Origin: Clostridia bacterium | Lineage (GTDB): Bacteria; Bacillota; Clostridia; Lachnospirales; Anaerotignaceae | Reading direction: 5' to 3' | Length of the DNA stretch: 64,000 nucleotides | NCBI GenBank assembly: GCA_022651385.1 | Contig: JALCQR010000010.1 | Coordinates: 62,001-126,000 of the forward strand | Part shown: one piece after another, positions 1 through 64,000 of the stretch | Numbering within the stretch: the first letter of the stretch is position 1 | Layout: each line of letters starts with the position of its first letter | The notes under the pieces: model-generated | The model's input: only the letters and a program-made list of their open reading frames with translations | What the model was told of the DNA's origin: nothing | Database searches by the model: none | Program-made: the position numbers and the translations under genes

Positions 1-908
1 AATTAAGGCAAAGCATAGCCGATTATACGGGAGCCGATTATAAAAATATAAGAGTCGGTAACGGTTCAACGGAACTTATTTCAATATTCATTAAATCTGC
101 AAACGCAAAAAAATCAGTAATACTCGGCCCTGCGTATTCAGAATATGAGCATGAGCTTTTGGTTGCGGGAAGCAAGTTCGAGTATTTTCCTCTTGAGGAA
201 AAAAATAATTTTGTTGCTGACGTAGATAAACTTATAGATTTTTTGAAGCCGGATATCGACTTATTTATAATGTGCAATCCCAATAACCCAACAGGCACTG
301 CAATAACCGTTCCGAATATTGAAAGAATTCTTGAGCACTGTAAAAAGAATAAAACATCGGTGATGGTAGATGAAACATATATAGAATTTAGCGACAATCT
401 TAAAGAAATATGCGCAATACCTCTTACAAATAAGTATGACAATCTTTTCGTAATACGCGGAACCGCAAAGTTTTTTGCCGCTCCCGGGTTGAGGCTCGGA
501 TATGGCATAACATCAAGCAGCAAGTTTCATGAGCTGATATTAAAATATCAAAATCCATGGTCTGTAAATATTCTTGCCGAATTTGCCGGAGAAAGAATGT
601 TCAGCGACAAAGAGTTTATGAAAAAGTCGTCAAAGTTAATATCCGACGAAAGACGAAAGGCTCTTTGCGAGCTTGGAACATGGAAAAACATAAAAGCGTA
701 TGACTCAAACTCTAACTTTATATTGATTAAGCTTTTAACAGATAAAGTTGATGCCTCAGAGATATTTGAAAAGCTTATATATAAAAAAATGCTTATAAGA
801 GATGCCTCAAGTTTTGCATTTCTTGATGAAACATACCTGCGTTTTTGTATTCAGACTCCTGAACACAACAAAATGCTTCTTGACGAGCTTAAAAAAATTG
901 TGGAGTAA
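1..908 (+). CDS. PLP-dependent class I/II aminotransferase, HisC/CobD-like (5' end outside window)
   Basis: The reading frame is open from position 3 with no start, so the N-terminus lies to the left of the window; about 301 residues are visible. Fold-type I motifs appear in order: a glycine-rich NGSTELI stretch, CNPNNPTG (near 270-296), VDETYIEF carrying the Asp that binds the pyridine nitrogen, and TAKFFAAPGLRLGYG with the Schiff-base lysine. The PGLRLGYG stretch resembles histidinol-phosphate aminotransferase and threonine-phosphate decarboxylase (CobD). Without the upstream part I cannot choose between them, nor exclude the Clostridia type in which such a domain is fused behind a nucleotidyltransferase. 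It converges on the hydrogenase operon. Confidence 0.8.
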   Translation, partial: LRQSIADYTGADYKNIRVGNGSTELISIFIKSANAKKSVILGPAYSEYEHELLVAGSKFEYFPLEEKNNFVADVDKLIDFLKPDIDLFIMCNPNNPTGTAITVPNIERILEHCKKNKTSVMVDETYIEFSDNLKEICAIPLTNKYDNLFVIRGTAKFFAAPGLRLGYGITSSSKFHELILKYQNPWSVNILAEFAGERMFSDKEFMKKSSKLISDERRKALCELGTWKNIKAYDSNSNFILIKLLTDKVDASEIFEKLIYKKMLIRDASSFAFLDETYLRFCIQTPEHNKMLLDELKKIVE

Positions 909-922
909 TTATAATTACATAT

Positions 923-957
923 AATTAAGGGTGCAGACAATGTCTGCACCCTTAATT
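923..957. terminator. Bidirectional rho-independent terminator
   Basis: A perfect inverted repeat (aattaagggtgcagaca paired with its complement, almost no loop) lies between two converging genes. Its A/T-rich outer ends can serve as the U-tract in either direction. Confidence 0.85.
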
Positions 958-960
958 TAT

Positions 961-2706
961 TTATTCTTTTTCAAAAAGCTCCGATGCCAAAGGCATATCC
1001 CAGCCATTATGGTCAGTATGCAGAAGCTTTTCTGCAATCGGCGACAGCGGTTTATCAAGAAAATCATCATATAGCTTTTTTATAAGAGGATTTTCGTGTG
1101 AAAATCTTATATGTGCCGTTTTATCAATATTATAAAGAGCTTTGCTTCTTTCATAAGCAAGTTCAGAACCGTCTTTTATAGGCTGTCCGCCCCCGCCTGA
1201 ACATCCTCCCGGGCAGGCCATTATCTCAACAAAATCATAATGTTTTCTTCCGCTTCTCACATCTTCAATAAGTTTTCTCGCGTTTCCGAGTCCGCTTGCG
1301 GCAGCCACATTTAAAACCGTATTCCCAATTTTAAACTCTGCCTCTCTAATGCCTTCACATCCGCGTATGCTTTTAAATGCATCAGGCTCAGGATTATGTC
1401 CTTCAACTACTGCTGAGGCAGTTCTTAAAGCAGCTTCCATAACACCGCCTGTTGTGCCGAATATTACTCCGGCTCCGGTGCTCACACCTATAGGATCATC
1501 AAACGGGAGTTCTTTAAGTTTATCTACTACAATGTGTTCCTCTTTTACTACCCTTATAAACTCACGTGTTGTAAGCACAAGGTCCACATCCCGGCCTGTT
1601 TCGGCATCATTCATTGTAGGCAGTGTTGCTTCTTTCTTTTTAGCCATACAGGGCATTATTGAAACAAGATATATCTTCTTAGGGTCTATTCCCATAAGTT
1701 TAGCATAATGTGTTTTTATAACAGCGCCAAACATCTGCTGAGGCGACTTTGATGTCGAAAGGCAGTCTACCATGTCCGGATACTGCGATTTCATAAATCT
1801 TACCCAGCCCGGACAGCATGACGTAAACATCGGATAGTTTTCGCCTTTGCCCAAACGTTCCAGCAGCTCGTTGCCTTCTTCCATTATTGTTAAGTCGGCT
1901 GAAAAATCTGTGTCAAAAACATAGTCAACACCAATTCGCTTAAGCGCCGCAACAATTCTTCCTGCTGTTGCTTCTTCAGGTTTAAGGCCGAAAGCCTCGC
2001 CCCAAGCATTTCTAACAGCAGGCGCAACCTGTGCAACTACAACTTTTTCACTATCTGCCAGAGCATTGAAAAATTCATCTGTATCATCTCTTACATAAAG
2101 TGCTCCCACAGGGCAGTGCGTAACACACTGACCACAAAGCGCACAGTCTGAATCCATTATACGGCGGTTATGAGATATGTCTACAGTTGTTCTGGCACCT
2201 GTTCCCTCGATATCCCATACTCCAAGAGTCTGAACCTTGTCACAAATCTGTACACAGCGCATGCATTTAATGCACTTTGAAGCATCTCTTTTAAGAATAG
2301 CTCTGTGGCTCCAAAGCCTGTTCGGTATTATTTTTTTATAAGGCACATCTATAATTCCAAGGTCATTTGCAATTTTTTGCAGTGTGCAGTTACCGCCTCT
2401 TATGCATGCTGCACAGTTTACATTGTGCTGGGACAAAATAAGTTCAACGTTGACTTTTCTTGCCTCCCGCACTTTCGGGCTGTTTGTATGTATTACCATG
2501 CCTTCTTTTACATGATTGTTGCATGATGAAACAAGCTGGTCCACACCTTCGACTTCAACAATACATACACGGCATGCAGCAATTTCGTTTATATCTTTTA
2601 AATAGCATAAACTCGGTATGTCTACGCCGTTCATTCTTGCCGCATCAAGTATAGTAGTATTTTCAGGCACTTCCACAGGAATATTATCTATTGTAAGTTT
2701 TACCAT
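961..2706 (-). CDS. hydA: [FeFe] hydrogenase catalytic subunit, HydA-like (581 aa)
   Basis: Catalyses reversible H2 formation or uptake in the cytoplasm. Domains in order: N-terminal [2Fe-2S] domain (C34, C45, C48, C62), His-ligated [4Fe-4S] motif (H94, C98, C101, C107), two [4Fe-4S] ferredoxin motifs (C145-C155 and C188-C198), then the H-cluster domain with TSCCPGW (C297 proton-transfer, C298 ligand), MPCMAKKKEA (C353) and MACPGGCSGGGGQP (C498, C502). All H-cluster ligands are present and the numbering nearly equals that of Clostridium pasteurianum CpI. The ATG overlaps the stop of the upstream gene by 7 bp, and an AAAGGAGG site sits inside the end of that gene, so the two are translationally coupled. 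No maturases HydEFG are in the window. Electron partner is probably the upstream flavoprotein. Confidence 0.95.
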   Translation of the reverse strand: MVKLTIDNIPVEVPENTTILDAARMNGVDIPSLCYLKDINEIAACRVCIVEVEGVDQLVSSCNNHVKEGMVIHTNSPKVREARKVNVELILSQHNVNCAACIRGGNCTLQKIANDLGIIDVPYKKIIPNRLWSHRAILKRDASKCIKCMRCVQICDKVQTLGVWDIEGTGARTTVDISHNRRIMDSDCALCGQCVTHCPVGALYVRDDTDEFFNALADSEKVVVAQVAPAVRNAWGEAFGLKPEEATAGRIVAALKRIGVDYVFDTDFSADLTIMEEGNELLERLGKGENYPMFTSCCPGWVRFMKSQYPDMVDCLSTSKSPQQMFGAVIKTHYAKLMGIDPKKIYLVSIMPCMAKKKEATLPTMNDAETGRDVDLVLTTREFIRVVKEEHIVVDKLKELPFDDPIGVSTGAGVIFGTTGGVMEAALRTASAVVEGHNPEPDAFKSIRGCEGIREAEFKIGNTVLNVAAASGLGNARKLIEDVRSGRKHYDFVEIMACPGGCSGGGGQPIKDGSELAYERSKALYNIDKTAHIRFSHENPLIKKLYDDFLDKPLSPIAEKLLHTDHNGWDMPLASELFEKE

Positions 2707-4535
2707 TTCTTTACACGGCCTCCTTTGAATATGCCATAGCCATAGTGGTCACATCTGAGACATCTGCGTGATTCCTGCATAGCTTCCTCAGTTGTAAGGC
2801 CACATTCGATTAAATTGAAATCGCTGTTTCTTTCTCCGGCAGTTCTTTCCGATGTATTCATCCTGCCGCAGGCCGGTTTATGTCCAAGGCGCGGATCCGG
2901 TATATCTACATCTGTCTTTATCTCATGACGAAAACCTAAATATTCGTCGATATTTGCAGCGGCAACCTTTCCGGCAGCAATGGCACGTATTACGGTAGCC
3001 GGACCTGTAACACAGTCTCCTCCTGCAAAAATGCCGTCTATATTTGTTATCTCATTATCTGAAAGAGTATCAATAGTTCCTCGTTTTACTTTTACGCCAA
3101 ATTCCTCAAAAGGCCGTATTTCCGTACCCTGTCCTACAGCGGCAATTACTATGTCACATGAAAGGCGAATAGGCTCGGCATCGGCTTTTGCAGGCCTTGG
3201 CCTTCCTGATTTATCAATATCACCGGCAATCTGAGGCTGTACCCAAAGAGCCGTTACGTTTCCGTCCTCATCTCCCGAAATTCTAATCGGAGCCTGAAGG
3301 CACATTATCTCACAGCCTTCCGATATTGCTCCGTCAACTTCATCCGGAAGCGCTGTCATATCAACACGTCTTCTTCTGTATACACATATAACACTTTCAG
3401 CACCAAGACGCTTTGCGCTTCTTGTACAGTCCATGGCAACATTTCCGCCGCCTACAACTATTACTCGTTTTTTCGTAAAATCAGGCAGTGTTCCGTTTCC
3501 AATGTTTCTAAGCATTTCAACTGCGCTTATAACACCGCGCTTATTTTCACCCTCTATTCCGATTTTCTTATCCTGATGAGCGCCGATTGAAATATAAATG
3601 CAGTCAAAATCTTCTTTAAGCTGTGACATTTTTATATCTTTTCCAATTTCTATACCGGTATGTACCGTCACGCCTGTCGATAATATACAGTCAATGTCCT
3701 CCTGAAGACGTTCCCTCGGCAAACGATAAGAAGGTATACCGTATCTGAGCATTCCGCCAAGCTTTTCAAGTTTTTCAAAAACTTCAACATGGTGTCCCAT
3801 AAGCGAAAGATAATACGCGGCACTTAAACCGCTTGGTCCGCCGCCTATTATGGCAACATTTTTGCCGGTGCTTTCCATATTTTCAGGTGCCGGCACATAT
3901 CCGCTGTGGTCTACGGCAAAACGCTTTAACGCACGTATATTAACAGAGTCGTCTATCATGTTTCGTCTGCATCTTGCCTCACAAGGATGCTCGCATACAA
4001 GAGCACACGTTGTAGGAAAAGGATTGTCTTTTCTTATAAGGCGTACCGCGTCAGCATATCTTCCCTCAGAAATAAGAGCTATGTAACCCGGAATATCTAC
4101 GCCGGCAGGACAAAGAGAAACACAAGGCACAGGCTGGTAAATATTGAAAAGGCAGCGCTTGTTTACTATATGTTCGATATAATCATCACGAAAACCTAAA
4201 ACACCCTTTAAAACCATGTCGGCAGCTTCATATCCTATGGCACAGTCGGCCGAGTTTTTAATTACTCTTGCTGTTTTTTCTATAAGGTCAATTGTTTCGA
4301 TTGTTGCATTTCCCTCAAGCACATCATCAATCAACGCCGTAAGCTGTGTTAAACCAACACGGCAAGGTACGCATTTTCCGCATGTTTGGGCATGGCATAG
4401 CTTTAAAAATGTATTTGATATATCAACCGGACATATGCCCGGAGGCGAAGCTATTATTCTTCGTTCTACGTCTTTGTAGAGGTTCTCCACCACAGTCTGC
4501 GCCTGATTTGGAGAAATAATACTGAGTCGGCTCAT
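2700..4535 (-). CDS. NuoF-type 4Fe-4S domain fused to a GltD-like NAD(P)H oxidoreductase (611 aa)
   Basis: Residues about 35-110 match the C-terminal iron-sulfur domain of NuoF/HydB (C47, C52, C55, C58 in TCGKCVPCRVG, plus C98). They are followed by a GltD-type region: Fe-S segment with CPAGVDIPGY and CEHPCEARC, a FAD Rossmann motif IIGGGPSGLSAAYYL, and a second nucleotide motif VVGGGNVAMDCTRSA followed by VYRRRR, the arginine-rich pattern seen in NADPH-using GltD and NfnB proteins. A C-terminal ESRRCLRCDHYG adds further cysteines. The FMN/NADH domain of true NuoF is absent. Coupled to hydA, it most likely passes electrons between NAD(P)H and the hydrogenase; cofactor choice and any bifurcation are inference. 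SfrB-type proteins are the closest family I can name. Confidence 0.85.
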   Translation of the reverse strand: MSRLSIISPNQAQTVVENLYKDVERRIIASPPGICPVDISNTFLKLCHAQTCGKCVPCRVGLTQLTALIDDVLEGNATIETIDLIEKTARVIKNSADCAIGYEAADMVLKGVLGFRDDYIEHIVNKRCLFNIYQPVPCVSLCPAGVDIPGYIALISEGRYADAVRLIRKDNPFPTTCALVCEHPCEARCRRNMIDDSVNIRALKRFAVDHSGYVPAPENMESTGKNVAIIGGGPSGLSAAYYLSLMGHHVEVFEKLEKLGGMLRYGIPSYRLPRERLQEDIDCILSTGVTVHTGIEIGKDIKMSQLKEDFDCIYISIGAHQDKKIGIEGENKRGVISAVEMLRNIGNGTLPDFTKKRVIVVGGGNVAMDCTRSAKRLGAESVICVYRRRRVDMTALPDEVDGAISEGCEIMCLQAPIRISGDEDGNVTALWVQPQIAGDIDKSGRPRPAKADAEPIRLSCDIVIAAVGQGTEIRPFEEFGVKVKRGTIDTLSDNEITNIDGIFAGGDCVTGPATVIRAIAAGKVAAANIDEYLGFRHEIKTDVDIPDPRLGHKPACGRMNTSERTAGERNSDFNLIECGLTTEEAMQESRRCLRCDHYGYGIFKGGRVKKW

Positions 4536-4820
4536 TTATTTTGTCCTCCCTTAAAATCACACTACCCTTATATTTTTATAAACTTAAGCATTGCAATTAT
4601 ATTATACTATAAATTGTCGAAAAGCAACATGATTGATAAAAAAAGAACAAATTCTCCGATTGTAAATTATGGTTAACTAATTTTGACTAATTTGTCGAAA
4701 AATATGATATTTAATACTATTTTTTTGTAAAAATTTTCATATATTTTCTTATTAATATGCTATAATTATTAACATGCGAATACATTTTAAATAAGTTGAA
4801 GGTATGTAAAGGGGTAGACG
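4536..4820. promoter_or_regulatory. Divergent control region, hydrogenase operon and diguanylate cyclase
   Basis: AT-rich region with no gene. Rightward, an extended -10 (TGC then TATAAT, 4761-4766) lies 55 bp before the GTG start of the cyclase. Leftward, a TATAAT-type -10 occurs near 4603-4612 on the minus strand, but no convincing -35 is seen. AAGGGAGG before the minus-strand ATG is a strong ribosome site. Confidence 0.5.
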
Positions 4821-5699
4821 GTGATTAAAATGAAGTTTCAATACACTTTCGCAGAAATGAAAAAGCAGATTATATGCTCATCGGAAAATTTCGATGTTGT
4901 GCGTATTGTTAATCCAAAGACAGGCCGTGAATATTCAATTGAAGTTAAAAATGGAAAATATTTTATAAAAAAGAAACAAGATTGTATTTGCCTTTCAAAC
5001 AAACTTAATAGTAAATGCGGAAAAAGATTCAGTCAAAAAGTATATTTTTCGGAATTTGACAATAACGACGGCAGAAAACTCAAAATAGTGTCAAAACATG
5101 TAAATCTTGAAGGCAAACATTTTATTCTTGAGATGATTTCAGAAACTCATGATAATGTGGACGAGTTAAAAAGCAGGCTAAATAAATATGCAGATATTAT
5201 GAAAATGCAGAAAAAGGCACTTATCACAGATTCGCTTACAACAGTATATAACCGCAGATATATTGATAATATATTTTCTCATGACTGTAAAAATATAAAC
5301 GGTTTTTGCCTTGCTGTAATGGATATTGATAAGTTCAAGCATATAAACGATATGTACGGTCACACTTTGGGAGACGCTGTTTTGGGCTCTACAGCAAAAT
5401 ACTGGAAAAAGTATTTCGGCTGTGACCGGCAAAAATTTATTGCGCGTTTCGGCGGTGACGAATTTATACTTGTAAGCAAAGATTCCAATTTAATTAAATT
5501 CAAAAACAATATAGAAAGTTTATACATAAGTTTTAGAAAAACTGAAATTTTCAGCAGAAATAAAAATATAGATTTTACTCTCAGTATTGGCTGTGCTTCA
5601 GCAGACGAATCAGAAAATAAAAATTTTAACGATATTTTTGATATTGCCGACAAAAGGCTGTATCTTGTAAAAAATAACGGCGGAAATAACATATTGTAA
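4821..5699 (+). CDS. GGDEF diguanylate cyclase with N-terminal sensor-like domain (292 aa)
   Basis: The C-terminal half is a GGDEF domain: DSLTTVYNRRYID, a DIDKFKHINDMYGHTLGD metal-binding stretch and an intact GGDEF at about residues 211-215, so it should make c-di-GMP. The RxxD product-inhibition site is lost: the positions before GGDEF read D-R-Q-K instead. The first ~125 residues are a small domain with cysteines at a CICLSNKLNSKC stretch and PAS-like beta strands, then a short coiled linker; no membrane segment or signal peptide is seen. The GTG start is chosen because AAAGGGG lies 6-7 bases before it; an ATG nine bases later is a weaker alternative. It is a single-gene unit. Confidence 0.88.
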   Translation: MIKMKFQYTFAEMKKQIICSSENFDVVRIVNPKTGREYSIEVKNGKYFIKKKQDCICLSNKLNSKCGKRFSQKVYFSEFDNNDGRKLKIVSKHVNLEGKHFILEMISETHDNVDELKSRLNKYADIMKMQKKALITDSLTTVYNRRYIDNIFSHDCKNINGFCLAVMDIDKFKHINDMYGHTLGDAVLGSTAKYWKKYFGCDRQKFIARFGGDEFILVSKDSNLIKFKNNIESLYISFRKTEIFSRNKNIDFTLSIGCASADESENKNFNDIFDIADKRLYLVKNNGGNNIL

Positions 5700-5819
5700 T
5701 ATATAAATATAATTTTCACAAAAAAAAGGAAAATATAAAAGGCTGCTGGCATAAATTTAAGAATTTTTTTATCCTAAGCCTTCTTGCCATATTAAAAATA
5801 ATTTTTTCTACAAATAAAC

Positions 5820-5851
5820 AAAGGTGAATGCCGAATTTGACATACACCTTT
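5820..5851 (-). terminator. Terminator-like hairpin after lonB
   Basis: On the minus strand AAAGGTG-t-ATG pairs with CAT-t-CACCTTT around a 9-10 base loop, followed by a T-rich tract. It begins just past the lonB stop codon. Confidence 0.6.
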
Positions 5852-5859
5852 TATTAAAT

Positions 5860-7491
5860 TTATGCTGTTTTTTCAGTTCTAATTGTATTTACATTTTTAA
5901 ATGCTCTGTCAATAATTTTTTCTACATTATCAACATATACTATATCGGCATCTTTTTCATCAAACATAGTATCGGCATTTGCGGCAGGAACAAAAACAGT
6001 TTTTACCCCTGCTTCGATTGCCGCGTCAATTTTAGCTTCAACTCCGCCCACGGGAAGAACGTTTCCAAAAATATCTATTTCACCTGTCATTGCACAGCGC
6101 GGGTCACACTGCTCATTTTTAAAAGCTGAAAAGAGAGCCGAAAATATTGCACATCCCGCCGACGGTCCGTCAACCGGCATTCCGCCTGGGAAATTAACAT
6201 GTATATCAAACTTATCTTTATTTATACCCAAGTTCTTCAAAGCACTCAAAGCATTTTTTACTGATGCAGAAGCCGTACTTCTTCTTTTTCTTGTAACACT
6301 GCCGTTTTTAAACTCTTCTTCCTCTATTATTCCTGTAACTTCAACATTTCCGGTACCGTCATACACTGCCGCTTCTATTTTCAAAAGCATTCCTCGTCCG
6401 TCTGGAGTTACTCCAAGTCCGTTTACCATGCCTACATGATCCGAATCTGACGTTTCGCCTTTTGGTATAGGCTGATATCTTCCTGATTTCATAACCCAAT
6501 TTATGTCTTCAAGAGTTATTTTTTCTCTGTTTTCAAGTATTGCAAGGGAGGCTGCCGTTTGAATAATGTTTACTGTATCTCGTCCGTTTTTCGAAAAATC
6601 CGTAATTCTGTCCACAGCTTCTTTTTCATAGTCCATGCCTGTACTTTTGGCAGCATTAACAGCTATTTTTTTTATGTGCTCGCTTTTAAGTCCGTCAAAA
6701 AATATTTCACAGCACCTGCTTCTCAAGGCTTCCGGTATATCCTCAGGGCTTCTTGTGGTTGCTCCTATAAGCCTAAAATCAGCCGGAAATCCGTTTTTAA
6801 AAATATCATGTATATATTCCGGAATCATTTTGTTGTCACTGCTGTAATATGCACTTTCGAGATGCACTTTTCTGTCCTCGAGTACTTTAAGCAGTTTATT
6901 CATCTGAACCGGATTAAGTTCCCCAATTTCATCTATGAACAGCACCCCGCCATGTGCTTTTGTAACGGCACCTTCTTTCGGCTGAGGAATACCTGCCTGC
7001 CCATAAGCTCCCGCACCCTGATAAATAGGATCATGAACAGAGCCGATAAGCGGATCGGCTATGCTTCTTTCATCAAATCTTAAAGTTGTAGCGTCTATTT
7101 CCACAAACTTTGCATTGTCTTTAAAAGGAGACATAGGATTTTTTTTGGCTTCTTCAAGCACTATCCTTGCAGCGGCAGTTTTCCCAACTCCTGCAGGACC
7201 GTAAATTATAACATGCTGAGGATTTTTGCCGCAAAACACAGCTCTGAGAGCTTTTATTCCATTTTCCTGACCAATTATTTCGCTCATTTTTTCAGGTCTT
7301 GTTTTTTCACTCAAAGGTCTTGTAAGCGATATTTTACGCATTGCTTCAAGCTTTGCGCTTTCATTTTTGCAGTCAAACTCACATGTCGGCCTAAAAGTTC
7401 TGTTTGGCTTGTCTCCATCCCAAAAAAACATAAGCGCCGCAACTGTAAATATTATTTGTACTATAACCAGCACAAGCAAAATTATTTCCAT
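5860..7491 (-). CDS. lonB: ATP-dependent protease LonB, membrane-anchored (543 aa)
   Basis: AAA+ protease of the LonB type known from spore-forming Firmicutes. A hydrophobic N-terminal segment (EIILLVLVIVQIIFTVAALMFF) predicts a membrane anchor. Then come a Walker A GPAGVGKTAAA, Walker B LFIDEIGEL, the ADPLIGSVHDPIYQGAGA stretch typical of LonB, and a C-terminal Lon protease domain with catalytic Ser in DGPSAG and Lys in GGVEAKIDAA. I start at the ATG at 7491 (MEIILL) rather than the TTG at 7503, because GAAGGGAG is 12 bases before the ATG but touches the TTG. In Bacillus subtilis lonB is expressed in the forespore; whether that holds here is not visible. Confidence 0.93.
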   Translation of the reverse strand: MEIILLVLVIVQIIFTVAALMFFWDGDKPNRTFRPTCEFDCKNESAKLEAMRKISLTRPLSEKTRPEKMSEIIGQENGIKALRAVFCGKNPQHVIIYGPAGVGKTAAARIVLEEAKKNPMSPFKDNAKFVEIDATTLRFDERSIADPLIGSVHDPIYQGAGAYGQAGIPQPKEGAVTKAHGGVLFIDEIGELNPVQMNKLLKVLEDRKVHLESAYYSSDNKMIPEYIHDIFKNGFPADFRLIGATTRSPEDIPEALRSRCCEIFFDGLKSEHIKKIAVNAAKSTGMDYEKEAVDRITDFSKNGRDTVNIIQTAASLAILENREKITLEDINWVMKSGRYQPIPKGETSDSDHVGMVNGLGVTPDGRGMLLKIEAAVYDGTGNVEVTGIIEEEEFKNGSVTRKRRSTASASVKNALSALKNLGINKDKFDIHVNFPGGMPVDGPSAGCAIFSALFSAFKNEQCDPRCAMTGEIDIFGNVLPVGGVEAKIDAAIEAGVKTVFVPAANADTMFDEKDADIVYVDNVEKIIDRAFKNVNTIRTEKTA

Positions 7492-7501
7492 ATACAAAAG
7501 C

Positions 7502-7539
7502 AACTCCCTTCAAAACTATTATCTGCCATGAAGGGAGTT
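7502..7539 (-). promoter_or_regulatory. lonB: Perfect 11-bp hairpin that buries the lonB ribosome-binding site
   Basis: Arms 7502-7512 and 7529-7539 are exact reverse complements (aactcccttca) around a 16-base loop. On the minus-strand RNA the downstream arm is TGAAGGGAGTT, which contains the lonB Shine-Dalgarno. It could be an intrinsic terminator of the upstream gene (T-rich TTGCTTTTG follows), a translational switch, or both. Confidence 0.6.
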
Positions 7540-7559
7540 TTATTCATTTGTTAAAAACT

Positions 7560-7967
7560 TTATGCTGCTTTTCTTTCAAGTACCGGTATAAGCGTTACTG
7601 CAATATTGCTCTTTTTATTCACTTTCTTTGCCAGTTTTCTCATTTTTCTTGTGTTGCCAGCTATTATTATAATATCTGCGTCTTTTTTCTCTGCAATTGA
7701 AAGTACATCTGCCTCTGCTGTCCAGCCTGCAATTCTTTCTTCCTCTACTTCGTAGTCTTTAAGCCTTGACTTAATCATGCTGAAGTTTCTCTTTACAGAT
7801 GCCTCTCTGCGGTCTTTTGCATAATCGCTTTTAGCATAGAAATAAAAGTCATCGTCATATGAAACTGCCGTTACTTTTGCATTTTCAGGGTCAAACATAT
7901 CTTTTATTTCTGAAATTGCTTCCAAGCCTACATTTTCTTCATCAAATACAAATAATACTTTTTTCAT
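7560..7967 (-). CDS. Small UspA-like alpha/beta protein, paralogue 1 (135 aa)
   Basis: Unassigned function. It starts MKKVLFVFDEENVGLEAISE and ends with a beta strand, helix and VTLIPV strand, with an ADIIIIAGNTRKMRKLAKK stretch resembling the nucleotide-binding end of universal stress / HUP folds. It is clearly paralogous to the next gene upstream (shared (K/R)KxLxVFDEENV start, a DDDFYxYAxSD motif and a C-terminal GxxxKMxKLAKK motif). AGGAGGG precedes the ATG. The pair probably forms one transcript running towards lonB, ending at or passing through the hairpin at 7502-7539. Confidence 0.75.
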   Translation of the reverse strand: MKKVLFVFDEENVGLEAISEIKDMFDPENAKVTAVSYDDDFYFYAKSDYAKDRREASVKRNFSMIKSRLKDYEVEEERIAGWTAEADVLSIAEKKDADIIIIAGNTRKMRKLAKKVNKKSNIAVTLIPVLERKAA

Positions 7968-8026
7968 ATATATCCCTCCTGTTAACCTCTTTAAAATTCA
8001 TAGTCATTTTAATTTCTTTAATTCTG

Positions 8027-8419
8027 TTAATTTTCAGGAACAAACGTGACAATTACTCTGTTTCTTTCTATAAGCTTTTTTGCAAGTTTTGTCATCTTTT
8101 TGCTGCCTCCTACGACAACAATCTCAGATACTTCTTTCTTTTTTGCAAGCTCGATTAATTCATCTGTTCCCATCCAGCTTTCAATTGCATCTTCTTCAAT
8201 ACCTGATTCTCCAAACATTTCTTTAAGCTTATTGAAGTTTTCTTTTTTTTCGTTTTCTCTTGCTTTTTTTTCTTCGTCACTAAGAGCATAGCTGTAAAAA
8301 TCATCATCAAATAAAACTATCATGGTCTGCAAGTCTTTGCGGGAATACATTTTTTTCAATTCGGTAACTTTTGAAATATCTACATTTTCTTCATCAAATA
8401 CATATAATAGTTTTCTCAT
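8027..8419 (-). CDS. Small UspA-like alpha/beta protein, paralogue 2 (130 aa)
   Basis: Same family as its downstream neighbour: MRKLLYVFDEENVDISKVTE, then DDDFYSYALSDEEKK and EIVVVGGSKKMTKLAKK. It has no membrane segment and a very charged central helix. AGGAGGGG precedes the ATG. A well-formed promoter lies about 90 bp upstream, so this gene leads the pair. I do not recognise a named family beyond the general universal-stress-protein-like fold, which is an inference from the strand-helix pattern and the G-x2-K-x2-K end. Confidence 0.75.
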   Translation of the reverse strand: MRKLLYVFDEENVDISKVTELKKMYSRKDLQTMIVLFDDDFYSYALSDEEKKARENEKKENFNKLKEMFGESGIEEDAIESWMGTDELIELAKKKEVSEIVVVGGSKKMTKLAKKLIERNRVIVTFVPEN

Positions 8420-8509
8420 AGATACCCCTCCTATCCTCTGGGCTGCATTATTAATAGTATTTACTTTGCTAATAATACATCTGCTTTTTGCTATTCATCT
8501 TATGTATTT

Positions 8510-8537
8510 ATTATAGTACAATTTTCGGGAAAGTCAA
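8510..8537 (-). promoter_or_regulatory. Sigma-A type promoter for the UspA-like pair
   Basis: Minus strand TTGACT (8537-8532), 16-bp spacer, TATAAT (8515-8510); the start would fall near 8503, giving an 80-base leader. Confidence 0.7.
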
Positions 8538-8622
8538 TAGTTTTCGAGAAAATTTGTATGATTTTTTTTAGACATATTATGTCTCTAAAAAAATACAATA
8601 TTTTTTTAGTAAAAATTTTACA

Positions 8623-8659
8623 CAAAAAAAAGAACTGTCCTTAAAATTCGACAGTTCTT
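8623..8659 (-). terminator. Rho-independent terminator after clpX
   Basis: Minus strand AAGAACTGTC and GACAGTTCTT form a 10-bp stem with a 10-base loop, followed by a run of eight T. Confidence 0.9.
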
Positions 8660-8675
8660 AAAAATCTAACTGAAA

Positions 8676-9965
8676 TCAGCCAAGTGTAGCATCAATCTTA
8701 ATTTTATTCTTGCTTTCATCCGTTATTTTGTTTAAGTTTTTAACAAATATAGCTTCGCCCTTACCCCGTACACAGTCAGGAGTAATAACACATTTTTCTA
8801 TAGTTGGGTCACTCGGTGCCTCATACATTATTTTATTTATGAAGCCCTCGACAATTGCTCTAAGGCCTCTTGCACCAGTACCTCTTTTAATAGCAAGTTT
8901 TGCAATTTCGTGTATTGATTCTTTTTGAAATTCCAATTTGATGTCATCAAGCTGAAATAAATACTGATATTGTTTTATAATGGCGTTTTTAGGTTCCGTA
9001 AGAATACGCACAAGGTCTTCTTCCTTAAGGCTTTCAAGAGAACAAACTACAGGGAGCCTTCCAACAAATTCAGCAATAAGGCCATATTTTATAAGATCCT
9101 GAGGTTGTACTTTCTGTAAAAGCTTATCGTTGTTTATATCGTTTTTGCTTTGAACTTTAGCTCCGAATCCTATAACCTTTTCACCCATCCTGTTTTCAAC
9201 TATTTTTTCAAGGCCTCCGAAAGCACCGCCGCAGATGAAAAGTATATTTGTTGTATTAATCTGTATAAGCTCTTGATGAGGATGTTTTCTTCCTCCCTGA
9301 GGAGGAACTGAAGCTACAGTGCCCTCAAGTATCTTAAGCAACGCCTGCTGAACTCCCTCACCGCTTACATCTCTTGTTATAGACACATTTTCACTTTTCT
9401 TTGTTATCTTGTCTATTTCATCTATATAAACTATACCTCTTTCGGCTTTTTCAATGTCATAGTCGGCAGCCTGAATAAGTTTAAGCAGAATATTTTCAAC
9501 ATCCTCGCCTACATATCCGGCCTCTGTAAGAGTTGTAGCGTCGGCAATTGCAAAAGGCACATCCAAAAGCTTTGCAAGAGTCTGAGCAAGAAGTGTTTTT
9601 CCTACGCCTGTTGGACCAAGTATAAGAATGTTGCTTTTCTGAAGTTCAACATTATCTTTTTTTCTATGTCCGCTTAAAACTCTTTTGTAGTGGTTATATA
9701 CTGCAACCGAAAGAACCCTTTTGGCATTTTCCTGTCCAATAACATAATCATCAAGTATTTCTTTAATTTCCTTAGGCTTAGGTAGCTTTCCGCCGTTGTC
9801 AAGCATCATGCCGCCCTCATCCTCTCCTATTATATCATTGCAGAGTGCCACACATTCGTCACAGATATATACATCAGGTCCGGCGATAAGTTTTTTTACC
9901 TGATCCTGAGTTTTTCCACAAAATGAGCATCTAAGCTGATGTTTGTCATCTGATTTTGATGCCAT
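8676..9965 (-). CDS. clpX: ATP-dependent Clp protease ATP-binding subunit ClpX (429 aa)
   Basis: Unfoldase that feeds substrates to ClpP. An N-terminal zinc-binding domain (CSFCGKTQ ... CDECVALC) is followed by Walker A GPTGVGKT, Walker [11 protein letters not shown], the sensor regions and the [12 protein letters not shown]-type segment (here [13 protein letters not shown]). An ATG at 9974 exists, but AAGGAG is only 2 bases before it and 11 before the ATG at 9965, so translation probably starts MASKSDDKH. It lies 15 bp after clpP in the order tig-clpP-clpX, the usual quality-control cluster, and is terminated by a strong hairpin. Confidence 0.97.
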
Positions 9966-9980
9966 ATTATTCATCTCTCC

Positions 9981-10565
9981 TTAGACAGGCTTGGTGATAA
10001 CGGCATCTATCAAGCCATATTCCTTAGCCTCATCCGCAGACATAAAGTTATCTCTGTCTGTATCTTTTTCAATCTGCTCATAACTTTTTCCTGTGTTTGC
10101 GGCAAGTATTTCATTAAGTCTTTTCTTAGTTTTCAATATATTTTCAGCAACTATGCTGATTTCCGTAGCTTGGCCTCTGGCTCCGCCGGAAGGCTGGTGA
10201 ATCATAATTTCGGAATTCGGCAATGCGTATCTTTTGCCTTTAGCTCCGCCTGTAAGCAGAAAAGCGCCCATGCTGGCAGCCATTCCTATACATATAGTAG
10301 AAACATCCGGTTTTATATACTGCATTGTGTCATAAATAGCCATTCCGGCTGTTACTGAACCTCCGGGGCTGTTTATGTAAAGATTAATATCTTTATCAGG
10401 ATCTTCCGCCGCAAGGAAAAGAAGCTGTGCTACAACAAGAGACGATGTCGTATCATTCACTTCTTCACCAAGAAATATAATCCTGTCTTTAAGCAGCCTC
10501 GAGAAAATATCATATGATCTTTCTCCCCTGCTGCTCTGTTCAATTACATATGGTACAAGACTCAT
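9981..10565 (-). CDS. clpP: ATP-dependent Clp protease proteolytic subunit ClpP (194 aa)
   Basis: Serine protease forming the tetradecameric chamber. Catalytic Ser lies in [11 protein letters not shown], His in [10 protein letters not shown] and the Asp in the following [11 protein letters not shown] region; length is normal for the family. The N-terminal [20 protein letters not shown] is the usual ClpP start. It is preceded by an AGGGAGG site and sits 27 bp after tig, 15 bp before clpX. No CtsR or CIRCE operator was seen around the cluster. Confidence 0.97.
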
Positions 10566-10592
10566 ATTAATTCCTCCCTATTTTACGAGGAC

Positions 10593-11888
10593 TTATTTTT
10601 TTTCTGCTTCTACAGCTGAGTCCTCAACAAGTTTCTGTGCTTTCTTTATAAGAAGGTCACCTTCAACATTTTTTCTGTCTTCTTCACCAAAAATCTTGAT
10701 AGCCTTTTCTTTAGCCATACCATAGCTTTCAGCTATCTTTCCAATTTCCTCATCAACTTCTTCTTTTGTTGCTTCAAGTTTTTCTTCTTTTGCGATTTGT
10801 TCAAGAACAAGCCTGCCCTTTACACTCTTAACAGCAGACTCATGGAAAGTTGTTCTAAGTCCATCACGTGTTGTGCCGAGATAATTGCAGTAAGCATCAA
10901 GTGACAGTCCCTGAGCCGAAATATTATTTTCAAAATCAGCTATCATGCTGTCTACTTTATTTTCATACATTACATCAGGAACTTCCATAGTTGCGTTTTC
11001 GACAATGGCGTCTACAACTTTCTCACTTTTTATCTTTGCTGCCTTTGCCTCAGCGATAGTTTTTAGTTTTTCCTCAATGCTCTTTTTATATTCATCAAAC
11101 GTATCAAATTCGGAAACGTCCTGAGCAAAATCATCATTGAGTTCAGGGAGCTCTTTTATACTTATTTCCTTAAGCTCGCAGGCAAATACCGCTGCTTTGC
11201 CGGCAAGGTCTTTTGAGCCGTAGTTTTCAGGGAATGTAACATTTACGTCAAATTTATCTTCTATACTGTGGCCTACAATCTGATCCTCAAATCCATCTAT
11301 AAATGTATGTGAGCCTAAAACAAGGTCATAGCTGTCACTTTGTCCGCCGTCAAATTTTACACCGTCGATAGAACCATCAAAACTGATGTTTACATTATCA
11401 TTTAGCTGAGCCGGCCTGTCTGTTACCTCTATAAGCCTTGCCTGCTGTTCCTGTACTTTTTTAATTTCGGCGTCAACTTCTTCAGGTTTTACCGTTGCTT
11501 CTGTTTTTTCAACTTCTATACCTTTATACTTTCCAAGTTTAACTTCCGGTTTAACTGTTACTTCAACATCAAATTTAATGCCCTCTTTTTTGTCGATCAT
11601 AGGCGCATCTATAGTAGGTCTTGAAACAATATCAAGGCCGAGTTCTTTTACAGCAACTGCGTACTCTGTATTAAGAACAAAGTTTACAGCGTCATCATAA
11701 AATACCTGTGGGCCGTATTCAGCTTCAATAAGCTGTCTCGGAGCTTTGCCTGCTCTGAAACCAGGGAGAGAAATTTTATTTTTATTCTTTTTGTAGGCAT
11801 ATGCCATGCCTTCTTCAAGCTTATCAGGGCCTACTTCAAAAGTGAATTTTACAGTATTATTTTCTTTGCTTATTAATTTAGCATTCAT
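10593..11888 (-). CDS. tig: Trigger factor, ribosome-associated chaperone and PPIase (431 aa)
   Basis: Contains the ribosome-docking signature region (LPGFRAGKAPRQLIE, matching the GFRxGKxP motif), a central FKBP-like domain (DNVNISFDGSIDG ... YDLVLGSHTFIDGFEDQIVG) and a C-terminal helical substrate-binding domain. The start at 11888 (MNAKLISKEN) is chosen because AAGGAGG lies 11 bases upstream; the frame stays open further upstream but without family similarity. First gene of tig-clpP-clpX. A TATAAT near 12013-12018 on the minus strand may be its -10; I see no good -35. Confidence 0.96.
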   Translation of the reverse strand: MNAKLISKENNTVKFTFEVGPDKLEEGMAYAYKKNKNKISLPGFRAGKAPRQLIEAEYGPQVFYDDAVNFVLNTEYAVAVKELGLDIVSRPTIDAPMIDKKEGIKFDVEVTVKPEVKLGKYKGIEVEKTEATVKPEEVDAEIKKVQEQQARLIEVTDRPAQLNDNVNISFDGSIDGVKFDGGQSDSYDLVLGSHTFIDGFEDQIVGHSIEDKFDVNVTFPENYGSKDLAGKAAVFACELKEISIKELPELNDDFAQDVSEFDTFDEYKKSIEEKLKTIAEAKAAKIKSEKVVDAIVENATMEVPDVMYENKVDSMIADFENNISAQGLSLDAYCNYLGTTRDGLRTTFHESAVKSVKGRLVLEQIAKEEKLEATKEEVDEEIGKIAESYGMAKEKAIKIFGEEDRKNVEGDLLIKKAQKLVEDSAVEAEKK

Positions 11889-12049
11889 ATCCGTTGTGTC
11901 CTCCTTAAATTCTATCCGGCTGTAAAGTTTATATTGTAAATATACACTGTCTAACAATTTTCTGTCAAATACGATAATATCACCCGACTGCACAGCTAAA
12001 GCACATTATAACATATATACAATATAAAATCCAGAACAAAATAACGATT

Positions 12050-12340
12050 TTACAATATTTCTATCACTGTATCCACTATCTGAGCCTCAGTATTATTTTC
12101 GATAAAATCCAGCACATTATCTATTATGCTGTTGGCATGCCTGACCTCATTTGTAACACAGGCAAAACCTATAACAATAAGCTTATGAACATCTTGGTCA
12201 TCGACCTCCGCAGCCGAAACATTGAATTTATGCCGCACCCTGTCGATAAGACTTTTGACAATCATTCTCTTCCCTTTTAGCGATGAAACCCAGTCAGCCT
12301 GCAAAGTAACAGTACAAGTACCAATTATCATAAGCTTCAA
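12050..12340 (-). CDS. DUF503 family protein (YlxP-like, 96 aa)
   Basis: Matches the DUF503 pattern: MKLMIIGTCTVTLQADWVSSLKGKR, the invariant LKxKR followed by a helix, VAEVDDQD-like AAEVDDQDVHKLIVIGFACVTN, and a C-terminal helix. In many Firmicutes the family (YlxP) sits near translation genes; its biochemical role is not established. Start overlaps the stop of the preceding exporter gene by 4 bp (ATGA), so it is co-translated with the ThrE pair here. Confidence 0.85.
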   Translation of the reverse strand: MKLMIIGTCTVTLQADWVSSLKGKRMIVKSLIDRVRHKFNVSAAEVDDQDVHKLIVIGFACVTNEVRHANSIIDNVLDFIENNTEAQIVDTVIEIL

Positions 12341-12792
12341 CTCCTGTTTTCTTTTATTCTAAGTCTCTTTCCAATGTCATTAAACCATTTCTGAGGAAAA
12401 GCCGAGCCAATCACTATCCCAAGAGCAATGGCAAAAGCAATTTTAAAAGTCAGCACTCCCATTATAACACCCTGAAGAACATTTCCGTTAAGTGTATAAT
12501 AAGCAGTATAATAAAGGTTTGAGCCTGGAACAAGAGGGAATATGCCTGTAACAATAAAAATCGTTGCCGGCACCATTCTGATTACTGAAAAGAGTCTGGC
12601 GGCAACAGTCATAGCAAGAGATGCAAAAAGCGTTGCAGCAACTGCAGACGCGCCTAAATTCATAGCTATAAGATATATAATATAACCCACAGTTCCGGTT
12701 ACTATGCAGTGTATATATTGCTTCTTTGGAACATAGAACAGCACAGCAAAGGCCCATACACCGATTATTGTGGCTATAGTTTTCCCCATCAT
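12337..12792 (-). CDS. Threonine/serine exporter, C-terminal half (ThrE_2/DUF3815 type, 151 aa)
   Basis: Integral membrane protein with about five hydrophobic helices and the typical ARLFSVIRMVPATIFIVTGIFPLVPG motif near the middle. Together with the next gene upstream it makes the two-gene version of the ThrE exporter, which is one polypeptide in Corynebacterium. The first ATG of MMGK at 12792 is chosen: GGGAGG, part of the end of the upstream gene, lies 9 bases before it. It is followed by DUF503 with a 4-bp overlap. Confidence 0.88.
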   Translation of the reverse strand: MMGKTIATIIGVWAFAVLFYVPKKQYIHCIVTGTVGYIIYLIAMNLGASAVAATLFASLAMTVAARLFSVIRMVPATIFIVTGIFPLVPGSNLYYTAYYTLNGNVLQGVIMGVLTFKIAFAIALGIVIGSAFPQKWFNDIGKRLRIKENRS

Positions 12793-12794
12793 AA

Positions 12795-13571
12795 TCAAAC
12801 ACCTCCCAAAGCCTTTATAATCACAAGTGCCGCGCCTACTCCCGAGGCTATGCACACCGCAGTCATAAGAGCTATCATAAGATGAATGATACCGGAAACG
12901 TAATTGCTGTTAAACAGTTCTCTTACCGCCGTAGTAAATACCACACCCGGAAAAAGAGAGATGACGGAACCTATTACTATCATGTTAAACGAGCCGTTTA
13001 TACCAAAATGCACTGCAGTGGCCGAACCAAGAGTAACGAGAGCACTGCCTATTATGCATGAGAAAAAATACGATATTTTTCTTCTTGATAAAAACATAAG
13101 AAAAATCTGAAGCAGTATGCCAAGTACCGCAGCTACAACACATTCCGTCATGCGTGCTCCAAGTATATAGCAAAATGCGCCGCTTCCCATACCGCATGCA
13201 AAAGCCATAAAAGGCACATTGTCTTTTTCCAATTTTGTACAGTCATTCAGCTTTTTCATTGCTACTTCAGGCGAATATCTGTTTTCACATATTTCTCTTG
13301 AAACAGCATTAACCTTTATAATCATATCAAGACGTACTATAACCGGTATAACATCTCTTATAGCACCGTAATTATAGTTTGTGTTTTCGCCTATAGTAAC
13401 GAATATGCCGTTTGATATTACATATACTCTGCCGTCAGTAACTCCATAGCTTTCAAGGATACGGTATATTGTGTCATTTACACGGAATATCTCAGCGCCG
13501 TTTTTAAGCAGCAGTTCACCTGCAAGTATTGCAGTATTAAGAATCATTTTGCGTTCTTTCAATGCCTGCAC
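12795..13571 (-). CDS. Threonine/serine exporter, N-terminal half (ThrE_1/DUF1212 type, 258 aa)
   Basis: Cytosolic N-terminal domain with the family features NTAILAGELLLKNGAEIFRVNDTI, YVISNGIFVTI and RLDMIIKVNAVSREI, followed by about five membrane helices (AFACGMGSGAFCYILG ... MIALMTAVCIASGVGAAL). Known members export threonine and serine by proton motive force. GTG at 13571 is preceded by GAGGGG with 7-base spacing; the ATG eight codons later is an alternative. The stop is followed two bases later by the start of the C-terminal half. Confidence 0.88.
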   Translation of the reverse strand: MQALKERKMILNTAILAGELLLKNGAEIFRVNDTIYRILESYGVTDGRVYVISNGIFVTIGENTNYNYGAIRDVIPVIVRLDMIIKVNAVSREICENRYSPEVAMKKLNDCTKLEKDNVPFMAFACGMGSGAFCYILGARMTECVVAAVLGILLQIFLMFLSRRKISYFFSCIIGSALVTLGSATAVHFGINGSFNMIVIGSVISLFPGVVFTTAVRELFNSNYVSGIIHLMIALMTAVCIASGVGAALVIIKALGGV

Positions 13572-13730
13572 TTTCCTACCCCTCTCGGTTGTAATTTTAA
13601 CACTAAGATGTATATTTGTCCCTTTAAGAATTATGAATATTTGCTTAACTCAAAGTCATAGTAAGAAATTATATTGCCTTTTTAGTATATCACATGCTCA
13701 CATAAACACTCAATGTGAATCAAAAAATTT

Positions 13731-13761
13731 AAAAAACGATACCCTCATCTTGAGAATACCG
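13731..13761 (-). terminator. Rho-independent terminator after the XRE-desulfoferrodoxin gene
   Basis: Minus strand CGGTATTCTCA-AGA-TGAGGGTATCG forms an 11-bp stem (three G-T pairs) followed by six T. It begins about 27 bases past the stop at 13788. Confidence 0.85.
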
Positions 13762-13787
13762 CAGTTAATATTACGCTTTTAGAAACC

Positions 13788-14372
13788 TTAAACTCTTATT
13801 TTAAAAAGTCCATGTTTATTACAATAGGCATAAATAATTCCATGTCCAACTATATGAAACCTGCATTCAGGATTTTGTTCAGGATAAAGTTTTATTATAC
13901 TTAGTTTATCACTTGTTACATAAGAAAAAAACGAAATATAATGTTCCTTTTCCATAGGATGATTTATTGTGACAAAATAATCATTTTCTATTCTTTCAAT
14001 ATTTATACAGTGTCCTTCATCCGATTTTTCGGCTTCCAGTACAGGCATCTTTATTCCGCAGCAGCTAAAAGAGCCCTCACCCGTCGAATGTATTATGTTT
14101 CCGCATACAGGACAGACATAAAAACATTCCTTAAGCATATTTGAAGCCTTATTTCTGTTAATCATGCACTCACCCGAAATCAATTCTGAAACAGATACCC
14201 CCAAAGCTTTTGAAATCGGTTCTATAAGCGTTATATCAGGCATTCCTCTTTGTGTTTCCCATTTTGACACTGTTTTATCACTTACCGATAATAATTCGGC
14301 AAGCTGTTTTTGCGTATATCCTTTCTTCTCACGCAGTGATTTTATTGTACTTCCCGTAACATAGCTTGTCAT
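13788..14372 (-). CDS. XRE regulator fused to a complete desulfoferrodoxin domain (194 aa)
   Basis: Residues about 8-65 are an XRE helix-turn-helix (TIKSLREKKGYTQKQLAELL, then SDKTVSKWETQRGMPD). Residues 83-194 match desulfoferrodoxin: C87, C90, C104, C105 for the rubredoxin-like centre I, and H121, H138, H144, C184, H187 for the superoxide-reductase centre II (spacing H-x5-H and C-x2-H as in the enzyme). The lysine that precedes the first His in active superoxide reductases is a glycine here (E119-G120-H121). A redox- or superoxide-responsive repressor is the simplest reading; enzyme activity is possible but less likely. Start at 14372 is set by GAGGAG 10 bases upstream. The dyad-binding target is unknown. 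Confidence 0.85.
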   Translation of the reverse strand: MTSYVTGSTIKSLREKKGYTQKQLAELLSVSDKTVSKWETQRGMPDITLIEPISKALGVSVSELISGECMINRNKASNMLKECFYVCPVCGNIIHSTGEGSFSCCGIKMPVLEAEKSDEGHCINIERIENDYFVTINHPMEKEHYISFFSYVTSDKLSIIKLYPEQNPECRFHIVGHGIIYAYCNKHGLFKIRV

Positions 14373-14452
14373 TTTTGTTTCACTCCTCTCATCAGAAATG
14401 ATAACTGCTACAGTCTTAAAATACAACCTACGCTGCGCAGAGTCAGTATAAT

Positions 14453-14490
14453 AAAAAACGCCGTATATATTTACACACAGGGCGTTTTTT
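14453..14490. terminator. Terminator after engB
   Basis: aaaaaacgcc (14453-14462) and ggcgtttttt (14481-14490) form a perfect 10-bp stem; the outer A/T runs give a U-tract on either strand. Confidence 0.85.
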
Positions 14491-14492
14491 CA

Positions 14493-15077
14493 TCATACTT
14501 CAAACTCACGTTCAATAACATCCAGTATTTCATCTCTTCCCGATTTATTAAGACCGGAAAACGGTATAATAATTCCGTCTGTCATTTTAAAAGATTTCTT
14601 TATCATATTTATGTTTTTTTGTATCTGGCTTCTGTTTATTTTGTCGCTTTTTGTGGCAACAATTATTATTTTATATCCGAAGTGTTTAAGCCAATTATAC
14701 ATTATTTTGTCGTTTTCTCCCGGTTCATGGCGTATATCTATAAGAAGTACAATACCTACAAGTTCTTTTCTTTTTTGCAGGTATTCTTCAGTCATCCTGC
14801 CCCATTTTTCTATATCACTTTTTGCGGCTTTTGCATAGCCGTAGCCCGGCACATCAACAATATAAAACCTGCCGTCTGCATCATAAAAATTTATGGTTCT
14901 TGTCTTCCCAGGCTGTGAACTGGTTCTTGCAAGATTTTTTCTGTTCATCAGTGCATTAATTAAAGTTGACTTGCCTACATTTGATTTGCCGGCAAAAGCA
15001 ATTTCTTTTTTTCCGTCTGTGGGATATTGCTTGAAACTCACTCCGATTGCCGCAAGCGATGATTTTTTTATCTCCAT
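14493..15077 (-). CDS. engB: Ribosome-biogenesis GTPase EngB/YsxC (194 aa)
   Basis: TrmE-Era-EngA-EngB family GTPase acting in large-subunit assembly. G1 is GKSNVGKSTLINAL, then SSQPGKTRTINFY (G2), DVPGYGYAKA (G3) and ATKSDK (G4). The ATG lies inside the last codons of lon (10-bp overlap) with GAAGGAG just upstream, so it is translationally coupled to lon as in many Firmicutes (lon-engB). Confidence 0.96.
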   Translation of the reverse strand: MEIKKSSLAAIGVSFKQYPTDGKKEIAFAGKSNVGKSTLINALMNRKNLARTSSQPGKTRTINFYDADGRFYIVDVPGYGYAKAAKSDIEKWGRMTEEYLQKRKELVGIVLLIDIRHEPGENDKIMYNWLKHFGYKIIIVATKSDKINRSQIQKNINMIKKSFKMTDGIIIPFSGLNKSGRDEILDVIEREFEV

Positions 15078-16858
15078 ACGTTTTCTCCTTCAGCAACTGC
15101 CGTATTAAGCACATCGCTCATATTTGATGCCCTAATAAATTCAAGATTCTCTTTAATTTCTTCCGGTATATCCTTTACCTGAGGTTCGTTTTCACTCGGT
15201 ACAATAATAGTGTCTATGCCCACCATTTTAGCAGCCATTACCTTTTCTTTAAGCCCGCCTATAGGAAGCACACGTCCAGTAATTGTAATCTCTCCTGTCA
15301 TAGCCACATCGTTTCTTACCTTTGCTCCTGTAAGAGCGCTAATCATGGCTGTAGCCATTGTAATACCGGCAGACGGTCCGTCTTTAGGCACAGCACCCTC
15401 TGGTATATGAATATGTATATCGGTGTTTTTATAAAAATCAGAATCAATTGCAAATTTGTTGCTGTTTGACCTTATATAGCTCAAAGCAGCCTTTGCTGAT
15501 TCTTTCATAACATCTCCCATATTCCCTGTAAGCTCAATTTTTCCTGTACCTTTCATTGTTCCTGCTTCAACTTCAATAGTAACTCCGCCTACGCTTGTCC
15601 ACGCAAGACCTCTCACTACTCCAACAAGCGGTTCTTTGTTTTTCATTTCTCTTGTAAACTTACGTGTGCCGAGAAAGTCTTCCAAGTTACTTTTAGTTAC
15701 TTTTACACTCTTTCTTTTGCCTTCAAGAATTTTTATAACACTTCTACGGCATATTTTTTCTATCATTCTTTCAAGCTGCCTTACTCCGGCCTCACGTGTA
15801 TATCCGTCTATTATTTCTTCAATTACGTTTTCGTCTATCTTCACTTTGCTTTTATTAAGGCCCGAATATTTAAGCTGTTTAGGATATAGATATCTCATTG
15901 CAATGTTTTTCTTCTCATCTATAGTATAGCCGCTTATATTAATGATTTCCATTCTGTCTCTGAGTGGTGCCGGTATAGCGGAAACGTCATTTGCCGTACA
16001 TATAAAAAGCACATTTGATAAATCATATGGTATTTCAAGATAGTGGTCGTTAAAATTGTTGTTTTGTTCTCTGTCAAGCACCTCAAGAAGAGCAGATGCC
16101 GGGTCTCCGTTATAGCCTTTTGAAAGCTTGTCAACTTCATCAAGAAGTATAAGCGGATTAATAACCTTAGCCTGTTTCATAGCGTTTATAATTCTTCCGC
16201 TCATTGCTCCAATATAAGTCCTTCTGTGGCCTCTGATTTCAGCTTCGTCTTTTATGCCACCTAAGCTCATTCTTACGTATTCTCTGCCTGTAGCTCTGGC
16301 AATAGATTTTGCTATTGAGGTTTTGCCTACTCCCGGAGGGCCTACAAAACATATTATTGAAGAATGGTCCTCGCCGCTGTTAATATGCACTGCCAAAAAC
16401 TCAATTATTCTTTCTTTTATGTCTTTTAAACCATAATGGTCGTTTTCAAGTATCTTTTCAGCCTTTTTTAAGTCGGTATTTTCTTTGGTTTTTTCCGTCC
16501 ACGGAAGCTCAAGAATATGTTCAACATAAAGTCTTGAAACATTTGCCTCCGGAGATGCCAGCTGCATTTTTGACATTCTGTCTATTTCACGCTCTACTGT
16601 TTTTGATACGTATTGAGGAAATTTTTTTTCTTTTGCTTTGTTTTTAAATTCTTCAACAAGCGACTGCATTCCGTCTTTATCGCCGAGTTTTTCCTGTATT
16701 ACTTTAAGCTGTTCGCGAAGATAGTATTCCCTTTGGGTGGTATCAAGATTGCTTTTGACTTGTGTCTCAATTTCGTTTTTTAGTCTTAGTATCTGCAGCT
16801 CTGAGCTGAGTTTTTGAATAACAAATTCCAAACGTTTGACAGGACTAAGGTATTTCAA
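15068..16858 (-). CDS. lon: Lon protease, AAA+ and protease part, separated from its N-terminus by a frameshift
   Basis: Carries the rest of LonA: coiled-coil region with TTQREYYLREQLKVIQEKLG, Walker A GPPGVGKT, Walker B LILLDEVDKL, and the Lon protease domain with Ser in KDGPSAG and Lys in GGLKEKVMAA. The protein-like similarity begins at the frameshift, not at a real start; the first available codon is a TTG with no ribosome site. The upstream ORF ends in CCT TAG exactly where Lon homologues continue (KQEILE-x-x-x-V-K-x-RL). Removing one C/G of the GG pair at 16849-16850 restores a single ORF of about 780 residues, normal Lon length. Confidence 0.9.
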   Translation of the reverse strand: MKYLSPVKRLEFVIQKLSSELQILRLKNEIETQVKSNLDTTQREYYLREQLKVIQEKLGDKDGMQSLVEEFKNKAKEKKFPQYVSKTVEREIDRMSKMQLASPEANVSRLYVEHILELPWTEKTKENTDLKKAEKILENDHYGLKDIKERIIEFLAVHINSGEDHSSIICFVGPPGVGKTSIAKSIARATGREYVRMSLGGIKDEAEIRGHRRTYIGAMSGRIINAMKQAKVINPLILLDEVDKLSKGYNGDPASALLEVLDREQNNNFNDHYLEIPYDLSNVLFICTANDVSAIPAPLRDRMEIINISGYTIDEKKNIAMRYLYPKQLKYSGLNKSKVKIDENVIEEIIDGYTREAGVRQLERMIEKICRRSVIKILEGKRKSVKVTKSNLEDFLGTRKFTREMKNKEPLVGVVRGLAWTSVGGVTIEVEAGTMKGTGKIELTGNMGDVMKESAKAALSYIRSNSNKFAIDSDFYKNTDIHIHIPEGAVPKDGPSAGITMATAMISALTGAKVRNDVAMTGEITITGRVLPIGGLKEKVMAAKMVGIDTIIVPSENEPQVKDIPEEIKENLEFIRASNMSDVLNTAVAEGENVWR

Positions 16859-17405
16859 GTATTTCCTGCTTTACCTCATTGTCAATATTAATCCCTGCTG
16901 CTATGCTGTCGGCAACCTCTCCGGGAGTTTTGGCTGAAACCATTGTAAGCATTGTGTCCGTTTCAGGCATACGTTTATTTATTTTCAAATATTCATCAAA
17001 CATATCATTGCCGCATCTCATGAGAGCCTGGCATTGGATATCGTTTTTTAAATCCTGGTCATCTTTTTCATCTATTACCAAAACGTCCACTGTCATGTAA
17101 TCGTCAACAAACAGCTTTTCTATTTTTGCTCTTGAAATACCCTCAACTATTACGTGCGTAATATTTCCGGGCAGTTTAAGCACCTGCTTTATAGACGACA
17201 CTGTTCCGACAGTATATAAATCGTCTACATCCGGATCATTTTTTCTTATATCCTTCTGCGATACAAGAAAAACATTTTCATTGTTTTTCTGAGCCGCGTC
17301 TATAGCTTTAAGAGAGCTTTCACGTCCAACCGGAAAACTTATAACCATGTTTGGAAAAACCGTTATACCTCTTAAAGGAATAACCGGCAGATTTTGTACA
17401 CTCAT
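16845..17405 (-). CDS. lon: Lon protease N-terminal substrate-binding domain, truncated by frameshift (186 aa)
   Basis: The LAN/PUA-like domain of LonA: NLPVIPLRGITVFPNMVISFPVGR, then TVGTVSSIKQVLKLPG and a helical end DNEVKQEILEIP, after which the frame stops with TAG. In homologues the chain continues directly into the region found in the neighbouring frame. The ATG at 17405 follows GAGGTG by 6 bases; a GTG at 17414 is part of the ribosome site. A promoter lies 45-70 bp upstream. Could be a single-base sequencing or assembly error, a true inactivating mutation, or a recoding site. Confidence 0.9.
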   Translation of the reverse strand: MSVQNLPVIPLRGITVFPNMVISFPVGRESSLKAIDAAQKNNENVFLVSQKDIRKNDPDVDDLYTVGTVSSIKQVLKLPGNITHVIVEGISRAKIEKLFVDDYMTVDVLVIDEKDDQDLKNDIQCQALMRCGNDMFDEYLKINKRMPETDTMLTMVSAKTPGEVADSIAAGINIDNEVKQEILEIP

Positions 17406-17448
17406 CAAAATCACCTCAATATTGCCTATATTATCACTTAAGTATCAC

Positions 17449-17477
17449 ATTATACACCAAATGACTATACCGAACAA
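17449..17477 (-). promoter_or_regulatory. Promoter of lon-engB
   Basis: Minus strand TTGTTC (17477-17472), 17-bp spacer, TATAAT (17454-17449). Confidence 0.65.
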
Positions 17478-17572
17478 GTACGAATACCTAATCATATTGA
17501 AAAAACTTAGTCTATATATTACCTTTTCTTTATTTTTATTCATTTATTAAATAAATAAAATATTATACTCGC

Positions 17573-17628
17573 AAAAAAAATCAGTATTTCTGCCGTACAT
17601 TTCTGTGCCGGAAATGCTGATTTTTTTT
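17573..17628 (-). terminator. Rho-independent terminator after ilvE
   Basis: Minus strand AAAAATCAGCATTTC pairs with GAAATACTGATTTTT (one mismatch) around a GC-containing inner hairpin; eight T follow. It sits about 30-85 bp past the ilvE stop. Confidence 0.85.
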
Positions 17629-17657
17629 ACAAATTTATATGTAATAAAATCAAATAA

Positions 17658-18728
17658 TTACTTTGTTTCTATCTTTGTAACCCAATTATATTTATCTTCC
17701 AATTTACCGCTTTGGATACCTGTAATAGTATCATAAACAAGATGTGATATAGGTCCAATCTTGCCATCGTTTATAATTACTGTTTTGCCTTCCATCATAA
17801 GCTCGCCTACAGGAGATATAACTGCTGCCGTACCTGTGCCGAATACCTCGTCAAGCTGGCCTTTATCTGCTGCATCAAATACTTCCTTAATAGAAATTTT
17901 TCTTTCTGTAACTTTATATCCGTTTGCTTTCAAAAGCTCAATTGCACTCATTCTTGTAATGCCAGGAAGTATACTGCCGTTAAGTGCAGGTGTTATTACC
18001 TCGCCGTTTATTACAAACATGATATTCATCGTGCCAACTTCTTCAACGTATTTCTTTTCGATACCATCAAGCCAAAGAACCTGTGTGTAGCCTCTCTTTT
18101 CAGCTGTTTCCTGTGCAATAAGGCTTGCTGCATAGTTTCCGGCTGTCTTTGTAAAGCCCATGCCGCCTCTTACGGCTCTGCAGTATTCATCTTCAACATA
18201 TATCTTTACAGGATTGATGCCTTCCTTGTAGTATGAACCTACAGGCGAAAGAACAATCATAAACTTATATGTTCTTGAAGGATGAACACCTATATGAATA
18301 TCTGTAGCAATTATAAACGGCCTGATATAAAGGCTTGTGCCTTTTCCCTTTGGAATCCAGTCTTTGTCAACTTCAACAAGTTTCTTTATTGCGTCAACGC
18401 CATCTTCAGCATTAAACCTCGGTATAACAAGACGGTCATTTGAATTATTAAGTCTTTCCATATTCTTTTCAGGTCTGAAAAGTCTTATTTCTCCGTCTTT
18501 GCCCCAATATGCCTTAAGTCCTTCAAATGTTCCCTGGCCGTAATGAAGGAATGTACAGCATGGGCTCATATCAAGATTGTGGAAAGGAACGATTCTTGGG
18601 TCATGCCAGCCGATGCCTTCTGTGTAATCCCACTCAAACATATGGTCTGTGTAGTATACACCGAAAGGAAGATTATTGTAGTCGGGTTTTTCTTTTTTGT
18701 TCTTAGTTAAAGTAATTTTAATATCCAT
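17658..18728 (-). CDS. ilvE: Branched-chain amino acid aminotransferase IlvE (356 aa)
   Basis: Class IV PLP aminotransferase that makes or degrades Val, Leu and Ile. Signature features: FGVYYTDHMFEWDYTEG, HYGQGTFEGLKAYW, the PLP lysine in GFTKTAGNYAAS, VGTMNIMFVI and GTGTAAVISPVG. Length and pattern fit the long (type II) bacterial branch. Start at 18728 (MDIKITLTKN) follows GGAGG by 9 bases; the frame is open for 28 codons upstream without similarity. It follows hisS by 88 bp with only a small CCGG-AAGT-CCGG hairpin between, so read-through from hisS and its T-box is likely. Confidence 0.95.
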   Translation of the reverse strand: MDIKITLTKNKKEKPDYNNLPFGVYYTDHMFEWDYTEGIGWHDPRIVPFHNLDMSPCCTFLHYGQGTFEGLKAYWGKDGEIRLFRPEKNMERLNNSNDRLVIPRFNAEDGVDAIKKLVEVDKDWIPKGKGTSLYIRPFIIATDIHIGVHPSRTYKFMIVLSPVGSYYKEGINPVKIYVEDEYCRAVRGGMGFTKTAGNYAASLIAQETAEKRGYTQVLWLDGIEKKYVEEVGTMNIMFVINGEVITPALNGSILPGITRMSAIELLKANGYKVTERKISIKEVFDAADKGQLDEVFGTGTAAVISPVGELMMEGKTVIINDGKIGPISHLVYDTITGIQSGKLEDKYNWVTKIETK

Positions 18729-18816
18729 AATTTTTTGCCTCCAATTCAAAACATCCCACAAACAAATATTTAGATTTAGATTATCTGAATCCGGACTTCC
18801 GGAACAGTTCACATTG

Positions 18817-20082
18817 TTATTTTGCCAAGTCTTTTTTTATTTCTTCGGCAAGAAGACTTAATTTAATTTCTTTGCTTTCGCCTTCAGCCATATTTTTAAG
18901 ATTGGCACAGTCTTTTTCAATTTCGTCATCGCCTATTATCATCGAATAAGCGGCTCCGATTTTATTGGCATATTTCATTTGCGCCTTTACGCTTCTTCCA
19001 ACCGTATCACATTCAGCTTTAATGCCTTGTTTTCTAAGTTCATAGGTAATAGCCTGTGACTTAACAAACCCTTTTTGGCCTATAGAACCAATGAAAATAT
19101 CTCTGTAAGGCTTATACTGGGCTTCGCCGTTTTGAGCCTGAAGCGTAAGGAGAAGTCTTTCCATTCCGAGGCCGAATCCCACGGCACCGGTTTTTGGGCC
19201 TCCGCACTGCTCAATAAGATTGTCGTATCTTCCGCCTCCGCATACTGTGCTTTGTGCACCTATGCTTGTTGTAACAAACTCAAAAACAGTTCTTGTATAA
19301 TAATCAAGTCCTCTTACAATCATTGGGTCCACTACAAATTTAATTCCCATATTTGTAAGAATTTCCTGAAGTTTTTCAAAATGCTCTCTGCATTCAGGTC
19401 CAAGACAGTCAATTACTGAAGGTGCGTCGGCAATTATTCTTTTGCAGCCTTCTTCTTTGCAGTCAAGAACTCTTAAAGGGTTTTTTTCATATCTTGATTT
19501 GCATTCTTTACACAAACCGTCGATATTCTTTCCTATAAATTCTTTTAATTTCTGATTGTATCTCTTGCGGCATTCAGGACCTCCGAGACTGTTTATTCTA
19601 AGCTCTATATCTTTCACACCAAGGCTTTCCATAAGGTGTGCTGCAACTGAAATAACTTCCGCGTCAAGTGCCGGTGAATATGAGCCGAACATTTCAATAC
19701 CGAATTGGTGGAATTGCCGTTGTCTGCCGGCCTGTGTATTTTCATATCTGAATGTCGGTGCTATATAAAAAAGTTTTGTTGGCTGTGCATCGTTAAACAT
19801 TCCGTGTTCAATGTACGCCCTTGCAACTCCTGCTGTGCTTTCCGGTCTTAAAGTAATGCTTCTTCCGGCCTTATCGTTAAACGTATACATTTCCTTTTGC
19901 ACAATATCTGTGGTATCACCCACACTTCTTAAGAAAAGTTCCGTATGTTCAAAAATAGGCGTTCTTATTTCCTCTATGCCAAAATCACCGCATATTTTTC
20001 TCATAAGTGCTTCCGTCTGCTGCCACAGCGGCATTTCCGCACCGAAAATATCTTTTGTGCCCTTAGGAGCCTGTGTAAGCAT
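18817..20082 (-). CDS. hisS: Histidyl-tRNA synthetase (421 aa)
   Basis: Class II synthetase: motif 1 region (FGIEEIRTPIFEHTELF), motif 2 (FYIAPTFRYENTQAGRQRQFHQFGIE), the HisRS-specific VRGLDYYTRTVFEF and CGGGRYDNL signatures, and a C-terminal anticodon-binding domain. GGAGG lies 8 bases before the ATG. It is preceded by a T-box leader, which is unusual in content (see findings), and followed by ilvE. The neighbouring hemZ-MBL-dtd-rel cluster is the customary Clostridia context. Confidence 0.97.
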   Translation of the reverse strand: MLTQAPKGTKDIFGAEMPLWQQTEALMRKICGDFGIEEIRTPIFEHTELFLRSVGDTTDIVQKEMYTFNDKAGRSITLRPESTAGVARAYIEHGMFNDAQPTKLFYIAPTFRYENTQAGRQRQFHQFGIEMFGSYSPALDAEVISVAAHLMESLGVKDIELRINSLGGPECRKRYNQKLKEFIGKNIDGLCKECKSRYEKNPLRVLDCKEEGCKRIIADAPSVIDCLGPECREHFEKLQEILTNMGIKFVVDPMIVRGLDYYTRTVFEFVTTSIGAQSTVCGGGRYDNLIEQCGGPKTGAVGFGLGMERLLLTLQAQNGEAQYKPYRDIFIGSIGQKGFVKSQAITYELRKQGIKAECDTVGRSVKAQMKYANKIGAAYSMIIGDDEIEKDCANLKNMAEGESKEIKLSLLAEEIKKDLAK

Positions 20083-20103
20083 ATCTTTTACCTCCGTTTT
20101 TAT

Positions 20104-20345
20104 ACAAAAAAGAGCCTTCGTCTGAAAGGACGAAAGCTCGTGGTACCACCTTAATTTCTTCGTAAAAACTGCACGAAGACACTCTTTAAGTTATAACGTA
20201 ACCGACGTCTGTACCTACTTTTAATTTTCAGTACAGAAACTCATAAGCTACCTTCATAACCGCATATCCTAAAAGACCTCTCAGCTTATCAAGTCTTTCT
20301 CTCTTTAGGCTGCCTGAAATTACTCCTCTTAATCACTGTCTTTGC
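20104..20345 (-). ncRNA. T-box leader upstream of hisS-ilvE
   Basis: Canonical parts on the minus strand: AGTGA and AGAGAG stem I elements (20335-20290 region), the T-box AAGGTGGTACCACG (20152-20139), and a terminator GAGCTTTCGTC/GACGAAGGCTC (20139-20112) followed by T6. The T-box reads UGGU, which pairs with a tRNA ending in A-CCA. No CAC or CAU triplet occurs anywhere in the leader. By alignment to the standard specifier-loop layout (GAAG, triplet, then stem and UGAG) the best candidate specifier is GUA (Val), with GGU (Gly) as the alternative register; this assignment is tentative. Confidence 0.9.
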
Positions 20346-20365
20346 TATCATTAATATATTTAGAC

Positions 20366-20394
20366 ATTTTATATACATTATCTCTTTTTGTCAA
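20366..20394 (-). promoter_or_regulatory. Promoter of the hisS T-box transcript
   Basis: Minus strand TTGACA (20394-20389), 17-bp spacer, TAAAAT (20371-20366). The -35 lies in the loop of a TATCTCTT...AAGAGATA inverted repeat just past hemZ. Confidence 0.8.
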
Positions 20395-20413
20395 GAGATA
20401 TTAAAGAATTTCT

Positions 20414-21865
20414 TTAAAAATTTTCGCCGTCAAGCAAAACACGTTTTCTCTCAATCATCTCTTTATACCTTGAAAGATAGTCCTCAACGCTTTTTACATT
20501 AAATGAACGTTTAAGCTCGTTTGTCTTTGGAATATAAAGTTTTGTGGTAGCTCCGCAGCCTGCCGATATTATTGACTGTTTTTCTTCCATTATCTCTATG
20601 TTATAAATACATTCTTTTCCTTCTTTGCAGTAGCCAACGTTTTCAAAATTTCCAATCATTGCTTTTTGTCTGTACATATAATACGGCTTAAGGCCCATTT
20701 TTGCAGCATAATCGGCGGAAATATCAATCATTTTCTCCATGTTTCCTACTGATGTAAAGTCATATTTGTCCATGTTTTCTTTAAGCCTTGAGGCACGTTT
20801 TACGGCAAGTGTATGTACCGTCAGACTATCCGGAGCAAGCTTCTTTATTTCAATCATTGTGTTTTCTACATCTTTTTCATTCTCATCTGGAAGCCCCAAA
20901 ATAATATCCATGTTTATATTGTCAAACCCGGCATTTCTTGCCATGAAAAACGCGTCTTTTATGTCTTGTACACTGTGGCGCCTTCCTATAATATCAAGAG
21001 TTTTTTGATTCATTGTCTGAGGGTTTATTGAAATCCTTGTAACACCGTTTTTTTTCATGTCACTAAGTTTCTTTTCCGTTATGGTGTCAGGCCTTCCGGC
21101 TTCTACGGTAAATTCTATATTACGCACATCAAAATTATTGCTTATTACATTCATAAGTTTTTCAAACTGGTTTTCGTTAAGGGATGTAGGTGTACCGCCT
21201 CCCACATAAACAGACACAATATTTTTGTTTCTTGTCCTTTCCGATATAAAACGTATTTCCTCCGAAAGTTTATCCAAGTATTCGTCGGCCTTTTTTGCAT
21301 ATCTGTCTATTGGATAAGACGTAAAAGAGCAGTATAGGCATCTGGTAGGACAAAACGGTATTCCGATATATATACTTATGTCGTCTCTTTTATTTTTGTC
21401 AAGCAAAAATTTTTCCGATACGGCAATGTTATATGCAAGCTCTGCTTTTCTTTTGCTTGCAAGATATTTGTCTGTAAAAAACGATATTATATCTTTTTTG
21501 TCTTTGCCCTTTTCAATAAGCTCGCTTGCATTTTTTGCAGGGCGCACCCCTGTAAGCATACCCCATTTTGGCATATATCCCGTAATAGAACTTAATACGT
21601 CGAAAACCGGCTTTTTTATAAGTCTTTTTTTCTCTTTTTCACTTTCAAAACTATTAAAATGCTCCGTTTTTTCTTTTATAAGTTTACCGTCTTTATAAAA
21701 TGCGGCATAGCTTATGCCGTCGCCGAAAACACTTTTCACAGTTATGCCTTCATCTGAGATTTCTTTTGCCGGATAATAATGTACATTCGGGAAAAAAATC
21801 TGTATTGCCGTCTGTACTTCATGTTCCAATTTGTGCCCTTCGCAAACAAATTTTATCATGTTCAT
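20414..21865 (-). CDS. hemZ: Oxygen-independent coproporphyrinogen-type dehydrogenase HemZ, radical SAM (483 aa)
   Basis: HemN/HemZ family. The N-terminal ~150 residues include WGMLTGVRPAKNA, typical of HemZ. The radical SAM cluster motif is CPTRCLYCSF (C-x3-C-x2-C), followed by VYVGGGTPTSL, ISINPQTMNQKTLDIIGRRH and GLPDENEKDVENTM. Family role is anaerobic haem synthesis, though in haem-free Clostridia the substrate is uncertain. The ATG at 21865 overlaps the MBL stop by one base, but AAAGGG is better spaced for the ATG at 21859. Confidence 0.92.
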   Translation of the reverse strand: MNMIKFVCEGHKLEHEVQTAIQIFFPNVHYYPAKEISDEGITVKSVFGDGISYAAFYKDGKLIKEKTEHFNSFESEKEKKRLIKKPVFDVLSSITGYMPKWGMLTGVRPAKNASELIEKGKDKKDIISFFTDKYLASKRKAELAYNIAVSEKFLLDKNKRDDISIYIGIPFCPTRCLYCSFTSYPIDRYAKKADEYLDKLSEEIRFISERTRNKNIVSVYVGGGTPTSLNENQFEKLMNVISNNFDVRNIEFTVEAGRPDTITEKKLSDMKKNGVTRISINPQTMNQKTLDIIGRRHSVQDIKDAFFMARNAGFDNINMDIILGLPDENEKDVENTMIEIKKLAPDSLTVHTLAVKRASRLKENMDKYDFTSVGNMEKMIDISADYAAKMGLKPYYMYRQKAMIGNFENVGYCKEGKECIYNIEIMEEKQSIISAGCGATTKLYIPKTNELKRSFNVKSVEDYLSRYKEMIERKRVLLDGENF

Positions 21866-22527
21866 CAGCCCTTTACGAAAGGATTATATTTTTTTTCAAA
21901 CCCTATATTTGTAGAGTTGCCGTGTCCTGTATAAACCTTTGTCTCATCAGGCAGAACAAAAAGTTTAGTCTGAATAGCACCAAGAAGCCTGTCCGTATTT
22001 TCATATGACGGGTATCCTATTCCGTCTTTCATAGGAGGATTAGGAAAATCCGTTCTGCCTACTGAAGAATAGAACAGTGAGTCGCCAGAAAAAAGGACTT
22101 TGTTTTCAGCGTCAAAATAACATACTCCGCCCTGAGTATGCCCCGGTGTATGAATTACTTTAAGAGTGCAGTTATTAAATTTAAAAGTATCACCGTCGTT
22201 AAAGATAATATCCGGAGTCATTGTGTGCGTAAGTCCCATCATTTCCGAAAGATTGGCTTCTTCATCAGCCAAAACCGGTACTTCCCACCTGTGAGCACCT
22301 ACAGGCCAGTTATATTTTTCCCTGATTTTCGGTATGGCGCCAATATGGTCGCTGTGGCCGTGGGTAAGAAGCATGGCCTTAATATCAATGCCGTTTTTTT
22401 CGACCATTTCCATAATGACCTCGGCATCGTTTCCGGGATCTATTATTACGCCTTCTTTTGTGTTCTCGTCAAAATAGATATACACATTTTGGTCCATATT
22501 TCTTACAACATGGTTTAAAACCTTCAT
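21865..22527 (-). CDS. MBL-fold metallo-hydrolase, glyoxalase II-like (220 aa)
   Basis: Metallo-beta-lactamase fold with the binuclear metal site THGHSDHIGAIP, the later His in HTPGHTQGGVCYF, Asp in FSGDSLF, and a terminal His in VYTGHGNST. It resembles short GloB-like proteins found between dtd and hemZ in Clostridia. Substrate is not known; hydroxyacylglutathione or another thioester is possible. It follows dtd by 14 bp with a good ribosome site and runs into hemZ. Confidence 0.88.
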   Translation of the reverse strand: MKVLNHVVRNMDQNVYIYFDENTKEGVIIDPGNDAEVIMEMVEKNGIDIKAMLLTHGHSDHIGAIPKIREKYNWPVGAHRWEVPVLADEEANLSEMMGLTHTMTPDIIFNDGDTFKFNNCTLKVIHTPGHTQGGVCYFDAENKVLFSGDSLFYSSVGRTDFPNPPMKDGIGYPSYENTDRLLGAIQTKLFVLPDETKVYTGHGNSTNIGFEKKYNPFVKG

Positions 22528-22541
22528 AAAATCAGTCCTCC

Positions 22542-22994
22542 TTAAAAAAGTCTGTCGCTGTCAAGCAGTATAGTTACAGGTCCGTCATTTAAAAGCTCAA
22601 CCTTCATATCAGCCTGAAAAATGCCGCTTTTAACTTTTTTCAGGTCTTGTTTTTCCGCCTTTTTTATGAAATTTTCAAAAAGCATTTTTGCCTTGTCAAT
22701 CGGACACGCATTTGAAAACCCCGGTCTTCTGCCTTTTCTGGCATCACCGTAAAGCGTAAAATTAGGCACTATAAGAAGCTCACCGTAAATATCCTTTAAA
22801 GAAAAATTCATTTTGTCATCATCATCCGTAAATATCCTTAAGTTAACGGTCTTATCCAAAATATAATCCATGCTTTTATCATCGTCAATAGGTGAAAACC
22901 CAACAAGAAGCATTATTCCCTTACCTATTTCACCAACTATTTTACCGTTTACATTTACGCTTGCATATCCGCATCTCTGAACAACCGCTCTCAT
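22542..22994 (-). CDS. dtd: D-aminoacyl-tRNA deacylase (150 aa)
   Basis: Removes D-amino acids from mischarged tRNA. MRAVVQRCGYASVNVNGK start, GIMLLVGF, and the C-terminal NDGPVTILLDS motif are intact. The first conserved motif, usually SQFTL, reads PNFTLYGDARKGRRPGF here, which keeps the FTLYGD and RPGF parts but changes the first two residues. Length is normal. It is 17 bp after rel. Confidence 0.93.
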   Translation of the reverse strand: MRAVVQRCGYASVNVNGKIVGEIGKGIMLLVGFSPIDDDKSMDYILDKTVNLRIFTDDDDKMNFSLKDIYGELLIVPNFTLYGDARKGRRPGFSNACPIDKAKMLFENFIKKAEKQDLKKVKSGIFQADMKVELLNDGPVTILLDSDRLF

Positions 22995-23011
22995 GTTTTT
23001 TCCTTTCTATA

Positions 23012-25237
23012 TTATCCGCTTACTCTCTGTATCTCGTCAACACCCTGTATGTTCTTGAATTTCACTACAATTTTCTCAAGCTGGTCTTTGCTTTTTATAT
23101 CTATTGTTACTTCCACAATGGCAGTACCGTCCTTAAGGCTTCTGGCGTTAAAGCTCTTAACAGGCATATTTTCGTCTGACAATACTCTTGAGACATCCAT
23201 TACAAGCCCTACCCTGTCATCGCATACAAGTTTTAGTTCAGTTGTGTATGAAACATTAGGCAAAGACTGAGCATTTTTGTCCCATTCTGCATCTATAAGT
23301 CTGTGGCGTTCCATTTCGTTAAGATTTAAAATATTTATACAGTCGGTTCTGTGGATAGTTACTCCTCTGCCTCTTGTGACAAAGCCGATTATATCGTCAC
23401 CCGGAACAGGATTGCAGCAATGCGAAAACTTTACAGCTACATCTCCGGCGCCCTTTACAATTACACCGCTGCCGTTTTTGCCGGAAGCGGATTTTTTCAT
23501 GGCATTTTGTTCCATTTTCTTAATAATGTCGGCAGCCGTCTGATTTTTGTTTTCCTCATTCTTTTTTTCTTCAATAAGCCTGTTTATTACCTGACCTTCT
23601 TTAAGTCCGCCGTATCCTACGGCAGAACATAAAGCGTCCCAGTTCTTGGATGTAAATTTACGGCACACAACTTCAATCCAATCCGGCTTCATAAGTTCAG
23701 ATATGGCATAGCCTTTTCTTTTTGCGTCTGATGTAAGAAGTTCTTTTCCTTTTATTATATTTTCTTCTTTAAATTCTTTTTTAAACCACTGGTTAATTTT
23801 GGTTTTTGCCTGAGAGCTTTTTACAAGTGAAAGCCAGTCTTTGCTTGGTCCTTTTGAATTCTGGCTTGTTATTATCTCTATACGGTCGCCGTTTTTAACC
23901 TGATAATCAAATGTAACTATTTTTCCGTTTACTCTGGCTCCCACCATTTTGTTTCCCACGGCCGAATGAATCATATATGCAAAATCTATAGGCGTAGCGC
24001 CGGCAGGCAGACTTATTACATCACCCTGAGGAGTAAAAGCGTAAACATGGTCGGTATAAATATTAAGCTCAGTTTTTACCGTATCCATGAACTCTTTGTT
24101 GTCGCTCATGTTCTGCTGCCATTCAAGTATTCGCCTAAGCCATGAAAGCTTTTCTTCTTCTTTGGCTGTTGTAAGCCCAGATTTTCCTTCTTTGTATTTC
24201 CAGTGGGCGGCAATGCCGTATTCACTTGTTTTCTGCATCTCATAAGTTCTTATCTGTATTTCAAAAGGTTCGCCTGTAGGTCCTATTAAAGTGTTATGAA
24301 GCGACTGGTACATGTTAGGCTTAGGCATTGCTATATAGTCTTTAAACCTTCCCGGCATAGGCTTATACATATCATGCACTATGCCTAAAACAGCATAGCA
24401 GTCGCCTACAGTGTTTACAATGGCCCTTACGGCAAACAAGTCATATATTTCATCAAATTGTTTATGCTTGTTGCGCATTTTTTTAAATATGCTGAAAAGG
24501 TGCTTGTTTCTGCCGTAAACTTCACCCTTTATACTGTTTTCAGACATTTTTTCGGAAACCTGTTTTACAATAGTATTTACGTATGTGAGTCTCTGCTCTT
24601 TTTTAAGTTCTATTTTCTGTACAATATCCTTATATTCTTCAGGATAAAGATATTTAAAACTTAAATCTTCAAGTTCCGTTTTTATTTTGGAAATGCCAAG
24701 CCTGTCAGCCAGAGGAGCATATATGTCTATTGTTTCCTGTGCTTTTTCCTTCTGCTTTTCGGGCGGCATAAACTCAAGAGTTCGCATGTTATGGAGCCTG
24801 TCAGCAAGCTTAACAAGCAGTACTCTTATGTCTTTTGCCATAGCCATAAACATTTTTCTGTAGTTTTCAGCCTGTATTTCCTCTTTCGACTGTGATGCGG
24901 CATAAGATAGATGTCCCAGTTTGGTTACGCCGTCAACAAGAGCCGCTATTTCCTCTCCGAATATTCTTTCAATGTCATCGTATGTAAAGGGAGTGTCTTC
25001 AATTGTGTCATGCAATATGCCGGCTATAATAGTTTCCATATCCAGTTCGAGGTCAGCAAGAATATAAGCCACTTTTAAAGGATGTATTATATATGGCTCT
25101 CCTGATCTTCTTTTTTGGTTAATGTGTGCGTCCACAGCAAAATTATAAGCATTTTCAAGCACTGAAAAATCCTTTGTAGGATGATACATCAATATTCTTT
25201 TTGTAAGCTGGTCATATAGTTCCTTTTCAATAGACAT
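23012..25237 (-). CDS. rel: Bifunctional (p)ppGpp synthetase/hydrolase Rel (741 aa)
   Basis: Long RSH protein. HD hydrolase domain (GEPYIIHPLKVAYIL, GILHDTIEDT, LVKLADRLHNMRTL), synthetase domain (YDLFAVRAIV, GRFKDYIAMPKPNMYQSLH, FEIQIRTYEMQ), then TGS (VYAFTPQGDVISLPAGATPIDFAY), a conserved-cysteine helical region with HCCNPVPGDDIIGFVT and a C-terminal ACT domain. Both halves look intact, so it should both make and destroy the alarmone. The ATG at 25237 is preferred over 25243 because GGGGGAG is better spaced. Heads the rel-dtd-MBL-hemZ unit. Confidence 0.96.
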   Translation of the reverse strand: MSIEKELYDQLTKRILMYHPTKDFSVLENAYNFAVDAHINQKRRSGEPYIIHPLKVAYILADLELDMETIIAGILHDTIEDTPFTYDDIERIFGEEIAALVDGVTKLGHLSYAASQSKEEIQAENYRKMFMAMAKDIRVLLVKLADRLHNMRTLEFMPPEKQKEKAQETIDIYAPLADRLGISKIKTELEDLSFKYLYPEEYKDIVQKIELKKEQRLTYVNTIVKQVSEKMSENSIKGEVYGRNKHLFSIFKKMRNKHKQFDEIYDLFAVRAIVNTVGDCYAVLGIVHDMYKPMPGRFKDYIAMPKPNMYQSLHNTLIGPTGEPFEIQIRTYEMQKTSEYGIAAHWKYKEGKSGLTTAKEEEKLSWLRRILEWQQNMSDNKEFMDTVKTELNIYTDHVYAFTPQGDVISLPAGATPIDFAYMIHSAVGNKMVGARVNGKIVTFDYQVKNGDRIEIITSQNSKGPSKDWLSLVKSSQAKTKINQWFKKEFKEENIIKGKELLTSDAKRKGYAISELMKPDWIEVVCRKFTSKNWDALCSAVGYGGLKEGQVINRLIEEKKNEENKNQTAADIIKKMEQNAMKKSASGKNGSGVIVKGAGDVAVKFSHCCNPVPGDDIIGFVTRGRGVTIHRTDCINILNLNEMERHRLIDAEWDKNAQSLPNVSYTTELKLVCDDRVGLVMDVSRVLSDENMPVKSFNARSLKDGTAIVEVTIDIKSKDQLEKIVVKFKNIQGVDEIQRVSG

Positions 25238-25304
25238 TTTCATTCTCCCCCGTAGATTTTCTTCGCCTGTATTTTTTTAGACGTCAAAAATATGTATAAA
25301 AACC

Positions 25305-25333
25305 ATTATAATTTACCCCACGAGCATTTTCAA
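25305..25333 (-). promoter_or_regulatory. Promoter of rel-dtd-MBL-hemZ
   Basis: Minus strand TTGAAA (25333-25328), 17-bp spacer, TATAAT (25310-25305), leaving a leader of about 60 bases before the rel ATG. Confidence 0.75.
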
Positions 25334-25478
25334 GTAATGGATGAGCAAAAACAATAAAATAATTACGAATATTTTACTGTTTTTTCCAATATATTCATTT
25401 TTCATTCAGATTATCCCTGTCCCGCAGGCAAATCATTGTCTTTGCCTTGGTTTTAGCTTACCAACTTGATATATACAA

Positions 25479-25515
25479 AAAATTCCCGATAAGCATTATG
25501 CTTATCGGGAATTTT
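25479..25515 (-). terminator. Rho-independent terminator after the anti-sigma gene
   Basis: Perfect 17-bp inverted repeat (aaaattcccgataagca and complement) with a tiny loop and T-rich end on the minus strand. Confidence 0.9.
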
Positions 25516-25523
25516 AATTTCTA

Positions 25524-26681
25524 TTATTTTGCCTGTATTGATTTTATTAATTCTTCTGCTGATTTTTCATCAAAAGTATACTCTTCTACTGTGATTGTTT
25601 TATCATCATTTAAAGTACATATCTCAATTACAGCATAATCATCACTGCCGTTTACACTTGTAATAATTACTTTTGAGCCGTTTTCAAAAACAGGTGCAAA
25701 TGTTCCATTTGCTCCGCCATATTCCTCAGTGTCATAAGAAACATTGATGTTCCCGTTTTCATCCGGCTTTTCTTTTTCCTGATAGATACATTTTCCTAAA
25801 GCTTTTATTTTATCAATATTTTTAGCATCTGAACCTACTGCATTGCTTACCTTATCCACAATGCCGTCAGAATTTGAATCACTTGATGTGTCATTGTCAT
25901 TTTTTTCGTCGTCTTTAATTTTCTGAATAAATTCTTCAGCTTTCTCCTTATCTGCAAATTTTGAATCAATGGGCAAATTAAATAAGCAGTTCACGCCATC
26001 ATAATTTGTATCTTTCGTAATAACTCCGCTATCTTTATCAAAATGATACGCTTGAGCATACGAGGGGCCCCCCGTTACCGCAAGATACAAGTCCCTGTCA
26101 GCAAACATTTCAATGTCCTTGCATGACGCAATAGAATATAAAACACCGTCTTTAATAACACTGCTCGCACCTCCGCCCATGCTGTAAATATTGTATTCCA
26201 TAGGATTAAGTCCCTGAATTAGAGGTGAAATCACAAGTTCGCTGTCATAATCCATAGGAGTTTGGTCAATTCTTTCAATTGCAACAGCCGCATAAGTTTG
26301 TCCGCTGTCTTGGCCGTCTAATACTTCATCACTGATATTTTTCCCAGACACAGTTCCAAGAAAAGCAATTCTGTATTTTCCGCTTTCTTCTACTTTAATG
26401 TCTTGTTTTGTTTTTCCAAATGCTTCGGTAAGTTTATCATCTCCAATAAACTGTGCCGCTTCTGATGCCTGATGCCACTTGTATGTAGCATAAATACTTC
26501 CCGATGCCGTAATTAAAGCCGCTGCAATTACTGCTAAAAAAATTCTTTTTTTCATATTATATTTTCTCCAATCGTTTTTTCTATTTTTTTGGTCAGAAAG
26601 GATATTTTGTAACATACGCTCTTTTGCTTCTTTATCCGGATTTAAAGAATCATATGCCTTAATAATGCTTTTTCTATTCAT
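25524..26681 (-). CDS. Putative membrane anti-sigma factor with extracellular domain (385 aa)
   Basis: An N-terminal ~40-residue helical cytosolic part (MNRKSIIKAYDSLNPDKEAKERMLQNIL, a layout common in Clostridia anti-sigma proteins), one membrane helix at about 46-64, and a ~310-residue extracytoplasmic part containing an acidic, Asn/Ser-rich linker (DDEKNDNDTSSDSNSDG). It is 24 bp after an ECF sigma factor gene, the standard operon for a sigma/anti-sigma pair. Start at 26681 is set by AAAGGAG 8 bases upstream. What the outer domain senses is not apparent; no carbohydrate-binding motif is recognised. Confidence 0.8.
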   Translation of the reverse strand: MNRKSIIKAYDSLNPDKEAKERMLQNILSDQKNRKNDWRKYNMKKRIFLAVIAAALITASGSIYATYKWHQASEAAQFIGDDKLTEAFGKTKQDIKVEESGKYRIAFLGTVSGKNISDEVLDGQDSGQTYAAVAIERIDQTPMDYDSELVISPLIQGLNPMEYNIYSMGGGASSVIKDGVLYSIASCKDIEMFADRDLYLAVTGGPSYAQAYHFDKDSGVITKDTNYDGVNCLFNLPIDSKFADKEKAEEFIQKIKDDEKNDNDTSSDSNSDGIVDKVSNAVGSDAKNIDKIKALGKCIYQEKEKPDENGNINVSYDTEEYGGANGTFAPVFENGSKVIITSVNGSDDYAVIEICTLNDDKTITVEEYTFDEKSAEELIKSIQAK

Positions 26682-26705
26682 ATTCATTTCTCCTTTCATG
26701 ACATA

Positions 26706-27188
26706 TTATTTCAGAGTCTTTTTTAAAATTTTACGCGCTTTATACAAATAACTTCGGATTGTAGAAGCAGGCTTTTCCAGTATCTCAGCTATCTCATTGC
26801 TGTCATATCCTTCATAATAATAAAGGTATACAACTGTTTTATATTTGTCCGGCAGCTGTAATACGGCATTGAGAGTTTCCTTTTCCTGTGAGCATATATC
26901 CTCTCTTTCACATTCACTTTCACATTTCTCAATGTTTTGTCTTTTCTGCCACCAGTGCTTTAAAATATTTTTGCAATGATTTGAAGCAGTTACTATTAAC
27001 CAGGCTTTCATATGTTCCGAGTTTTCAAACGTTTGTTTATGCTGCAGCAGTTTAAGGAAGGTTTCCTGGACAGCATCTTCTGTATCTGTTTTATTTTTCA
27101 TATAACTAAAACATATACGATAAACAGTATCAACATATTTTTCATATAAAGTATTAATGTCTTGCTGCTCAGTGATTTTTTCCGCCAT
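26706..27188 (-). CDS. ECF-type RNA polymerase sigma factor (160 aa)
   Basis: Sigma region 2 (LYEKYVDTVYRICFSYMKNKTDTEDAVQETFLKLL) and region 4 (LQLPDKYKTVVYLYYYEGYDSNEIAEILEKPASTIRSYLYKARKIL) with no regions 1 or 3, as in ECF sigmas. AAGGAGG precedes the ATG. A TATAAT lies near 27262-27267 on the minus strand with a poor -35. It probably works with the downstream membrane protein as its regulator; targets are not visible. Confidence 0.92.
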   Translation of the reverse strand: MAEKITEQQDINTLYEKYVDTVYRICFSYMKNKTDTEDAVQETFLKLLQHKQTFENSEHMKAWLIVTASNHCKNILKHWWQKRQNIEKCESECEREDICSQEKETLNAVLQLPDKYKTVVYLYYYEGYDSNEIAEILEKPASTIRSYLYKARKILKKTLK

Positions 27189-27404
27189 CTTATTGCCTCC
27201 TTACAATAGAGAAACAACTGAACATATGAATTTGTTGAAGCAAATTTACAATTATTTACATTATACTTTAAATTAGATTCATAAGTAAAAAGCAAACTCA
27301 CTTTAATCTTACAAAAACAGTAAGAATTTCTAAATAAGTATTCCCTCAAAATACAGTCTTGTGCTATACTTTGTATTAAAGAAATAAATCGGAGGGCATA
27401 AATA

Positions 27405-28127
27405 ATGAAGCATCAGCGACTTTTAAGCTATGTACGCCGCGCAGTCGACGATTATAAAATGATAAATGAGGGTGACAAAATTGCAATAGGTCTTTCCGGA
27501 GGAAAAGACAGCATGTGTCTTTTGTATGCACTTGCCGATTTGAGGCGCTTTTACCCAAATCATTTTGAGATAGAGGCAATAACGGTATCTCTCGGTTTTG
27601 ACGGAACTGATTTTTCTAAGATAACAAAAATATGCGAAAATCTTAATGTACGCCATTCAGTTTTAAACACGGATATAGGTCAGATTATATTTGAAGAAAG
27701 AAAAGAGTCAAATCCATGTTCTTTGTGTGCCAAAATGCGAAAAGGCGCTCTAAACGACAAGGCTCAGGAGCTTGGATGCAATAAAGTTGCTCTCGGGCAT
27801 AACCGTGATGATATTATTGAAACTTTTATTATGAGCCTTATATTTGAAGCAAGAATTAATACTTTTGCGCCTGTGTCGTTTCTTGACAGAAAACGGCTTT
27901 ATTCAATAAGGCCGCTTATGTATGTTCCCGAAAAAGAGACAAAAAGCTATGTATATAAAAACAATGTGCCTATTGTAAAAAATCCATGTCCGGCAAACGG
28001 AAATACAAAGCGTCAGGAAATAAAAGAGCTTATACATGATTTAAGTAAAAAATATGATAATCTTGACGGCAAAATTTTCAGTGCGATACAGCGTTCGAAT
28101 ATAAAAGGCTGGATAAAGGAGCGTTAA
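27405..28127 (+). CDS. TtcA-family tRNA thiolation PP-loop protein (240 aa)
   Basis: PP-loop ATPase with IAIGLSGGKDSMCLLYAL, a CxxC in NPCSLCAKMRKGAL and a third cysteine in KNPCPANGNTKRQEIKEL, the cysteine layout of TtcA (tRNA C32 2-thiolation), plus LGHNRDDIIETFIM. It is shorter than the E. coli protein and lacks clear extra domains. SD GGAGGG, spacing 10. An extended -10 (TGC then TATACT) precedes it. Three bases separate it from the recombinase gene, so ttcA-like, recombinase and Nudix genes form one transcript. Confidence 0.85.
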   Translation: MKHQRLLSYVRRAVDDYKMINEGDKIAIGLSGGKDSMCLLYALADLRRFYPNHFEIEAITVSLGFDGTDFSKITKICENLNVRHSVLNTDIGQIIFEERKESNPCSLCAKMRKGALNDKAQELGCNKVALGHNRDDIIETFIMSLIFEARINTFAPVSFLDRKRLYSIRPLMYVPEKETKSYVYKNNVPIVKNPCPANGNTKRQEIKELIHDLSKKYDNLDGKIFSAIQRSNIKGWIKER

Positions 28128-28130
28128 GAA

Positions 28131-29192
28131 ATGGCTCAAAATTTTTATGATGAAGAAAAACAAAAAGGCCTTATAAAATTAAGACGTATACTGGATGATT
28201 TGCCGGCTTTTACGTCAAGTTTTTTCAGAAGCCTCGGTCAGAATACTACAACAAAAACAAGGATAAACTATGCTTATGACTTAAGGCTTTTTTTCAGATA
28301 TCTAATTGACAACCATCCTTATTTTGCAAAAATGAGTATTGATAAAATAAATGTTAATGACCTCGACGAGATATCTACGGAAGATATAGACTTGTTTTTG
28401 GATTTTGTATCTTCTTATCAGAAGGAAAATGAAAAAGGCACTACATTAGAAGTCCAAAACGATGAAAAGGGAAAAGCCCGCAAACTTGCCGCAATAAGAA
28501 GCATGTATAAGTTTTATATTAAAAGAAAGGCAATAACAAAAAATCCGGCAGCTATTGTGGATGCACCGAAAATACATGACAAAAACATAATTCGGCTTGA
28601 ACCAAATGAGACTGCGGACCTTCTTGACGAAGTGGAATTCGGAAATGACCTTACAGACCATCAGAAATTTTTCCATGAAAAAACAAAACTTCGCGATCTT
28701 GCAATTGTAACAACACTTGTCGGTACCGGAATGCGTGTAAGTGAATGTGTTGGAATAAATCTTGATGACATAGATTTTCAGATAAACGGAGTGAGAGTCA
28801 CACGAAAAGGCGGAAACCAATCGGTGCTTTATTTCGGCGACGAAGTTGCGGAAGCACTTAAAGCCTATATTGAAGAGAGAAAAGACTCCGTTGTAAAGCC
28901 CGGAAATGAAAACGCGCTTTTTTTGTCACTTCAGGGAAAACGCATTACGACACGCTCAGTGCAGCTTCTTGTTAAGAAGTATTCTCAGGTATCTGTTAAA
29001 CTCAAAAAAATAACACCTCATAAACTCAGGAGTACATATGGTACAAGCCTTTATCAGGAAACAGGCGATATTTATCTTGTAGCCGATGTTTTGGGCCATA
29101 GCGATGTAAACACAACACGTAAACATTATGCTAAACTTGAAGAAGGAAGACGCCAAAGTGCGCCTAAATATATTCATTTGAGAAAGGATTAA
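28131..29192 (+). CDS. Tyrosine recombinase, XerS-like (353 aa)
   Basis: N-terminal SAM-like DNA-binding domain (TTKTRINYAYDLRLFFRYLI) and a C-terminal catalytic domain with Arg in GTGMRVSECVG, Lys in VTRKGGN, HKLRSTYGTSLY (H-x2-R), His in LGHSDVNTTRKHYA and the Tyr nucleophile in HYA. The length and the linker around KFFHEKTKLRDLAI recall the single-recombinase XerS of streptococci. Its place in a core-gene operon, not beside att sites or phage genes, suggests chromosome-dimer resolution rather than an integrase, but no dif-like site was identified in the window. Confidence 0.85.
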   Translation: MAQNFYDEEKQKGLIKLRRILDDLPAFTSSFFRSLGQNTTTKTRINYAYDLRLFFRYLIDNHPYFAKMSIDKINVNDLDEISTEDIDLFLDFVSSYQKENEKGTTLEVQNDEKGKARKLAAIRSMYKFYIKRKAITKNPAAIVDAPKIHDKNIIRLEPNETADLLDEVEFGNDLTDHQKFFHEKTKLRDLAIVTTLVGTGMRVSECVGINLDDIDFQINGVRVTRKGGNQSVLYFGDEVAEALKAYIEERKDSVVKPGNENALFLSLQGKRITTRSVQLLVKKYSQVSVKLKKITPHKLRSTYGTSLYQETGDIYLVADVLGHSDVNTTRKHYAKLEEGRRQSAPKYIHLRKD

Positions 29193-29197
29193 AAAAT

Positions 29198-29839
29198 ATG
29201 CCATTTTTCGAAGAAGCAGAAAAAGTAATTAAAAACAGACCTGTGTGCCCAGAGGGCCGAAATACTCCAACCGCAGTATTAATACCGCTTTTTAATGACA
29301 GCTCCGACGGCCATATTAAAGTAATGCTTACCCAAAGAGCCCTTGACCTTGACCGCCAGCCCGGAGATTTTTGTTTCCCGGGGGGACATTCCGAAAATGG
29401 CGAAACATCAAAACAAACTGCTTTAAGAGAAACATTCGAGGAAACTGGAATATATCCTAAAGACGTAAAAATACTTGGGCATACAGATTTCATTGTTTCG
29501 GCATTCGGTGCATTTGTAATGCCGTACATAGGAAAGGTTAAAGAATCTTCTATGAGAAGTCTTAATCTAAGCCGCGACGAAGTGGAAAAGGCAATATTTG
29601 TACCATTAAAATTCTTTATGGATACTACTCCGGAAATGTATGCTATCGAGATGAAAAATGTATTTCCCGCCGATTTTCCGTTTGATAAAATATATGGCGG
29701 AAAAGATTATCAGTGGAGAAAATCAATTATGGAAGAGTATTTTTATGAGTATAAAGGCGACGTCATATGGGGAATAACGGCCAGAATGATTAAAAATTTA
29801 TGTGAAATATTAAGAAATACCGATATTAAATTTAATTAA
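29198..29839 (+). CDS. Nudix hydrolase, CoA pyrophosphatase type (213 aa)
   Basis: Nudix box GHSENGETSKQTALRETFEETGI fits G-x5-E-x7-RE-x2-EE-x-G. Just before it, MLTQRALDLDRQPGDFCFPGG fits the CoAse motif (LLTxRS ... FPGG), so the likely reaction is hydrolysis of CoA or acyl-CoA to 3',5'-ADP and phosphopantetheine. It starts 5 bp after the recombinase and ends the operon at a strong terminator. Confidence 0.88.
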   Translation: MPFFEEAEKVIKNRPVCPEGRNTPTAVLIPLFNDSSDGHIKVMLTQRALDLDRQPGDFCFPGGHSENGETSKQTALRETFEETGIYPKDVKILGHTDFIVSAFGAFVMPYIGKVKESSMRSLNLSRDEVEKAIFVPLKFFMDTTPEMYAIEMKNVFPADFPFDKIYGGKDYQWRKSIMEEYFYEYKGDVIWGITARMIKNLCEILRNTDIKFN

Positions 29840-29853
29840 TGTTTTAAGGCACT

Positions 29854-29895
29854 AAAAAAGACGGAACAAAAGTTCCGCCGTTTTTATTTTTATAT
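29854..29895. terminator. Bidirectional terminator between the Nudix gene and mgl
   Basis: ACGGAAC-aaaa-GTTCCG with a bulged extension to CGT, flanked by A6 on the left and T5 on the right. Confidence 0.85.
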
Positions 29896-29897
29896 TA

Positions 29898-31094
29898 TCA
29901 GATTTGGTCAAGAGCCTGTTTAATGTCTGCAACGATATCTTCACCGTTTTCAAGACCGATTGAAAGTCTTACAAGACCTTCTGAAATTCCTGCCTCAGCA
30001 AGTTCGGCAGCCGAATATGTTGAATGTGTCATTGAAGCCGGATGCTCAACAAGTGTTTCAGCATCTCCGAGGCTTACAGCTATTGTACAAAGCTTAAGAG
30101 CATTGCAGAACTTCATGCCAGCAGCTTTGCCGCCCTTTACCTCAAATGACATCATAGCTCCAAATCCTCTTTTCATCTGTTTTGCAGCTACATTATGATT
30201 TGGATGGCTTTCAAGGCCAGGATAGTAAACCTTTGTAACCTTATCACTCTTGTCGAGGAATTCAGCAACAAGTTTTGCATTTTCAAAATGACGTTGCATT
30301 CTGAGCTCAAATGTCTTAAGGCCTCTCATAATATAGAAAGCTTCCTGTGGTCCAAGAACGGCTCCTGTCATATCTTTAATGCCGACAAGTTTAACCTGTG
30401 ATATAAGTTCAGCTGAACCTGCAACGAATCCGGCTATAACATCGCCGTGGCCGTTGATATATTTTGTAGCTGAATGAACAACAACATCACATCCGAGTGA
30501 AAGAGGCTGCTGTGTATAAGGAGTAGCAAATGTGTTATCGCATATTACTTTAATGTCTTTATTATATGCGTGTACTGTTTTTGCAATAAGCTCAAGGTCG
30601 GCTATTTTAAGGTTTGGATTAGCCGGTGTCTCAAGATATACGATACATGTGTTTTCTTTAAGATTTGCTTTAACCTGCTCAATATCCGATGTATCAATAA
30701 ATTTGACTTCAACGCCGTATTTTGATATGCCGTGAGCAAGGAAAGAAAATGTACAGCCGTAAAGAGTCTTATCGGCAATAATTTGTTTGCCTGCTGATGC
30801 TATTGACCAAATGGCTGATGTTATAGCGCCTATGCCTGATGCTGTGGCAGCTGCTGCCTCTGCACCTTCAAGAGCTGCAACTTTTTTCTCAACAACTGCT
30901 GTTGTAGGGTTGCCGAGACGTGTGTAAACAAACCCGTCCTCTTGTCCGGCAAATTTTCTGCCGCCCTCTTCACATGTATCAAAATAAAATGTTGATGACT
31001 GATAGATTGGCATTGTAAGAGCATGATACTGGGTATCTCTCATATTACCGGTATGTATTGCCATTGTGCTGATTCCGATGTTCTTATCTGTCAT
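29898..31094 (-). CDS. mgl: Methionine gamma-lyase (398 aa)
   Basis: Cys/Met metabolism PLP enzyme (fold type I). PLP lysine in VVHSATKYINGHGDVIAG; the active-site TLYGCTFSFLAHG carries the Cys that marks methionine gamma-lyase and is absent from most cystathionine enzymes. Expected products are methanethiol, ammonia and 2-oxobutyrate. AGAAGGAG precedes the ATG. Divergent from an NhaC-type antiporter, with a LysR gene beyond; the shared intergenic region holds repeats that could be its operator. Confidence 0.9.
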   Translation of the reverse strand: MTDKNIGISTMAIHTGNMRDTQYHALTMPIYQSSTFYFDTCEEGGRKFAGQEDGFVYTRLGNPTTAVVEKKVAALEGAEAAAATASGIGAITSAIWSIASAGKQIIADKTLYGCTFSFLAHGISKYGVEVKFIDTSDIEQVKANLKENTCIVYLETPANPNLKIADLELIAKTVHAYNKDIKVICDNTFATPYTQQPLSLGCDVVVHSATKYINGHGDVIAGFVAGSAELISQVKLVGIKDMTGAVLGPQEAFYIMRGLKTFELRMQRHFENAKLVAEFLDKSDKVTKVYYPGLESHPNHNVAAKQMKRGFGAMMSFEVKGGKAAGMKFCNALKLCTIAVSLGDAETLVEHPASMTHSTYSAAELAEAGISEGLVRLSIGLENGEDIVADIKQALDQI

Positions 31095-31517
31095 AATATA
31101 CCACTCCTTCTCATAAATGCTAAATTTCCTTTACCATGTTTACCTTTTTCTTCATGACTAAACTTTAACACATTTTTTTACAAAAGTGTTAATATCCAAA
31201 ACTCATATCTGGCTATATGCAAAACCGATAACAATAATAAACATATTTTCATCAGATACTTAAACATTTATGTATTTTAATTTTTTTTATTATATATAAA
31301 ACCGATAACTAACTATCGTTTTTCTGTATTAACATTACTTTCTTTCAGTATGATATTATATATTTAGCAGAAATAATATTCAATTTCATGATTGAAAGAA
31401 TTATTTTTTAATTGTCCGAAATTTAACAAGCAAAGGAGGTACTGCCATATATAAATAAACGTTTTTTTATTGAAAGTAGGCATAATAGGTTATTTTTTAG
31501 GGAAAGAAGGCATAATT
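31095..31517. promoter_or_regulatory. mgl / antiporter divergent intergenic region with paired 12-bp repeats
   Basis: Contains a 12-bp direct repeat aaaaccgataac at 31221-31232 and 31298-31309, a CGATA-N6-TATCG dyad overlapping the second copy (31303-31318), and a TTAACAC...GTGTTAA inverted repeat near 31167-31194. An AAAGGAGGT at about 31434-31442 is not followed by a usable start. No riboswitch consensus was recognised. Confidence 0.55.
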
Positions 31518-32879
31518 ATGACTGAACAAAATAACAAATCTAAAGGTAGTGCACTAATACCGTTTCTTGTGTTCATAGTAGTATACCTTGGCACAGGAAT
31601 TATTCTCACAATTCAGGGCGTCGATATGGCATTTTATCAGCTTCCTCTTCCAATTGCTGTACTTTGCGGCGTAGTTGTTGCATTTTTCATGACAAGCGGG
31701 CCGATAAATAAGCGCTTCACAATTTTTATGAACGGATGCGGCCAGGAAGATATCCTTACAATGTGCTTTATTTATCTTTTCGCAGGTGGTTTTGCAACTG
31801 TTGCCAAAGCGATGGGCGGTGTTGATGCCACAGCAAATCTTGGCCTTTCAGTAATACCGGCGCAATACATAGCAGCCGGAATATTTGTTATTTCAGCTTT
31901 CTTAGGTATTTCAACCGGTACATCAATGGGTACAATAGGTGCAATAGGGCCTATTGCAATAGCAACAGCCGACAAAGCAGGCCTTAATCTTGCTCTTGTA
32001 TTAGGAGCCGTAGTAGGCGGTGCCATATTCGGCGATAACCTTTCAGTAATAAGTGATACAACAATTGCTGCAACAAGAACACAAGGAGTTGAGATGAGAG
32101 ATAAATTCCGTGTAAACTTTCTCATTGCACTTCCTGCCGCTATTGTAGCATTTGTTTTACTTCTAATTTTCGGAAGACCGGATACGGTAATTCCTCTTGA
32201 GTCTCTCGATTTTAATATTATAAAAGTTATACCATACATCGCTGTTCTTGTACTTGCTCTTGCTGGACTTAATGTTTTTATTACTCTGGGCATAGGTACT
32301 TTGCTTGCAGGAATAATCGGTCTTGCCACAGGCAGCTTCGGCGTTATAGAATTTACCAGCAATATATATAATGGATATGCAGGCATGTTAGACATTTTTA
32401 TAGGTTCTCTTTGGATGGGCGGTCTTTCCGCAATGGTTACATATAACGGCGGTATAAATTGGATGCTTGAAAAAATACAAGGTTTTATAAAAACCGAAAA
32501 ATCTGCTGAAATCGGCATTGCAGCTCTGGCATCCGTAACTGACTGTGCAACAGCAAATAATACAGTTGCTATAATCGTTTCAGGACCTATCGCTAAAAAT
32601 CTCTGTGCAAAATTTAAAGTCGACCCAAGAAAATCAGCATCACTTCTTGATATATGGTCTTGTATATTTCAGGGAATAATGCCATATGCAGCACAGGTAA
32701 TACTTGCATGTTCGCTTACCAACGGCCTTGTTAGCCCTGTTGAGCTTGTTCCATATTCATGGTACCAGTTAATTTTAGCAGTGTTTGCGATAATCGCAAT
32801 ATTTATACCTTATTCTGACAAAGTAATTAGAAACAGGCCTTGGGATTTCGAAAAATGGGTACCAACTGAAAACAAATAA
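31518..32879 (+). CDS. NhaC-family Na+/H+ antiporter-like transporter (453 aa)
   Basis: About eleven hydrophobic helices with the NhaC/ArsB-like re-entrant motifs GTSMGTIGAIGPIAIA and GAIFGDNLSVISDTTIAA, and a later LASVTDCATANNTVAIIVSGP. Known relatives exchange Na+ for H+ or amine/amino-acid substrates, so export or uptake of a methionine-related compound is an alternative given mgl next door. Start at 31518 follows GAAGG by 7 bases; a TTG 16 codons upstream lacks a ribosome site. Ends at a strong hairpin. Confidence 0.82.
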   Translation: MTEQNNKSKGSALIPFLVFIVVYLGTGIILTIQGVDMAFYQLPLPIAVLCGVVVAFFMTSGPINKRFTIFMNGCGQEDILTMCFIYLFAGGFATVAKAMGGVDATANLGLSVIPAQYIAAGIFVISAFLGISTGTSMGTIGAIGPIAIATADKAGLNLALVLGAVVGGAIFGDNLSVISDTTIAATRTQGVEMRDKFRVNFLIALPAAIVAFVLLLIFGRPDTVIPLESLDFNIIKVIPYIAVLVLALAGLNVFITLGIGTLLAGIIGLATGSFGVIEFTSNIYNGYAGMLDIFIGSLWMGGLSAMVTYNGGINWMLEKIQGFIKTEKSAEIGIAALASVTDCATANNTVAIIVSGPIAKNLCAKFKVDPRKSASLLDIWSCIFQGIMPYAAQVILACSLTNGLVSPVELVPYSWYQLILAVFAIIAIFIPYSDKVIRNRPWDFEKWVPTENK

Positions 32880-32914
32880 CTATATTTGATATCTCATTAA
32901 TACTACAATTCCCC

Positions 32915-32954
32915 AAAAATGCAGAGCATACCCGTTATATGCTCTGCATTTTTC
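32915..32954. terminator. Bidirectional terminator between the antiporter and the LysR gene
   Basis: 13-bp stem aatgcagagcata / tatgctctgcatt with 7-base loop, A5 on one side and T5 on the other. Confidence 0.9.
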
Positions 32955-32985
32955 CATATTACTATATGAAATTAAATCCGTGGTT

Positions 32986-33906
32986 TCATACTATGTCCTT
33001 CATAATATCATTTAAAATTTCAATAAATCTGTTTGCTTCTTTTTTTAATTTTTTCTTTTTAAGTTTTATCCAGCCGAGGCGCATATATTCTATGTCATCG
33101 GCAATAGGAACAGATATTATACGCTCGTCATAATAGCCATCAGGCAGTATACCGCTACCTACTGAAAATGCATTGCTGTTTGCCAATATATTGTAGCAAG
33201 ATGCCCTGTCTGATACATAAACTACCTTTTTAAAATCAAGATTCTTATACAATACTGCTTCCTCTGAAAAATTCGGTGATTGAATATTTTTCTTAGTAAA
33301 TACGAGATACGGATATTTTTTAAGTTCTTCAATATGTATTGTCTCATGCGAGGCAAGAGGATGCCCTGCCGAAAAGAAAACCCTCGGCCTTATTCTTTTT
33401 ATCTCATTAAACTCAATATCCTCCCCAAGAAGTATTCTGTTCATAAATTTTTCAGTAGTGTCCGAGAGAAATATAACACCACAGTCACTTTTTCCGCTGC
33501 CGGTATTTTCAATAACTCTGTCCATTGTTGTTTCCTGAAACGCCAATTGAAAAGAACCGCTTTTAGTTTCATTCATAAGCTGAACAAAAGCTTTTGCGCA
33601 AAACGGATATCTTTGAGATGAAATATTAACTCTCGCTGTGTTTTTATGAGTTTTCTCACTGTAGAATTTTTCAATTCTTTTCTGCTGCTCAACAATAGGC
33701 CGTATACCCGCTATAAATTCGCGGCCGTCACTTGTAAGAGAAATTCCCCTATTACATCGCAAAAATATTTTTATACCCAATTCTTTTTCAAGCTCACTTA
33801 TGGAGCTGCTTAAATTCGACTGTGATACAAACAAATTTTGTGCTGCTCTGTTTATAGAACCGCAGTCATTAACCTCGCAGACATAATTAAGCTGTAAAAA
33901 CGTCAT
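32986..33906 (-). CDS. LysR-family transcriptional regulator (306 aa)
   Basis: N-terminal winged helix (CGSINRAAQNLFVSQSNLSSSISELEKELGIKIFLR) and a C-terminal periplasmic-binding-type co-inducer domain. Start at 33906 follows GGGGAGGTG by 5 bases. Its position beside mgl and the antiporter suggests it controls them (inference), since neither has another regulator and their shared intergenic region contains dyads. It is separated from larA by a strong terminator, so it is transcribed from its own promoter, which must lie in the ~50 bp before it. Confidence 0.9.
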   Translation of the reverse strand: MTFLQLNYVCEVNDCGSINRAAQNLFVSQSNLSSSISELEKELGIKIFLRCNRGISLTSDGREFIAGIRPIVEQQKRIEKFYSEKTHKNTARVNISSQRYPFCAKAFVQLMNETKSGSFQLAFQETTMDRVIENTGSGKSDCGVIFLSDTTEKFMNRILLGEDIEFNEIKRIRPRVFFSAGHPLASHETIHIEELKKYPYLVFTKKNIQSPNFSEEAVLYKNLDFKKVVYVSDRASCYNILANSNAFSVGSGILPDGYYDERIISVPIADDIEYMRLGWIKLKKKKLKKEANRFIEILNDIMKDIV

Positions 33907-33933
33907 CCAAACACCTCCCCAAAATAAATGTCT

Positions 33934-33964
33934 TAAAAAAGGCCGTACCAAAAAGGTACGACCT
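33934..33964 (-). terminator. Rho-independent terminator after larA
   Basis: Minus strand AGGTCGTACC-TTTTT-GGTACGGCCT, 10-bp stem with one G-T pair, followed by T5. Confidence 0.9.
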
Positions 33965-34040
33965 GGCAGTTATAAAATATATTGTCTGTAAATCAGAAAC
34001 CGTTAATCGTTCCTATTTTATATCAATATCTTTTCTTTTT

Positions 34041-35339
34041 TTAAAGTTCCATACTTGCCATTGTGTTTGCAGCATAAGGCATTATATATGCAGACATTTT
34101 ATCTTTGCCTGTAATTTTCTTTGCAAGAGCAATTGCGTCGTTAACAGTCGGAGCCGTAAGAATATCTGTCTTGGCAAAATTTTCAGGCTTCATGCTTGAT
34201 ACAAGTATCAGATGCAGCTGAGTTGCAACCTCAAAAAGACGGAACCCTACAAAACGGCCTATGCCGTAATTATCTCTAAGATATACTTCTCTGTCAACCA
34301 TATTGTCAAATTCATAGGCAAATTTTTCAGTATCAGGATTTCCGAATTTTTCACGGCATTCGGACACAAGTATAAGTACGCCTTCTTTTGGCTTAACGGC
34401 ACCTACAGCATTAAATATAGGTTTTACGCCCTGATAGAAGCTTATATCCTTTGGATATCCGCAGCCCGAAGCAATAACAAGGTCTGCCTGTTTGTCAATC
34501 TTAACTCCGTCAATTTTCTTGACAAGTGCTGCCGCAGCCTCATGAGCTTTTATAACGTCGCCGGCAAAGCACTGAGCAATTTTTTGAGTGCTGTCTACAA
34601 CAGAGTTGACAATAAATGAGATTTTAGCAAATTTAGCTGCTTCAACCATATCGGCATGAATAGGATTTCTGTCATCAGCTATGCCGTTTGCACATGTCTC
34701 AACAGCACCGCTTCCGGCAGGTCCCGGTTTAAAATACATCTTATGGTTATATTCGATTGTAGAACGGCTTGAAATACCAGGAAGCACTGTTTTTCTGCCG
34801 CCGCCGAATCCTGCAAGGAAATGGAATACAACTCCTCCTACAAGTATTCTGTGATCATACTTCATAGCATGTGCATTAACCTGCATTACATTGCCTCTTG
34901 ATGAAACACCTGTCTGTACAACTTCGCCGTCACAAAGATGATTTTCAATTTTAATTCTCTTGTAAAGATCCTCACCTATAAGAGCTTTAAAATCAGCTTC
35001 TTCCTGAAGTCTGTGAGTACCAACAGCAGCAATAAAAAGCATATCCTCATCTTTAACGCCTATTTTGTTAAGCTTTTCCACAAGTATGTGGCAAATCACA
35101 GCCGGTCTTGCCCATAATCTCGTAACATCAGGAACAACTATACATACTGTTTGTCCGGGTTTCACAATTTCCTCAAGCTTTGGACAGCCTATAGGATTTT
35201 CAATAGCTTTTCTAATTATCTCTTCTTCTGAAAGTTTTGGAAGATCTATTTTTGAAGGCTCAAGCACCTTTATAACATCTTCCTGTGGATATTCAAAATC
35301 CACTGTTCCGTCTCCATACTTAAAAGTATATACTGCCAT
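34041..35339 (-). CDS. larA: LarA-family nickel-pincer lactate racemase homologue (432 aa)
   Basis: DUF2088/LarA fold. The catalytic and cofactor residues of Lactobacillus LarA are present with an offset of one: H109 (GTHR), H173 (VFHFLAGFGGGRK), K183 and H199 (IEYNHK). The enzyme racemises lactate or, in many homologues, other 2-hydroxyacids, using the nickel-pincer nucleotide cofactor made by LarB, LarC and LarE, none of which is in the window. It is a single-gene unit with its own promoter and terminator. Substrate is therefore best left as a short 2-hydroxyacid. Confidence 0.85.
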   Translation of the reverse strand: MAVYTFKYGDGTVDFEYPQEDVIKVLEPSKIDLPKLSEEEIIRKAIENPIGCPKLEEIVKPGQTVCIVVPDVTRLWARPAVICHILVEKLNKIGVKDEDMLFIAAVGTHRLQEEADFKALIGEDLYKRIKIENHLCDGEVVQTGVSSRGNVMQVNAHAMKYDHRILVGGVVFHFLAGFGGGRKTVLPGISSRSTIEYNHKMYFKPGPAGSGAVETCANGIADDRNPIHADMVEAAKFAKISFIVNSVVDSTQKIAQCFAGDVIKAHEAAAALVKKIDGVKIDKQADLVIASGCGYPKDISFYQGVKPIFNAVGAVKPKEGVLILVSECREKFGNPDTEKFAYEFDNMVDREVYLRDNYGIGRFVGFRLFEVATQLHLILVSSMKPENFAKTDILTAPTVNDAIALAKKITGKDKMSAYIMPYAANTMASMEL

Positions 35340-35875
35340 ACAGTTTATGTTCCCTCCTTAAAATAATAAACAACTACTGTTGTCTTAAACTTCGTTACTA
35401 TAAAGCTTTACAATTAATTTTATCATTTAAGGTCATAATTGTCAACAATGATGAATCTTTCCGTCTGCCGCTTGTGAAAAAACACATATATTTATACATG
35501 TAAAATTTTATTAGCATATTTAATTATTAGCATACTACAAATTTTTATGTATAAAAGCATCATTTTTTGTCGAATATTTTTTAACTAATAAGAACTTGCT
35601 CCAAACAAAGTATCAAAAAAATAAAATTATATATTAAATATTATTGAACAATTTTATTTATGTTTTTTATTCCTGTATGTACGAGTTTTTTAATTTTAAA
35701 ATCATTATAATCTAAAATAGCAAAAAATACAATATTGAATGAATTTTTTTACACTGCAATTTAGTTTTTATAATTAAACCTTATAACGTTTTTTAGGCAT
35801 TTTTGCAATTTTTCTTTTATTCCTGCCACTTTTATGATAGAATCTTAAAAATATATTAAATGAAGGTGTATACTT
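35340..35875. promoter_or_regulatory. larA promoter and long AT-rich spacer
   Basis: Minus strand TTGACA (35445-35440), 17-bp spacer, TAAAAT (35422-35417) drives larA. From about 35460 to 35860 the spacer is extremely AT-rich with scattered TATA-like words and no ORF, repeat or RNA motif that I can support. A TAGAAT about 35 bp before the next gene may be its -10. Confidence 0.7.
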
Positions 35876-36832
35876 TTGGACAGTCTAATTTTCAGCTTAA
35901 ATTCAACCATGCCTGTGTTCATAGTAATGGTTTTGGGATACATATTAAGTCAAATAGGTTTTTTAAGTGATGAGTTTATTAATATAGGTAATAAACTTGT
36001 TTTCAAAGTCACTTTGCCGGTGCTTTTGTTTACACAGATGGCGTCTATAGACATATATTCCGATTTTGATTCAAGATATGTATTTTTTTGTGCTTTTACA
36101 ACATCAGTATCATTTTTCGGAATATGGATACTGGCTCATATTTTTATTAAAAACAAAAAAATCATAGGTGAATTTGTACAAGCTTCATACAGAAGCTCCG
36201 CCGCCATACTTGGAGCAGCTTACATAACCAATATATACGGAAATGCAGGAATGCTCCCTCTTATGATGATAGGAAGCGTGCCGCTTTTTAATATATACGC
36301 GGTGCTTGTACTAACCCTCGAATCTCCCCAGCAGGTTAAAGACGGTCAGCTTAAAAAAAGGCTTTTAAATGCTTTTGTCAATATACTTAAAAATCCAATA
36401 ATTGACAGTATAGCTCTTGGTCTTGTATCATCAGCTTTAAGACTTAAATTTCCGGTTTTAGTTAATAAAAGCATGTCCTCTGTGGCTTCAATGACAACAC
36501 CTCTTTCACTTATTGCCATAGGCGGCAGTTTCAGCGCCAAAAACATGTTCAGAAGCATTAAATATACAACCGTCGTTTCAACTATAAAACTTCTTGTTCT
36601 TCCGGCAATATTTCTTCCCATAGCTGTAAAACTTGGTTTTACCGACCAGAAGCTTGTAGCTCTAATGGTAATGCTTGGCGGATGTTCAACCCCTACCTGC
36701 TATGTAATGGCACAGAATATGGGACATGAAGGAACTCTTTCGTCCGGTGCAGTTGTAATGACTACTTTGTTTTCTACCGTAACTTTGACGTTTTGGATTT
36801 TCATTGCGAGAGTACTTGGTTATATTATATAA
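35876..36832 (+). CDS. AEC-family transporter (auxin efflux carrier fold, 318 aa)
   Basis: About ten membrane helices; starts STMPVFIVMVLGYILSQIGFLSDEFI and ends with GGCSTPTCYVMAQNMGHEGTLSSGAVVMTTLFSTVT, both typical of AEC proteins such as malate or malonate carriers. Start is TTG at 35876, with GAAGGTG 8 bases upstream. Divergent from larA, so transport of a hydroxy- or dicarboxylic acid is an attractive guess only. Confidence 0.87.
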   Translation: MDSLIFSLNSTMPVFIVMVLGYILSQIGFLSDEFINIGNKLVFKVTLPVLLFTQMASIDIYSDFDSRYVFFCAFTTSVSFFGIWILAHIFIKNKKIIGEFVQASYRSSAAILGAAYITNIYGNAGMLPLMMIGSVPLFNIYAVLVLTLESPQQVKDGQLKKRLLNAFVNILKNPIIDSIALGLVSSALRLKFPVLVNKSMSSVASMTTPLSLIAIGGSFSAKNMFRSIKYTTVVSTIKLLVLPAIFLPIAVKLGFTDQKLVALMVMLGGCSTPTCYVMAQNMGHEGTLSSGAVVMTTLFSTVTLTFWIFIARVLGYII

Positions 36833-36857
36833 AATACTTTCAACTTATTGTTTGACG

Positions 36858-36866
36858 TGTTATAAT
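36858..36866 (+). promoter_or_regulatory. Extended -10 promoter of murA
   Basis: TGT-TATAAT at 36858-36866, about 48 bp before the murA start; the -35 region is poor (TTTCAA). Confidence 0.6.
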
Positions 36867-36913
36867 TAGGTAGCTGTATATAAACATTAATATATATATA
36901 TTGTGGAAGGAAT

Positions 36914-38185
36914 TTGAAAGCAAAGATGGATAAACTTCTTGTACGAGGTCAAAACAAATTATCAGGAACCGTTATGATAAGCGGCGCAAAAAATGCTGCC
37001 GTAGCAGTTATACCAGCCGCAATTATGGCAGAAGATATATGTGTAATTGATAATTTACCATATATCGAAGACGTAAAGTGTCTTAATATAACATTAAACA
37101 AAATGGGGGTTATATGCAGTTATAAAGACAAGCACACCCTTAAAATAGACAGCAGTAATCTTAAAAACGTAAGTGTTACATTTGATGAAGTAAGAAGAAT
37201 GCGTGCATCATACTATTTGCTTGGTGCACTGTTGGCGCGGTTTAAAAGGGCCGAAGTTGCTATGCCCGGAGGCTGCAATTTCGGTACAAGACCTATAGAC
37301 CTTCATCTTAAAGGCTTTAGGGCATTAGGCGCCAAAGTTGAAATTGACGGTGAAATAGTACGAGTATATGCCGATAAACTCGTAGGTGCAAATATATACA
37401 TGGATACTGTAAGCGTAGGAGCTACAATAAACATAATGCTTGCAGCAACAATGGCAGAAGGCACAACCGAAATAGAAAATGCCGCCAAAGAACCGCATAT
37501 CGTAGATGTGGCAAACTTCCTTAATATGATGGGAGCCAAAATAAAGGGTGCCGGCACCGATGTAATAAGAATTACGGGAGTTGAGAACCTTCACGGAGCT
37601 GAATACACTATAATTCCGGACCAGATAGAAGCCGGTACGTATATGATTGCGGCAGCCATAACACATGGAAAAGTTATAGTCAAAAACATTATACCTAAAC
37701 ACATGGATTCTTTAAGTGCAAAACTTATAGAAATAGGTGTTAATATAAATGAAGGCGACGATTATATAGAAGTCGACAGCACAAATTCCAAATTAAAAAG
37801 CACCAGTATAAAAACAATGGCGTATCCGGGTTTTCCAACCGACCTTCAGCCTCAGATAGCCGCTCTTTTGAGCATATGCGAAGGCACAAGTATGATAACG
37901 GAAAACATATGGGATAAAAGATATCAGTATACAGATGAATTAAAACGTTTCGGAGCAAAAATAAATGTTGAGGGGCGAATTGCCATAATAGAAGGCATAT
38001 CCGAGCTTTCGGGAGCCGATGTAGAGGCTACTGACCTCAGAGCCGGGGCCGCTATGATACTTGCAGCTCTTGCGGCAAGAGGCGAAACGACAATAAGCGC
38101 TGTAAAATATATAGACAGAGGTTACGAGGAAGTTGAACATAAGTTCAGCCAATTAGGAGCTGATATAAAGAGAGTTTCAGTCTGA
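36914..38185 (+). CDS. murA: UDP-N-acetylglucosamine 1-carboxyvinyltransferase MurA (423 aa)
   Basis: First committed step of peptidoglycan synthesis: PEP transfer to UDP-GlcNAc. ISGAKNAAVAVIPA carries the Lys-Asn pair, RRMRASYYLLGALLAR follows, and the catalytic cysteine is present in MPGGCNFGTRPIDLH, so it should be fosfomycin-sensitive. Two starts are possible: TTG at 36914, three bases after GGAAGG, or ATG at 36926 (MDKLLVRGQNKLSG), which matches the usual family start but is 15 bases from the site. Followed by a WalJ-like gene and rlmH. Confidence 0.95.
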   Translation: MKAKMDKLLVRGQNKLSGTVMISGAKNAAVAVIPAAIMAEDICVIDNLPYIEDVKCLNITLNKMGVICSYKDKHTLKIDSSNLKNVSVTFDEVRRMRASYYLLGALLARFKRAEVAMPGGCNFGTRPIDLHLKGFRALGAKVEIDGEIVRVYADKLVGANIYMDTVSVGATINIMLAATMAEGTTEIENAAKEPHIVDVANFLNMMGAKIKGAGTDVIRITGVENLHGAEYTIIPDQIEAGTYMIAAAITHGKVIVKNIIPKHMDSLSAKLIEIGVNINEGDDYIEVDSTNSKLKSTSIKTMAYPGFPTDLQPQIAALLSICEGTSMITENIWDKRYQYTDELKRFGAKINVEGRIAIIEGISELSGADVEATDLRAGAAMILAALAARGETTISAVKYIDRGYEEVEHKFSQLGADIKRVSV

Positions 38186-38202
38186 TTCGGGGGAATAGCA
38201 AA

Positions 38203-38994
38203 ATGATTAGATTCTGCCCGCTTGTAAGCGGAAGCAGCGGAAACAGTATATTTATAGAGACAGACGGCACTAAGATCCTGATTGACGCAGGAGTAAGCGG
38301 AAAAAAGATAGAAAGCTGTCTTAAAAAAATTGATGTTGACGGAGGAGATATTGACGCTATTTTTGTAACTCACGAGCATATAGACCATATAAAAGGTGTC
38401 GGCATAGTATCAAGGCGTTTTGATATACCAATTTATGCAACCGAAGCCACATGGGATGCTATGGAGACATGTATCGGCAACATCTCCAGAAAAAACAGAA
38501 AAATAATATACAAAGGTGAAAACATGCCTTTAAACGATATGTTAATTAAGCCTTTTGAAATACCTCATGACGCTGCCGACCCTGTGGGATACAGTGTTTC
38601 GGCCGGTGATATTAAAATGACTGTGGCAACCGATATAGGACATATAACAGATACAGTTACCGAGGCAGTGCGTGACAGCAGTGTATTGCTTCTTGAGTCA
38701 AACCATGATATAGACATGCTTAAAAGCGGTCCTTATTCATATCAGCTTAAGGAACGCATACTCGGTTTGTATGGGCATATGGCAAATGCCGCCGCCGGAA
38801 ATCTGCTAAGCGATATAATGTCAAATAAGTTAAAGCAGGTTTTTCTCGGGCATTTAAGCAACCAAAACAATACTCCGGAGCTGGCATTTCATACAGTAAG
38901 AGAAATACTTGACCATAACGGAATATATGTAGGTCATGATTTGCAGGTGGAAACGGCAAACCGTGATGATATAAGCCGCTGCATAGAGTTTTGA
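38203..38994 (+). CDS. MBL-fold hydrolase, WalJ/YycJ-like (263 aa)
   Basis: Metallo-beta-lactamase fold: CPLVSGSSGNSIFIETDGT at the start, THEHIDHIKGVG metal motif, VATDIGHITDTV, LESNHDIDML and a final FLGHLSNQNNTPELA. This is the pattern of YycJ/WalJ, which in Bacillus and streptococci is encoded next to the WalKR cell-wall regulators and rlmH; here it lies between murA and rlmH. It is probably a nuclease-like enzyme linked to cell division and wall control. Its stop overlaps the start region of rlmH. Confidence 0.9.
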   Translation: MIRFCPLVSGSSGNSIFIETDGTKILIDAGVSGKKIESCLKKIDVDGGDIDAIFVTHEHIDHIKGVGIVSRRFDIPIYATEATWDAMETCIGNISRKNRKIIYKGENMPLNDMLIKPFEIPHDAADPVGYSVSAGDIKMTVATDIGHITDTVTEAVRDSSVLLLESNHDIDMLKSGPYSYQLKERILGLYGHMANAAAGNLLSDIMSNKLKQVFLGHLSNQNNTPELAFHTVREILDHNGIYVGHDLQVETANRDDISRCIEF

Positions 38995-39008
38995 AAGGCG
39001 GAAAAGTT

Positions 39009-39488
39009 TTGAACATAAATATAATAGCAGTAGGCAGACTTAAAGAAAAATATTGGACCGAAGCGGTAAATGAGTATTCAAAACGGCTTTCAAGATACAT
39101 AAAACTTAATATAGCAGAACTTGCCGATGAAAAGGCACCCGAAAATCTATCGGTTGCCCAAAAAGAACAGGTTATGAAAAAAGAAGGCGACCGCATACTT
39201 AAAAACATAGATGAAAATGATTATGTAGTATGCCTTGAGATAAACGGAAAACAGCTTTCATCAGAAGATTTTTCCCTTTTTTTTGAAACGCATATGCTAA
39301 ACGGTATAAGCACAATATCATTTGTAATAGGCGGCTCTCTTGGACTTCATAATGATGTTATAAAAAGAGCGGATTATCATCTTAGTTTTTCGAAAATGAC
39401 TTTCCCTCATCAGCTTATGAGAATTGTGCTTTTGGAACAGATATACAGGGCCATAAAAATAAGCAAAAATGAGCCTTATCATAAATAA
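39009..39488 (+). CDS. rlmH: 23S rRNA pseudouridine-1915 N3-methyltransferase RlmH (159 aa)
   Basis: SPOUT methyltransferase: MNINIIAVGRLKEKYWTEAVNEYSKRL start, FVIGGSLGLHNDVIKRADYHLSFSKMTFPHQLMRIVLLEQIYRA knotted SAM site and the KNEPYHK end. Starting at the TTG at 39009 gives exactly the family length of 159 and places AAAGGCGG 7 bases upstream; the frame also continues back to 38991 inside the walJ-like gene. Confidence 0.95.
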   Translation: MNINIIAVGRLKEKYWTEAVNEYSKRLSRYIKLNIAELADEKAPENLSVAQKEQVMKKEGDRILKNIDENDYVVCLEINGKQLSSEDFSLFFETHMLNGISTISFVIGGSLGLHNDVIKRADYHLSFSKMTFPHQLMRIVLLEQIYRAIKISKNEPYHK

Positions 39489-39511
39489 TAAAATCTAAGG
39501 AGGATAATAAA

Positions 39512-39865
39512 ATGATTAAAAAAGCAGGAACAATAAATAAACTTGAAATGAAAAACGCACAGGGAGGCAACAACAGCATTTTTGCTGAGCCTATTCTTAC
39601 AGGCGATGAATTTACAAACTCAGGCAGGCTCTATAACAAAATGACATTCCCTCCAAAGGCATCAATTGGATATCATGTTCATAAGGGAGAAAGCGAGACT
39701 TATTTCATTCTTAAGGGCACAGGCATGTACAGTGACAACGGCAAAGAAGTAGAAGTTCATGCAGGTGATATTGCTTATTGTGCTCCGGGTGAAGGTCATG
39801 GCCTTGAAAATATAGGTGATGACGATCTTATTATGATTGCTCTTATAATTTTTGACAAAAGATAA
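39512..39865 (+). CDS. Cupin-domain protein (117 aa)
   Basis: Single cupin: motif 1 GYHVHKGESETYFILKGTG (His, His, Glu ligands) and motif 2 APGEGHGLENIG (final His), so a metal-binding beta-barrel. Cupins of this size include small isomerases and binding proteins; nothing here fixes the substrate. AGGAGG precedes the ATG and a terminator follows. Confidence 0.88.
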   Translation: MIKKAGTINKLEMKNAQGGNNSIFAEPILTGDEFTNSGRLYNKMTFPPKASIGYHVHKGESETYFILKGTGMYSDNGKEVEVHAGDIAYCAPGEGHGLENIGDDDLIMIALIIFDKR

Positions 39866-39871
39866 AAATAA

Positions 39872-39904
39872 GTAAAGAGCCTTTATGGCTCTTTTATTTT
39901 TTAT
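39872..39904 (+). terminator. Rho-independent terminator after the cupin gene
   Basis: AAAGAGCC-tttat-GGCTCTTT, then TATTTTTT. Confidence 0.9.
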
Positions 39905-39937
39905 AATTTAAAAATAGAAATATTGGGGATTATATTT

Positions 39938-41242
39938 ATGGCAACTTTGGGTTTTATGATTTTTATAATGTTGCTATTTATAAGTGTTGCTCTTAAAATA
40001 TCAATAATATTGCCCCTTGTTTTGGGAATGTTTATTTTTGCGTTTATAGCTTATAAGGAAGGCAACAGTATAAAATCAATTGTTTCAATGATGCTTGACG
40101 GGACTAAAAAAGCCGGTATTGTTCTTGAGCTTTTTGTTTTTATAGGTGCTCTTACAGGCATATGGCGTGCCTGCGGAACATTGCCGTATATTGTATACTA
40201 CGGAATATCGCTTATAAAACCGCACGTGTTTTTGGTGTTTGCATTTTTGCTCTCTGCCGCAGTTTCTTATACAATAGGATCATGCTTTGCAACCGTCGGA
40301 ACTGTAGGAGTGATACTTGCCGTGCTTTCAAAAGCCGGAGGTGTAAATATAGCATTTACAGCCGGAGCCGCTATTTCGGGAGCATGTTTCGGCGACAGAA
40401 CATCACCTGTATCATCATGTGCAAATTTAATTGCGGCAATAACTGATACCGGAATATATGAAAATGTAAAAAATATGCTGAAGTCGGCAGCAGTTCCCAT
40501 GGCTATAACCTTTTTGTTTTTTATAGCCCTTTCGTATATTTTCCCTATTTCATCAGTTGGGAAAAATACGGTAGACGGCATAGAGTTTTTTAGCCTTACA
40601 CCTTTGCTGCTTATACCGGCAGCGGCAGTTCTGCTTCTGACTATGTTAAAAATAAATATCAAGATGTCGATGTTTATAAGTATTTTAATATCATGTATGC
40701 TGGCAGTTGCAGTTCAAAAAATGACGGTGTATAATGTAGTTAAAACATTGATTTTCGGTTTTCAAGTTGAAAACGGCAGCGAGTTTATAAAGGCTGTTGA
40801 AGGCGGCGGAGTAATTTCAATGTTGAAGCCTGCCGTAATTGTCTTTATTTCTTCTACATATTCCGGTATATTTGAAAAAACCGATATGCTTGATGGTTTT
40901 GAAAAAAAGCTTAAAAACATATGCAAAAAACACAGTGCTTTTTCAGTAATGTTTTTTGTCTCGCTGTTTTCAAGTTGTTTTACATGTAACCAAACTTTAA
41001 CTGTAATGACTTCAAAACAGCTGCTGTCACCTGTCTATAATGGCAAGAAAATTGAAAACAAAAAACTTGCTCTTGACATATCAAATTCGGCAGTTACGCT
41101 TTGCGGCCTTGTACCATGGAATATAGCCTGCGCCGTACCTCTTGCGGCAATGGAGGCTGATATATCGGCGCTTCCATTTTGTGTTCTTTTATATATGATA
41201 CCTGTCTGCTCACTTATAAATAGCAGATTAATGAAAGGATGA
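39938..41242 (+). CDS. NhaC-type Na+/H+ antiporter-like transporter (434 aa)
   Basis: About eleven helices with GSCFATVGTVGVILAVL and GACFGDRTSPVSSCANLIAAIT, the paired motifs of the NhaC family, and a final helix pair. It has an unusual SSCFTCNQTLTVMTSKQL segment near residue 350. ATG at 39938 follows TTGGGGAT by about 9 bases. Followed 7 bp later by an iron-sulfur flavoprotein gene. Confidence 0.82.
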   Translation: MATLGFMIFIMLLFISVALKISIILPLVLGMFIFAFIAYKEGNSIKSIVSMMLDGTKKAGIVLELFVFIGALTGIWRACGTLPYIVYYGISLIKPHVFLVFAFLLSAAVSYTIGSCFATVGTVGVILAVLSKAGGVNIAFTAGAAISGACFGDRTSPVSSCANLIAAITDTGIYENVKNMLKSAAVPMAITFLFFIALSYIFPISSVGKNTVDGIEFFSLTPLLLIPAAAVLLLTMLKINIKMSMFISILISCMLAVAVQKMTVYNVVKTLIFGFQVENGSEFIKAVEGGGVISMLKPAVIVFISSTYSGIFEKTDMLDGFEKKLKNICKKHSAFSVMFFVSLFSSCFTCNQTLTVMTSKQLLSPVYNGKKIENKKLALDISNSAVTLCGLVPWNIACAVPLAAMEADISALPFCVLLYMIPVCSLINSRLMKG

Positions 41243-41249
41243 GTGATAT

Positions 41250-41795
41250 ATGAAAAAAATACTTGTACTTACAGGAAGTCCAAGAACGGACGGAAACAGT
41301 TTTGCACTTGCCGACGCTTTCATAAAGGGTGCTAAAGAAGCCGGAAATGAAGTAATGAGATTTGATGCCGGGCTGAAAAAAATAAATCCATGTATTGCAT
41401 GCAACGCATGTTTTAGCGAAGGCAGAGCATGTATACAAAACGATGATTTTAATGATTTAGCCGCTCTTATTGAAAAGGCAGAGATACTCGTGTTTGTAAC
41501 ACCGCTTTACTGGTATTCATTCCCTTCTCAGATTAAAGCCGCAATTGATAAAATGTATTCGTTCCTCATAGGCAATAAAGAGCTTAATCTTCAGGGCGCA
41601 ATGCTTATAGCCTGCTGCGGCGACGGCACCAAGGAAGCTTTTGAAGGAATGGTTAAATCCTATAGGATGATAACAGATTATCTTAGAATACACGACATGG
41701 GCAAGCTTCTTGTCACATCCGCAGTAGAAAAAGGCTATACAAAGACAGGTACATTCTGTAAGTCTGCTGAGGAAATGGGTAAAAAAATTAAATAA
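41250..41795 (+). CDS. Iron-sulfur flavoprotein, flavodoxin-like NAD(P)H reductase family (181 aa)
   Basis: Flavodoxin-fold FMN protein: LVLTGSPRTDGNSFALADAF phosphate loop, then a compact cysteine motif CIACNACFSEGRAC (C48-x2-C51-x2-C54-x6-C61), as in archaeal and clostridial iron-sulfur flavoproteins that bind [4Fe-4S], and TPLYWYSFPSQIKAAIDK. The protein is likely an intracellular electron carrier or oxidative-stress reductase. SD AAAGGATGAG. Co-transcribed with the antiporter. Confidence 0.85.
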   Translation: MKKILVLTGSPRTDGNSFALADAFIKGAKEAGNEVMRFDAGLKKINPCIACNACFSEGRACIQNDDFNDLAALIEKAEILVFVTPLYWYSFPSQIKAAIDKMYSFLIGNKELNLQGAMLIACCGDGTKEAFEGMVKSYRMITDYLRIHDMGKLLVTSAVEKGYTKTGTFCKSAEEMGKKIK

Positions 41796-41812
41796 ACTAT
41801 ATAAACTATTTT

Positions 41813-41840
41813 AAAAGGCGGCCTTACGGCCGCCTTAATT
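41813..41840. terminator. Bidirectional terminator between the flavoprotein gene and ilvD
   Basis: AAGGCGGCC-TTAC-GGCCGCCTT, a strong GC stem with A/T flanks on both sides. Confidence 0.88.
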
Positions 41841-41855
41841 TATGTTTTTCAATTG

Positions 41856-43520
41856 TTATCTTTTAAAAACAGCGCCTGCCATAGCAGATGTAACCTGTTT
41901 TGAATATCTGTCAAGATAGCTGCCAGGTTTTACAGGTGGTTTATGAGGTGTCCAGCCAACTTTTCTCTTTTCGATTTCTTCTTCAGGTACATTAAGGGTA
42001 ACTGTTCCGGCGTCAATATCAATAGAGATTGAGTCTCCGTCTTTTACAAACGCAATAAGACCGCCAGATGCTGCTTCTGGAGAAACATGTCCAATTGCAG
42101 CGCCTCTTGTGGCTCCCGAGAAACGTCCGTCTGTTATAAGTGCAACAGATGAGCCAAGACCCATACCGATTATAGCTGATGTAGGCGTAAGCATTTCTCT
42201 CATGCCAGGGCCGCCCTTAGGTCCTTCGTAACGGATAACAACAACATCGCCCGGTTTAATTTCGCCGTCATATATAGCTTTAACGGCAGGTTCCTCTTGG
42301 TCAAACACCCTTGCAGGACCTGTATGTTTGAGCATCTCAGGTACAACACCGGCTTTCTTGCAGACAGCACCTTCTGTAGCAAGGTTGCCGTGCATAATCT
42401 TAAGTCCGCCTGTAAGGCTGTAAGCTGTTTCCTTTGTACGGATAACATCTTCATCTCTGACTTTAACGCCTTCGACATTTTCAAACATTGTCTTGCCTGT
42501 AACTGTCATGTTGTTTTCAAGCAAACCGTATTCTTTAAGTCTTGCCATAAGAGCTGTAACTCCGCCTGCATCATCAAAATCCTGAGGATAATGAGGTCCC
42601 GACGGTTTCATCTTAACAAGATGAGGTGTTACGGCAGCAATTTTTTCAACTTCATCAAAGCTAAACGGTATTCCTGCTTCATGGCAGATTGCAGCAAAAT
42701 GAAGCATTGTGTTTGATGAACCGCCAATAGCCATATCAACAACAAGTGCGTTGTGTACGGATGCAGGTGTAATAATCTGCTTTGCAGTAATTCCTCTCTT
42801 ATAAAGTTCCATAATCTGCATACCTGTTCTCTTAGCAATTGCAAGTTTTCTTCCGCTCATTGCAAGTGCTGTTGCTCCAGGAAGGCAAAGTCCAAGTGCT
42901 TCTGTAAGGAAATTCATTGAGTTTGCTGTGCCAAGAAGGTTGCATGCACCGCATCCCGGAAGAGCACAGTGTTCAAGTTCATGAAGCTCCTCATGGCTCA
43001 TAAGGCCTCTCTGTACAAGACCGGATGCTTCCATAAGGTCCGTGTAGCCGGCTTTTTCGCCTTTAAAGCGTCCTGTTGCCATAACACCGCCTGAACAGAT
43101 GATTGTAGGCACATCAAGTCTTGCGGCAGCCATTATCATACCAGGTGTAATCTTGTCACAGTCAGTTACCATAGCCATAGCATCAAAACTGTGGCCGTTC
43201 ATCATACATTCAATTGAGTCTGCAATAAGCTCACGGCTTGCGAGAGGATAATGCATACCATAGTTGCCCTGTGCTATACCGTCGCAAATACCTATTGTAG
43301 GAAATTCAACAGGTGTACCGCCTGCGGCAATAACGCCTTCTTTTACGGCTCTTGCTATTGTATCCAGATGTCTGTGTCCCGGCATTGTTTCGTTTTGTGC
43401 ATTTACAACACCGATAATAGGTTTTTCAAGGTCTTCATCCAGAAATCCCATTGAGTAATAAAGTGCTCTGTGTGTTGCTCTTTCAAGGCCTTTAGTTGTT
43501 ATATCGCTTTTCTTGCTCAT
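41856..43520 (-). CDS. ilvD: Dihydroxy-acid dehydratase (554 aa)
   Basis: Third step of Val/Ile synthesis, an Fe-S dehydratase. Cluster cysteines fall in [12 protein letters not shown] and [16 protein letters not shown]; other marks are [27 protein letters not shown] and [14 protein letters not shown]. Standard length. AGGAGG is upstream of the ATG. It stands alone, away from ilvE, behind its own promoter and a perfect 15-bp dyad. Confidence 0.96.
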
Positions 43521-43827
43521 TTAACTAATATCCTCCTTTGGTATTTTTAAAAATAATTTTTTGTATTTTTAAAACAAAATATTAAATTAAATATATCATA
43601 ATATCTATGCTTTTACAAGAAGTCACAGACTTCCAAATGAGATAAGTTTCAGCTTATTTTGTGCCAATACACGAAAAATAATACAATTAAAACTAATTTT
43701 TAAGTTAATTTGTACAGTTATTCGTCTGATGAATCCGTTTTTAATGTTTAAATAGTACAGTTTATTTTTGCTTAATATAAACTATCACAAAAATTCATCA
43801 GATGAATGACGAATTTAGTGTTCTTTT
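43521..43827 (-). promoter_or_regulatory. ilvD: ilvD promoter region with operator-like dyad
   Basis: Promoter on the minus strand: TTGTAA (43618-43613), 17-bp spacer, TATATT (43595-43590). Directly upstream is the perfect dyad GAAGTC-TGT-GACTTC (43619-43633). Farther right, nested repeats include ATTCGTC+TGATGAAT (43720-43734) and ATTCATCA (43793-43800), with GACGAAT at 43808-43814; on the minus strand ATTCAT-CTG-ATGAAT followed by T5 probably ends the amidohydrolase transcript. Confidence 0.6.
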
Positions 43828-45105
43828 TCACAAATTTTCTGCAATTCGGCATAATGTTTCAGCAAAAATTAAAATTGTTTTCTCATCAAAGTCAAAGTCG
43901 GGTGTGTGATGTTCTCCTTTTAGGTTACCTCCAAATGCCATATATAAAGATCTGCCGCCTTTTTCCTGAATATGCTGGGCAAGTATTGAAAAATCTTCCG
44001 ACGCTCCAAAACTTTTTCCATTTAAAAATTTATCGCCGAGCCCCATATCTTCGGCAGCTTTCTGAGCTATGGGAATAAGCTCTTCGCTTGTACTTTCCGA
44101 AACACCCTCGCCGGCAATTCTTATATCGGCTTTTGCACCGTATGCACTTTCACATCTTTTTGCAAGTTTTATAAATTCGTCTTTCATATAATCGTTTAAT
44201 AAAGTATTCTGACCCCGAGTTTCAGCCTGCAAAAAAGCATGGTCAGCTACAATATTTCTTGCGGTTCCGCCTTCAAGCGTACCAACATTTATGCCTGTTA
44301 TTCCAAAATCAGGACGGCGTATGTCGTATGCCGATGCCGTAAGCACTGCCGCTGCCCAAAGAGCATTTATACCTTTTTCAGGAGCAATTCCCGCATGAGA
44401 AGCACGTCCCGTAAATTCAACATCAATTTTGCTTGTAGCAAAAAAATCTGAAATAACATCTATCTCACCCAAATTTTGGGCGCATATTCCAATATGTCCT
44501 CCTATGCAAAAATCAGCGTCATCAATCCATTTAAGCAGACATTTCGCACCCATTGTTCCCTCTTCAGCAGGCTGAAATAAAAGCCTGATTTTACCTGTGA
44601 ATTTTTCTTTGTTTTGCGCAATGGCTTCTGCCACGCCTATCCCTGCTGCAGTATGTCCGTCATGACCGCAGGCATGCATTAATCCTTCATGTTTTGACTT
44701 AAAGCCTTCAATAGCCGGAATATGTGTATCTTTGCTGCTTTCTTTTATTTTGAGTGCATCAATGTCAAACCTTAAAACTTTCGTTTTGCCCTCTTTTTCT
44801 AAACTCATTTCAGCCGCAAGCCCTGTAAACCCTCCTTTTATTTTTGATAAAAATTCTTCAGGCACACCTTCTTTTTTTGCCCTTTTAATACACATTTCAT
44901 CGTATTCCTTATCCGGGTGCCACCTGTTTTTATCATCTAAAAAATCTTTCCCGTATGTTACATTGTATCCCAATTTAGTTAGCTTTTCATATATTTTATA
45001 TGTGGTCCTGTACTCCGTAAAAGCGGTTTCCGGATACATGTGCATATCTCGTCTTGCCGAAATCATTTCATTTTTTATGTTTTCATTTATAAATTTAAGT
45101 TTCAT
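43828..45105 (-). CDS. M20-family amidohydrolase, AbgA-like (425 aa)
   Basis: Zinc peptidase of the M20 amidohydrolase group. Metal-site motifs HACGHDGHTAAG and LFQPAEEGTMGAKCLL, dimerisation domain with GRASHAGIAPEKGINAL and GGTARNIVADHA. The long insertion near residues 50-90 (YGKDFLDDKNRWHPDKEYDE) is characteristic of AbgA, the p-aminobenzoyl-glutamate hydrolase subunit, but no AbgB or AbgT is nearby, so other N-acyl amino acids are possible substrates. Confidence 0.87.
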   Translation of the reverse strand: MKLKFINENIKNEMISARRDMHMYPETAFTEYRTTYKIYEKLTKLGYNVTYGKDFLDDKNRWHPDKEYDEMCIKRAKKEGVPEEFLSKIKGGFTGLAAEMSLEKEGKTKVLRFDIDALKIKESSKDTHIPAIEGFKSKHEGLMHACGHDGHTAAGIGVAEAIAQNKEKFTGKIRLLFQPAEEGTMGAKCLLKWIDDADFCIGGHIGICAQNLGEIDVISDFFATSKIDVEFTGRASHAGIAPEKGINALWAAAVLTASAYDIRRPDFGITGINVGTLEGGTARNIVADHAFLQAETRGQNTLLNDYMKDEFIKLAKRCESAYGAKADIRIAGEGVSESTSEELIPIAQKAAEDMGLGDKFLNGKSFGASEDFSILAQHIQEKGGRSLYMAFGGNLKGEHHTPDFDFDEKTILIFAETLCRIAENL

Positions 45106-45202
45106 GTCAAACCTCCGTTTTCTTGACTTTTATTTTTTATTTTACTATATTTAAGTAGTATTTTATAGTGTTTTAAAACTAAATAATCAGGAGCGATATA
45201 AT

Positions 45203-46990
45203 TTGAATATACTATCGGTTGAAAATGTATCAAAATCATATACGGATAAAGTGCTTTTAAAAGATGCCTCTCTGTTTTTGCATGAGAATGAAAAAATAGG
45301 CATAATCGGAATAAACGGCACAGGAAAATCAACGCTTTTAAAAATAATTGCCGGTATCGAAGAACCCCAAAGCGGCAAAGTTACAAAGGCAAACGGTATA
45401 GTTATAGGCTATCTTCCGCAGCACCCGGTTTTCAGAAAAGACGAGACGGTGCTTGAATATGTACGAAGCCGCAATCCCGAAAAAGAAGCCGAGGCAAAAG
45501 CAATGCTTACAAAATTCGGTCTTAGTGATTATGATGTAAGAATATCATCTTTGTCAGGCGGACAAAAAAAGCGTGCCGCTCTTATATCTGTGCTTATATC
45601 CCAAAGCGATATACTTGTGCTGGACGAGCCTACAAACCATATTGACAGCGAAATGGCCGAATTTTTGGAGGATTACTTAAAAAAATTTAAAGGTGCCATA
45701 ATAATGGTAACACATGACAGGTATTTTCTTGACAGTATATCAACTTCAATTGTAGAAATAGATAACGGCAAACTGTATAGATATGACACCAATTACTCAG
45801 GTTTTTTGGCATTAAAAGCGGAAAGAGAAGACATTGCTTTTGCACAGGAAAGGAAGAGAAAATCAATACTGCGTACAGAGCTTGAATGGATAAAACGCGG
45901 AGCCCAGGCAAGAAGCACAAAACAAAAAGCAAGAATAGAACGCTATGAAACAATGAAAAATATGAAAGGTCCTAAATCCGAAGATAATGTTGAAATTAGC
46001 TCAGTTGCAAGCCGGCTTGGCAAAAAGATAATTGAGCTTGAAAACATATCCAAAAGCCAAGGCGGCCGACTTCTTTTTAAAGATTTCTCATATATATTTC
46101 TTAAAAACGACCGTGTGGGTTTTATAGGGAAAAACGGCTGCGGCAAAACAACTCTTATGAAAATTATATCCGGTGAACTAAAACCTGATTCAGGCAAAGT
46201 AACGATAGGCCAAACCGTAAAAATAGGCTATTACTCACAGGAATTTGAAAATGGCGACAAAAATAAATTATCATATATGGACTCTGACAAAAAAGTGTTG
46301 GATTATATTCGCGATACAGCGGAATATGTAAAGACCGACGACGGGCTGGTATCTGCAAGCCAAATGCTTGAAAAATTTCTTTTTCCGCCGTATTTGCAGC
46401 ATACGCCTATAGGTAGGCTTTCAGGCGGAGAAAAGCGCCGTCTTAACCTATTGAGAGTTCTTATGGAAGCCCCAAATGTGCTTATACTTGATGAGCCTAC
46501 AAACGACCTTGATATAGCCACAATGACTATTTTTGAACAGTTCTTAGATACATTTGACGGTATAGTTATAACGGTATCTCACGACAGATATTTCCTTGAC
46601 AGAACGGTAAACAGGATATTTGCTTTTGAGGGCACAAATATAAAGCAGTATGAGGGCGGGTATACCGATTACAAAAACAAATGCACTTATGAAGAAGAAA
46701 CAGAAAAACCTGCTGCGGAGAAAAAAACTTATACAAATACACATGAAAAAAAATTAAAGTTCACATATAAAGAACAAAAGGAATTTGAGACAATAGAAAG
46801 CGATATATCATCTCTTGAGACAAAAATAGCTGATTTGGAAGAAGCTATGGCAAAAAGCGCTACTGATTTTGTAAAGCTTTCTGAATTGACTGAAGAAAAG
46901 AAAAAACTTGAAAAAGAGCTTGAGTATAAAATGGAGAGATGGGAATATCTTGAAGAATTAAATGAAAAAATAAAGGAACAGGAACAATAA
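45203..46990 (+). CDS. ABC-F family ATPase, Uup-like (595 aa)
   Basis: Two ABC domains without membrane segments: Walker A GINGTGKSTLLK and GKNGCGKTTLMK, signatures LSGGQKKRAAL and LSGGEKRRLNL, Walker B with DEPTNHID and DEPTNDLD, and a linker (residues about 200-265) rich in basic residues. A C-terminal coiled coil (about 525-595, KLKFTYKEQKEFETIE onward) matches the Uup/ABC-F C-terminal domain. Family role is ribosome E-site binding during translation; this subgroup is not a proven resistance factor. TTG start with AGGAG 9 bases upstream. Confidence 0.92.
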   Translation: MNILSVENVSKSYTDKVLLKDASLFLHENEKIGIIGINGTGKSTLLKIIAGIEEPQSGKVTKANGIVIGYLPQHPVFRKDETVLEYVRSRNPEKEAEAKAMLTKFGLSDYDVRISSLSGGQKKRAALISVLISQSDILVLDEPTNHIDSEMAEFLEDYLKKFKGAIIMVTHDRYFLDSISTSIVEIDNGKLYRYDTNYSGFLALKAEREDIAFAQERKRKSILRTELEWIKRGAQARSTKQKARIERYETMKNMKGPKSEDNVEISSVASRLGKKIIELENISKSQGGRLLFKDFSYIFLKNDRVGFIGKNGCGKTTLMKIISGELKPDSGKVTIGQTVKIGYYSQEFENGDKNKLSYMDSDKKVLDYIRDTAEYVKTDDGLVSASQMLEKFLFPPYLQHTPIGRLSGGEKRRLNLLRVLMEAPNVLILDEPTNDLDIATMTIFEQFLDTFDGIVITVSHDRYFLDRTVNRIFAFEGTNIKQYEGGYTDYKNKCTYEEETEKPAAEKKTYTNTHEKKLKFTYKEQKEFETIESDISSLETKIADLEEAMAKSATDFVKLSELTEEKKKLEKELEYKMERWEYLEELNEKIKEQEQ

Positions 46991-47003
46991 ATGCTGTTGT
47001 AAA

Positions 47004-47260
47004 TTGGCCGAAGGCCTAATAAAGTTTACGGCCGCACTTTTATGTACCGCAAAGATGTGCGGACGCCGCAGGCGGATTTTGCTTTAGCAAAATTACTGAA
47101 CATTATGCCAGTCAGGGTTTGGGGTGAAACCCCAAAGTATTAAGGCTTTCAACTGTTTTAGTTATTTTTTTCTAAACCCTTCAAGACCTTGGAACTCTGT
47201 CCCAAACTCTGCAAGCCTTTAAAAAGGCTTGACCTAAACTTTACAAGGCCTTCGGCCCAA
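47004..47260. repeat. MITE-like element with imperfect terminal inverted repeats
   Basis: Ends at 47004-47028 (ttggccgaaggcc...aaagttta) and 47235-47260 (taaacttta...ggccttcggcc) are near-perfect inverted copies about 25 bp long. Between them are further hairpins: CCGCAC...GTGCGG, TTTTGCTttAGCAAAA, TTTGGGG-tgaaa-CCCCAAA and AGCCTTT-aaa-AAGGCT. No transposase or plausible coding frame. Could be a non-autonomous repeat or a structured RNA; it fills the whole gap between the ABC-F gene and trpA. Confidence 0.55.
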
Positions 47261-47275
47261 AAACAGACATTATAT

Positions 47276-48046
47276 TTATCTTATTGCGTCTTTCATACTC
47301 TTAACATAATCATAAACAGGCTGAACGGAATCCCTGCCGTTTGCGCCAATAATATTTACAATAGCGGAACCAACTATAACACCGTCGGCTTTTTTAGACA
47401 TCTCCTTTGCCTGTTCAGGAGTTGAAATGCCAAAACCAATTGCAGCCGGTATATCCGTTGATTCTTTAACCAGCTTAACCATTGCGCCTATGTCAGTTGT
47501 AATATTGCTTCTCATTCCTGTAACTCCCAAAGACGAAACACAATACACAAAACCTTTTGCTTCTTTTGCTATCATCTTTATGCGGTCATGTGATGTCGGC
47601 GCCACAAGCGATATAAGGTCAAGACCGTATTTTTCGCATGTAGGAGCAAAATCCTCTTTTTCCTCATACGGTACATCAGGCAGTATAAGTCCGTCCATAC
47701 CGATTTCAGAAGCTGTTTTTAAGAATTTATCTGTTCCATATGAAAATACCACATTTGCATAAGTCATAAACACAAGCGGTATCTTTACATCCTTGCGCAC
47801 TCGTTTTACCATGTCAAAAATCTTATCTGTGGTAACACCATTTTTAAGTGCTCTTATGTTTGCTCCCTGAATTACAGGTCCTTCTGCTGTAGGGTCTGAA
47901 AACGGTATTCCTATTTCAATAATATCGGCACCAGCTTTTTCAACAGCTTTCAAAAGTTTTTCGGTAGTTTCCAAATCCGGGTCGCCGGCAGTTATAAACG
48001 GTATAAATGCCTTTCCATTTTTAAATGCTTCTTTTATATGGCTCAT
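47276..48046 (-). CDS. trpA: Tryptophan synthase alpha subunit (256 aa)
   Basis: TIM-barrel subunit that splits indole-3-glycerol phosphate. Catalytic Glu in [21 protein letters not shown], Asp in [12 protein letters not shown], and [13 protein letters not shown] phosphate site. Start overlaps the trpB stop (ATGA). Last gene of trpEGDCFBA. Confidence 0.97.
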
Positions 48047-49227
48047 TCTGAAATCTCCTCTCCTCTGTAACGTGCTATTGCGGCACAGTCTTTGTCTCCG
48101 CGTCCCGAAATATTAATTACGATTATTTTGTCTTTAGCCATAGTAGGTGCAAGCTTCATTGCATACGCCACTGCATGTGCGCTTTCGATTGCCGGTATTA
48201 TGCCTTCCGTTCTTGAAAGATACTCAAAAGCGTCAACTGCTTCGTCATCCGTTATAGGCACGTACTGTGCTCTTCCCGTATCATGAAGGTAAGCATGTTC
48301 AGGACCTATGCCCGGGTAATCAAGACCAGCCGAAATTGAATATACAGGCGCAATCTGACCGTATTTGTCTTGGCAGAAATATGACTTCATTCCATGGAAT
48401 ATGCCGAGTCTTCCTGTGGATATTGTGGCTGCAGTTTCAAATGTGTCAGCCCCTCTGCCTGCTGCCTCGCAGCCTATAAGCTGTACATTTTTATCATTTA
48501 TAAAGTTATAAAAAGCACCTATTGCGTTTGAGCCGCCTCCAACACATGCTATAACTGCGTCTGGAAGCTTTCCTTCTTTTTCAAGACACTGTTCTTTTAT
48601 CTCTTTTGAAATAACCGACTGGAAATCACGTACAATTGTCGGGAAAGGATGAGGTCCCATTACGGAACCGAGAACATAATGTGTATCTGCAATTCTGCTG
48701 GTCCATTCTCTCATTGTTTCTGATACGGCGTCTTTAAGCGTTCCTGTTCCGGTTGTGACTTCATGCACTTTTGCTCCCAAAAGACGCATTTTGTATACGT
48801 TAAGAGCCTGTCTTTTTGTATCCTCTATGCCCATGAATACTTCACATTCCATATCCATAAGAGCCGCTACTGTTGCAGTTGCCACGCCGTGCTGACCTGC
48901 TCCCGTTTCAGCAATTACTCGTGTTTTGCCCATTTTCTTTGCAAGAAGCACCTGTCCCAAAACGTTGTTTATTTTGTGTGCTCCCGTATGGTTCAGGTCT
49001 TCTCTTTTAAGATAAATCTTTGCTCCGCCGAGGTCCTTTGTCATCTTTTCTGCATAATATAAAAGCGACGGCCTTCCGGCATACTCCTTAAAAAGTTTCT
49101 GAAGTTCATCGTTGAACTGCTTGTCGTTTTTGTAATAGTTATAAGCATCTTCAAGCTCAATAACTGCATTCATAAGTGTTTCAGGTATGTACTGACCGCC
49201 ATGTATACCAAATCTTCCTTTTGACAT
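48043..49227 (-). CDS. trpB: Tryptophan synthase beta subunit (394 aa)
   Basis: PLP enzyme joining indole and serine. PLP lysine in [44 protein letters not shown] phosphate loop. The ATG directly follows the trpF stop and AAGGAGTG precedes it. Typical TrpB1 length, partner TrpA next. Confidence 0.98.
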
Positions 49228-49842
49228 TTATTTCACTCCTTCTTCTCTTACGGCTTTTACAGCCGCTCTAATTTTAAATTTGTCTTTTTTTCCGTCTGTC
49301 TCAACATTGCTGCTAATATCAACCGCATAAGGCTTAAATTTTTCAATTGCCTTCGGTATATTTTCAGGCGTAAGACCGCCTGCCAATATAAAGTCACGGC
49401 CTATGTTTTTTATAAGCGACCATTCAAAACTTTCGCCCGTACCATAGCCGTTATCAAGCATAATTTTGTCAGCACTGCTTATTTTTGCTTTCTCTATATC
49501 GTTATTTGAACGTATTTTAAATGCTTTCCATATTTCGGCCTGCGGTATTTTTTTTCTTAATTCTTCAATATACTCTTCATCTTCACCTCCGTGAAGCTGA
49601 ACTATATCTATAATTCTTTTGTTATAGATTTCCGAAACAAAATCCTGATTTTCGTTTACAAATACACCAACGGTTTTTATGCCCGGCAAAATAATTTGCT
49701 TTAAATTTCCGGCTTGTTCTTCTGAAACATATCTCCGGCTTTTTTTATAAAATACAAAGCCCACATAATCCGGCTTTGCCTCATTACAATACTTGGCGTC
49801 CTCAAGTCTTTTAAGACCGCATATTTTTATTTTGGTTTTCAA
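49228..49842 (-). CDS. trpF: Phosphoribosylanthranilate isomerase (204 aa)
   Basis: TIM barrel: KIKICGLKRLEDAKYCNEAKPDYVGFVF with the catalytic Cys, VGVFVN, VQLHGGEDEEYI, and LAGGLTPENIPKAI, then AVDISSNVET. TTG start at 49842, with AGGAGG about 9 bases upstream at the end of trpC. Confidence 0.95.
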   Translation of the reverse strand: MKTKIKICGLKRLEDAKYCNEAKPDYVGFVFYKKSRRYVSEEQAGNLKQIILPGIKTVGVFVNENQDFVSEIYNKRIIDIVQLHGGEDEEYIEELRKKIPQAEIWKAFKIRSNNDIEKAKISSADKIMLDNGYGTGESFEWSLIKNIGRDFILAGGLTPENIPKAIEKFKPYAVDISSNVETDGKKDKFKIRAAVKAVREEGVK

Positions 49843-49844
49843 TA

Positions 49845-50621
49845 TTACGCCCTCCTGAAATCATCAAGCATCTGTTTTTTGTTCTCGGATTTCATAAAAG
49901 CCTCGCCTATAAGCACGGCATCCGCATCTATGCTTTTAATCAAATGTACATCGTTGGCCGTTTTAACTCCTGATTCAGCAACATATATAACATTTTCGGG
50001 GATTTCTTCCCTTAGTCTTTGGGCATTTGAAAAATTAACTGTGAAGTTTTTGAGATTTCTGTTGTTTACGCCTATTATTCTTGCTCCCGCATCGGCAGCC
50101 GATTTAATCTCTTTTTCATCGTGGGCTTCAGCCAAAGCGGATATGCCCAATATATCGCATATGCCTATGTACTTTTCAACCGTTTTTGTATCAAGAAGTG
50201 CACAAATTAAAAGTACGGCGTCAGCACCCATACACTTAGCTTCATATATCTGATACTCATCTACAGTAAAATCTTTTCGTATCATGGGCAGAGTAATTTT
50301 TTCTCGTATTTCTTTAAAAATATCATCAGAACCGAGAAACCATTTAGGCTCCGTAAGACACGATACACAGTCGGCTCCGGCTTTTTCATATTCTTCGGCT
50401 ATATCCAAATACGGAAAATTTTCTGAAATAATACCCTTGGAAGGTGAGGCTTTTTTCACTTCGCATATAAATGAAAGACCGCTTTTTTTAAGCGTGTTTT
50501 CAAACCTGAAATTGCCTCTGGGCATACTTAAAGCCTTTTCTTTTATTTCTTCAAGAGGTTTTATTTCTTTGGCAGCAGCAATACGTTTTTTTGAGAAAGC
50601 TGCAATATCGTCAAGTATCAT
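49845..50621 (-). CDS. trpC: Indole-3-glycerol phosphate synthase (258 aa)
   Basis: SFICEVKKASPSKGII carries the catalytic Lys region, ISCLTEPKWFLGS-like CVSCLTEPKWFLGSDD, LPMIRKDFTVDEYQIYEA, IGVNNRNLKNF, and VAESGVKT/VLIGEAFM. Nine bp separate it from trpD. Confidence 0.96.
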   Translation of the reverse strand: MILDDIAAFSKKRIAAAKEIKPLEEIKEKALSMPRGNFRFENTLKKSGLSFICEVKKASPSKGIISENFPYLDIAEEYEKAGADCVSCLTEPKWFLGSDDIFKEIREKITLPMIRKDFTVDEYQIYEAKCMGADAVLLICALLDTKTVEKYIGICDILGISALAEAHDEKEIKSAADAGARIIGVNNRNLKNFTVNFSNAQRLREEIPENVIYVAESGVKTANDVHLIKSIDADAVLIGEAFMKSENKKQMLDDFRRA

Positions 50622-50630
50622 ATTATCGCC

Positions 50631-51638
50631 TCATTCGTTGGAGTATTTTATAAATTCATCAAGCTTTTTCTTTGCAAGACCGCTGTCTATAAGCTCTGCC
50701 GCAAGCTTCACGCCCTTATTGAGACTTTCTGCTTTTCCGGCTATATATAACCCTGCTCCGGCATTTAGTAAAACAGCATTTCTTTTAGCTCCTTTTTGAC
50801 CGTTTAAAATATCAAGTGTAATTTGGGCGTTTTCCTTTGGAGTACCGCCTACAAGATCGGATTTTTTACATCTTTCAAAACCAAAATCCTCAGGCTTTAT
50901 AACGTAGTTTTTAATTTCACTGTCCTTAAACTCGCATACGGCCGTTTCGTCAGACATTGAAATCTCGTCAAGTTTATCTCTGCCATAAACAACCATTCCC
51001 CTTTTAACACCGAGTTTGCAAAGCACTTTTGCGAGCGGCTCAACAAGTCCTTCGCTGTAAACACCTAAAACCTGCATATTGGCGGAAGCCGGATTTGTAA
51101 GAGGTCCAAGTATATTAAAAACTGTTCTTACACCAAGTTCTTTTCTTACGGGACCTACATATTTCATTGATGTGTGGTAAACTTGAGCAAAAAAGAAGCA
51201 TATGCCTATTTTTTTAAGAAGCTCGATACATTTTTCAGGTGATAAATTTATGTTTACTCCAAGAGCTTCAAGGCAGTCGGCAGCACCGCTTTTTGATGAA
51301 GCCGCTCTGTTTCCGTGTTTTGCAACCTTAACTCCGGATGCTGCTGCAACAATTGAGGAAGTTGTTGAGATATTAAAGGAGTTTGCTCCGTCCCCGCCTG
51401 TTCCCACAATCTCAAGAAGGTCCTCATTGTCTTCAAATGGCAGAGCATGTTTTCTCATTCCGGCTGCACATGCCGTTATCTCATCAATTGTTTCGCCTTT
51501 TGCAGAAAGAGCCGCCAAAAACGCCGCCGTCTGTACTTGAGATGTCTCACCATTCATTATTTCGTTCATTACTTCAATTGCTTCGTTATAATCAAGGTCT
51601 TTATGGTCAATTATTTTTGCCGTTGCTTCTTTAATCAT
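50631..51638 (-). CDS. trpD: Anthranilate phosphoribosyltransferase (335 aa)
   Basis: Type III phosphoribosyltransferase: [46 protein letters not shown] (Mg-PRPP site), and LGPLTNPA. Start at 51638 ([10 protein letters not shown]) is better spaced from AAAGGAG than the ATG at 51644. Confidence 0.96.
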
Positions 51639-51652
51639 TTTCATTCACTCCT

Positions 51653-52219
51653 TTATAAATTCACAAAATTTCTGATTATTTCCATTCCCTTTGGTGTTAG
51701 TATCGATTCGGGATGAAATTGTAAACCAAATATCTGATATTTATTATGCATTACCGCCATTATTTCCCCATCATCCGCTCTCGCCGTTATTTTAAGACAT
51801 TCAGGTATAGTCTTTTCAACTGCTGAAAGGGAATGGTACCTGCCGCCGAGTATTTTTGTTTCAAGGCCATTAAATATAGGACACGTATCGTCAATATCTA
51901 TTTCGGACTGTTTGCCGTGCATAAGTTCTTTGGCATAAGATATTGTTGCTCCGAAAGCCTCGCATATCGCCTGATGTCCGAGACACACACCCAAAACAGG
52001 CGTCGTTTTGCCAAGCTCAAAAGCTGTTTCTATACAAATGCCGGCGTTTTCTGGACGTCCCGGGCCGGGAGATAAAATAATGTGGTCTGGCTTTAGTTTT
52101 TTAACTTCTTCAACTGTCATTTCATTGTTTCTTATTACCTTTATGTCACTTCTTAATGTTCCTACAAACTGGTAGAGGTTATATGAAAAACTGTCGAAAT
52201 TATCTATTAAAAGTATCAT
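51653..52219 (-). CDS. trpG: Anthranilate synthase component II, glutamine amidotransferase (188 aa)
   Basis: Class I amidotransferase giving ammonia to TrpE. NFDSFSYNL start, oxyanion LSPGPGRPENAGI, nucleophile in VLGVCLGHQAICEAFG, His-Glu pair in GLQFHPESILTP. Starts within the trpE stop (4-bp overlap) with GAGGAGGGG ahead. Not fused to trpD. Confidence 0.97.
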   Translation of the reverse strand: MILLIDNFDSFSYNLYQFVGTLRSDIKVIRNNEMTVEEVKKLKPDHIILSPGPGRPENAGICIETAFELGKTTPVLGVCLGHQAICEAFGATISYAKELMHGKQSEIDIDDTCPIFNGLETKILGGRYHSLSAVEKTIPECLKITARADDGEIMAVMHNKYQIFGLQFHPESILTPKGMEIIRNFVNL

Positions 52220-53685
52220 TCCAACCCCTCCTCTGCTGTCTCAATTGCATCCAAAACCGCTTTTGCTTTGTTTATACATTCCTGATATTCATTTTCCGGC
52301 ACACTGTCGGCAACAATACCGGCTCCGGAACGAATGAAAATCTTTCCGTTTTTCTTAAACACAATTCTTATGGCTATGCATGTGTCGAGGTTTCCGGTAA
52401 AGTCTATGTATCCAATGGCTCCGCCGTAAATTCCCCTTTTGTTGTTTTCAAGTTCATTTATAATCTCACATGCTCTAATCTTTGGAGCTCCAGACAATGT
52501 TCCGGCTGGAAGCACCGAACCTACGGCGTCAAGAGCGTCAAGGCCTTGTTTTATCTGTCCCTTTACAGTTGAGCCTATGTGCATTACATGAGAAAAACGT
52601 TCTATTACCATATGTTTTTCAACTTCAACAGTACCAAACTCGCTAATCTTTCCTATATCGTTTCGTCCCAAATCAACAAGCATGTTATGTTCTGCTTTTT
52701 CTTTTTCATCTGAAAGAAGCTCCTGCTCAAGCTTTAAATCTTCTTCGTATGTCTTTCCTCTCGGCCTCGTTCCGGCAAGAGGAAAAGTATGAAGCACACC
52801 GTTTTCAAGTTTAACAAGCGTTTCCGGAGACGCTCCCGCAATCTCAATATCATCGCTTGAGAAATAAAACATATACGGCGATGGATTGGTACACCTCAAA
52901 ACTCTGTAAGTATCAAATAGGCTTCCCTCAAAATCTGCTTCCAGTCTGTTTGAAAGCACTACCTGAAATATATCGCCTTCATGTATATAGTTTTTTGCTT
53001 TTTCAACCATTTCACAGTATCCGTCTTTGTCAAAAAGTGCTCTGTAATCAGACGTTTTTCTGCCGCTTAATTTTATTTGAGGTGTTCCGTTTAAAATAAG
53101 CTCCTTTAAGTTTTTAAGCTCCATTTCGGCTCTGTTATATTCAGTTTCTATCTCGTCGCAGCGTATATTTACTATAAGCACTATTTTTTGTCTGTAATTG
53201 TCAAATGCTATAACTTTATCAAAAAGCATTAGGTCTACATCTTTGAAGCCTTCCTCATCTTTTGCATCAAGCTGCAAAGACGGTTCGGCGTATTTTATAT
53301 AGTCATAAGAAAAATATCCCACAAGCCCGCCTGTAAATGACGGGAGATAATCAAACTTAGGGCTTTTATTGTTTTCAATAACCTGGCGGATTGTATCGGC
53401 CGGATTTTTAACTTTCATATCTATTGCCGAGCCTTCAAACGTCATTTTTCCGGCTGTACACGTAATTTCCATCTTAGGGTCAAAACCTAAAAACGTATAC
53501 CGTCCCCATTTTTGTTTGTCCTCGGCCGATTCCAGTATAAAACAATGCTTGCTTACGTTTTTCAGTTTTCTTAAAACTTCGATAGGTGTACACCTGTCCG
53601 AGTAAATTTCACAGCTTATAGGAATTACTTTGTACATTCCTGTCTCGGCAATTTTTGCCGCTTCCTCAAATAATGGCCTTGTCAT
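52216..53685 (-). CDS. trpE: Anthranilate synthase component I (489 aa)
   Basis: Chorismate-utilising domain with LSNRLEADFEGSLFDTYRVLR, ASPETLVKLENG, LAGTRPRGKTYEEDL, LVDLGRNDIGKI, HVMHIGSTVKG and SGAPKIRACEII. The N-terminal Trp-binding element reads VIPISCEIYSDRCTPIEVL, slightly different from the usual LLES feedback motif, though LES occurs later in CFILESAEDKQKWGRY where the feedback serine normally lies. Start at 53685 is set by AAAGGTG 8-11 bases upstream; the open frame upstream is T-box leader. Confidence 0.96.
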   Translation of the reverse strand: MTRPLFEEAAKIAETGMYKVIPISCEIYSDRCTPIEVLRKLKNVSKHCFILESAEDKQKWGRYTFLGFDPKMEITCTAGKMTFEGSAIDMKVKNPADTIRQVIENNKSPKFDYLPSFTGGLVGYFSYDYIKYAEPSLQLDAKDEEGFKDVDLMLFDKVIAFDNYRQKIVLIVNIRCDEIETEYNRAEMELKNLKELILNGTPQIKLSGRKTSDYRALFDKDGYCEMVEKAKNYIHEGDIFQVVLSNRLEADFEGSLFDTYRVLRCTNPSPYMFYFSSDDIEIAGASPETLVKLENGVLHTFPLAGTRPRGKTYEEDLKLEQELLSDEKEKAEHNMLVDLGRNDIGKISEFGTVEVEKHMVIERFSHVMHIGSTVKGQIKQGLDALDAVGSVLPAGTLSGAPKIRACEIINELENNKRGIYGGAIGYIDFTGNLDTCIAIRIVFKKNGKIFIRSGAGIVADSVPENEYQECINKAKAVLDAIETAEEGLE

Positions 53686-53725
53686 TTTACCAACACCTTT
53701 CTTTTGATTCTCTGCCAGGAACAAC

Positions 53726-54025
53726 AAAAAAGACCCGCCCCTGACAATTAATATTGTCAAGGACGAGCCTATAATCTCGCGGTGCCACCTTGATTCACGG
53801 CCATTACGCCGTGCACTTAGCAGGATACCAACATATCCCCGGCAACTGACGTATGCCCACACGTTACAGAATACTAAGCAAAAACATGCCTTTCACTGCA
53901 CCCTCAGCGGTCCATTTGATGAATTGTTTTCTGCCCGATTCTCAGCAACGCGGGCTCTCTGTAAGAGCATTAACACCGTTATCTCCGCTTCAACGGTTTA
54001 ACTTAAAATACTTAATTAAATTATG
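53726..54025 (-). ncRNA. Tryptophan T-box leader of the trp operon
   Basis: Minus strand: AGAGAG in stem I, specifier AAA-UGG-A followed by CCGC that pairs with GCGG on the 5' side (UGG at 53914-53912), T-box AAGGTGGCACCGCG (53791-53778) and a long terminator stem (53769-53732) followed by T6. The T-box UGGC predicts a discriminator G, as in bacterial tRNA-Trp, so specifier and acceptor evidence agree. Confidence 0.95.
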
Positions 54026-54030
54026 GAGTA

Positions 54031-54060
54031 ATTATAACCCTATAAATTAAATTTTGTCAA
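54031..54060 (-). promoter_or_regulatory. trp operon promoter
   Basis: Minus strand TTGACA (54060-54055), 18-bp spacer, TATAAT (54036-54031). Confidence 0.82.
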
Positions 54061-54121
54061 TAGATAATTTCAATTTTTTTGAATCTTTTTTCGACTAATA
54101 AAATCACAGTCAATTGCTGCA

Positions 54122-55831
54122 TTAATTATTTTCTCTTAAATAATCAGCTGTTTCTTTATATTTCGGGAAATGAATAATGATTTCAGTACCCTTTTCTACC
54201 TCACTTTCAAGTTCTATTGTTGCATTATGAAATATTGCCCCATGTTTTACTATTGAAAGCCCAAGACCTGTGCCGCCAATCTGTTTTGAATGGCTTTTGT
54301 CTACTCTGTAAAACCTTTCAAATACACGCTCTTTTTCCGCGGCCGGTATACCGACACCCGTATCTTTTACCGACAAATCAACAGTCTTGTTATTTTCAGT
54401 AAGCGATATAAATATCTTGCCGTTGTTTTTATTATATTTTATAGCATTGTCCATTATGTTATAAATCATTTCATCAAGTATCTGCGGTACACCGTTTATA
54501 CATACTTTTTCGGCACGAAGCTCAATTGATATTTTTTTCTTTTCCGCCTCCTGCTTAAGGTGTGAAATGCATGTATCAACAATGCCAAGCAAATCGGTCT
54601 TTGTTTTTTGTTTTATGCCCTCGTTTTCGTCAAGCTGAGAGAGCTTAATTATGTCTCCCACAAGTGTAATAAGTCTCTGAGATTCTTTATAAATATTATC
54701 AGCAAAATGCGGTATATCGTCAGGAGTTGCAATGCCGTTTTTGATTATTTCCGCAAACCCCGAAATAGACGTAAGAGGTGTTTTAAGCTCATGAGATACA
54801 TTTGCTGTAAATTCACGCCTTAAAGCCTCTCTTTCTTCTTTTTCGGTTACATCAAGTATTACTATAACCGCACCTACAACCTCTTTGTTATCATAAACCG
54901 GATTTGCCATAAGCTGAAAATATCTGCCTTCAAAAATCATCAGTTTTTCATCGTGCCTGCCTTCTATGGCATTAGACATAACTTCTCTGAAACACTCGCT
55001 TCTGTTTAGCGTAAGAACACTTTGTCCGTTTTCAACATTGTCTGCTTTAAGCAGTTTAAGAGCACTTGTATTATGAAAAATGACTTCCGTCTTTTTGTCA
55101 ACTATAAGAAGCCCTTCCTGCATGTTTTCAGTAATTGTTTTAAATTCCTGCTGTTTTTGCTTAAGGTTTTCCATCTGATTTGCAATCTGCCTGTTCTGCT
55201 GAGAAATACGTCTTAAAAGAGGTGCGAGTTCTTCATAAGTATCTGCATCTTCAGGATGTTCAAGGTCAATTTCATCAAGAGGTTTTACAAGTTTTTTTGA
55301 TACTCTGTAAGCAATAAAAGCTGAAAGACCAAGGGTTATGAAAACTATTATAAGTATTGGCTGAATAAGTGAAAAGAGCAGTATAAATACTGAATAATGT
55401 GTTCCCGAAAGCCTAAGCACCGTTCCGTCATTAAGCTTTACGGCATAATATACTGTTTTTTCAGCAAGGGTTGCAGAATATCTTGAGCTTTCGCCCGAGC
55501 CTGTTTCAAAGGCTTCTTTTACTTCTTCACGGCCGGAATGGTTTTCCATCTTTTCCGCGTCTGCAACAGAGTCATAAAGCACTGTTCCGTCGGAAGCTAT
55601 CCACGTTATTCTTGTATTGTTTTTAAGCTCACTTTTTATACTGCCGAAATAATCAATATATGAACCCTGAAAATTATCAAGAGCTTCCTGTACATATATT
55701 GATTCATTTTTAAGCTCAGATAAATACTGGTTGGATAAATATTCGTAAAGCACTCCCAAAATCAAAACAAGATTTGCCGCTATCACAGCAAAGGCAACGG
55801 CTATTATTGCTCTAAATATTCGTTTAGTCAT
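54122..55831 (-). CDS. phoR: Phosphate-type sensor histidine kinase PhoR (569 aa)
   Basis: Two membrane helices (about 5-30 and 145-172) flank an extracytoplasmic domain; then a HAMP-like stretch with VKPLDEIDLEHPEDADTYEELAPLL, a PAS domain (ITENMQEGLLIVDKKTEVIFHN), HisKA with the phospho-His in ANVSHELKTPLTSISGF, and the HATPase domain (NIMDNAIKYN, DTGVGIP, GGTGLGLSIVKH). ATG at 55831 follows GGCGG by 8 bases and overlaps the phoP stop. Last gene of the pst operon, an order seen in several Clostridia. Confidence 0.93.
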   Translation of the reverse strand: MTKRIFRAIIAVAFAVIAANLVLILGVLYEYLSNQYLSELKNESIYVQEALDNFQGSYIDYFGSIKSELKNNTRITWIASDGTVLYDSVADAEKMENHSGREEVKEAFETGSGESSRYSATLAEKTVYYAVKLNDGTVLRLSGTHYSVFILLFSLIQPILIIVFITLGLSAFIAYRVSKKLVKPLDEIDLEHPEDADTYEELAPLLRRISQQNRQIANQMENLKQKQQEFKTITENMQEGLLIVDKKTEVIFHNTSALKLLKADNVENGQSVLTLNRSECFREVMSNAIEGRHDEKLMIFEGRYFQLMANPVYDNKEVVGAVIVILDVTEKEEREALRREFTANVSHELKTPLTSISGFAEIIKNGIATPDDIPHFADNIYKESQRLITLVGDIIKLSQLDENEGIKQKTKTDLLGIVDTCISHLKQEAEKKKISIELRAEKVCINGVPQILDEMIYNIMDNAIKYNKNNGKIFISLTENNKTVDLSVKDTGVGIPAAEKERVFERFYRVDKSHSKQIGGTGLGLSIVKHGAIFHNATIELESEVEKGTEIIIHFPKYKETADYLRENN

Positions 55832-56498
55832 AAGAAGCACCGCCTATCTTATACCCGACACCTCTCACCGTTTCAATAAGAGAACCGCTTTTTCCAAGTT
55901 TTTGCCTTAAAGTACGTACATGTACATCTACCGTTCTGCTCTCGCCGTTAAACTCGTAACCCCATACAGTAGTAAGTATCTGGTCACGGTTAAACACTGT
56001 GCCTTGATTTTTCATAAAAAGGTGCAGAAGTTCAAATTCCTTTAAAGTCAAAACAATGTTTTTACCGTTTGCCTTAACCCAATGCTCACCTTCGCTTAAC
56101 TGCAGAGAACCTACTTGAAGCACACCTGTACTTTTACCGGCGGAAGTGCGCCGTAAAAGAGCTTTTATTCTCGATACAAGCTCCATCATTCCAAAAGGCT
56201 TTGTAATATAGTCGTCGGCTCCTGCGTCAAGGCCGATTACTTTATCATACTCACTGTCTTTTGCCGTAAGCATCATAATAGGCATATCCTCGTTTTTCTG
56301 ACGCAGTTTTTTAAGTATCGAAAGACCGCTTTCCTCAGGAAGCATTATATCGAGAATAACCATATCGGGCTTTGTATGTTCAAAGTCCTTCCAAAAATCA
56401 GAAGGCTTTTCAAAACCTTTTGCATCAATATCCGACTTTCTCAATGTATAAATTATAAGTTCCCTTATACTGCTGTCATCTTCCAATAAATAAATCAT
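55824..56498 (-). CDS. phoP: Response regulator PhoP, OmpR family (224 aa)
   Basis: Receiver domain with acidic LLEDDSS, phospho-Asp in DMVILDIMLPEESG, LTAKDSEYDK Lys; C-terminal winged helix (ELLHLFMKNQGTVFNRDQILTTVWGYEFNGESRTVDVHVRTLRQKL). ATGA overlap with phoU. Expected to bind the repeats before pstS and control this operon. Confidence 0.94.
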   Translation of the reverse strand: MIYLLEDDSSIRELIIYTLRKSDIDAKGFEKPSDFWKDFEHTKPDMVILDIMLPEESGLSILKKLRQKNEDMPIMMLTAKDSEYDKVIGLDAGADDYITKPFGMMELVSRIKALLRRTSAGKSTGVLQVGSLQLSEGEHWVKANGKNIVLTLKEFELLHLFMKNQGTVFNRDQILTTVWGYEFNGESRTVDVHVRTLRQKLGKSGSLIETVRGVGYKIGGASYD

Positions 56499-57160
56499 TT
56501 TTCCACCTCGTTAAGGATACGTTTTCTATGTTGTCCTGTAATAGAATACTCTACCCACTCAGCTACATTTACCGCATGGTCGCCTATACGCTCAAGATAT
56601 TTAGCTATCATAAGAATATCAAGGCATACTTCTCCGCTTTCAGGATTTTCCGATATTATGGAAATAAGTTCATTTTTTACCTGGTCAAATTTATTATCTA
56701 CTATGTCGTCATATTTTTGAACGTCCCTTGCCAAATCAAGGTCCTTTTTAACAAAAGAGCTTATGCTTTCAGTAACCATGTGTATAGCCGCATCGGACAT
56801 ATCGTGAAGATGCGTGCTGCTCTTTATATTGCTTTTATTTATAACTCTTGTAATTTCTGCAATGTCCGATGCCTGGTCTCCTATACGTTCCATATCCGAA
56901 ATCATTTTAAGAGCAGATGATATTATTCTTAAGTCACATGCCACAGGCTGCTGCTGCAAAAGAAGCCTCATACAAAGAGATTCTATTTCTCTTTCTTTGC
57001 GGTCTATTTGTTCTTCTGCTTCCGACGCTTTATCGGCACTTTCGTCATTGTTTTCAAACAAAGCACGTATTGAGGCGGAAATTGCATCTTCGCAAAGCGC
57101 GCCCATTGTAATAAGCTCTCTGTTCAAAAGCTTAAGCTGTTCATCAAAATGTACTCTCAT
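56495..57160 (-). CDS. phoU: Phosphate uptake regulator PhoU (221 aa)
   Basis: Two PhoU repeats of three helices, with the ERIGDQASDIAEI and ERIGDHAVNVAEW motifs. It links the Pst transporter to PhoR. Start at the ATG 57160 (MRVHFDEQLKLLN), two bases after the pstB stop, with GGGGAGG 10 bases upstream; a TTG three codons earlier is less well placed. Confidence 0.95.
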   Translation of the reverse strand: MRVHFDEQLKLLNRELITMGALCEDAISASIRALFENNDESADKASEAEEQIDRKEREIESLCMRLLLQQQPVACDLRIISSALKMISDMERIGDQASDIAEITRVINKSNIKSSTHLHDMSDAAIHMVTESISSFVKKDLDLARDVQKYDDIVDNKFDQVKNELISIISENPESGEVCLDILMIAKYLERIGDHAVNVAEWVEYSITGQHRKRILNEVEK

Positions 57161-57161
57161 A

Positions 57162-57911
57162 TCAGCCAAACCTCCCCGTTATATAGTCTTCCGTTCTTTT
57201 ATCTTTAGGCATTGAAAACATTTTTTCCGTTTCATCATATTCTATTACCTCTCCAAGAAGGAAAAAGGCGGCTTTGTCGGAAATACGGGCAGCCTGCTGC
57301 ATATTATGAGTAACCATGATTATAGTATAATCTTTTTTAAGTTTATCAGCAAGATCCTCAATTTTTGATGTTGATATAGGGTCCAGCGCAGATGTGGGCT
57401 CATCCATAAGCAGCACTTCAGGTTCCACAGCCAGTGCCCTTGCTATACATAATCTCTGCTGCTGTCCTCCCGACATGCCCAAAGCGCTTTTTTTAAGTCT
57501 GTCTTTAACCTCATCCCAAATGGCAGCGCTTTTAAGAGACTTTTCAACTATTTCGTCAAGTTTTACCTTTGAATGTATTCCATGTGTTCTTGGGCCGTAA
57601 GCAACATTGTCATAAATACTCATCGGGAAAGGATTAGGCTTTTGAAAAACCATTCCAACTCTTTTTCTGAGAATATTTACATCTATATTTTTATAAATAT
57701 CTTTTCCGTCAAGGGTTACCTCTCCGGTAATTACACACCCTTCAACAAGGTCATTCATTCTGTTTAAAGTCTTTAAAAAAGTCGATTTTCCACAACCGGA
57801 AGGCCCTATAAAAGCCGTTATTTCCTTTTCTGGAATATCCATGTTTATATTTTTAAGAGCCTGAAATTTTCCGTAGTATAAGTCAAGGTTTTTTACATTA
57901 AATTTTTCCAT
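57162..57911 (-). CDS. pstB: Phosphate ABC transporter ATPase PstB (249 aa)
   Basis: ABC ATPase: Walker [21 protein letters not shown] (the PstB-type continuation), Q-loop in [21 protein letters not shown], signature [16 protein letters not shown] (here MSGGQQQR), Walker [14 protein letters not shown]. Overlaps pstA by 14 bp. Confidence 0.97.
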
Positions 57912-58767
57912 TTTTTGTGCCTACCTTTCTTGCTATAATACCTGAAACAGTGTTTATAAGCACTACCACAATAAGCAGCACAACGGCAGTGGCATATGCC
58001 TGATTTACGTAAAGTCCCTCTGAAAGCAGACAGTACATATGAACCGCAAGAGTCCTGCCGGCTCCGGTCATGTTTTCAAATACTTTTGTTACCGTTCCGG
58101 CTGTATATAAAAGAGCCGCCGTCTCCCCCACTATTCTACCTACGCCCAAAATTACACCGGCGAGTATCCCCGGAATTGCAGAAGGAAGAACGGCATAAAA
58201 CACTGTTCTGAGTTTTCCGGCTCCAAGACCGAAGCTTCCTTCTCTGTATGAATCAGGAACAGCTTTCAGTGCTTCTTCCGTTGTACGCATAATAAGCGGA
58301 AGTATCATAATGGCAAGAGTCAATGCTCCGGCAGGCATAGAATAACTCCATTTTAATTTTATAACAAAAAGCAGATAGCCGAAAAGGCCGTAAACAATTG
58401 AAGGTATCCCCGCAAGTGTCTCAGCGGTAATTCTAATTAACGAAACTATTTTGTTTCCTCTTTTGGCGTATTCCACAAGGTATATTGCAGAAAAAACGCC
58501 TATCGGTACAGCTATTACAAGTGACGTGACAACAATAATAATCGTGTTTATAATCGCAGGAAGCATTGAACAGTTCTCGGTTGTGTATTTCAAGGCAAAA
58601 AGCGACGGTTTAAGGTTTGGTATGCCTTTTATAAGAATATAAATTATGATTGCAAACAGTATGCCTATTGTAATAAACGCCGAAGCACTTACAAGTACAT
58701 GAAGAAAGAATGAAAGAGGCTGGCTTTTAAAATTTTTTATTCCGGTAAAACTGTCTTTGTTTGCCAT
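57898..58767 (-). CDS. pstA: Phosphate ABC transporter permease PstA (289 aa)
   Basis: Six membrane helices and the binding-protein-dependent permease EAA loop ([38 protein letters not shown]). Start directly abuts the pstC stop with AGGAGG upstream. Confidence 0.96.
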
Positions 58768-59616
58768 TTATTTTGACCTCCTTCTTAAAATAGAAAATAA
58801 AAGATTTATAATAAGTATAAATACAAAAAGTACAACCGCCGTTGCTATAAGAGCTTCTCTGTGAAGTCCTGTAGCATACCCCATTTCCAAAACTATGTTT
58901 GCTGTAAGTGTTCTTACTCCCGCAAAAATGCTGCCCGGTATAACGGCTTGATTTCCGGCAACCATTATTACCGCCATTGTCTCGCCAATTGCACGGCCTA
59001 TGCCAAGTATTACTCCAGCAAGTATGCCTGATGATGCAGCAGGAAGTACAGCAAAAAATACACTTCTTTCATGTGTTGCGCCAAGTGCTAAAGAACCTTC
59101 GTAATAGCTTTCCGGAACCGCTCTTATTGACGTTTCAGATACGTTTATTATTGTAGGCAGTATCATTATGCCTAAAAGTACTGATGCTGTAATTACGCTT
59201 TTTCCGCTTCCGCCCAATATGTCCTGCATAAGAGGCACTATTACAACAAGGCCGAAAAAGCCATAAACTATAGACGGTATTCCCGCCATAAGGTCGACCG
59301 CCGGCTTAAGTATTTTATAAAGTTTGGCAGAACAGAATTTTGCCATGTAAACGGCACACAAAACACCTATTGGAACTCCTATAATTATTGCTCCGGCAGT
59401 AACGTATATGCTGCCTATTATCATAGGGAATATGCCGTAAATATCGTTTCCGGGTTTCCACCTTGTGCCGAAAATAAATTTTGCCACTCCGATTTTCCCC
59501 ATAGCCGGAAAACCGTTGGCAAAAAGGAAATAGCAGATTAAAAGAACTGCTAAAACCGACATACATGCCGCTAAGAAAAATATAAATTTCATAAAAATTT
59601 CTTTAAATCTATTCAT
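58768..59616 (-). CDS. pstC: Phosphate ABC transporter permease PstC (282 aa)
   Basis: Six helices with EAA loop (ETSIRAVPESYYEGSLALGATHERSVFFAVLPAASSGIL), [14 protein letters not shown] and VAKFIFGTRWKPGNDIYGI, typical of PstC. Follows the HAD gene by 12 bp. Confidence 0.96.
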   Translation of the reverse strand: MNRFKEIFMKFIFFLAACMSVLAVLLICYFLFANGFPAMGKIGVAKFIFGTRWKPGNDIYGIFPMIIGSIYVTAGAIIIGVPIGVLCAVYMAKFCSAKLYKILKPAVDLMAGIPSIVYGFFGLVVIVPLMQDILGGSGKSVITASVLLGIMILPTIINVSETSIRAVPESYYEGSLALGATHERSVFFAVLPAASSGILAGVILGIGRAIGETMAVIMVAGNQAVIPGSIFAGVRTLTANIVLEMGYATGLHREALIATAVVLFVFILIINLLFSILRRRSK

Positions 59617-59628
59617 TATATATCACCT

Positions 59629-60423
59629 TTAATTATCACCAAGAAGTGCCAGCTTCGGTATGTCTCCCACTCCGTCAATTATGATTTTAGGGGCATACGG
59701 GAAACAGTCGATGTCCTCTTTTTTAGTTACACCGGAAAGCACAAGCACAGTGTCCAGCCCTGTTTCTATACCGGCTATAATATCGGTATCCATTCTGTCT
59801 CCTATTATTGCCGTGTCATTTGAATGTACACCGAGCATTCTTAAAGCCGTCCTCATCATAAGCGGATTTGGCTTGCCTATAAAATAAGCCGACTTTCGAG
59901 TAGCATATTCAATTGGTGCTATCAGGCTTCTGCATGCCGGAAGCAATCCTCCCTCATACGGCGCTGTAAGGTCAGAGCATGTTCCTATAAGTTTTGCACC
60001 GTTGTTTACATGCTTTACTGCTTTAATTATGTTTTCATATCCGTAGCTTTCCGACTCACCTACAATAACGTAATCTGGCTCAATATCGCTTATTGTTATT
60101 CCGGAATCGTAAAGAGCGTTAAGAAGTCCATGTTCACCTATCACATAAGCGCTTGCATGTTCATTTTGAGATTTGATAAAACTTGCAGTTGCAAGAGCAG
60201 CCGTGTAAAAGTGCTTTTCGTCTACATCAATGCCCATTCTTTGCAGCCTCTGCTGAAATTCTTTTGGTGTGTTCCAGCTGGAATTTGTTAGGAAAACAAA
60301 GTTTTTATTTTCATTATATAGCCAGTCAACAAAATCTTTTACTCCTTCCAGCAATTTTCCGCCGTGATACAGTACACCGTCCATATCACAGATTATTCCT
60401 TTTTTTTCATTTAATATATTCAA
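59629..60423 (-). CDS. HAD-superfamily hydrolase, NagD-like (264 aa)
   Basis: HAD type IIA: nucleophile motif ICDMDGVLYHG, VFLTNSSWNTPKEF, KPNPLMMRTALRMLG and IGDRMDTDIIAG. Members dephosphorylate small phosphate esters such as nucleotides or phosphoglycolate. It lies inside the pst operon between pstS and pstC, so a phosphate-scavenging role is plausible, and a start at a TTG (60423) with GAGGTG is the best choice. Confidence 0.9.
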   Translation of the reverse strand: MNILNEKKGIICDMDGVLYHGGKLLEGVKDFVDWLYNENKNFVFLTNSSWNTPKEFQQRLQRMGIDVDEKHFYTAALATASFIKSQNEHASAYVIGEHGLLNALYDSGITISDIEPDYVIVGESESYGYENIIKAVKHVNNGAKLIGTCSDLTAPYEGGLLPACRSLIAPIEYATRKSAYFIGKPNPLMMRTALRMLGVHSNDTAIIGDRMDTDIIAGIETGLDTVLVLSGVTKKEDIDCFPYAPKIIIDGVGDIPKLALLGDN

Positions 60424-60448
60424 TTTATCACCTCTTATTTTTGTTTTT

Positions 60449-60486
60449 AATACTCAAGGCCTGAATTAAAGTTTCAGACCTTGAAT
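60449..60486 (-). terminator. Imperfect hairpin between pstS and the HAD gene
   Basis: TCAAGG-c-CTGAA pairs with TTCAG-a-CCTTGA. There is no long T-run, so it may act as a partial terminator or 3' stabiliser that lets pstS be made in excess over the rest. Confidence 0.55.
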
Positions 60487-60493
60487 TTTAAAA

Positions 60494-61393
60494 TTACTTG
60501 GTTAATTGAGACCAATCTGTAATTTCGCCTGTATATATTTTCTGTACATCCTCATTTGAAATTTCATTTATTGAGTTGCTGTTGTTTACAATTATTGCAA
60601 TACCGTCAAGAGCTATTGCCTGCGGTTTAACTCCTGCTGCTTTTTCTTCATCTGTAAGCTCACGTGAAGCCATGCCTATATCGCATACGCCTTCAGTAGC
60701 CGAAGTAATGCCTGTTGTTGAATCACTTTCCTGTACCTCAACTGATACATCACTGTTTGTTTCTTGGTAGCTTTCAGCTATCTTTTCCATTACAGGAGTT
60801 ACCGATGATGAACCGGCCACAGTAACCTTGCCCTTGGCGCCGTTTGATTTATAAGCACCAGTTGAGCCTTGGCTTACATATCCGTTTTCCTCAACAATTT
60901 TCTGTCCTTCATCGCTTAATACATAATTTATAAAATCCTGAGCAGCATCGCTTAATCCGTTTTTGGTTACTATATTAAAAGGACGTGCCACTTTATAGCT
61001 GCCATCTTTGACATTTGCAGGTGTCGCCTCAACGCCGTCAACCTTTAATGCTTTAACTGTGTCATTAAGAGAACCAAGTGAAATATAACCTATTGCCGAC
61101 TTATTTCCGGCAACCGTCTGCATCATTACAGCAGTGCTGTTTGTAATTTCAGCCGAGTCTATAGTATTGTCAACTTTGTTACCGCCCGCGTCTTTTTGCT
61201 GTATGCCTAAAAGTTCTATAAAAGCTCCTCTTGTACCGGAACCGTCTTCACGTGATAAAACAGATATAGAACCGCTTGTTGCCCCAGAATCAGCCTGTGA
61301 AGTCTGAGTATCTGACGGATTTGACGATGAGCCGCATCCTGCGAGGACTCCTACAATTGCCGCAGATGCAATTAAAACTTTTACCTTTTTCAT
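60494..61393 (-). CDS. pstS: Phosphate ABC transporter substrate-binding lipoprotein PstS (299 aa)
   Basis: Lipoprotein signal with a lipobox LAGC (Cys20), then a Ser/Gln-rich linker and the phosphate-binding fold: SVLSREDGSGTRGAF, GKVTVAGSSSVTPVMEKIAE and ESDSTTGITSATEGVCDIGMASREL. Start at 61393 follows AAAGGAG by 9 bases; the open frame upstream is leader. First gene of the operon. Confidence 0.96.
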   Translation of the reverse strand: MKKVKVLIASAAIVGVLAGCGSSSNPSDTQTSQADSGATSGSISVLSREDGSGTRGAFIELLGIQQKDAGGNKVDNTIDSAEITNSTAVMMQTVAGNKSAIGYISLGSLNDTVKALKVDGVEATPANVKDGSYKVARPFNIVTKNGLSDAAQDFINYVLSDEGQKIVEENGYVSQGSTGAYKSNGAKGKVTVAGSSSVTPVMEKIAESYQETNSDVSVEVQESDSTTGITSATEGVCDIGMASRELTDEEKAAGVKPQAIALDGIAIIVNNSNSINEISNEDVQKIYTGEITDWSQLTK

Positions 61394-61479
61394 AATACAT
61401 TTCTCCTTTAGAAACATTTTACATTTACAATTTTTTTTTACTTTTGTATCTTTTGTTATTTTTCCTTTGCTATAAACAA

Positions 61480-61548
61480 AGTATACAGAAGCCAAGTAAA
61501 ATCTAAAATCTTATAAAAGTAAAATATATGTAAAATATAATGTAAAAT
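61480..61548 (-). promoter_or_regulatory. PhoP-controlled pst promoter with four Pho-box-like repeats
   Basis: Minus strand TTTTAC-type repeats occur at about 61548, 61536, 61525 and 61502 (plus-strand gtaaaa at 61542, 61530, 61519, 61496; spacing 12, 11 and 23). They lie just upstream of a -10 TATACT (61485-61480) with no -35, as expected for a PhoP-activated promoter. Confidence 0.75.
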
Positions 61549-61569
61549 TGTAATTTCCAAAACAATAAT

Positions 61570-61596
61570 AGGGCAGGTATTTTTAATACCTGCCCT
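61570..61596 (-). terminator. Terminator between the small-protein island and pst
   Basis: GGGCAGGTATT-aaa-AATACCTGCCC perfect 11-bp stem; the minus-strand tail TATTATTGTTTT is only moderately T-rich. Confidence 0.7.
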
Positions 61597-61614
61597 GCAA
61601 AAAAAGCAAAAACT

Positions 61615-61653
61615 TTATTTTTTATTTTTAAACTTTACAAAATTTTGTGTCAT
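61615..61653 (-). CDS. Possible 12-codon peptide
   Basis: ATG at 61653 reads MTQNFVKFKNKK then TAA. GAGGAGG lies three bases before the ATG, a strong but closely spaced site. It follows the DUF7694-like gene by about 43 bp and ends just before the hairpin at 61570. Could be a degraded gene start or a real micropeptide; nothing else supports it. Confidence 0.35.
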   Translation of the reverse strand: MTQNFVKFKNKK

Positions 61654-61696
61654 ACACCTCCTCGATAAATTTACATTTAATTAAATATAATACTTT

Positions 61697-62065
61697 TTAA
61701 TTTAAAAATTCAGCTCTTTGTAAATTAAATGATATATCAAGTTTTTGATTTTTATTATGCCATAAATTTACATAGTGCAAACAAAATGCCTCTGAATCTG
61801 TTTCCGGATAAAAACTTACAAGTTCATAATCTTCAAAAAATACTTCTTTTAACAAAAGAACTTCTTCATATATCGGGAACCTGTATTTTAAACCCATTGA
61901 AACACATTCCCAGCCATTTTCAGAACGTGAATTTCCCATATTAAACTTAACCGTCGCAGGACATATTTCACCCGGAAGCTGAAAAAATCCCCAGCCGTCA
62001 ACACCTGGATTATATTCATTTAAAGTAAACCTGTAATCTTTTTCTACTTCCTCAATCGGTCTCAT
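61697..62065 (-). CDS. Small phage-type protein, DUF7694-like (122 aa)
   Basis: The end region WECVSMGLKYRFPIYEEVLLLKEVFF, then SFYPETDSEAFCLHYVNLWH, resembles phage proteins of the WEHVSVS...P-x-WEEM...CLHLW type. Function unknown. The start at 62065 (MRPIEEVEK) is set by AAAGGAGG 7 bases upstream. It lies downstream of, and in the same direction as, the small HTH gene, which hints at a remnant phage-like module. Confidence 0.7.
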   Translation of the reverse strand: MRPIEEVEKDYRFTLNEYNPGVDGWGFFQLPGEICPATVKFNMGNSRSENGWECVSMGLKYRFPIYEEVLLLKEVFFEDYELVSFYPETDSEAFCLHYVNLWHNKNQKLDISFNLQRAEFLN

Positions 62066-62193
62066 TGAGCAGCCTCCTTTGTACATTGGGAAAATAAATT
62101 TTATAAATACTGAAATTCTTCTTTAATCAAAATATGTATTATACCGTTTATCCATTATTGCCTACCCATTAAGCAAAAGCTCCTATATTGAAA

Positions 62194-62424
62194 TTAGCTT
62201 ACTTTATTATTTTGCTCACTGTTGCCATTGTCATTTCTAATTTCAATCAGATAATCTATTGACTTGTCAAACAGTAAAGCCAGTTTTGCTAATTCTGAAA
62301 GAGTAAACTCCCTTTTTTCATTAAGTTTAAATCTAAAGGTATTTGTTGAAATCCCAATTTCTTTTGAAACTTCTTTCACCGTAAGATTTCTTCTCGCCAT
62401 TTCCGCTTTAATATTTGCTAACAT
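62194..62424 (-). CDS. Small HTH (Cro-like) regulator (76 aa)
   Basis: MLANIKAEMARRNLTVKEVSKEIGISTNTFRFKLNEKREFTLSELAKLALLFDKSIDYLIEIR is a compact XRE-type HTH with little beyond it. The start at 62424 follows AAAGGAGG by 7 bases. Divergent from the next regulator; its promoter and that of the neighbour overlap dyads. Confidence 0.87.
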   Translation of the reverse strand: MLANIKAEMARRNLTVKEVSKEIGISTNTFRFKLNEKREFTLSELAKLALLFDKSIDYLIEIRNDNGNSEQNNKVS

Positions 62425-62455
62425 TTGTTTTCCTCCTTTGCTAACATATAATAGC

Positions 62456-62520
62456 ATTATACTATCATAAGTTAGTATGGTCAATGCTTTCTTGACAATA
62501 ATAATAACTTATGTTAGTAT
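62456..62520. promoter_or_regulatory. Divergent, interleaved promoters and operators of two HTH regulators
   Basis: Leftward promoter: TTGACC (62484-62479), 17-bp spacer, TATAAT (62461-62456). Rightward promoter: TTGACA (62492-62497), 17-bp spacer, TAGTAT (62515-62520). Dyads: ATACTA-N8-TAGTAT (62459-62478) sits inside the leftward promoter, and TAAC-TTAT-GTTA (62506-62517) sits inside the rightward one; a related GCTAACATATAATAGC lies at 62440-62455. Confidence 0.8.
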
Positions 62521-62541
62521 TTTTGCAGGGAGGGTAAAGCC

Positions 62542-62883
62542 ATGAATATCGCGGAAATAATAAAAAAATTACTAAAAAAAAATAACATGACACAGGCTGA
62601 TATATGCAGGCTTACAGGAATACCCACATCTTTAATGTCAAATTATATTAAAGGTAAAAAAACTCCGTCTTTGTCAAATTCCGTAAAATTGGCCCAAGCC
62701 TTTAATATAAGTATGGATGAGTTGGCAGGAATTGACAACAAAATAAAAAATAATAAATATGAATTTTCAAAAGAACTGCTGGAAGTTGCAATTGCGTATG
62801 AAAAAGCGGATTTTAAAACCAAAAATCATATAAGAATAATACTTGATTTACCCAAAATTGGTGCAGAAAAAGACACAAATTAA
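62542..62883 (+). CDS. HTH XRE repressor-like protein (113 aa)
   Basis: N-terminal HTH (EIIKKLLKKNNMTQADICRLTGIPTSLMSNYIKGKKTPSLSNSVKLAQAF) and a ~45-residue tail (IAYEKADFKTKNHIRIIL) like the dimerising end of small phage-type repressors; no peptidase domain. GGGAGG, 8 bases before the ATG. With the divergent small HTH it makes a CI/Cro-like pair. Confidence 0.88.
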   Translation: MNIAEIIKKLLKKNNMTQADICRLTGIPTSLMSNYIKGKKTPSLSNSVKLAQAFNISMDELAGIDNKIKNNKYEFSKELLEVAIAYEKADFKTKNHIRIILDLPKIGAEKDTN

Positions 62884-62996
62884 AATGTATTTATGCAAAA
62901 ACCTAATAAACTAAATTATTAACTGCTTAAATAGTAATTTAAACACAGTGCAATAGCTTGAGTTTTCAAGTGGAATTTATTTGTTTATATATAAAT

Positions 62997-63027
62997 TAAA
63001 GGCTGTCGGCTTTGCCGACAGCCTTAT
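62997..63027. terminator. Terminator between the repressor gene and the antiporter gene
   Basis: AAGGCTGTCGGC-TTT-GCCGACAGCCTT, a 12-bp stem with A/T-rich flanks on both sides, between converging genes. Confidence 0.88.
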
Positions 63028-63048
63028 GTATAATTTTTTTATTTAATT

Positions 63049-64000
63049 TCAATTTTTAGTTAAGACCAAATCTTCGCTGCTGCTTTTCTTTTTAATTATT
63101 CCAAGCACTATAACAAGTAATATTATTCCTAACAAAAGACCAACAAGTCCATTGTCTAATATACCCGAAACTATATAACATATAAAACATATAGCAGCAA
63201 CCAACATAGCATATGGCAGCTGAGTACTTACATGATCTATATGGTTACATCCGGCGCCTGTTGAAGAAAGTATTGTTGTATCCGAAATAGGTGATACATG
63301 GTCGCCGCATACAGCGCCTGCCATTATAGCCGACATTGAAATTAAAAGTAGCTGGCTTAGCTGATTGTCAAATATAGCAAACACTATAGGAAGAAGTATA
63401 CTGAATGTGCCCCATGATGTGCCTGTTGAAAAAGCAAGTCCAAGCGAAACGACAAAGAATGCAGCCGGAATTATTGCATGAGACATTGCACTGTTATTAA
63501 CAGCACTGCTTACAAATTCGCCTATTTTAAGATAATCACTCCCGCATATACCGCTGAGAGTCCATGCAAACGTAAGTATAAGTATGGCAGGGACCATTGA
63601 TTTGAAGCCCTCGGTAAGTGATTCGGCAAACTGTTTAAATGTTATGACTCTTCTTGGAAGATATAAGAAAGCAACTAATATTATAGTAAAAAATGAACCT
63701 ATAACAAGTGAGAAAGCAGAGTTGCAATTTGCAAAAGACTCAATTATGCCTGCACCGCTTGTAATTCCGCCTGTATAGAGCATAGAACCTATACAAAAAA
63801 CTATAAGTATGATTATTGGTATAATAAGGTCTTTAACCGTACCCTTTCCCTGAACCTTGTAAACTTCTTCTTCTTCTTTTTGGCCGGTTACGGTATTTCC
63901 ATATTTAAGCTCATATTTTTTCATTCTGCTGAAATCAAAATCAAATATAATAAGTGTAAATATCATTAAAATTGTAAGTATTGCGTAGTAGTTGTAAGGA
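63049..64000 (-). CDS. NhaC-family Na+/H+ antiporter (C-terminal part; 5' end outside window)
   Basis: The frame is open through the right edge of the window (the residues before MIFTL read YNYYAILTIL), so an upstream ATG inside the window would only mark the middle of a longer protein. Visible are about eight membrane helices with GTSWGTFSILLPIVFAIF and GAVCGDHVSPISDTTILSSTGAGCNHIDHVSTQLPYA, the NhaC motifs. A cytosolic charged loop (TVTGQKEEEEVYKVQGKGTVK) divides the two halves. Third NhaC-like gene in the window. Confidence 0.85.
   Translation of the reverse strand, partial: PYNYYAILTILMIFTLIIFDFDFSRMKKYELKYGNTVTGQKEEEEVYKVQGKGTVKDLIIPIIILIVFCIGSMLYTGGITSGAGIIESFANCNSAFSLVIGSFFTIILVAFLYLPRRVITFKQFAESLTEGFKSMVPAILILTFAWTLSGICGSDYLKIGEFVSSAVNNSAMSHAIIPAAFFVVSLGLAFSTGTSWGTFSILLPIVFAIFDNQLSQLLLISMSAIMAGAVCGDHVSPISDTTILSSTGAGCNHIDHVSTQLPYAMLVAAICFICYIVSGILDNGLVGLLLGIILLVIVLGIIKKKSSSEDLVLTKN

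Follow-up and report, generated by a model that had tools for sequence, protein, structure and literature searches.

A T-box leader with a valine specifier codon ahead of hisS and ilvE, apparently copied from a valS leader

The window, by which we mean the whole 64,000-nucleotide stretch of DNA analysed, carries on its minus strand hemZ, a T-box leader, hisS and ilvE, in that order (Table 1). The genome gave a single match to hisS (at E<=1e-80) and a single match to the ilvE sequence (at E<=1e-20), with no second branched-chain transaminase match, and ilvE begins 88 nt after hisS. The upstream neighbour, hemZ, was found ahead of hisS in 28 of 30 loci, this one included. An Rfam scan of the window aligned the leader over the full RF00230 model (positions 1-219; E 6e-28, gathering score 93), and a whole-genome T-box search recovered it again. 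Stem I with its specifier loop (AGUA / GAA), the AG bulge and the distal loop were all present in this alignment, and hisS is preceded by an antiterminator that carries UGGN and by a terminator that competes with it. The first-pass annotation, made from the sequence alone, had placed a UGGU T-box and a terminator ahead of hisS with ilvE next in line, and the covariance-model search that it proposed bore this out. The terminator region (20165-20110) folded with z = -3.49; Stem I folded alone by energy gave an uninformative z of +1.15. Between the terminator and the hisS start lies GGAGG, and only ~23 nt separate the T-run from that start, too few for hisS to have its own promoter, so that HisRS synthesis would require readthrough or leak. 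The promoter-like site ahead of the leader matched the consensus at 11 of 12 positions and scored highest among 10 sites in the region covered, where 9.2 were expected by chance.

Table 1. Positions of genes and leader elements in the window
Feature	Position	Strand	Basis
hemZ, upstream neighbour of the leader	20414..21865	minus	TIGR03994, 576.3 bits
Promoter-like site TTGACA-17-TAAAAT, between hemZ and the T-box	20366..20394	minus	consensus scan
T-box leader, Stem I to antiterminator	20123..20345	minus	RF00230, 127.6 bits
Lower Stem I helix, 5' strand UAAG with CUUA	20328..20331 with 20247-20244	minus	31 aligned leaders
Specifier loop, 3' strand, GAAGGUAG	20248..20255	minus	Stem I; specifier GUA (Val) at 20251-20249
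T-box bulge UGGU, putative partner of the tRNA-Val ACCA end (A73)	20145..20148	minus	RF00230 alignment, tRNA ends
Intrinsic terminator, 11-pair hairpin (20139-20112) and TTTTTT	20106..20139	minus	terminator scan, fold
hisS, histidine--tRNA ligase, 421 aa	18817..20082	minus	TIGR00442, 505.2 bits (cutoff 286.75)
ilvE, branched-chain amino acid aminotransferase, 356 aa	17658..18728	minus	NF009897, 477.2 bits, and TIGR01123, 402.8 bits, both above cutoff

The loop of the hisS leader reads GAA-G-GUA-G followed by CUUA, a register that it has in common with the genome's own valS leader (GAA-U-GUA-G, then UCCG). Altogether 17 T-boxes were found in the genome, their genes being named by eye from translations. 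Eight-base loops took the form GAA-N-codon-R in the leaders of ileS (AUC), valS (GUA), glyS (GGA), cysE (UGC), asnS (AAC), thrS (ACU), tyrS (UAC, with AAA replacing GAA) and an aminotransferase gene (GCA), and in each of these the codon suits the gene downstream. Seven-base loops took the form GAA-codon-R in leuS, leuA and a further Leu T-box (all CUC) and in a Trp transporter leader (UGG), and the trpE leader has UGG after AAA. Three leaders were exceptions: the pheS loop is longer, the serC Stem I is short, and the alaS leader has GCA directly after GAA (GAA-GCA-AA), one place earlier than the other eight-base loops. Applied to the hisS leader, the alaS-type placement would give GGU. The frame preferred by the T-box database, given in passages of PMC7778990 as bases 2-4 counted from the 3' end of the loop, also yields GUA, in the register used by the leaders of recognised genes.

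The helices below the loop covary among 31 family hisS and valS leaders, with UAAG/CUUA here and CAAG/CUUG, CAGG/CCUG and CGGA/UCCG in relatives, and these compensatory pairs fix the specifier register. Two-sided changes occurred in all six pairs of the two helices, including four of four in the lower one. In the true register 98.3% of 180 cells were paired, against at most 58.3% when the strands were slid by 1-3 columns; a shuffle control for the register overstates its strength because the 31 leaders are related. No His codon was placed in the specifier loop by this alignment, and Stem I (20345-20240, 106 nt) contains neither CAC nor CAU. The first-pass annotation had reported these triplets missing throughout; that holds for Stem I and fails for the whole leader, which has one CAC at 20142-20140, in the antiterminator/terminator part and outside the specifier loop. 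Taken alone the absence is weak evidence, since 24% of shuffled Stem I sequences also lacked both triplets. Nor does the loop, GAAGGUAG, hold a GAC specifier with an overlapping CAC. The predicted Val specificity, which the earlier annotation had already preferred, rests instead on the fixed loop register and compensatory pairs, on conservation and on the matching valS leaders.

Other T-boxes met in the genome deserve mention. The window holds a second one ahead of trpE (53756-54002, minus strand; codon UGG, bulge UGGC), which the gathering scan did not list because its 91.2 bits fall just under the Rfam cutoff. The leader of the Trp ABC transporter combines a UGG codon with a UGGU bulge; passages of PMC7778990 report U with G73 of tRNA-Trp, a G:U wobble, in 46% of Trp T-boxes. 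At the end of contig C15 lies a Leu T-box (L006) closely similar to the leuA leader, with an amidohydrolase-like frame, recognised by eye, ~470 nt downstream and the contig end nearby.

The UGGU bulge fits A73 of tRNA-Val(UAC), of which the genome has three copies, with A73 read by eye from the sequence. It is mismatched with U73 of tRNA-Gly, and the genome's own glyS leader carries UGGA. No tRNA-His was detected in this assembly (the loci of 30 of 41 tRNA matches were read, and a pattern found none); tRNA-Ile and tRNA-Lys(UUU) were also absent among the tRNAs read, and all three probably fall in assembly gaps. The tRNA-His of five relatives has C73, so the initial argument, which set the A73 predicted by UGGU against C73 in tRNA-His, holds for the tRNAs compared. 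However, the argument counts for less against His than it appears to, because the authors of the T-box database, in the relevant passages of PMC7778990, skip discriminator matching for His T-boxes.

We compared the same locus in relatives and found, by protein search alone, 29 family hisS loci (our own and those of 28 relatives; G007, G015 and G024, among 31 relatives with a hisS match, yielded no locus). A T-box was present in 11 of these, and all 11 carry a Val codon (9 GUA, 2 GUC). In the remaining 18, hemZ runs close up to hisS and no T-box motif was found. A specifier-region pattern that demanded GTA or GTC matched 27 places in 18 of 58 family genomes, 14 of them ahead of hisS and 12 ahead of valS; the last, L167 on contig C14 of G004, had no T-box motif after it and was rejected as a chance match. 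The Val leader thus precedes hisS in 14 genomes of six genera (12 GUA, 2 GUC), three of which came from the pattern and, because the pattern itself demanded the codon, add number rather than independent proof. The base preceding the codon varies between G, U and A among these orthologous leaders. In ten relatives the hisS leader matched the RF00230 model along its whole length and above the gathering score, in a run that covered our own locus and L049-L064, that is, 17 of the 30 hisS loci with sequence. Loci L065-L077 and 80 further named hisS loci were scanned by motif only, a scan that missed the T-box of L053 detected by Rfam. L082 and G080 gave identical rows, probably from a single genome, and the named Val loci probably repeat family genomes already counted.

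Both GUC genomes belong to one genus, g10 (G022 and G031), in which the hisS leaders (L058, L062 and L085, the last probably repeating G022) read GUC and the valS leaders read GUA. In G022, where 45 of 47 tRNA matches were read, we found tRNA-Val with anticodons UAC (three) and CAC (one) and none with GAC, the other two matches being weak and without an ARAGORN call; in G031 a pattern found tRNA-Val(UAC) only. No tRNA-Ile was read in G022 either, which indicates that this assembly has gaps. Either wobble is tolerated in g10, or the assembly lacks the tRNA, or the switch is weaker there.

In a tree of 55 leaders, the hisS-Val and valS leaders formed one clade (support 98/94) that stood apart from the hisS-aspS leaders and from the genome's other leaders, and the clade remained at 86/81 when the specifier columns were removed. 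The rows comprised 12 hisS-Val leaders (11 family genomes and L082; G079 and G081 were not used), 13 of 14 valS loci (a contig end truncates L196), 17 of the 24 remaining hisS loci with a T-box (L109, L118, L130, L135, L140, L148 and L151 were dropped as less regular) and 13 of 15 other own leaders (the serC leader, L013, was left out for its short Stem I, and L006 for its contig end and closeness to leuA). The hisS-Val rows nest inside valS, and one valS row (G004) falls among them. They formed a single group in 2% of 200 bootstrap trees with the codon kept and in 24% with it removed, and such a group was not rejected (p 0.456). Forcing them together with the hisS-Asp leaders cost 38.31 log units at a borderline p-AU of 0.0465, and kinship with the hisS-aspS leaders was not recovered in the tree. 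The first-pass annotation had raised the possibility that the leader was swapped in by recombination; its grouping with valS leaders of the same family rather than with hisS-aspS leaders, moderately supported with the codon removed, suggests that it was indeed brought in.

The valS copy looks older, because four genomes (G005, G008, G021 and G030) carry a Val leader ahead of valS but lack one ahead of hisS. On a HisS protein tree built by a quick method, the Val leader needs one change and the placing of ilvE beside hisS needs two. The branch that sets the Val-leader group apart has 12% support, rising to 93% when G005, which lacks the leader and lies next to the group, is included. Genera g9 and g6 have hisS-ilvE without a leader, suggesting that ilvE arrived before the leader; leader loss in these genera is a possible alternative, and the backbone of the HisS tree is poorly supported. 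Together, these patterns suggest that a valS leader was probably duplicated into the gap between hemZ and hisS when ilvE already lay behind hisS.

The second gene offers a clue to what the switch serves. Of the 80 named hisS loci, 31 had a T-box motif upstream and 49 did not. All eight with the Val leader have ilvE downstream, with aspS further on in five. The other 23 all have aspS downstream (~450-550 nt away in three of them) and no ilvE in the locus, and their leaders read by eye as GAC in 19 (16 as GACAC), GAU in one and AAC in two, with L109 ambiguous. The two AAC leaders, L103 and L135, thus appear to specify Asn, which would presumably fit an AspRS that also charges tRNA-Asn. Two further named loci, L084 and L086, have hisS-ilvE and no T-box motif. 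Because the second gene fits the codon in both kinds of operon (ilvE with Val, aspS with Asp), the switch seems to serve ilvE, with HisRS as a co-controlled passenger. The minus-strand interval from hisS to ilvE showed no terminator-like site. The 88-nt gap could hold a separate ilvE promoter; a site at 18920-18892 matched 9 of 12 positions, a chance-level score. A T-box of ilvE's own was also considered and rejected, as no motif occurred in the 600 nt ahead of ilvE in 11 of 12 loci; the twelfth, L241, is cut inside the gene, so that its upstream side was not properly covered. Elsewhere the genome has ilvC with adjoining ilvD-, ilvB- and ilvN-like frames, recognised by eye, and no T-box motif was found in the 3.4 kb covered at that locus.

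Several other explanations were weighed against a copied Val leader. The specifier of an ancestral hisS-aspS Asp leader could have mutated in place, from GAC to GUC or GUA, as the operon gained ilvE. Most outgroup hisS-aspS leaders do have GAC at the same place, one base away from GUC, and aspS still follows ilvE in five of the eight named Val loci. However, the Val-type leaders keep their grouping with valS whether or not the specifier is masked, joining them to the Asp leaders carries the borderline penalty given above, and the 18 other family loci, with hemZ close to hisS, contain no T-box motif; we regard mutation in place as quite improbable. The leader might also be a decaying, non-functional remnant of a duplicated valS leader, as the g10 leaders with GUC and no GAC tRNA found could suggest, but in ten relatives the leader aligns to the complete model above the gathering cutoff, and compensatory pairs are preserved, making decay very unlikely.

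A different amino acid can be given almost no weight. Reading Gly (GGU) one place earlier would follow the example of the alaS leader, but the variable base before GUA would turn the codon into Gly, Cys or Ser in orthologues, and U73 of tRNA-Gly does not match UGGU. Sensing of histidine without a His codon is suggested by the position of hisS as first gene, and discriminator matching is an unsafe test for His T-boxes according to passages of PMC7778990; yet Stem I lacks both His codons and all 14 genomes that have the leader keep a Val codon, so that this too is hardly credible. A last alternative accepts the Val reading and differs on its purpose: valine supply would cap the charging of tRNA-His, with HisRS no mere passenger but usefully wired to valine as a brake across amino acids, and with g10 having drifted to GUC. 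We consider this unlikely. If it were true, the sole detected HisRS gene would be transcribed only as uncharged tRNA-Val or leak allows, and the GUC switch of g10 would read tRNA-Val without a Watson-Crick third pair.

We therefore return to the reading that we hold with good confidence, namely that the leader is a terminating T-box, probably copied from valS, that would read uncharged tRNA-Val(UAC) and switch on hisS-ilvE in valine shortage. Leader anatomy, register, conservation, the valS grouping and gene order are read directly from the sequence, and from them we infer tRNA binding, switching, co-transcription and purpose; the suggestion of the first-pass annotation that the leader senses tRNA-Val and controls hisS-ilvE fits this evidence. 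The GUA of Stem I would be recognised by uncharged tRNA-Val(UAC), whose ACCA end would bind UGGU; the antiterminator would then be stabilised and transcription would run on into hisS-ilvE. With charged tRNA the terminator would remain. The arrangement would have arisen when a valS leader was duplicated and one copy came to lie between hemZ and hisS, in a lineage with ilvE already behind hisS. Its purpose would be ilvE, the last step of valine synthesis, and since HisRS would be made along with IlvE, it would answer to valine as well.

In the literature searched, which excluded most subscription papers, we recognised no earlier report of a Val T-box ahead of hisS. A T-box, a Val codon and a hisS leader fitting the second gene are all known, and it is their combination that is new. 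The closest relative is the family's valS leader (Val, GUA), which has the same codon, loop register and UGGU and groups with the hisS leader in the tree, but precedes valS rather than hisS-ilvE. The hisS-aspS leader with its GACAC specifier, described in passages of PMC5313534 citing Gutierrez-Preciado 2009, likewise stands ahead of hisS with a codon (GAC, Asp) that suits the second gene, and parts of PMC4342826 treat this operon and suggest that two tRNAs are read. Unlike the leader here, it reads Asp with an overlapping CAC, is followed by aspS and falls in a separate tree group. In the hisS leaders examined, the second gene, ilvE or aspS, thus fits the codon better than hisS does. In Bacillus cereus, the lysK T-box answers both tRNA-Lys and tRNA-Asn (passages of PMC2916919), also a case of a synthetase gene answering a non-cognate tRNA; there, however, a cognate Lys element cross-reacts, whereas Stem I of the hisS leader has no cognate codon.

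Parts of Wels 2008 (PMC2494555) describe, as mode iii, the duplication of T-boxes and their insertion ahead of transporters, often from a synthetase gene, and state that T-boxes ahead of tRNA-ligase genes matched the ligase in all cases. The hisS leader looks like an insertion of this type ahead of a non-matching synthetase; in the duplications of Wels 2008 the target gene fits the amino acid, and hisS does not. It departs both from that rule and from the match between downstream gene and codon that serves as a criterion in the T-box database, and prediction programs that take the downstream gene into account could assign it wrongly. The locus thus offers a traceable natural rewiring, in which the leader of one synthetase gene was apparently copied to the gene of another and its Val codon has been kept in six genera.
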